30,792 nucleotides of DNA from Priapulus caudatus (Eukaryota; Priapulida; Priapulimorpha; Priapulimorphida; Priapulidae), in assembly GCF_000485595.1 (NCBI RefSeq), contig NW_014577268.1:201280-232071 (forward strand). The letters run 5' to 3'. Below are positions 1 through 30,792 of this stretch, one piece after another; position 1 is the first letter of the stretch; the number at the start of each line of letters is the position of its first letter. Both the position numbers and the translations under genes were made by a program. The notes beneath the pieces were generated by a model. That model saw nothing but the letters and a program-made list of their open reading frames with translations. It did not search any database and had not been told where the DNA came from.

Positions 1-32
1 CTCTCTCTCTCGCTCTCTCACTCGCACGCGCG

Positions 33-77
<45 letters not shown>

Positions 78-290
78 CTCCCCGCTCCTTCTCTTTATTT
101 TTTATTATCTCTCTCTATCCCTAATATCCCCTTCACCCTTTTCTTTTCCTTCCTCCTCTCTCTTTTATTTCTTTTCTTTCTCTTTCTTTTCTTTTCCTTC
201 CTATCACACTGTCTACCCTTTCCCTCTCTCTCTTCCTCGCCCGCGCTCGCGGTCGCATCTTTCCCTCTTTTCTCGCGCGTTCTCACTTCT
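1..290. repeat. Polypyrimidine / (CT)n microsatellite tract
   Basis: A nearly pure CT dinucleotide run (about 1-76) grades into a degenerate C/T-rich tract to about 290. Open frames across it are low-complexity (Lys/Arg/Glu-rich on the minus strand) and are not credible genes. From about 300 to 740 I see no gene, repeat or RNA signal. Confidence 0.9.
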
Positions 291-741
291 TTATTCATAG
301 ATAGCCACAATTTTAAATAGTATTATGCGCAGGTAAGGGGATTTGCTTGGAAAACCTATATAGATTGAAGGATTTAAATGCCTGTATAGCAATCCCAAGA
401 TAATGCAGCGCTCGCTCGTGAAGGCGGTGAGGGAGGCGGTAGTAGAGAGTGCATGTTAACCAAATAACTGTACAAACAACCACTAGACTTGGTTCTGTAA
501 GAGAATTTTCCTCTCTCCTTACTAATAAAGGCGGCCAGTGGCCTACATGTAAAGAAGAACTGTGTTTCGCTCATACATCATCGCCCGAATTTCACCGATA
601 AAATGGGTACGTTTACCATTGAATTCCTACACGGGCCAATTATTTGATAGTTTTATATAGAAGAATAATCCGAGAAACGGACCAATTAGGCGAACGGACA
701 GACGTCACAGTTAATCACTTCAATGATTGGGTAATCGCCGC

Positions 742-879
742 CTGTCTCTGTCTGACCATAGGCCCTTGGAGGCTCAAGTTTCAAGAAGAGTATAAGAGCG
801 AAGCGGGCGAAGCGAAGCGCTTCGCTCTTATACTCTTCTTGAAACTTGAGCCTCCAAGGGCCTGTGGTCTGACAGACAG
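742..879. repeat. Long near-perfect hairpin (foldback element)
   Basis: Left arm 742-805 pairs with right arm 818-879 across a 12-base loop. The inner 46 bp (760-805 with 818-863) are perfectly complementary; the outer 18 bp carry a few mismatches and a small indel. The inner end contains GCGAAGCG runs and a 16-base palindrome at 811-826. No coding frame crosses it sensibly. It could be a foldback MITE; I could not identify a convincing target-site duplication. Transcription would give a long double-stranded RNA hairpin. Confidence 0.85.
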
Positions 880-983
880 TTAAGCTACCGGAACTCTGTC
901 AAACAAAACAAATAAACAACAACATCTGGACATGAGAAGCCAGATGAGTCGCGCAGAGGATACGACCTAAAGAATGACGGTAT

Positions 984-1045
984 AATTAATATATTAATTA
1001 ATTATATATTATTATAATATATAAAGAATAATTAAATAACTTAAT
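984..1045. repeat. AT-rich low-complexity tract
   Basis: About 60 bases almost entirely of A and T (TAATTAATTA type), directly next to the AT-rich inverted repeat at 1047-1108. No gene signal. Confidence 0.7.
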
Positions 1046-1046
1046 T

Positions 1047-1108
1047 ACTTTCAGCTGTAGTTAATTATAATTAATAATATTAATTATAATTAACTACCAG
1101 CTGAAAGT
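1047..1108. repeat. Inverted repeat covering a predicted splice donor
   Basis: Arms of about 29 bp (1047-1075 and 1079-1108) are complementary apart from one extra C, with almost no loop. Each arm carries CTTTCAGCTG at its outer end and an AT-rich inner part. On the minus strand the right arm is the last 11 bases of the CAP exon plus the first bases of its intron, so the predicted donor lies inside the stem. Confidence 0.8.
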
Positions 1109-1424
1109 GCTCGCAGGCGCGTTCCCGGCCGTAGCGACAGGTGTTCGTCTTCATATTGTAGGCGACACCGCCGAGGAACCACTGCTTGACAACTTGCGAG
1201 ATGCTGCGACCACTCGCCACGACGGCGTAGTTCAAGTTACTGCCCGCCGCCGCGTCCGAATCGTCGTCGTAGACTGCCGTCGCGTCGTAGCTTAGTGACA
1301 GCGGCCCGTAGTCGTAGTCGACGATGGCGTCAGTCTGCGGCTGATTGTCCAGATCGACCAAGTACGGAATTCGAACGCAGGTAGCCAGCAATCGCGCCTG
1401 CGCCTCTAGTTCGTCGCTCCAGAA
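1098..1424 (-). CDS. Internal exon of a CAP-superfamily (CRISP/PR-1-like) protein, partial gene
   Basis: A 109-codon open exon is read on the minus strand. Upstream of 1424 the minus strand reads TGTTTTTACAG, a good 3' splice site; at 1098 the exon ends CAGCTG followed by GTAGTT, a plausible donor. Both ends are phase 0. The exon starts [16 protein letters not shown], matching the first CAP helix (W-x-x-E-L-x-x-A-x-x-x-A-x-x-C). Near its end it has VVKQWFLGG, then N-T-C and CEHFQL, matching the CAP region with the conserved His of the GHYTQ motif (H106 of the exon). Ending just before the usual VVW strand suits a conserved intron position. Between these lies an unusual Asp/Tyr/Ala-rich insert (about residues 35-65: [15 protein letters not shown]). 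CAP proteins are normally secreted, cysteine-rich and non-enzymatic. Flanking exons were not found: the 5' side runs into microsatellite and the 3' side shows no match down to position 1. Confidence 0.6.
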
Positions 1425-1484
1425 CTGTAAAAACACAGAGGCTCACGTCGACAGACGTTTTTATATATATGTACGTACGTACGC

Positions 1485-1735
1485 GCGCACGCACGCACAC
1501 ACACGCGCGCACACACGCATACACACACACACACACACACGCACACACACACACGCAGTCACGCACGCGCACGCATGCACACACGCCCACACACACGCAT
1601 GCACACACACACGCGCGCGCACGCACACACATACACATACACATACACATACGCCCACGCACGCACACACGCCCACACGCCCACACGCACACACGCACAC
1701 ACGCTCACACGCACACACGCGAACACACATGCACA
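1485..1735. repeat. Compound (CA)n / (CACG)n microsatellite
   Basis: Alternating purine-pyrimidine tract of CACA, CACG and CATA steps. It lies in the intron upstream of the CAP exon on the minus strand. Reading frames here give only Thr-His or Cys-Val repeats and are not genes. From 1740 to 2460 I see nothing recognisable. Confidence 0.95.
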
Positions 1736-2467
1736 CGCCTCTTGCTGTCGCTTTCTTTCTACGTAGGTATTACTAAAATTACAACGCCGCTTCCCGTAGT
1801 TGGTTTCTTCTTCTAATGCTATAAAGTTAGTTAGTGACTACAATTTTACGTTATCATTATGTCGCACCACGTAGCAACCAGAGCCCATCATCTCTAAAAG
1901 TATTAGGTGATAAAGGGTATAATGCACTAGACTAAATGTTAAATAGGATTATTCTGACATCCACAAATATCACAGTTGATCTGACTTGACATTTTATGTT
2001 CATTAATTCGCATGCAGGGACATCTAACTTCATCTGTGGACAACGCCGACAAGACATCGTTGTAGCTGATGTGTTTTCAAGTCATGTCGTAGCAAGTCTA
2101 CCTGTACTCATACTGTGTACCTGTACTGTGACTCATAGAGAGAACACGAATATAGTAGTCACGAATAATAACTAACGCGGGTGATCATTAATCGTACATT
2201 GTCGCTATTCTGAGATAGCTGACTACAGCGTAATGCAGCCAACCAGCTCACCGCAGTTCTGATATCTGTGATTTGTTCATCGTTACGGCCACCGTAATGT
2301 GCATTTAGAAGCAATTAGCGAGGACTGTGAAGCAATTAAGGGCTATGCTCATTGATTCTCGTATCACCATTCTCAGAAAATTTCGGGGGTGTGCATCATC
2401 TGCATCTCGTAGTGTCTTTCTAAGACATGTTGCCTAACTTTTGATAGATATCGTGAGTCATATCCTT

Positions 2468-2704
2468 CGCGCACGCACGTACGCACGCACACACGCGCGC
2501 GCACACACACGCACACGCCCACGCACACCACACACGCAGGCACACACGCAACCGCTCACACACACGCACACGCACACGCACACGCACACGCACACGCACA
2601 CGCACCGCACACGCACACGCACACGCACACGCCACACGCACACGCGACACGCACACGCCACGCACACACACACACACACGCACACACACTCAACGCACAC
2701 ACAC

Positions 2705-2755
<51 letters not shown>

Positions 2756-2840
2756 GCACACACACACACACACACACACAGCACAACACAGCACACACAC
2801 ATACACACACACACACACACACGCACACACACACACTCAA

Positions 2841-2916
<76 letters not shown>

Positions 2917-2930
2917 AAACACACACACTC

Positions 2931-2988
<58 letters not shown>

Positions 2989-3008
2989 TATATATATATA
3001 TATATATA
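2468..3008. repeat. 540-bp (CA)n microsatellite with (TA)n end
   Basis: An almost uninterrupted alternating purine-pyrimidine run: CACG-rich at first, pure CA from about 2710, ending in (TA)n at 2988-3008. Short TCAA interruptions recur at 2689, 2836, 2914 and 2928. Tracts of this type can adopt Z-DNA. All frames in it are artefacts. Confidence 0.95.
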
Positions 3009-3234
3009 GCGTACCAGCTTTGTTCATATAGCTACATATCCGGATCCGTGATCCATCGCTACTAACTGGCCAGCTTGTTGTGGGATGCCACTACTGGTAA
3101 ATGTCCCTGCGCCGCATGAACGCAGTGTCGCTTGGTGGAATGCTTCAGGCTGGCGACTAGAACGACCCTATATAAGCATAAGATGACCATGAATAAATGG
3201 CAGCAAAGAATTGCCTTACGTATATTATGCCCGC

Positions 3235-3490
3235 GCAGTGTGTGCGGTCGCGTGCGGTGTTCGTGGCGTGCGTACATGTGCTGCGTGCTTTGTGCGTACT
3301 TACGCGCGGGTGCGTACATGCGTGCGTGATTGCGCGCACGTTTATGTGCGTGTGTGCATTGTACATGCGTGCGTACTTGCGGGTACGTTTATGTGCGTGT
3401 GTGTACATGTGTGCGCGCTTGCCGTACGTTTACGTTACGTGTGTGCACATGCGTGCGTGCCTGAGCGTAGGTTTACGTGCATGGTGAAGC
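3235..3490. repeat. Degenerate GTGCGT / GTAC-rich cryptic repeat
   Basis: Irregular repeats of GTGCGT, GTACAT and TTTATGTGCGTGTG, probably an aged (GT)n/(GTGC)n array. Open frames on both strands are Cys/Val/Arg- or Thr/His-rich and are not credible. 3500-3770 shows nothing recognisable. Confidence 0.75.
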
Positions 3491-3797
3491 GTGCATCACA
3501 GTATAAAGGTGTCAATGCTAAATAAGTCTTCGGACGCATACATGTGCGAAAACCACAATTCCGCCGCTATAATGCCGTCTATTAGGCATCAATGGCAACC
3601 TCCATAATCGTCAGGCAGGAGCGTGTAAAATTTCACGAGGCCAAGAAATTGCCTAGGTGAATGTTGCGGTGGCATCCTACAATAGTAGGTGCAAACTAAT
3701 GCGCGTGTTAATTATACGTATGTATATACATGCATTCATGTAAACGGCACCTTTCATTCGTATCTATTCTCGCTCACTCATTCGCGCGCGAGCGCCG

Positions 3798-4090
<293 letters not shown>

Positions 4091-4550
4091 TTAGATGAAG
4101 TTCGTGCTCTATATTCAATGGAATATTGATAAGTGCTTATGCTTCGATGTCACACATTAGTCCCACAGTAACGGCATGTATATGAATGCAGGTCTTCGCG
4201 CATGTTTTCTCTATTTACCGTAATCATCCGTAACGCTTCTGTGTAAGCAGATCGCATGCATAGATTCGTATGAATTTGTCTACGCACCAAGTTATACGGC
4301 ATAATACGCATTTAATGCAGTCGTCAATCGCATAACGCACCACGCAGAAGTAATGGTATTGCATTTCAAAATAGCTGAGCCACTCCTGTCTACGCGATAC
4401 CTTGGACAAAAAATCTACCGTAATATCTCGAGAATATAGGCTTTATAACGACGCCTATTGTAGTTTTAACGTGTAGAACTAAACAGGAGTTACAGATTTA
4501 CAGTCTTCCCATATTATTACTATCCATAAATCTATAGCTATTCATCCACC

Positions 4551-4712
4551 CAGCCGTCCGTCCTGTCCGTCAGTCTGTTTGTCCGTCCGCCTGTCTGTCC
4601 GTCTGTCCGTCTGCCTGTGTTTGTGTGTTAATCTGTCCGTCTGTCTGTCTGTCTGTCTGTCGGTAAAATGAATAATAATAAATAATAGATATATATATAT
4701 AATAAATATTAA

Positions 4713-4751
<39 letters not shown>

Positions 4752-4800
4752 ATGTATAAATTTACGAATAAATTATTAAAATAAATAAATAAATAAATAC
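4551..4800. repeat. Adjacent (TCTG/TCCG)n and (AAAT)n microsatellites
   Basis: Tetranucleotide TCTG/TCCG repeats run from about 4552 to 4662. They are followed by an ATAT/AATA tract and a clean AAAT/TAAA array (about 4708-4755, with a second block at 4780-4799). Non-coding. Confidence 0.9.
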
Positions 4801-4999
4801 ATTAGGGAGCGGCGCGAGAGTTTCTTTCCTTATTACCGAGGGAGGCGAAGACTAGGACCATCATCGTGCAGCTGCCTGTCATCCTCATGTTTCTTGCTCG
4901 TCCGCTGACAACGACGTCCGCTTGCTACTGCTGCGTGAAACTATCGCTCGACTTCTCTCGATCTCTCGTCTATCAATCTATTATATCACAGAATATATG

Positions 5000-5237
5000 C
5001 ATGTATGAAACGCTAACGCAGCACCGGATGCCGATGCCGACAATCACGACGACGACGACGACGACGCCGATGATGATAGAAGCGACGACGAGGCAAAACC
5101 TACGCGCCGCGGCGACACTGTCAACTATGCACACCACGCGACACCCTACAACAGCGAAACTCTTTCAGGCGACGAATGCAGGCGCAGCAGCAGCAGCACT
5201 GTCCCTCGTGCGTCCGCGATGTCGCGCTTGCGTACGG
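5000..5237 (+). CDS. Possible exon encoding an acidic, Asp-rich disordered segment
   Basis: In the frame NANAAPDADADNH the stretch is open from a TGA at about 5000 to a strong donor (ACGG followed by GTGAGT at 5238). It encodes a poly-Asp run (about seven Asp with one Ala), then a Ser/Arg-rich segment (YNSETLSGDE, RRSSSS). A weak acceptor (TAACGCAG) ends near 5020. Base composition is GC-rich compared with its neighbours, as in an exon. Against it: the Asp run comes from a GAC trinucleotide repeat, other frames are also open, and I recognise no domain. Treat it as a low-confidence candidate. Confidence 0.25.
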
Positions 5238-5428
5238 GTGAGTCACCCGTGCTGCGACGACACGGTTTTATCGTCGCCGCGTGCTGATGGCGACCCACGC
5301 GATCGGCTGACGTGCCGTAGCGACGTCGACGACGCAGCGCACGATCCGCGCGGCGGTCACTGCGTGCTGCGCTGATGATGATGATGACGCTGCCACACAG
5401 CGCAGACAGCTGCTGCTCTATAATGACT

Positions 5429-5470
<42 letters not shown>

Positions 5471-5492
5471 ACTAATAATAATAATAGTAATG

Positions 5493-5527
<35 letters not shown>

Positions 5528-5540
5528 CATAATAATAAGG
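5429..5540. repeat. (AAT)n microsatellite, upstream side of retrotransposon fragment
   Basis: About 110 bases of nearly pure AAT/TAA repeats with a few substitutions. The retrotransposon reading frame begins directly at its 3' edge. A matching AAT run follows the element at about 6592-6635. Confidence 0.9.
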
Positions 5541-6591
5541 CAAAATGGTGGTCGTGGTCTCATTGAACTGATGTCTGCGTACAACACTGCCATTGTAGGT
5601 CTAGGCGACTACATCGAGTTAAGGAAGACAAATTTACAAAGCTTATCAAAATCCATCAGTCTGGAAAATCAAAGCACGCTCTCTTACGTGAGGCTAAAGA
5701 AATAAAAGCCAAATACTTGTCTCTTCAGCTTACCTGCCAATCCTCAACCAAGCAGAGACTGAAGGCCAATATGGAAGCAGAGAAAATCGAGGTATTGAAG
5801 AACAAGCCTTTGCATTAAAGGTTCTACACGAGCTTCGACAGGCCATTTGTCGACAAGATTGCAAGCGTTGCTTGGCTGAGTAGTTTCGGGCTCAAGGGGG
5901 AGACAGAAAGCCTGATCATTGGAGCCCAGGCCCAAGCACTTAACACCAGATACCATCAATGCAACATCCTCAAGCAACAGGTCAACAGCAAGTGCAGAAT
6001 GTGCAGCAAGGCAGAGGAGACCATCGGCCATATTATCGCCGGATGCACAGTGCTGGCCCCAACCGAGTACATAAACCGCCTTAACAAGGTAGCCAGCTAT
6101 CTGCACTAGTCAATCTGCAGTGAATTTGGTGAGCAAGTACCTGACAAGTGGTATGAACATACTCCGAGACCAGTTACCAACATTGGAGATACTACCATCA
6201 TGTGGGATATGGCAGTGCAGACAGATCGCACGATACCTGCAAACCGCCCTGATATAGTGCCCCACAATAAGAAAGAAAAACGATGCCTACTGATTGACGT
6301 AGCCGTACCAGGTGATACTAACATCATGGTGAAGGAAAGAGACAAACTCGCCAAGTACAAATATCTGGAGATCGACATTAGGAGGATGTGGAATACTCTC
6401 TCACACTATACTCTCTCTCACCTCTCTCTCACTGGCTCTCTAACGCTTTTCTTTTTTTCTAGACCTTTACTTTTCTTTCTTCTACCTCTCTCTCCCTATC
6501 TCTCTGGATTCCTTTTTCGTTTTTCTTGTACTGCATATGTCTCCCTTTCTTTCCTTTTTCTCTCTTATTCGCTCTTTATTTCGGACGATGT
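5541..6591 (+). pseudogene. 5'-truncated non-LTR retrotransposon, RLE type (Dong/R4-like), decayed
   Basis: The reading frame starts right after the AAT repeat with QNGGRGLIEL and AIVGLGDYI, shifts frame near 5620, and continues as a recognisable C-terminal reverse-transcriptase-element tail. Motifs seen in order: WLSSFGLKGETESLI; a CX2CX8HX4C zinc knuckle (KCRMC to AGC, about 5995-6050); PANRPDIV followed about 12 residues later by LIDVAVP, the PD..D pattern of the restriction-like endonuclease; and LEIDIRRMW. In-frame stops occur at 5816 (TAA) and 6107 (TAG), and the frame is lost in CT-rich DNA after about 6395. 6396-6591 may be its 3' region. Such proteins nick target DNA and prime reverse transcription from it. 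Dong of the silkworm is known to insert into TAA repeats, which fits the flanking AAT runs. Non-functional. Confidence 0.75.
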
Positions 6592-6598
6592 ATAATAA

Positions 6599-6635
<37 letters not shown>

Positions 6636-6640
6636 GTTCT
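6592..6640. repeat. (AAT)n microsatellite, downstream side of retrotransposon fragment
   Basis: AAT repeats follow the 3' edge of the retrotransposon remnant. A degenerate repeat of GAATAATA and AGAACGA motifs follows to about 6730. 6730-6960 is unremarkable C/T-rich sequence. Confidence 0.85.
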
Positions 6641-6959
6641 AACACCAATAATAAATATTATCAGGAGTGAATAATAATAGAACGATGAATAATAGAACGA
6701 GTGAATAATAATCTATTATTATTCACTGCGGATATTATTAGTACACTACAGAGGCTCCTCAATTGTCTTTCACATTAAAACTCCCATACTATTTCAAGCT
6801 ATCGCCCCCCTCCTCTCTCTCCCATTTTCCCGCTCCCCCTCTCTCCATCCTCTCTAGCCGCCGCCACTGATCGCTCTGTTGTCGTGTCATGTGTCGCACG
6901 CCGGTGTAGGCTTGATGACGCCGTGCCAGCCGACACTTATGGCTTCACACAGATCACGC

Positions 6960-7378
6960 TTGTGCGTGCGTGCCGAGCGGCTGCGTTTGAGCATGCGTGT
7001 GCACGCGCGGCGCGGCATTGCGTGCCTGTGTGCGTGGTGGTGTGCGTGCGCGGCTGTGCGTACGTGTGTGCGTGCGCGGCTGTGCGTGCGTGTGTGCGTG
7101 CGCGGCTGGGCGTGCTTGTGTGCGTGCTTGTGTGCGTGCGCGGCTGTGCGTACGTGTGTGCGTGCCTGTGTGCGTGCTTGTGTGCGTGCGCGGCTGTGCG
7201 TGCTTATATTCGTGCGCGGCTGTGCGTACGTGTGTGCGTGCGCGGCTGTGCGTGCGTGTGCGTGTGCGCGGTTGTGCGTGCGCGTGTGAGTGTGTGCGTG
7301 CGCGGCTGTGCGTGCGTGTGTGTGTGCGTGCGCATGTATCATGCGCGCGGGCGTGTGCGTGTGCGTGTGCGTGAGGAG
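6960..7378. repeat. GTGCGTGCGCGGCT-type minisatellite
   Basis: About 400 bases of tandem, slightly variable units built from GTGCGTGCGCGGCTGTGC with GTACGTGT variants. All three plus-strand frames stay open and read Cys/Val/Arg/Ala repeats (such as CVRARLCVRV) because the repeat lacks stops. This is not evidence of a gene. 7380-7770 is unremarkable. Confidence 0.85.
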
Positions 7379-7774
7379 TGATAAAATATCAAATCTGTAA
7401 AACGGTGTCTATTTATTATATAACCTTCGCACAGTACTTCACCCTCTCTAGTGTTACAAACACCCACAACACAATGATACGCCGAAGCAACTTACGAAAT
7501 AACCAAACTTTAGCATAAATTACGCTTTCACGCTACAGAAAAAGGTCCGAGCTCCCTTCCGATCTAAAACCCTGAAATCGCACTTAAAATGTACAATAAA
7601 TAAAATAGCTCCTCGTTTCATCACATTACTGAAGCATTATGCAGTGTCACATAGACAATTTATATCCTCATACATAAACTACATGCTCTATTTTTTACCA
7701 TCAGGATTATATTATGCGGCAGTATTACTGATGGCTGATATCTATCCGTTCTTTCACTGTACTACAATGTCCAA

Positions 7775-7985
7775 TTGTGTTGTGTTGTGTTGTGTTGCGT
7801 TGTGTTGTGTCGTATTGTATTGTATTGTATTGTATTGTATTGTATTGTACTGTGTTATATTGTATTGTATTGTCTTGCATTGTATTGTATTGTAGTGTAC
7901 TGTATTGTTACTATTGTATTGTATTGTATTGTATTGTATTGTATTGTATTGTATTGTATTGTATTGTATTGTATTGCATTGTTTT
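7775..7985. repeat. (TGTTG)n / (TATTG)n pentanucleotide microsatellite
   Basis: A pentamer array begins as TGTTG/TGTTGCG (7777-7812) and then becomes TATTG/TGTAT to about 7982, with a short interruption near 7905. Reading frames give Cys-Ile-Val-Leu-Tyr repeats and are artefacts. Confidence 0.95.
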
Positions 7986-8227
7986 CTGTCTTAGCTTGAA
8001 ATTCGCTATATTGTGCTGTATTTCATTATTTATGTCTATGAGTCGACAGTGCTAATTCCGTGAGCTGTATACAATAACACTATGTTATCAGGAGAATATA
8101 ATATAGATCATCATCTGATATTATTATACACTCCCGTTGACACTGATGTCAGTACATGCAGCCTAGTGTGCTAAATCAATCAATGTAATCATCGTTGTGC
8201 TCTCTCGACTCCATTTACTGCTTATGC

Positions 8228-8266
8228 GCTGATTGGTTGCATTTACCACGCCATGCATTGTGGGAC
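8228..8266. promoter_or_regulatory. Proximal promoter: CCAAT box plus ZNF143/Staf-like site
   Basis: Just upstream of the chromodomain start codon at 8274, the plus strand reads GATTGG (8231-8236), an inverted CCAAT box. The minus strand of 8249-8266 reads GTCCCACAATGCATGGCG, which matches the Staf/ZNF143 consensus at 16 of 18 positions by my count. NF-Y and ZNF143 sites are typical of TATA-less housekeeping promoters. The distances (8-45 bases from the ATG) suggest a very short 5' UTR or a downstream start site. Inference only. Confidence 0.45.
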
Positions 8267-8273
8267 ATTTAAA

Positions 8274-11200
8274 ATGGCCGTTAGCGGGAGTTTTGCTTTT
8301 AGTAGTGAGGAAAGCGAAGGCGAAATATTTGAGGTGAGATCATGCACACGTGAATGGCCCGTGTTACTCTTTCGTAGCAAATTAAGCGTGGACTAAATTA
8401 ACTTTGCAACAACCATTAATTGCGTTAGATTACACCATCTGGTCGTCAAATCAGTCAGCCTGGTGTCGTGAAACTAGTACAGATATGTACTCGAGGTAGT
8501 TTAGGTATTATGTTTATATTTTTATATGAGGTATGTTTAGGGTTAGGGTTAGGGTTACTGTTGCTCAAGGGGTCGTTGTCGTAACAGGTACTACAGATAT
8601 GTACCCGAGGTAGTTTTAGGTTGTTTAGTATTATGTTTATATTTTTATATGAGGTATGTTTAGGGTTAGGGTTAGGGTTACTGTTGCTCAAGGGGTCGTT
8701 GTCGTAACAGGTACTACAGATATGTACCCGAGGTACATATATGTATACACAAAGTGTACCAGACTTGTACTACAGAAGTGTACCCTAACCCTAACAGTAA
8801 CAGTAACAGTGAACACTAACCCTAACCCTAAACCTAACTCTAACCCTAACCCTAACCCTAAACATACCTCATATAAAAATATAAACATAATACTAAACAA
8901 CCTAAAACTACGTCGGGTACATATCTGTAGTACCTGATACGACAACGACCCCTTCAGCGTGACTAGTGCCGCTGAGAGGGTCTATGTCCCCCAGGGTACT
9001 GTCGGAACGTACCCTGGTACTATCTAATATGCCGGACCGTACTTAGCCTACTCCACTAACGAGTGCCTACGCCTACTCCCTAACCCTAACTCTATACCCT
9101 AACCCTAACCCTAGCACCATATGAAATAGTTACCAGCTAGGGTACATTCCGGCAGTACCCTGGGCGACATAGACCCTATAAGCACTAGTGCCAGTAGTGG
9201 TAGTACTACTACTGTAGTAGTACTGGTAGACTTTAATAAGACTATAACGTTTCAACTTTCAATACTAAACACGAAATGTATTTACTACCAGTACCAGTCC
9301 TAATGTTTCTCTACTCTCTTTCGACTATTATTACCGATAACTTCCTGTAAATCGCGTTCAAATGCTAAAAACTCTGGTTGTGACCACCCTCAGTGCCATT
9401 CGGCTAAAAGGCTAACTACCTGGCTTTACCCTACTGGTCCCAAGCTAGGTCACACGGACTCACACCCCATGGCTAGCTATAGCCCTGGACGTTTATTCCT
9501 TACGGACTGTCCAGTAGACCTATAGAAGTAGAAGTAGAAGTAACAACACAAACGTAAACACAAGTACACCGCACAGACGCCGCTGCGCATAAACAAAAGA
9601 ATAATAATACTTGTTGTTTGTATCTTGTATCTTGGGGTCCCTTTCTTGTATTTCACAAGGTACTGATTCTCTCTTTGGAATGTGCGGGGAATTTCTTCTT
9701 CTTATTCCATCTTATTCTTCTTTCTTCTTTTTCTTTAGTCCTTTTTTCTTTTTTCTTATTTCTTCTTCTTATTTCTTATTCAGCAGTCAGTTCATATGTA
9801 GTCAGCCTTTAGCCAAATGGCACTGAGGGTGGTCACAGCCAGAGTTCTTTTTGCGTCCTCAGTGGTTCTTTTACGTCCCCATTGGCTAGTATTTCTGGAG
9901 ACGGGACCGCCATTTTACGTGGTCATCCGAGCCGCGAGAGATTTACAGTCTCTAATGTTAAGAGCCAGGTTTTTACACCTTGAGAAAATTCACTGCCCCG
10001 ACCGGGGTTTGAACTCACAGCCTTCAGTGGATAGTGCACGATGCGTACCACTGGGCCACGGAGGCTCTCCTTGTGCACAGCAGTGTGCGTGCGGTGTTCT
10101 TGTGTGTTGCAGAGAAGCATTTGAACGTAATTCACAGGAAATTATCAGCAATAATATAAAGAGTGTAGAGAAACATTAAGACTGGTACATTTCGTGTATG
10201 CTGGAATGCCCACATTAGTTATATTTGTAAGAAAGCATCTAAAACTATGTGCGTATTACAGGAGACAGGGCTGTAGTTTTGCAATGAGTGGCAGTGCAGT
10301 TAGGCTGTATTGGAGCATTTGAGCGATAATAGAATTACAGTAATACCCCACGTGAGTAATGCATTTCTGAGAAGAAGCATTCGTAATGCAAAAATCTGTA
10401 ATGTGAATCATGTTTTCCTATTGCCAGTATTGGCTTCCATGATATCAGGAGAGCAGAGCTAAGCTCTATATTATGCATTTCTAGTGATAATCATTGAAAA
10501 TGCCTTACTGCTGAATATCCTTTGCATAAAAGACATACTAGAGAGAAACTTATGAATACTATGAGGCATTTAAAAACACATTTATCATTAATGATTTGCA
10601 ATAATTAGTAATGATATATGTTTAAGGCTGCATTCCCTTGACGAAACGCTGTAATAAATGTTCATATAATACTGCTCCATTTCTTGATTGCCATTTAAAA
10701 ATGTCCCACAAATGTCACATTTAGCACAACAAGACTTGTGAATTGATAATTTATATGGTTAAAAAAAACTGCCATGCCCATTCGTTCAAAATTTACTTGA
10801 ACGTACACAGATGTCCCAGTAACAGTGCGCGCTCGCTAATCTATAATAATACTTTGTGCAACAACGAAATAAAACGCTTTGTAAACAATCTGATAGCAAA
10901 ATAGCATTCAGAAAAGAGTAATCTCTTAATCAAACTTGCTTTCTTTAATGGAATTTGGCACAATGATACAATTTTAGTTTATGCACGTCCGATTTTGTAT
11001 GCCATAGTCACAGTGATAGTGACACAGGGAAATATATACAGAGAAGTAAGATCACTCGGGGTCACTGTGTAAATATGTTACTTCGTGCGAAAGCGTGGGA
11101 TGCTTTTCCCGATTTGAACATTAGAGCTTAAGGCAGCATTTGTGTTGAGTCTATCTAATCAAAATATATGTATGAACAAAATGTTTGCATCTAGAATACT

Positions 11201-13376
11201 ACCTTGATTGGATACATTCATGGATTTTAGGGGTTGGGGCAGCTTAAATGATGTAACATAGTAATATGATAATATTGCGAGGGAGGGAGGGAGGGAAGGA
11301 GGGGGAAATGTGTTATTACGGTACTATCATTTCCACTTTTAAGTACTTCAGGCTCTAACATTGAGCCGAAAATGTTGTATAAATGTAATTTTAATGTTCA
11401 CGGCAAATCCTCTCTTTCTATAATTCCCTGTATCACCTGAGGTTGTTTTGAACTGTTCTTGAAATAAGTATCACGCAACTAGTAAGTAATTAGTACAACA
11501 TAATGTTTTGAAAATAATGGAAAATTTCCCGGTATAATTCCCGATGAGACCAACTTTCGGATATTCCATGTGAACGTAGCATTTTTCGACGTACATGTGG
11601 ATTGTTGACATTGCAAGTTTGTGCCGTAGGTGGGAAAAATACTTGACACGAGATTAGTGAAAGGCCGCAGGCAGTACCTGGTCAGATGGAAAGGGTTTGG
11701 GGAGAAAGAGGACTCGTGGGAGCCGACGAGGAACATGCGACAATGTGGCGTCCTCATCAAGGCGTTCATGGAGGAGTACGAGAACGTGAGTGTAAGATCG
11801 CCCGTGTCACGTGTGACTTGTGACCATTATTTTAAAGACCTAAATGGAACATATATATATGGATAAATTGGACCATAGATGACAATGGTGTTTTAAAATG
11901 TACTTCAATACACAATGTGTATTCGAAGGCTCGAAATGTTACCAAATTCAAATTGTATCGATATCAATTGAAATTGATAGTCGTTATTTGTGTGCGAATA
12001 TGAAAACTACGTAGGTGTGATTTCATTCAGCACAACTAAATGTTCTATCAGTCCTCTAGAATTGTTGGTTTCCCTGGGCTGCATGCATCGAATGACTTTA
12101 TCCATAGAATCCATCACAATGTTAATGTCATTATTATGATGTGTTGTGTTGTAACTGAAGCATCATCGCCTTTCAGCAACAGCCGTACAACAGAAGGCAA
12201 CAGAGGTCAAGGTCAAGATCCCGGTCACGTCAGCCGGGGACTGCGCAGGTTGCAGCGAAGGAGAAGAAGGTTAATGTGCCTAAGGAAACCTCTGCTTCCA
12301 CAGCCAAGCAGCTGTTGACAACCAAAAAGGATCTGCGACCTTCATCGGTGCGTCTGACACAAAATGTGCCATGTACAGGTTCTTTGGCCCCGTTATTATC
12401 TTTCCTGTTTGAATGATTGAATGATTTCTCATCTATTTCTGATTCATAACTTGACGATCGTTTGGCAACATCAATGCACTGGTAGAGAAAGTAAAAAAAT
12501 CCAAATTTAAAATTGGCCTACGTTTGACTAGATTGACGTATTGAAAGCCTTGGAAAGCATAGTTTTGACTGTGCTAACCTAGGTTGGTCTTGTTAAAATA
12601 AAGAACACCTGCACTCATGAGGCTGTGATCATGTGATGGTCTGTGCCCCATTCATATCTATATACCTTTACCACATCTTGCAGGCAGTAACTGTAAAATC
12701 CACGGCACCACCAAAGAAGAGTGCAGTGTCAGCATCCCATCACAGAGCCGAGGGACATTCGCGTCTCATCGACATCTCAGATTCCGATATGGAAGCTGTG
12801 GCCAAGGACATCCTTCAGCAGTCATTCAAAGGTCAGAAGATTGACCTTAAGGAGCTTGTGCAGAAGCGCGGCAAGGCAAAGGGGAAGGTGAGTGTCAGGC
12901 AGAAGGTTCTTATATAACGTTACAAGATTCGACATCCGTTTATCATCTCGTGGTAGAATGAGATAAAGGAAATCGTCAGGTAAAATTGGTCATTTTAGGA
13001 TGGCGGGGCTCGACGATAGCCTGGCGGGCCGCCAGGCTATAAGTGCCCTTGGAGAACCCTGCATATATAACGTGAACAGAATCACTTACATTTTGTGAAA
13101 CAGTGTACATAATTTTTTTAAATTGTACTATTTACGGTGACTTACGTAATCACTTTAAGGAGCCATCTGTAGTTTCAGGCGACGACTGCAGCGTTGCCAG
13201 CTCCAGCCCCAGCCCCAGCCCCCGCACAGCCGCAATACCTCAGCCTTGGACTACGAGAAGCGCTACTCGTCATAGTACTCGCTGCTGCAGTTTACGCACT
13301 CCTCAGCATCCTCTATACACTCGACTGGTCACAGATGAAGATGCCAGAGCCAGATGCCAGATCTTCTGAAGCCTAA
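8274..13376 (+). CDS. Chromodomain protein with RS stretch and C-terminal transmembrane anchor (complete, 5 exons)
   Basis: Exons are 8274-8333, 11630-11785, 12177-12347, 12684-12887 and 13179-13376. Every intron is GT..AG and every junction is phase 0, giving 262 residues. The start ATG has A at -3, and the short acidic exon 1 (SSEESEGEIFE) joins exactly to the chromodomain. The chromodomain spans about residues 17-72 with VKGRRQYLVRWKGF and DSWEP; F19, W40 and F43 occupy the aromatic-cage positions that bind methyl-lysine in HP1. Residues 82-90 are RSRSRSRSR. Residues 130-197 are basic with one probable helix (DSDMEAVAKDILQQ). A PAPAPAPAP linker precedes one hydrophobic segment (about 225-245, ALLVIVLAAAVYALLSILYTL region), leaving a 17-residue tail. 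This suggests a tail-anchored protein facing chromatin from the inner nuclear membrane. No chromoshadow domain is present. Likely role: tethering methylated chromatin to the nuclear envelope (inferred). I know of no named family with this order. Confidence 0.88.
8467..8957. repeat. Tandem and inverted 123-bp units carrying TTAGGG blocks
   Basis: Two head-to-tail units (period 123 bp; TTAGGG blocks at 8536-8557 and 8659-8680) are followed by a third start at 8711. After a 60-bp centre an inverted copy follows, with CCCTAA blocks within 8783-8866 and its end at 8957. Each unit carries GATATGTACCCGAGGTA, TTATATGAGGTATG, the telomere-like block and AAGGGGTCGTTGTCGT. It lies in intron 1 of the chromodomain gene. 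Copy divergence is low, so the arrangement is fairly recent. Confidence 0.85.
8962..9190. repeat. Second palindromic element with CCCTAA core
   Basis: Arms 8962-9017 and 9137-9190 are inverted copies (GGGTCTATGTC, CAGGGTACTGTCGGAACGTA and its partner) with several substitutions. The 120-bp centre contains further CCCTAACCCTAA runs (about 9077-9112). It directly adjoins the preceding repeat, so the whole 8467-9190 block may be one composite foldback transposon that has captured telomere-like repeats. Confidence 0.75.
9369..9535 (+). mobile_element. SINE 3' fragment, plus orientation
   Basis: 9369-9420 (ACTCTGGTTGTGACCACCCT onward, then CAGTGCCATTCGGCTAAAAG) matches, with about six differences, the reverse complement of 9796-9843 in the neighbouring SINE. 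It continues to an AGAAGT-repeat tail at about 9518-9542. No tRNA-like head is visible, so this is a 5'-truncated copy or a relative sharing the 3' domain. Confidence 0.55.
9700..10068 (-). mobile_element. tRNA-derived SINE with A-rich tail
   Basis: Read on the minus strand from 10068, the element begins with AGCCTCCG, then an A box TGGCCCAGTGG (10058 to 10048) and a B box GAGTTCAAACCCC (10016 to 10004). That is a split pol III promoter at tRNA-like spacing. A body of about 200 bp follows, then an A-rich AAGAA-type tail (T-rich on the plus strand, about 9700-9785). The body's last 48 bp are shared with the fragment at 9369-9420 in opposite orientation. It lies in intron 1 of the chromodomain gene, in the opposite orientation. 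A spurious 120-codon frame runs across it. Confidence 0.7.
10150..11278. other. Intronic sequence without recognisable features
   Basis: The 3' part of intron 1 of the chromodomain gene is AT-rich and unique-looking. I see no exon, RNA gene or repeat in it. Confidence 0.6.
11279..11306 (+). repeat. (GGGA)n purine tract
   Basis: Tandem GGGA/GGAGG units with at least four G-triplets on the plus (coding) strand of intron 1, so a G-quadruplex is possible in the pre-mRNA or DNA. Confidence 0.6.
13017..13039. repeat. Short perfect palindrome in intron 4
   Basis: Eleven-base arms TAGCCTGGCGG / CCGCCAGGCTA flank one G. The same GCCTG/CAGGC vocabulary recurs at 13618-13675 in the 3' UTR region, suggesting remnants of a small palindromic repeat family. 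Confidence 0.6.
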
Positions 13377-13385
13377 CGCCTCCAG

Positions 13386-13392
13386 GTGAGCC
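13386..13392 (+). promoter_or_regulatory. Strong splice-donor-like site nine bases after the stop codon
   Basis: CCAG followed by GTGAGC lies just after the chromodomain TAA (13374-13376). If it is used, the 3' UTR contains an intron. That intron would start within the 50-base limit, so it would not be expected to trigger nonsense-mediated decay. No matching acceptor was chosen. Confidence 0.3.
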
Positions 13393-13609
13393 AGGCTGGG
13401 TAACTACGCGTTTTTTTTTTTCCATCCGGTTACTTTCGGATTTTAGGCGTGAATTACTTACGATATATACGCTGGAATAAGGTGTGTGAGGCTCTTAGGG
13501 GTTCAGAGAGGTAAGGACGTGGGTTACTCATTACTGTTGGTGTCGGGAGTGTTAACGGTGTTGGTTGCATTCTGTAGTGACGTTGGTAGTCAGGGGTAGA
13601 AATTAGTTT

Positions 13610-13800
13610 GAAAACGGCCTGCAGGCCTGTAGGTAAGGGATTTTACAGGCCCGCCAGGCAAATTTTACAGGCCGGGGACGGTTATGCATGCTGGGGGTGG
13701 ATTTTTTACTGGGCCCGTCGGGCTTGCTAGTATTAGAAGTGTCAGGCTCGAGCTTTAAAATACGGGCATCGGGCCCACGGGCCCCTTAGGATTGTGACCC
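13610..13800. repeat. GC-rich palindromic repeat remnant
   Basis: Clustered inverted words (GGCCTGCAGGCC, TTTTACAGGCCCGCCAGGC, ATCGGGCCCACGGGCCCC) resemble the GGGCCC/CGGGCATTGCCCG block at 19200-19262. Probably decayed MITE sequence in the 3' UTR or downstream region. The rest of 13,400-14,780 shows no gene. Confidence 0.4.
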
Positions 13801-13880
13801 ATGGTAGTGGTATGTTGTTTGTAAAACCCGATTTTTAAAAGCCACACTTATACTTTTATCGGTTAGGAATCTCCAGATTG

Positions 13881-13886
13881 AATAAA
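13881..13886 (+). other. Candidate polyadenylation signal (AATAAA) for the chromodomain gene
   Basis: The first canonical AATAAA downstream of the stop codon, about 500 bases into the presumed 3' UTR. GT-rich elements downstream were not assessed in detail. Confidence 0.4.
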
Positions 13887-14792
13887 AGTTGAGGTGCACA
13901 GGTCCACTGGACCACTAGTATTTATGCTGATAAATGCAGTGTACCTCTTGGTTTTCTACATCTAATTCTCTCGAGTCTATTTGAAGTCCTCGTTCTTATT
14001 TAACGAGGAGATATGCTGTGCAGTGACATGTTAAAATACTTTTATGTTTCCCGAATAGTTCTCCTTATTGTAATGTGTTTCTCATGTGTCTCATGTCCGA
14101 TTACTTGCATTCGTGACTGGAGAAGAGGGAAGGGTGAAGATGAGAGAATGTACGGGCGAGTGAAAGGTAGCTAGAGAGGAAATAGACACCTGTTAATCAC
14201 GAATTGAAAGTGAGTTTTTTTCTTCTTCCAGAAAATCCAGAAATTGAGCCGGGCTCTCATGTGATTGGCTCTGCTCATCCCCCCACTCAGAGTATTTTTG
14301 TCACCAAGCAATGAAAACAACATGGCATAGGGCCACGAAGGATGTGAAGCTCTAATTTCTTGCAGCATCCGTGTTCAGCACTAACCACGGCATATGTATT
14401 GAGATCTGTCCGGCCTGATCATGGTTATTGCTTTAGTCGTGGTGAGGGAGTGAGGAAGGGGTCTGTTTTTACACAACGCGGCGATTCTACACTACAGTGC
14501 CTACAGCCTGAGTGGTCATTAAGGTATTTTTACATGTGCCATCGGCATTGCCAATTAATTCGTAATTTTTGTAATATAGTTTGGTATATATGAGCATGCG
14601 AATGGCGAATGGTTCTTATATCTAGTGGAGATGATTCGTTTTTTATGTAACGCTTGTCTTCTAATTGGAAGTGCGTGTCCAATTACTGTCATTATTCTGC
14701 TCTTTAAGTGATTCGTGTTATGCTCTCTCTCAGGACAGCTCTTTACACGTGTTGTATTTCATAATAATCAATGTTTGGTTGCATAGTGTAGT

Positions 14793-15008
14793 GAGACGAT
14801 GACGACGATGATGACGACGATGATGACGACGATGGCAATAGATGATGTTGATGATAAAAGTTGTGGTGATGATGATGATGATGATGATGATGATGTTTAG
14901 GATGATGTAGGAATATTTGTTATAACCTTTGCTAGTTTTTGATAGCTGCCTGGTTATCTGTTTGTGTGTGCGTGCGTGTGTGTGTATGTGGGTGCGTGCG
15001 TGCATGTG

Positions 15009-15044
<36 letters not shown>

Positions 15045-15118
15045 TGTGTGTGTGGGTGCTTGCGTGTGTGCGTGCGTGTGTGTGTGCTTGCGTATGCACA
15101 TGCTTATATGTGCTTGCA
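14793..15118. repeat. (GATGAC)n/(GAT)n and (GTGC)n microsatellites
   Basis: GACGATGAT repeats run from about 14797 to 14895, with a gap, then GTGCGTGC/GTGTGT repeats from 14963 to 15100. Reading frames are repeat artefacts. 15130-15600 holds only a small hairpin at 15234-15257 (CAGGAGTCTATC with its complement). Confidence 0.9.
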
Positions 15119-15605
15119 TATGTGTGCCTCTACCGGACCCTCTGCGTTCGTAAATACGCCAATACGCGGATTACCATAATAGAAATGTTCGATTATGGTA
15201 TTCTAGATCTTGTTAATATGTACGTAGGTAATATCAGGAGTCTATCAATAGACTCCTGTCTGGTAATATCAGGAGTATACGAAGTGTCACATGCATATTC
15301 TAGGTAATATCATACCACGTATGTCAGGATATATCATATGATGTCATTTGATTAATGCGTTTATTTATACCTCGAGGCTAATGTGCTGGACAGGAGGAAA
15401 TGCATGCATCATAGGATATAACATTTCATCTTCGTTGCTGCATAAACAAGTAGTGCCGCATTCTCGCTCACTCGGGCTGTCAGTCTTCTACTCAGGCTCT
15501 GTGAGAACAATCTGAAAGATAGCGCTACTATAATGTTATAGTACCAGATTAAGGATGTAGAGGGTGTGGTACGTTCTCGTTTTTTTTCGGGGTTCTCGCT
15601 CTTTA

Positions 15606-15835
15606 AATTGGATTTACACTACCGACTTTATGTTGGCGAATTGGCGAGTTGGACCAATTTCGCAATTCGGCAACTCCGAGTTGGCGAAAATAGAACATGT
15701 TCTGATCTCTCAACTAGTTGCTATCGATCGGTTGGTTGGTCGTGTATCTTTTGCGTTTACACTGCCGATGGTCGGTTGGGAAGTTGGTCCAATTCGTGAA
15801 TTCGCCAACACAAAGTCGGTAGTGTAAACCCAGCT
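15606..15835. mobile_element. MITE with 37-bp terminal inverted repeats and TTA duplication
   Basis: The left end starts AATTGGATTTACACTACCGA. The right end, reverse-complemented, starts AGCTGGGTTTACACTACCGA. The terminal repeats match over 37 bp with four differences, running into TGTTGGCGAATT. TTA flanks both ends (15603-15605 and 15836-15838). The element is 230 bp with no coding capacity. Internal words (TTGGCGA, AGTTGG, GGACCAATT) repeat in both orientations. A TTA duplication is typical of PIF/Harbinger-derived MITEs, but the family is not proven. Confidence 0.75.
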
Positions 15836-16035
15836 TTAGTCTATTAGGCCAACTAATCGTTACCGATCGTGCTGGCAAACTCGCTGTCGTGCGAGGTCGA
15901 CTCGTCTGTCGCTCGTCGTGGGAGTTAAGAGAAGCTCGTATATCAGGTGTTGATGGTAGGGTGATGACAACGATGTGAGCGTCTATCCGGCCGGTAGCTG
16001 TTGGAAGAGTTCTGCTGCTCTGCATACCACGCGCA

Positions 16036-16222
16036 CGGATGCACGCACGCAGAGAGAGAGAGAAATAGATACACACACACACACACACACGCGCATGCAC
16101 GCACGCACGCACAGAGAGAGAGAGAAAGATACACACACACACACACGCACGCACGCACGCACGCACGCACGCACACAGAGAGAGAGATACACACACACGC
16201 ACGCACGCACGCATACACACGT
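16036..16222. repeat. (CA)n / (GA)n / (CACG)n microsatellite
   Basis: Three related blocks of GCACGCAC, AGAGAGAG and ACACACAC alternate with a period of about 60-70 bases. Frames read Thr-His and Cys-Val repeats. 16230-16970 contains nothing recognisable. Confidence 0.9.
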
Positions 16223-16974
16223 TTCTTAGAGCAAAGATAGTAATCACTGATGCATATGTTAAAATGAGTCCAAATGCATATTACTTTCATAGTTGCAATT
16301 TGAGGTTTGGTAATACAACGCGCCCGAGAGTCTGTCCGTGTCATGAAACCGTCTTGTCTATGCCCAACGCCGCATTTATTACTAGGGTTTTTTTTATCAA
16401 CAAGTGTACGTTTGCTTTTAAACTTTATGGTAGAGAAGCGAGGAGAAACACGTGTCGTGACTGTCGTTTTTTGCATTTAATGTATTATGCAACAGCATGA
16501 TTTTAGTACACGGAAAGTGATTTTTAAATAAACCATGTGAAGTCTACGTCATAACTATTAGCGTATTATCAGCGTTGTTTGTCTTCATCTGAGTTTTACA
16601 TTCGTGTATATTCGCATGCGTGTGTGTTTGATACGCACAGTCTACTATACAACAGTATGTGTCATCATGTTTCCTCTCTACTTCTTGAGTACTTGGATAC
16701 GGCATGTCTACTCAAATACAATGACAACTTTTCATCCCCCGACTACATTTTTAGAATTGATGTTACCATTGTGAAATTTATTTGACATTTATAGCAGTGA
16801 TCTAACGCATGTATTACATAGCATGTTCATTTTATACCTACACGCCCTGAAGCAGCGGGATCAGGTGACTATATTACATAAGGTACGGCTCATCGACTTG
16901 TAATGTCACAGGTAATACATGTCACACCCACGGCAGATACGGTAGACCTCCGCACCTCCCTCTCCTTTACGCCC

Positions 16975-16978
16975 GCTT

Positions 16979-17012
<34 letters not shown>

Positions 17013-17210
17013 GCTTTCTCTCTCTTTCACTCTCTCTCTCTCACTCTTTCCCTCTTTCTCTCCCTCTCTCTCTCTCTCGCGCGCGCTCTTCCTCTCTCAC
17101 TCTCTTGCGCGCGCTCTCTCGCTCTTTTTCTCTCTCTCTTCCTCCCTTCTTCCTCGCTCTCACGATCACTTTCTTTCTTCTTCTCTCTTTCTCTGTTGTT
17201 TTTCTCCCTT
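16975..17210. repeat. (CT)n microsatellite
   Basis: CT-rich tract, purest at 16986-17015, with CGCGCG interruptions at about 17080 and 17107. Non-coding. Confidence 0.9.
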
Positions 17211-17344
17211 TCGCGCCGTCACCTTTTTATCAATATGTGTCGGTGAGCAAGGGGATAGAAATCGTTGGTTTGGAAACATGAGAGTTAGTGATAAATAGTA
17301 AACATGTCGACTATCTCAGAAAATACGGATAACACTTGATTCGT

Positions 17345-17660
17345 AGCGAATGATAGTAATACGAACAATAAAATAAATAATAATAAATACAATAATAACA
17401 AACAGTTATAATGATAATGATAATGATACCTAATAGTAATAGTAATGATAATGATAATAATAATAATCAATACAAGGATGTGATGTGGTCCTATTATTTC
17501 GCCAAAGAGAACAACACTGATAAAGAACAGCACAGCTGCACACATCCTGCGACATATTCTGGATTGAATCCCTATGTCCCAGGTTGGGACACGGTCAACC
17601 CAGAAGCCACCGTCTAATGCCGTGATCCGCTTTGGAAATAATAATAATACTGATGATAAC
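17345..17660 (+). mobile_element. Very short 3' scrap of an RLE-type retrotransposon between AAT repeats (possible)
   Basis: AAT/AATGAT repeats (about 17365-17468) lead into an open frame that ends KNSTAAHILRHILD and a TGA at about 17568. This resembles the usual C-terminus of the same retroelement group as at 5541-6591 (a KTA..GTAHILRKVL-like ending). A non-coding stretch of about 65 bp follows, then another AAT run (17636-17648). It would therefore be a 3' terminal copy of about 170 bp, severely 5'-truncated, inserted into AAT repeats like the first copy. The homology is short, so this is tentative. Confidence 0.45.
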
Positions 17661-17907
17661 AAGGGCTTACGGCTAATTTGCCAGAAATCTGCGGCGCCGT
17701 GTCGAAGCACATTAGTATATACACGACTAGGGTCTATGTTCTACTGCTTGCCGCTAAAGGCTCTCGCAGTGTCGCACACGGTGCGCATTCGGCGCTGAGC
17801 TAAACGCGCCTGCGGGGGCCGTTAAGTGTCACTTTCCGCTCTTCTGAATGACGTCAGGCAGTGCTTCGGGAGTAATTGCTCCAGAGTAGATTAATCTCTC
17901 GGTTCAT

Positions 17908-18036
17908 GTTTACCTGACGATTAAACGCGCATTGGGGGGGGGGGTATGCATCACAGGACAAACATCAGCAGTTTACCTGACGATTGAACGCGCCTTGGGG
18001 GGTGTCTAGCTATGCATCACAGGACAAACGTCAGCA
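17908..18036. repeat. 63-bp tandem duplication
   Basis: Two adjacent copies (17908-17970 and 17971-18036) start GTTTACCTGACGATT and end with CATCACAGGACAAAC, then TCAGCA. They differ mainly in the length of a G run and a small insertion. Function unknown. Confidence 0.85.
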
Positions 18037-18449
18037 ACATCAGATTAATTACCATCGTCCCACTATGTTGTCAGGGCGAATCGGGCTCTAAGTAAAAGGT
18101 TATCGTGTTTCCGAAAAAAAAGCAGTTTGATTTGACTCTACTCAAGACAGAATCGCCGAGAGATGGTTGATATGATAAATCTCTATTACACTGTCTCAAT
18201 AATATGGCCCCACGTAGATAGGTACTGCGCAGATATCTGTTCATGATCTTGGGCATGCGTGTAGGGTAGCCTACGGCCCTGGTATGCGCCAAAACGCTCA
18301 AAGTATTTTTAATTTATACCTGCATGTATTGTGCTCATTCCGGTCTACTTCATATGGCCGCTTACTGTTGGAAAAAACCTATAGCAAAGGGTGACGGTAG
18401 GTAGGTATATTTTTCGTGATTCGGGAATACAAGTCAAGGCTCTAAGCGA

Positions 18450-18550
18450 GCGTGCGCGCGCGCGTGTGTTTGTATGTGTTTGTGCGTGTGCGCGCGTGAG
18501 TGCGTGCGTGTCTGGGTGTGTGCGTGTGTGTGGGTCTGTATGTGCGTGCG
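18450..18550. repeat. (GT)n / (GTGC)n microsatellite
   Basis: Alternating GTGCGC, GTGTTT and GTGTGT steps of about 100 bases, with no gene signal. 18040-18450 is unremarkable. Confidence 0.85.
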
Positions 18551-18626
18551 TAAACGTTTTGCTAAAAAGGGCTTTAATTTCCGCGGTCAAAATAATTATT
18601 TCAGTGTACGATGACCAACCATATAG

Positions 18627-19093
18627 CAGGCCCGTAGCCAGCTTTCTATTGGGGGGGGGGTTCGTTTTTCAATGTTGGCAATTTGCTCGGCAGGGGCGTG
18701 TACAGGATTTGTACCAGGGGGGTCTAACCGTAACCCATAGTTGCGAGCACGCGAAGGGGGGGTCTGGGGGGCCCTCCCCCAGAATTTTTTTTAAATTACA
18801 CCCCCTCAGATGCGTTTTCTGCGCGAGCAAGGGGGGTCCGGACTCCCTGGACCCCCCCTGTACACGCCCCTGCTCGGGCGCGAAGCGACCAGGCGAGGGA
18901 GCCAAGCGACCGAATGGGGGAGGGTGTGGGAGGGGGGTTTTCACTGTTCACCCTCCCGCACGATGGAGATTTTGCAATTATTACACTAAAATGGAGCGAC
19001 CTGAGGTGAAATTCTTGCAAATTTTCAAACAAAAATTTTTTTGGCTGGGGGGGTTCGTTCGAACCCCCTGAACCCCCCCTGGCTACGGGCATG
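18627..19093. mobile_element. MITE (outer) with 15-bp terminal repeats and ATATAG duplication
   Basis: The left terminus is CAGGCCCGTAGCCAG (18627-18641). The right terminus at 19079-19093 is its complement with one change. ATATAG abuts both ends (18621-18626 and 19094-19099). Subterminal G/C runs (GGGGGGTTCG) are also inverted. The CAG start is hAT-like, but a 6-bp duplication is not typical of hAT. The element is non-autonomous and interrupted by another MITE at 18691-18872. Confidence 0.75.
18691..18872. mobile_element. Nested MITE with CAGGGGCGTGTACAG termini
   Basis: 15-bp perfect terminal inverted repeats (18691-18705 and 18858-18872), internal GGGGGGTCT/AGACCCCCC-type inverted words, and CTCGG on both sides (18686-18690 and 18873-18877). 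The 182-bp element inserted into the outer MITE at 18627-19093, so it is the younger of the two. Frames crossing it are not genes. Confidence 0.75.
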
Positions 19094-19194
19094 ATATAGA
19101 ACCCTCACCCCCTTATGGATTGGAAAAAGTCCTCGGATTTGGGGCACAATATTTTTCAGACAATAAAGAAGAAAACTAAAAAGAAAAAGAAAAA

Positions 19195-19262
19195 GAACGG
19201 GCCCCTTGGCCCTCTGGGCCCTCGGGCATTGCCCGATTTGCCCGAGGGGCCAGTCCGACCCT
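19195..19262 (-). mobile_element. Terminus of a further MITE (CAGGGTCGGACTGG type)
   Basis: The minus strand from 19262 reads CAGGGTCGGACTGGCCCC, then GGGCAAATCGGGCAATGCCCG. This CAGGG-start terminus with internal GGGCC palindromes resembles hAT-type non-autonomous elements. The other end was not identified, so it may be a solitary end. An A-rich run precedes it (19140-19198). Confidence 0.45.
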
Positions 19263-19365
19263 GATTACACTGATCATATACGATCAAGAGCTAATAATAC
19301 GATCTCTGTGAACCAAAGACCGGAGGCACTATACGATCTTTGCTGTGAACATTGGTAGACCTGTG

Positions 19366-19379
19366 CTGCCATCTATTGG
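19366..19379 (-). promoter_or_regulatory. CTCF-like motif
   Basis: The minus strand reads CCAATAGATGGCAG, which fits the core CTCF consensus CCASYAGRKGGCRS at 13 of 14 positions. It lies in the intergenic stretch between the MITE cluster and the NIPSNAP gene. Single-motif evidence only. The rest of 19,265-19,735 has no gene signal apart from a TA repeat at 19702-19722. Confidence 0.25.
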
Positions 19380-19775
19380 GCGGTCGTTAATCTGCACGCG
19401 AGGTCAGGAATGGCGTTCGTACATCGTGCGTTAACAACAAGTTGTTTTGGTTCTAGCCAGGTGATTGTCGCTCATAATAATTGTTGTGGTCAATAGTTTT
19501 GCGAATAATCATAGTTTATATTGAGTTGGCCGGCCTCCAGGCTGGTAAACTCAACACATGGGCCGGATTTGCCGGCGAGGCGAGTTCACTACGGACCTTT
19601 CACAATAAAACGACAATATTATAGGCCTATACAGTACTGTAGACCCTATATGCTATAGATACAATAATGTAACCCAAACACAGGGGTAGGGTGCATATAT
19701 ATCACACATATATATATATATATTCCAATTTCCTGCAGTGAACCTATTCTTAACACATAAGAGTATGTGTCAGTA

Positions 19776-19861
19776 TAGCTCTAGTACTATAGCCCGCAGG
19801 ATTGCTGCCGCAGGCGCCTGGGACTGCGGCAGCGATCCTGCGGGCTATAGTACTAGAGCTA
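19776..19861. mobile_element. Foldback element with 9-bp flanking duplication
   Basis: Arms of 38 bp (19776-19813 and 19824-19861) are complementary with one mismatch, around a 10-base loop. GTGTCAGTA lies immediately outside both ends (19767-19775 and 19862-19870), as expected for a 9-bp target-site duplication; 9-bp duplications are typical of Mutator-like elements. It lies just upstream of the NIPSNAP candidate start at 19880, so it may fall in the 5' UTR or promoter. Confidence 0.8.
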
Positions 19862-19879
19862 GTGTCAGTATAGGATACT

Positions 19880-21648
19880 ATGCGCAGAATAAGCATAGCT
19901 ATATACACCTCTGCAGTAGAAGCACCTCCAGTTGACTTCCCCTCTTCTTCCTCGTGCTTCGTACCTGAATGCAGTCGCACTGATTATCCTCGTTGTCAGG
20001 CAGCGCTTGGATGTGGCAGACGGCTGGTCCGCTGCCTGTCGTCGGCGGCGACCGAGTTGGCGCCGGTGTCGTCGTCGTCGTTGGGCAAGGTATACGAGCT
20101 GCGCACGTACGACGTCAAGCCGAAGCGAATGACAGAGTTCCTGGAGATGACGGCTCGTGAGATACATCTGAGACTCGCTGTAGCCAAGTGCCTTGGATAC
20201 TGGGTCTGTCAGTTTGGAGCCATCAACCAGACAGTGCACCTGTGGGAGTTCGGTGAGATGATTCCCACGCGGCAAACCTTGGACGACTCTGCTGTTTCCT
20301 TGAGCCTAGTGCAGACCTGCGACTTTTTCATGCAACTCGACAGCGATTCTAGAGTCACTGTAAAAATTCTGTGAAATGCTTTCACCAATTCATCAGATGT
20401 ATAAACCTCCGTTCAGAACTCTGCTTCTGTATTTTGTTGTCGAGAATGTATTGCTGGGTAAGATATATATACTCCGCATAGTGACATATATATTACACAT
20501 ATGCGCTGCATTATAGCCACCCATTTTTCGTTTTCCTTGCCATCTTTTTTTCCCCCCGGGCTTAATTTCCACGCTGTTGCTAATTGTTAGTTTGTGTGTT
20601 TGCATCTCAGATTGCTACGCGCATCGTGCAGAATCCAGGGTAGCGATGATGCAGAGTAGCGAACTGGTGGAAAGATTCCTGACACCAGTAATGCAGATGG
20701 TCAACAAGCAGCACAGCCAGATGCTCAGACTACTACCGGGGACCAGCCTCAACTGCCCAGCTAAACCTGGTGGTAAGCCAGTTTACATAGTCTGGAGATA
20801 TATGACCATCCAAATTACGCAGCCAGCTTTGGCAAGGTTGGTCGTAATATGTGAGATCATTCCAATACCGGAAGGTTCTTCATTCATTGGTTCTTGTGTG
20901 CATAATTGCAGGTGCTTACGAGTTAGTCAGTCTGTGCATGAAGTCTTCACCCACCGTGTGGCTGCCAAAAGCTGCAGAGATGGTACCAGCATGTAACTCC
21001 GTTGTACATACGTCAGGTGCCAGTGTTGTTGCGGCATTCAAAACCGAATTCGGACCACTAAACGAATGTATGTACTACTTACATTCATTTATTTGTTTAT
21101 TTATTTACTTAGTCATGTTTGATCGAGGACACCTTGTCCGTGTAATTAATGATGTACAGTTTGCTCTCACTGGTTCTACCTGTCAAGATCGTGCAAACGT
21201 GGATTATTAAATTGGGATTATTTGTTGTACACATTGTCGGTATGTTTTAGGCATCTTTCTCCTGCACTACCCTTCATTTGACATGCACCTGCAGTATGCT
21301 GAAGCTATAATGTCTAATGATGAGTGCTTCAAGTTAGGTATGTAAGATTATTTATTCAACTGCTCAACTGCTATATTTCTCTCACTGCCCCTCACTCTCT
21401 TTCTCCTGTCAAAAATTCTGTAGTACTATCTAGATACTAGTAGATATCTATGATCTGGACTCTCTGCTAGCCATTGCTTGCTGGAATGTCGGAGGGACAT
21501 AACTGAAAGAATAGGGCCTACCAGTCGCCACCGTACCAGTGCTCTCATGTCCACGTCGTTTCCAGTTTCAAAGTTTGCCAACATGGTCGCCGAGGGTCAC
21601 AATAAGGGCATGACACCATTCCCTGGCCTGCAGACGGCCATGCAGTGA
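19880..21648 (+). CDS. NIPSNAP-family protein (NIPSNAP3-like), mitochondrial, 5 exons
   Basis: Exons are 19880-20252, 20611-20772, 20912-21067, 21251-21337 and 21566-21648. All introns are GT..AG and all junctions are phase 1, giving 286 residues. The first NIPSNAP repeat shows VYELRTYDVKP, EFLE, LGYW and HLWEF, continuing across the junction as DCYAHRAESR. The second shows AYELVSLCMK, FKTEFGPLNE and FLLHYPS. This order and spacing match vertebrate NIPSNAP3 (about 247 residues). NIPSNAPs are mitochondrial proteins; NIPSNAP1/2 act as mitophagy signals, while NIPSNAP3 function is unclear. The region before residue 50 is Arg/Ser-rich (RRLVRCLSS), as in a targeting peptide. The start is uncertain: ATG 19880 has A at -3, but TTATCCTCGTTGTCAG ending at 19999 is a good acceptor, so an upstream first exon joined at 20000 in phase 0 is possible. 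Confidence 0.85.
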
Positions 21649-21764
21649 TACAAGGGCCGTTCTGCCACCACCGTCACGACAGCAACTAGTGCCTTACCTG
21701 CCCTATTGACACTGGGGACGTCCTCAAAGGTGAGGAAGTCAGGGGAGGGTGTTACGCCGTGGAG

Positions 21765-22060
21765 ACTAAAGAGTTATACTAAGTCGTGAAGTGAAGTGTG
21801 TTTGATAGGAGAATTCATGCCGTGTGCATATCTTTACATTGGGTTGTAAAGTGCTGCGTTGAAAGGGGAATTATCAAATTATGTACGAATAATTTGAGCA
21901 CGCCCTGGGTAAATATAGTTATATACTCAGTCATGAAGTGAAATGCATTTGACAGTGTCGTCTGTTTGACAGAAAAAATTCACGCCGTATGCGAATCTAC
22001 TGTAGAAGGTACTGCGTCAGAAAGGTAGTTATTAAATTATACACGAATAGTTGTGTTGCA
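21765..22060. repeat. Diverged tandem duplication in the NIPSNAP 3' UTR
   Basis: About 21765-21892 and 21916-22050 share GTGAAGTGAA, ATTCATGCCGT/ATTCACGCCGT, CTGCGT and TAT(C/T)AAATTAT followed by ACGAATA in the same order, with substitutions and indels. This is an old local duplication with a period of roughly 150 bp. Confidence 0.65.
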
Positions 22061-22272
22061 TGAGAACGATCCCATCCCTAGCAAAATGTTTCACCAAGCG
22101 CGAATAGTTATGCTATATGGAAAACGTTGCATTAGACGCGTATCAGCATATGTGAAACTAGACGTAGCGTTGCGACGCAAGTGAAATATTATGCGATGTG
22201 TAGGAAAAGATCTAGCATAGCTGTAGTCTTACGCAGTGTATGATGTACGCGACACTTCGTATGTGACGAGCT

Positions 22273-22278
22273 AATAAA
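22273..22278 (+). other. Candidate polyadenylation signal (AATAAA) for the NIPSNAP gene
   Basis: AATAAA lies 625 bases after the stop codon, followed within 30 bases by a GT-rich segment (TTGTGATG, GGTGTCTTTG). This is a plausible end of the 3' UTR. Downstream, 22300-23050 holds only a 17-bp-arm hairpin at 22698-22737 (TCAAGAGTACATAATAG and its complement with one mismatch). Confidence 0.45.
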
Positions 22279-23073
22279 AGCAATTGTGATGTTATAATAC
22301 ACTGGTGTCTTTGCTTGCTCTACAATACATGTCTGTGCGTGTCTTTCCTATATTACGTGCACCTATATAATTCACTGCGGTGACTGCGTTATCAGTGGCA
22401 GTAACGTATTGGAAAACAAATCAATGCAAGTGTGTAAGTACACGAGCCCCGTTTTTTCTAACGATCAAGGGAGATGAACTAGGAAATATACGGAAGGGAT
22501 ACACCAGTACGTGAGATGCGTCATATGATACCAGACGATATATCTTTGTAATTCCCAAGCAAAATCCCATGTACTGTGTTCGTATGTTGCTATGTTCGCT
22601 GATTGGATGTCCGGGTTGTGTGCTCTCAACTAACACACGCGCGATCAAAGTTTATTCAATGTGTCCGGTATATATTTGCTGTAGTGCTACTGGTAGGTCA
22701 AGAGTACATAATAGAGATCGCTATTATGTGCTCTTGATGTAGGTACAGGTATGTGTGGTATATTAGTAGGGCCACGCGATGAGCGTGCTCACTGTGAGGT
22801 CGGGACATGACAGCCAGCGATACATACGTAGTGACACAAGCTGAATATCTTGCCGAGAAATCTCTGAATAGCTTGTGAAACGCTCTTCTGCATAACGAAT
22901 TCGACTCTGCTCAAGGGAAAATCAGGTTTCGTCCCCGTGCGATATTTACAAAAACGTTAACAATATCATCGTCAACAACGACAACAACAAACAAGAATAA
23001 CTATTACTAAGTTAGTCGTGGCGACAGACCCAGCGCACCGACCAACAGAGAGACAGTGCAGAGTCGCGTTGCC

Positions 23074-24322
23074 ATGGCAGCGGAGGCTGGGACCGCGGCA
23101 TCGTCGGCAGCGCGGGTGTACCGTCGGCGCGTGCGCTGGTTGAACTGCCTGACGTGTTTCGCGGCCGCAGCCACGGGAGTCATGCTCATCTGCTTCGTTG
23201 TCTTCTACGGCGGGCCAGCCGTGGCGCCCTCTGCACCGTCGGAGGTCGACAACCTTTGGCATACGGTGCGCAGACTCGAGGAGACGGTCTCGCAGATGAA
23301 GATGCGCCATGATGTGAAGCTCCGGAGGGGAGCGCAGCCCCACTCAGGTGAGCAGCGTGTGTATCAGAACGAGTCAGCTACCTGTAGCAGTTCTAGCAGG
23401 AGTCACCACCTTCCCCACGCCCCGCGCACCCCACTTCCTCCCCCCCTCACCTCGTGTGTCCCCACCTCTTCCCTCACACACGTGCACCCCCACCTCCTCC
23501 CTCACACCACGTGCGTGGTCCTCCTCTCTCACACCACGTGCTTAGTCCTCTTCTTCCTTCACACCATGTGCGTGGTCAACCTCCTCTCTCACACCACGTG
23601 CATGGTACCTCCTCCCTCACACCACGTGCGTAGTCCTCCTCCTCCCTCACACCACGTGCATCCCACCTCCTCCCTCACACCACGTGCGTAGTCCTCCTCC
23701 CTCACACCACGTGCGTGGTCCTCCTCCTCCCTCACACCACGTGCGTGGTCCACCTCCTCCCTCACACCACGTGCATCTCTCCTCCCCCCTCACACTACGT
23801 GCGTGGTCCTCCACCTCCCTCACACCACGTGCATCTCTCCTCCTCCCTCACACCACGTGCGTGGTCCTCCTCCTCCCTCACACCACGTGCTTGGTCCTCC
23901 TCCTCCTCCCTCACACCACGTGTTTGGTCCTTCTCCCACCTCCCTCACACCACGTGCGTGTGTCCCCACCTCTTCCCTCACACCACGTGCGTGGTCCACC
24001 TCCTCCCTCACACCACGTGCGTGGTCCTCCTCCCTCACACCACGTGCACCCCCATCTCCTCCCTTACACACGTGCACCCCCACCTCCTCCCTCACACCAC
24101 GTGCGTGGTCCTCCTCTCTCACACTGTCTCGCGTAGTCCTGCTCCCACTTCTTTCTTCGTATAAACAGACCCGCCCTATATATAAAGTGACGACGCTACA
24201 CCAGTCCTACGCTGTTTGCAGGTAATAAGCCGTCAGCCTACGAGTACAGCGTACGTGAAGAGGATGGCCTGAGAGATTTGTGGCTCTACCTGCGGCACAG
24301 GCTGGTCGTCCTCGAGCATCAG
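23074..24322 (+). CDS. 5' end of a type II single-pass membrane protein gene (two exons, partial)
   Basis: ATG 23074 sits in GCCATGG, an ideal start context. Exon 1 (23074-23347) ends TCAG followed by GTGAGC. Exon 2 (24222-24322) follows TTTGCAG and ends CAG followed by GTGAAA. Joined (phase 1), they encode 125 residues. A short basic cytoplasmic segment (RVYRRRVRWL, residues 14-23) precedes one hydrophobic segment (about 24-45), then Pro/Ala (PAVAPSAPS), a heptad-like helix (VDNLWHTVRRLEETVSQMKM) and, in exon 2, a second helix (LRDLWLYLRHRLVVLEHQ). The positive-inside rule gives an extracellular C-terminus with a coiled-coil stalk, as in type II ligands, collagens or lectins. The functional head is missing: later exons lie beyond or are lost in the disordered sequence after 24.9 kb. 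No family is assigned. Confidence 0.65.
23405..24130. repeat. 27-30 bp minisatellite with a CACGTG in nearly every unit
   Basis: About 24 tandem units of the form CCTCCCTCACACCACGTGCG, then TGGTCCTC. Variation is in the tail (CATCTCTC, TTAGTCC, ACCCCC) and in CTC copy number. CACGTG, the canonical E-box, is retained in roughly 20 units. It fills most of intron 1 of the membrane-protein gene. Open frames across it (SLTPRAWSSS-type repeats) are artefacts of the repeat. Confidence 0.9.
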
Positions 24323-24331
24323 GTGAAACAT

Positions 24332-24484
24332 GAATGAATAATTTCATCGGATCTCTATAGTTCACATGCTAATAAAGTTTATCTCAGCCTGATCGCGGAA
24401 GTCTATCGGAGAGAGGGACGAACATTTCGTCAGTGTAAGTTATTTTTAACTTAATTTGGATCTAACTGAGATAAACGTTATTAG
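24332..24484. mobile_element. 153-bp insertion that duplicated a splice donor; contains 22-bp inverted repeats
   Basis: GCATCAGGTGAAACAT occurs at 24316-24331, spanning the exon 2 donor (CAG|GTGAAA), and again at 24484-24499. The segment between them has inverted repeats ATGCTAATAAAGTTTATCTC (24366-24387) and its complement (24466-24487, one mismatch). The right repeat overlaps the second copy of the duplication; the left one lies 34 bp inside. This looks like a short transposon insertion with a roughly 16-bp duplication. Confidence 0.65.
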
Positions 24485-24897
24485 CATCAGGTGAAACATC
24501 TCTCTTGCCATGCGCCTGCTTTGTTTATATTACGAGATTTTTGCTCAGAAATGCTCAAAATATAGCGAAATATAGTCTCACATCACAGCGGATATATCAC
24601 TGATTATAGTAACTTAAAAAAACACCAAGATTTTATACAGTTATAGCATCAAAAATTGGATATGAACACATCGTAGCACACTGAAATTTTATCGTGCCGC
24701 GAATGTTTCAATTTGTAATTTGTTGGTGCAAACGAGATTTTGCGACAGACGTGTAAGTCTATGAACGATAGCTGGCGTTAGTAGCGCTACTAACTGGTCC
24801 GCGATTACAAGAAAAGGCTCGCTGGACGATCTGCAGCCGGATATACGCGCGAAGCGCGAACAGCGCCGCCTCGCGGCGCCTTTTGATCGAAATCGCT

Positions 24898-24898
24898 N
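24898..24898. other. Single unresolved base (N)
   Basis: The only N in the window. It marks the boundary between ordinary single-copy sequence and the repeat-dense, indel-rich sequence that continues to the window end, so it may be an assembly join. 24,500-25,600 shows no gene. GC-rich open frames on the minus strand across 24,690-25,120 (Ala/Arg-rich) match nothing I recognise. Confidence 0.8.
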
Positions 24899-25639
24899 GT
24901 AGCAGGTCCCGCGATGCCACAAGCAGCGGCCGCTGCCCGTGTAGGGGCGCCAGCGCCGTGCCGCAGGTCCCTGCTTAGCGGCTGCTGCCGCCTGCCGCCT
25001 TCTGCTGGTGTCGGCTGCGCTTCTGGCGCAGGTGTCCTGCGATGCTTGATTGCGCAGCGCGCAGGCCAACGCAGGTTGCAAGCGGCGACGTTGCGAAAGA
25101 TGGTGTTCATCGTTCATTTGCACCGCCTGTTTGCTGTGATCCGTGACAATGTCAAGTGGTGGGCGTTAATACGCGCCGAACAGGTTGTTAGAGCCGGGGC
25201 AGTATGCTGACAAGGACTTCCCCGGCATAATGCACATTTAAGGGCGCGAAACAAATTGTAGACGTCGCCGGCTCGCGTACAAGCCGCGACATAAAATCAG
25301 TTACGAACCAGGCCGCTCATTCAACGGCGTCGTCTGATCAAAGTACACGCGTTTAGTATGAGAGCCGCTTCTACTTAATAGTGCGCTGTACGAACAAAGT
25401 AATACGGCACTGAATTTCTCAACTACAATAGCAAGACTAAGACTGCTAGCGGCATACACTGCACATCTGCTCTGAGCCGTAAAAGCCTATCTTAGCAGGC
25501 CGGTATGGATTAACTAATTGGCCAGTGATAAGTTACGGAGTGCTGCATCATTGAAATTTGCGGATGCCTTACCGCTAATCAACATGACCGATAGGGTGCC
25601 GCGCCCCATCTTACATGACGTTTTCCTGTAAACTCTGCC

Positions 25640-25890
25640 CTTTAGCGCAGTCAGCCCTATATTGCGCGAGTGCGCAACAACTTCGCTCTGCCCATCACAG
25701 CTATCAAGTGATTGGCCATTCTAGCCACACAACTGGGCTGCATGCGTTTCGTTACAACCTTCGGGTGGCAACAAACCCGTCTGCCATCACAGCGTATCAG
25801 TGATTGGCCCATCTAGCCACACTGGCCTGCCATGCGTTTCGCTTACACCTTTGGAGGTGGCAAGCAAACCCGTCTGCCATCCACAGCTAT
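25640..25890 (-). repeat. 84-bp tandem units, left arm
   Basis: About 2.5 degenerate copies of the unit CATCACAGCTATCAGTGATT, then GGCCATTCTAGCCACAC and GCATGCGTTTCGTTACA. They are inverted relative to the array at 30481-30780. Extra bases inside copies (for example in ACCTTTGGAGGTGGCAAGC) make them 85-95 bp long. Confidence 0.8.
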
Positions 25891-27330
25891 TCGCGCCTGT
25901 AATGCGTAGTTTCGTCGTTGAGGGTTCGACGAAAGAGCCTGTGCGCGACCAGCCGTCCCTGACGCGTTGGTCGACGGGCTGTCGCTGTCATGCGGCGAAC
26001 GATAAGAGCGCTCTGTGTTAACCAGGCGTCCCTGACCATTTGGGGCGTGACCACGTGGCGTTTCGACCATAGCACGGTTCTCATCGCATCCCATATAAAG
26101 AATCGCGATATTGCGAGATTAGAGATTCCACACATGTACATCGGAAGCTTACGTGTTTGGCCTTGCGCCTTACTACCAAAGCTGGCTGGTGGAGCAAGAT
26201 GTCTCTCGGCACCACGTGCTATAGCTACCGGGCCCTGCCAAACGGGGGCTCAGTTAAAAAAATAAACGGCGGGTCTCCTATTTCAAAGGACTGAACCCTT
26301 GCAGCGCCTACCTTAAGGCGCGCTTACTTACGCACTGTGATTGCCACTGTAGTGTCCTGCTGATCGCAGCGAAGCTGAGCGTGCAAGCGTACAGTAGGCC
26401 GTGAGTACTGGTGCTTTGAGCGCTATGAAATCGTCATACCATCCCTGCATTGCTAAATTGCTACCGCACGGCATAGCCGGAAGCGTCGCCAGGCCGTAGC
26501 TAGTCTGTGCTCTCGCTCTGACCACCACAAAGCGCGTATCGTCGTTGTTGGTGTGCTTCGAGCCATCAGTGTGCAGGTCCGGTTCGTGATACAAGCGCTA
26601 ATGAAACGTGCAGCGCCACTCGGCCGTTGAGGGTTGGGAGGCCCCAGCTACGGGTGAAGCCAGTACCCTTTGCCGTGCTATGGTGTGAGGCATACTCGCC
26701 AAGCGGTGATCGCAGGTGGTGGTACTGATTGCATGCAGGTATGAAGTGACATCGGCGCGTTGCGCGCTCAGAAAAACAACCCAGAAAGCACCGCTGCTTG
26801 CTTAAGCGTTGTAATGACCGCCTCGCCGCGATGGCCGTAAGGCCGTAATGGCATGGCCGTAATGGCCGCTAATCTGTCCAGTCGCATTAACACAGATGAC
26901 TGCATTCATCTGCATGAACGATGAAGCCCAATAGTCTGCTCGTGCGTGTCTCTGTCTTCAAAATGTCGGCTAGGCTGGCTCTGTTGTTTCAGTCCGTTGA
27001 GTTTTGATTGAGCCGCCGTATCGCCATTAGGCAATGCAGAGATTGATAAGAATTGTCGCCATACAAGCTGCGACGAGCTGAAAGAACTTTGTCGGCCTAC
27101 CAGCTGCGCTTTAGCTTCCCACCATGCCTGCGCCGAAAATTGTTAAGCGCATCGCTGCCGCGAAACGGGGGGTTATGCCGCACGAACGTGCTCGTTAGCG
27201 AGCATTAGGGGTAGATTATTCGCAGCTAAGAATGATATTCAATTTGCGCACGCGTCTCACACGCGTTTCGCAGACCAGCTCGTACACCACACACACAGGC
27301 AATACGCACACGCACGCGCCGATGCGCACC
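25650..27330. repeat. Left arm of a very large imperfect inverted repeat
   Basis: This stretch is the reverse complement of about 29,000-30,792, in collinear order. Examples: 26802-26825 is the exact complement of 29680-29704; the GGCCGTAATGGCC block at 26828-26868 pairs with 29634-29676; 26130-26142 pairs with 30285-30297; the unit at 25650-25890 pairs with the tandem array at 30490-30792; and 27251-27299 pairs with 29044-29094. The arms differ by many one-base indels and by tandem copy number. Reading frames are broken by these indels and no gene is supported. Confidence 0.85.
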
Positions 27331-27430
27331 CACGCGTTGCAGCGTACACCCACACACACACGCGCACACCACGCACACGCAGGCACGTTATACATGCGAC
27401 ACGCAGGCGAGTAATACACGCACCCGCAGG
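27280..27430. repeat. Degenerate (CA)n/(CACG)n tract
   Basis: CACACACA and CGCACGC words are interspersed with non-repeat bases. It sits at the inner edge of the left arm. 27,430-28,160 is the unique-looking left part of the spacer, with no gene that I recognise. Confidence 0.65.
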
Positions 27431-28159
27431 CCGAGATCACTCAATACTCGTCATAACGAATGGCAGCCATCCCTCAAGCGTGCAAACCATGTGCGGGAGT
27501 GCTGTCGATAACTAATGCGCGTAGCGCTGGATACCCGGCATAGCTCAGAAATCGCACGACAATGATGAATGACGTTCGGTGATACACAGCGACAGCGCTA
27601 ACTTAAACATAACGAGAGACTTAGACTTACCGGCAAGGGTGAGCTCTACTTACTCGGCGCTTCGCTCAATCGTCGTGGATGAAAACGCAGATCGATGACT
27701 GACACGATTGCTATTGTATTGCCGGCACGGTGATCGTACAAGCCGCGCTAGCATCGCGGAACGAGAATGCCTCACAATAACCCAGAAACGTTCGCTCTCA
27801 CGGCGACCCGCCAAAATGCTAACGCATGTTTTCTTACGTTACTTGAGTAGTTGCTATATAGCTGATGTCGTGGTGAACTCGTAGCCAAAAGACATTAGGT
27901 AAGAGACAAGTCAAAGAATATATACCATGACCTGCATGTTGCTTTAATTTAGATGCCTGAACCGTATTACACTACGGCTTACAAGTACCACAGCGCGGTT
28001 CCACGTGGTCTGAGCGTGGCGCGAGCATTCCGTCCGCATTTTCCTTGCTGCTCCGCCTTATATACGCCGGCACGCACCGCGAAAACCACGCATGCGCTCG
28101 CATGGCGCCGTCATTACTTCGGCAGCTCTAGCGGCTCGAGGGATAATTGCTATTATTGA

Positions 28160-28610
28160 ACTCCTCGGCAGCATCCTCTCGCGCACCTCAAAGGCGTCCG
28201 CTAATCCATTACCGGGCCCCCTCGCAGGCATCCTTCTCGCCGACCTTCAAAGAGACCCGCTGCAACTGCAGTATTGCCGACTCCCTCCGCAGGCCATCCG
28301 CTATCCCTTACTACTGCGCCGGCCTAATATGTCACGTGCCTTCTAAGTGATAGGCCCTCACTTAGCGGCACTTCCGCCACGTAACTTCAATTATAGCGAT
28401 GCCGCGTCGATTACACACAGGGACACATACCGATACACAGATATACACAATATACGCGGATACTGCAGCTATGGGATTGGCCCACGGTTGCTAGGGGCAA
28501 CACCGTAGCCATAGATGTAATGGGCCTCACATGCCGGGATACCACAACATACATACGCGGATACTGCCTATTGATTGCACGGTTGCTAGCACGGGCAAAC
28601 AGCCGCTAGA
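28160..28610. repeat. Degenerate tandem repeats in the spacer of the inverted repeat
   Basis: 28190-28320 has repeated CCTCGCAGGCATCC / TCCGCTA(A)TCC words with a period near 60. 28453-28500 and 28554-28598 share TACGCGGATACTGC, ATTG and ACGGTTGCTAG with a period of 101. Satellite-like, no coding signal. Confidence 0.55.
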
Positions 28611-28719
28611 ATGAATGCTAGCGACGCCGCGGAGTCCGCCGTCGCATTGAGGGGGCTTGCGGCGGTGGCCTCTGTAACGTGAGCCTGTTGTTACATATAC
28701 GCCCTCTGTCTGGTGCTCG

Positions 28720-29040
28720 TCTGAACGCCTGTGTGCTGCGTGTATACCGGCCCTGACTGCCTGTGTTGTGCGTGTGGAACGCCTGTTGTGTGCCGGTGGG
28801 GAACGCCCTGGCCTGGTGTGCGGTGTAAGCCTGTGAGCGGCCCGTATCGCTGCTGTGAGCTCGGCTGTTTTTTTCACGCCTGTGTGTGCTGTGGCGTGTG
28901 GAGCGCCTGAGCCGCCGATGTGCGCCCGTGTGCGAGTAGTGTCTGCCGCCTGTGCTGCGTGCCGTGTGTGATGTGGGTGCTACGCCCGCGGTCGCGTGGG
29001 TGGTGCAACCGCCCGCGGTGCGTCCGGCCGCTAGTGCGTG
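28720..29040. repeat. Degenerate ~30-bp GCCTGTGTGTGCTGTGCGTG repeats
   Basis: About eight diverged units of GCCTGTGTTGTGCGTGTGGAAC type. Frames on the minus strand (His/Thr/Arg-rich) and plus strand (Cys/Val-rich) follow from the repeat and are not genes. Confidence 0.6.
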
Positions 29041-29108
29041 TGCCTGCAGTGTGTGGTGTAATGTACGAGCTGTCTGCAACGCGTACTGAGACGCCGTCGC
29101 TTGCCAAT

Positions 29109-29248
29109 GATATCATTGTTACATTCGCCACAATGCCGCCCTGAAAATTGCTTAAGCGCATGCTCCTGCGAAACGGAGCTTATGCCGGCGTTCGCAGCGC
29201 TGTTAGAGCATTTGGGGGGTAGATTAATTCGAGTATAACAATGATATC
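29109..29248. repeat. 140-bp segment bounded by 13-bp inverted repeats, flipped relative to the other arm
   Basis: GATATCATTGTTA (29109-29121) and TAACAATGATATC (29236-29248) are perfect inverted repeats. The interior (GAAAATTGCTTAAGCGCAT, CTGCGAAACGG, TTATGCC, GGGGTAGATTA) is in the same orientation as its counterpart at about 27,130-27,240. The surrounding arms, however, are inverted with respect to each other. Confidence 0.7.
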
Positions 29249-29265
29249 ACCACCGACCCGCCCCT

Positions 29266-29505
29266 AGTCGGCGACAAAATCTCGCCACTCTCGCCGTATG
29301 GCGACAAATTTTTTTGTCACTCTCGCCCCGTATGGCCGGACAAAATCTTTCCACTTACCGCGCCGTAGGCGCCGACAAACTCTGTCACTTCCTCGCCCGT
29401 AAGCGACAATTTGTTTTCACTAACGCCCGTGGGGCGAACAAACTCTTTCACTCTCGCCTGTAAGGCGACAAATTCTTTCAATCTCGCATAGCAAGCGATA
29501 CCGGT
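29266..29505 (+). repeat. ~33-bp tandem array in the right arm
   Basis: About seven units with consensus GGCGACAAACTCTTTCACTC then TCGCCCGTA. Each unit differs by substitutions and single-base indels (30-36 bp long). The matching position in the left arm (about 27,010-27,110) has only about two units. Confidence 0.75.
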
Positions 29506-30480
29506 TCATCAAAATTCAACGGCTGAAACACAGAGCCGCCTAGCCGACAATTTTTTTAGTCAGAGACACGAATAGAGACTATCACTTCATCGTCATTGAT
29601 GAACCAGTCATCTGTCTAATGGCGACTGGACAATTACGGCCATTACGGCCATGCCATTACGGCCATACGGCCATAACGGACGAGGCGGTCATTACAACGC
29701 TTAAACAGACGTGCTTTTTCGGTTGTTTCTGACGCGCCTGCGCCGATGTCACCTCATACCTCATCAATCATGCCCACAACTCATCGTCGTTCAGCGGTAT
29801 GGCCTCACGACCCATTTACCAAGTGGTACCGCCTTTGCCTACCGGTGGGGCCTCACAACCCTCGCCCTGAGTAGGCTTCATAACTCATATTTCACCTCAC
29901 TACACATATTCATATTCACTACGCTTCATCACGCTTCATTACGTTTCGTAAGCTACCCTGCCACGTTTTCGGCTACGACGTCGGAGCAATTCACGCGCAG
30001 ATGGTAGAGATCTAGAGATTGTATGACGATTGTCATACGCTGACAATCCAGTAAATAACGCTACTATACGCTCGCACCCAGCATTCGCTGCGAGGCAGCA
30101 GGACACTAAAGTAGCACGCGCGCGAAATAAGCGCCTTTAAGGTAGGCGCGCAAGGGTTCATTCCCTCGACATGGGAGACCCCGTCTAGACCTTAAACCCC
30201 AAGTTGGCAGCCTTACTATACCGTGGTCGACAAACTTTCTCCACTGCCACTTTGTAGTAAGGCGCAAGACCAAGAACGTACTAGCGATGTACATGTGTGT
30301 AATCTTCTATCCGCATACCCACTCATGACATGGGATGCGCCTAGAACCATGCTTACGGGTCGAAATGCCACAAGTCACGGCCAATGCGTCAGGGACGCCG
30401 GCTGACACACGGCCTCTTTCGTCGCCGCCCCATAACGGCCGACGACCAATGCGTCAGGGCCTCTTTCGTCGCACCCCAAC

Positions 30481-30780
30481 GACGACACGCATACAGCCGA
30501 TAGCTGTGATGCAGACGGGTTGTTGCAACCCCAAAAGGCGTAACGAAACGCAAGCAGCCAGTGTGGCTAGAACCCCAATCACTCATAGCTGTGATGCAGA
30601 CGGGTTCTTGCCACCCCGAAGGTGTAACGAAACGCAAGCAGCCAGTGTGGCTAGAACGCCAATCACTGATAGCTGTGATGCAGACGAGTTATTGCCACCC
30701 CGAAGGTGTAACGAAACGCATGCAGCCAGTGTGACTAGAACGCCAATCACTCATAGCTGTGATGCAGACGAGTTATTGTC
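30481..30780 (+). repeat. 84-bp tandem array in the right arm
   Basis: Units starting GTGTGGCTAGAAC at 30561 and 30645, and GTGTGACTAGAAC at 30729, are spaced exactly 84 bp apart. A more diverged 80-bp unit precedes them. Each contains CATAGCTGTGATGCAGACG and GTGTAACGAAACGCA. The array continues to the window edge. Confidence 0.9.
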
Positions 30781-30792
30781 ACTCGCGCAGTA

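Follow-up and report, generated by a model that had tools for sequence, protein, structure and literature searches.

A chromodomain protein with a predicted C-terminal membrane anchor in Priapulus caudatus, a candidate one-piece chromatin tether

The gene at nt 8274-13376 (+ strand) of the window, the 30,792-nt stretch of the Priapulus caudatus genome that was analysed (contig C208, 201280-232071), was a real and complete gene that joined known parts in an unusual way and fitted none of the families tested. Its product is probably a tail-anchored, one-piece tether of H3K9-methylated chromatin at the inner nuclear membrane, a reading in which we infer both the location and the ligand. The chances seem about even that it represents a heterochromatin anchor of an unnamed kind, in which a chromodomain joined to a tail anchor would act next to LBR and without an adaptor, attaching H3K9-methylated chromatin directly to the inner nuclear membrane.

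Gene structure and transcript forms

Priapulus caudatus is a priapulid (phylum Priapulida, Ecdysozoa), and the assembly searched comprised 385 Mb in 2952 contigs. The gene consisted of five phase-0 exons, each a multiple of three in length, with GT donors and AG acceptors read at every border, and the joined exons encoded 262 residues followed by a stop (Table 1). The original prediction of a complete gene was borne out by the NCBI predicted protein "M-phase phosphoprotein 8-like isoform X2", which was identical from end to end over all 262 residues; the NCBI model is independent of that prediction and was presumably built on the genome of the same species. GC content by codon position was 0.57/0.46/0.57, and that of the four introns ranged from 0.355 to 0.412. 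An in-frame ATG at 8253, upstream of the public start, was left unused by the public model.

The label "isoform X2" implies that at least one further transcript was predicted for this gene. The cluster of the NCBI protein at 90% identity contained two member sequences, and thus the second isoform may be nearly identical. Tandem in-phase donors (GTGAGT/GTAAGA) were located at the end of exon 2, and their alternative use adds two residues; that they account for isoform X1 is a guess.

Intron 1 contained at 8494-8958 a 123-base unit that occurred twice in tandem and once in inverted orientation, with TTAGGG-like telomeric repeats. The inverted arms (8563-8685 and 8836-8958) were 96% complementary, and a CCCTAA array was observed at 9078-9113 in the same intron. 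This repeat is possibly a mobile or telomere-derived insertion.

Table 1. Features of the chromodomain gene, numbered from the first base of the window
Feature	Position (nt)	Strand	Residues and remarks
Exon 1	8274-8333	+	1-20; acidic N-terminus, first cage residue F19 (8328-8330)
Exon 2	11630-11785	+	21-72; remaining chromodomain; W40 11687-11689, F43 11696-11698
Exon 3	12177-12347	+	73-129; basic linker carrying RS stretch
RSRSRSRSR	12204-12230	+	82-90
Exon 4	12684-12887	+	130-197; basic linker, short helix 162-177 (low-confidence model)
LIDISDSD	12765-12788	+	157-164; SUMO-interacting-like motif, pattern match
Exon 5	13179-13376, stop included	+	198-262; Pro-Ala linker, membrane helix (predicted), short tail
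Pro-Ala linker	13197-13232	+	204-215
Predicted membrane helix	13245-13331	+	model helix 220-248, best window 225-243
AATAAA, possible polyadenylation signal	13881-13886	+	single copy, 505 bases past stop

Chromodomain, linker and predicted C-terminal membrane segment

In line with the chromodomain originally assigned, Pfam Chromo (PF00385) matched residues 19-68 of the joined protein (E 5.9e-14; score 52.2 bits, cut-off 25.1). Searching PDB sequences with the chromodomain returned 52 distinct sequences at E<=0.001, with CBX5 at the top (E 7.4e-16) and CBX1, CDYL2, MPP8, and Rhino also among the matches. F19, W40, and F43 were located as predicted and aligned, in a comparison with Drosophila HP1a, b, and c, with Y24, W45, and Y48 of HP1a, the aromatic-cage positions; V21 aligned with V26 of Drosophila HP1a, and E47 and N55 matched HP1a too. 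Position 18 was Ile in the priapulid chromodomain and one residue near R57/Q58 was absent from all three Drosophila HP1 proteins (a, b, and c), so that the HP1 polar clasp seems not to be kept. CDY and MPP8 have a similar insertion of one residue, and they too are non-polar at the position of the HP1 polar clasp.

Single-sequence folding left the chromodomain unfolded, and an AlphaFold2 run on an alignment of 42 sequences (the query and 41 of 119 chromodomain relatives) folded it into three strands and a helix, with pLDDT 95-97 over residues 21-70. The whole-protein AlphaFold2 model had a mean pLDDT of 66.9 and a pTM of 0.33, confidence being low everywhere but in the chromodomain and membrane helix. 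Foldseek matched the model to 71 PDB entries at E<=0.001 and to 584 at E<=10, and the best 50 of the 71 were all chromodomain proteins by title, many with H3K9me peptides. The modelled fold lay about 1 A from chromodomains bound to H3K9me3, as in MPP8-H3K9me3 (3r93; TM 0.92 by target, 1.0 A) and Rhino-H3K9me3 (4quf; TM 0.90, 1.1 A), and similarly close to HP1-H3K9me2 (1kna; TM 0.93, 0.9 A). The best ten structural matches included five titled H3K9me3 complexes, one CDYL2-H3tK27me3 complex, and one MPP8-DNMT3A peptide complex. Sequence matches and predicted structure together show that the N-terminus carries an intact chromodomain with a complete aromatic cage, one of the HP1/CDY/MPP8 class. 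On the model, a methyl-lysine-binding fold is well supported and H3K9 is the likely ligand; the class of a chromodomain cannot by itself fix the ligand.

The basic linker was about 150 residues long and included the RS stretch, which was found at residues 82-90, where it had been predicted. A Pfam RSRP match of 24.4 bits fell short of the cut-off of 27 and is attributed here to RS composition. The sequence LIDISDSD, in which acidic residues follow the core, fits a SUMO-interacting pattern and is given as a lead only. The best E value for residues 130-203 against PDB sequences was 0.12, and residues 144-200 scored at best 52 against 119 listed other chromodomain proteins, a score equalled by 2 of 20 shuffled queries. 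A conserved domain at 130-203 was rejected, no relative beyond shuffle level being found in either set.

The most hydrophobic 19-residue window comprised residues 225-243 of 262 (mean hydropathy 2.63). A membrane-insertion scale was used for the shuffle test, and on this scale the window was reached by 0 of 500 whole-protein shuffles and 0 of 2000 exon-5 shuffles, the next-best window within residues 1-215 being strongly unfavourable. A helix was modelled at residues 220-244 from the single sequence (mean pLDDT 87 in block 221-230 and 94 in 231-240) and at 220-248 by the aligned AlphaFold2 run. The one hydrophobic C-terminal segment originally described was thus recovered as one predicted membrane helix by the shuffles and by both models. 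It was followed by a tail of 14-19 residues; the net charge was +16 before the helix and -2 after it, a difference that fits the long part facing the nucleus or cytosol. By prediction, there was a single helix, near the C-terminus, and no other, and the membrane segment is, as far as sequence and models tell, a tail anchor in layout rather than an LBR-like multi-pass domain. Tail-anchored proteins insert post-translationally by the GET/TRC route, and they also reach membranes other than the nuclear envelope. No lamin-binding motif or known inner-membrane sorting motif was identified on inspection of the 262-residue protein.

Relatives, named systems and the LBR-type gene

When the protein was searched against its own genome, the four matches obtained corresponded to exons 2-5 of this gene on C208. 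The genome contained ten chromodomain places, of which eight were read from translations by eye: one was the present gene, and the others included a Mi-2/CHD type, an SUV39-like exon, an HP1-like exon, at least one of retroelement-derived appearance, and some that could be assigned to no type. In a full-length search of the protein database (8000 candidates scored, E<=1e-5), which was probably flooded by repeat words, only the public copy was found, as also in a search with region 1-79 that scored three candidates and had near relatives within its reach. A profile search of a large protein database scored 7984 sequences, 1246 of them at E<=0.001; the profile leaned on HP1 words, and an ortholog could have escaped it. 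Among the 119 other chromodomain matches listed of these 1246, none had a comparable hydrophobic segment, and their best 19-residue hydropathy was 1.49, against 2.63 here. As no ortholog was found in these searches, the C-terminal half is without support from conservation.

The original prediction knew of no named family with this architecture, and none was found among the database matches listed or in the open-licence literature searched. The portions consulted of papers on chromodomain proteins, heterochromatin tethers, and the nuclear envelope yielded no natural protein joining a chromodomain to a membrane segment, and none was mentioned in the accessible parts of PMC5045178, PMC6406483, PMC9988841, PMC12359041, and PMC4859327. 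Nor did the architecture appear among the open-licence papers listed for Priapulus or for the MPP8-like name.

No second Pfam domain besides Chromo exceeded its cut-off in the 262-residue protein (no ankyrin, no enoyl-CoA hydratase-like domain). The LBR domains PF09465 and PF01222 were not matched, and the chromoshadow domain PF01393 gave no match at E<=0.01 in the joined protein, nor at E<=1 in a near-identical form. MPP8 consists of a chromodomain and then ankyrin repeats, and CDY/CDYL proteins possess a C-terminal enoyl-CoA hydratase-like domain. The priapulid protein resembled MPP8 in its chromodomain fold and database name, but it had 262 residues, a predicted membrane helix, and no ankyrin repeats; it differed from CDY/CDYL in having no enoyl-CoA hydratase-like Pfam match. 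Like HP1 (CBX1/3/5), it had an N-terminal chromodomain, with CBX5 as its best PDB sequence match, whereas a predicted membrane helix occupied the place of the HP1 chromoshadow domain. Identity with MPP8, HP1, CDY, or LBR was ruled out by domain content.

CEC-4 is described as a worm-specific chromodomain protein that lacks a chromoshadow domain and tethers H3K9me chromatin at the envelope; its C-terminus, which resembles no other characterised chromatin-binding protein to a significant degree, is needed for envelope location, and loss of two aromatic chromodomain residues abolishes tethering (PMC5788517). It has been termed an inner nuclear membrane protein (PMC13224763), and the parts of these two papers available describe no membrane segment in it. 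Likeness to the priapulid protein lies in the HP1-type chromodomain with full aromatic cage, the lack of a chromoshadow domain, and the proposed role as an inner-nuclear-membrane anchor for H3K9me chromatin; the predicted tail anchor of the priapulid protein has no counterpart in these published descriptions of CEC-4. For LBR, the available text reports Tudor and RS parts, phosphorylation by SRPK1, and chromatin release at mitosis (PMC5617974). A chromatin-binding head, an RS stretch, and a membrane anchor in a single chain are common to both proteins, as far as that account goes, but the head of LBR is a Tudor domain and its anchor comprises eight membrane segments, where the priapulid protein has a chromodomain and one predicted tail anchor.

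An LBR-type gene is present in the Priapulus genome, judging from matches to its membrane part. A genome profile search with ERG4_ERG24 (PF01222) gave seven matches on two contigs; on one of these, C1099, several exons matched the membrane part of human LBR with identity up to 74%. Two RS-rich open stretches lay upstream on the same strand, one reading QPSRSQSKSPARSRSRSRSRGRG, adjoined by a stretch with a first membrane segment; the assignment of these RS-rich exons was made by eye, on the basis of their position and strand. With the N-terminal part of human LBR as tblastn query, the best E value was 0.89, PF09465 (LBR Tudor) had 0 matches in the genome, as had the controls, and the six translated frames upstream of the C1099 exons did not match it. 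Upstream of these exons, roughly 6.5 kb of the contig consisted of N, and the Tudor exon may lie there. Three LEM-domain places were also found in the genome.

Given the ERG4_ERG24 and upstream RS-rich exons on C1099, the idea that the chromodomain protein stands in for a lost LBR was rejected; with an LBR-type gene in the genome, it is more likely an addition to LBR than a substitute. Derivation from LBR was also rejected. Linker residues 91-218 scored 38 against a human LBR linker, which was reached by 130 of 1000 shuffles, and nine comparisons of exons 3-5 with three Priapulus LBR-type exons showed no convincing relation: the strongest, between exon 3 and the second LBR exon, both RS-rich, was reached by 20 of 500 shuffles, and for each of the remaining eight between 44 and 409 of 500 shuffles did as well.

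On C1099 an apparent second tandem copy of several LBR-type exons, partly broken, was observed. The other contig carried an ERG4_ERG24 match (C37:709508-710614) in one uninterrupted 496-residue frame, 31% identical to the human LBR membrane part, which may be a sterol-reductase-like gene, a retrocopy, or a contaminant.

Proposed tether, alternative readings and neighbouring features

The proposed mechanism rests on domain logic. The protein would be inserted into the ER and diffuse to the inner nuclear membrane; its soluble part comprised 219-224 residues, and a part of this size is small enough to pass nuclear pores. There the chromodomain would retain it by binding H3 methylated on lysine 9, and H3K9-methylated chromatin would stay at the nuclear rim with no adaptor in between. 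A kinase of the SRPK type may act on the RS stretch and so regulate the tether as in LBR; this step, and release at mitosis by this route, are suggested by analogy only.

Few animals are known well enough for it to be settled how their nuclear rim retains H3K9-methylated chromatin, and a single short protein holding reader and anchor would be a natural minimal tether. If true, this would be a third solution beside LBR (Tudor, multi-pass) and CEC-4 (chromodomain, with a C-terminus of unspecified type), and Ecdysozoa would have a second anchor based on a chromodomain, this one outside nematodes and in a genome that also carries an LBR-type gene. It would raise the question of whether chromodomain tethers had several origins. 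The architecture, known from one species, is surprising.

At the nuclear envelope or in the ER, a protein of the same layout could instead be a tail-anchored reader of another methyl-lysine, for example H3K27me or a methylated residue of H1 or of a non-histone protein. CBX2, CBX7, CBX8, and CDYL2-H3tK27me3 were among the structural matches, several of these proteins read marks other than H3K9me, and Ile18 with the extra residue at R57/Q58 points away from the HP1 polar clasp. However, H3K9me3 complexes outnumbered H3tK27me3 and DNMT3A peptide complexes by five to one and one among the best ten structures, CBX5 was the best sequence match, and CDY1 (6v41) and MPP8 (3r93) were solved with H3K9me3 despite a similar insertion. 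We regard a different mark as unlikely, while giving it real weight. Less probable still is a soluble nuclear reader of the HP1/MPP8 type, in which the hydrophobic stretch would not be inserted or the main isoform would lack it. The public name is MPP8-like, "isoform X2" implies a second isoform, and if intron 4 were retained, translation would stop soon after exon 4 (open frame 12621-12914); yet the stretch is strongly hydrophobic (19-residue mean 2.63), surpassed all 500 whole-protein shuffles on the membrane-insertion scale and lies near the C-terminal end, as in tail-anchored proteins, and the 1-79 search, which scored three candidates and reaches near relatives only, gave no second cluster of 144-458 residues.

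We give little credence to a recent lineage-specific chimera, made by exon shuffling and with little or no function. Every intron was in phase 0, the linkers were of low complexity, the genome search returned only the gene's own exons, and no ortholog was found in the searches, all of which would suit such an origin. Against it, five exons remained open, with a composition unlike that of the introns and a full cage, some of which drift would be expected to break. The reading we prefer is still a tail-anchored tether of H3K9-methylated chromatin, which would work at the envelope much as CEC-4 or LBR does.

Several other features were observed in the window. A sub-threshold zf-RVT match at 5819-6106 (E 2.2e-4, 22.3 bits against 27.5) is probably a non-LTR retroelement remnant. 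A NIPSNAP gene was located at 19874-21060 (+), with PF07978 matched in 19874-20371 (E 7.1e-14); its later exon-like pieces were read by eye, and two of them had no Pfam match. The frame at 23011-23688 gave no Pfam match, and the open frame 23074-23347, which begins MAAEAGTAASSAARVYRRRVRW, had a possible coiled coil as well as a hydrophobic stretch. At 23465-24116 a 30-base unit, CCTCCTCCCTCACACCACGTGCGTGGTCCT, was repeated about 22 times.
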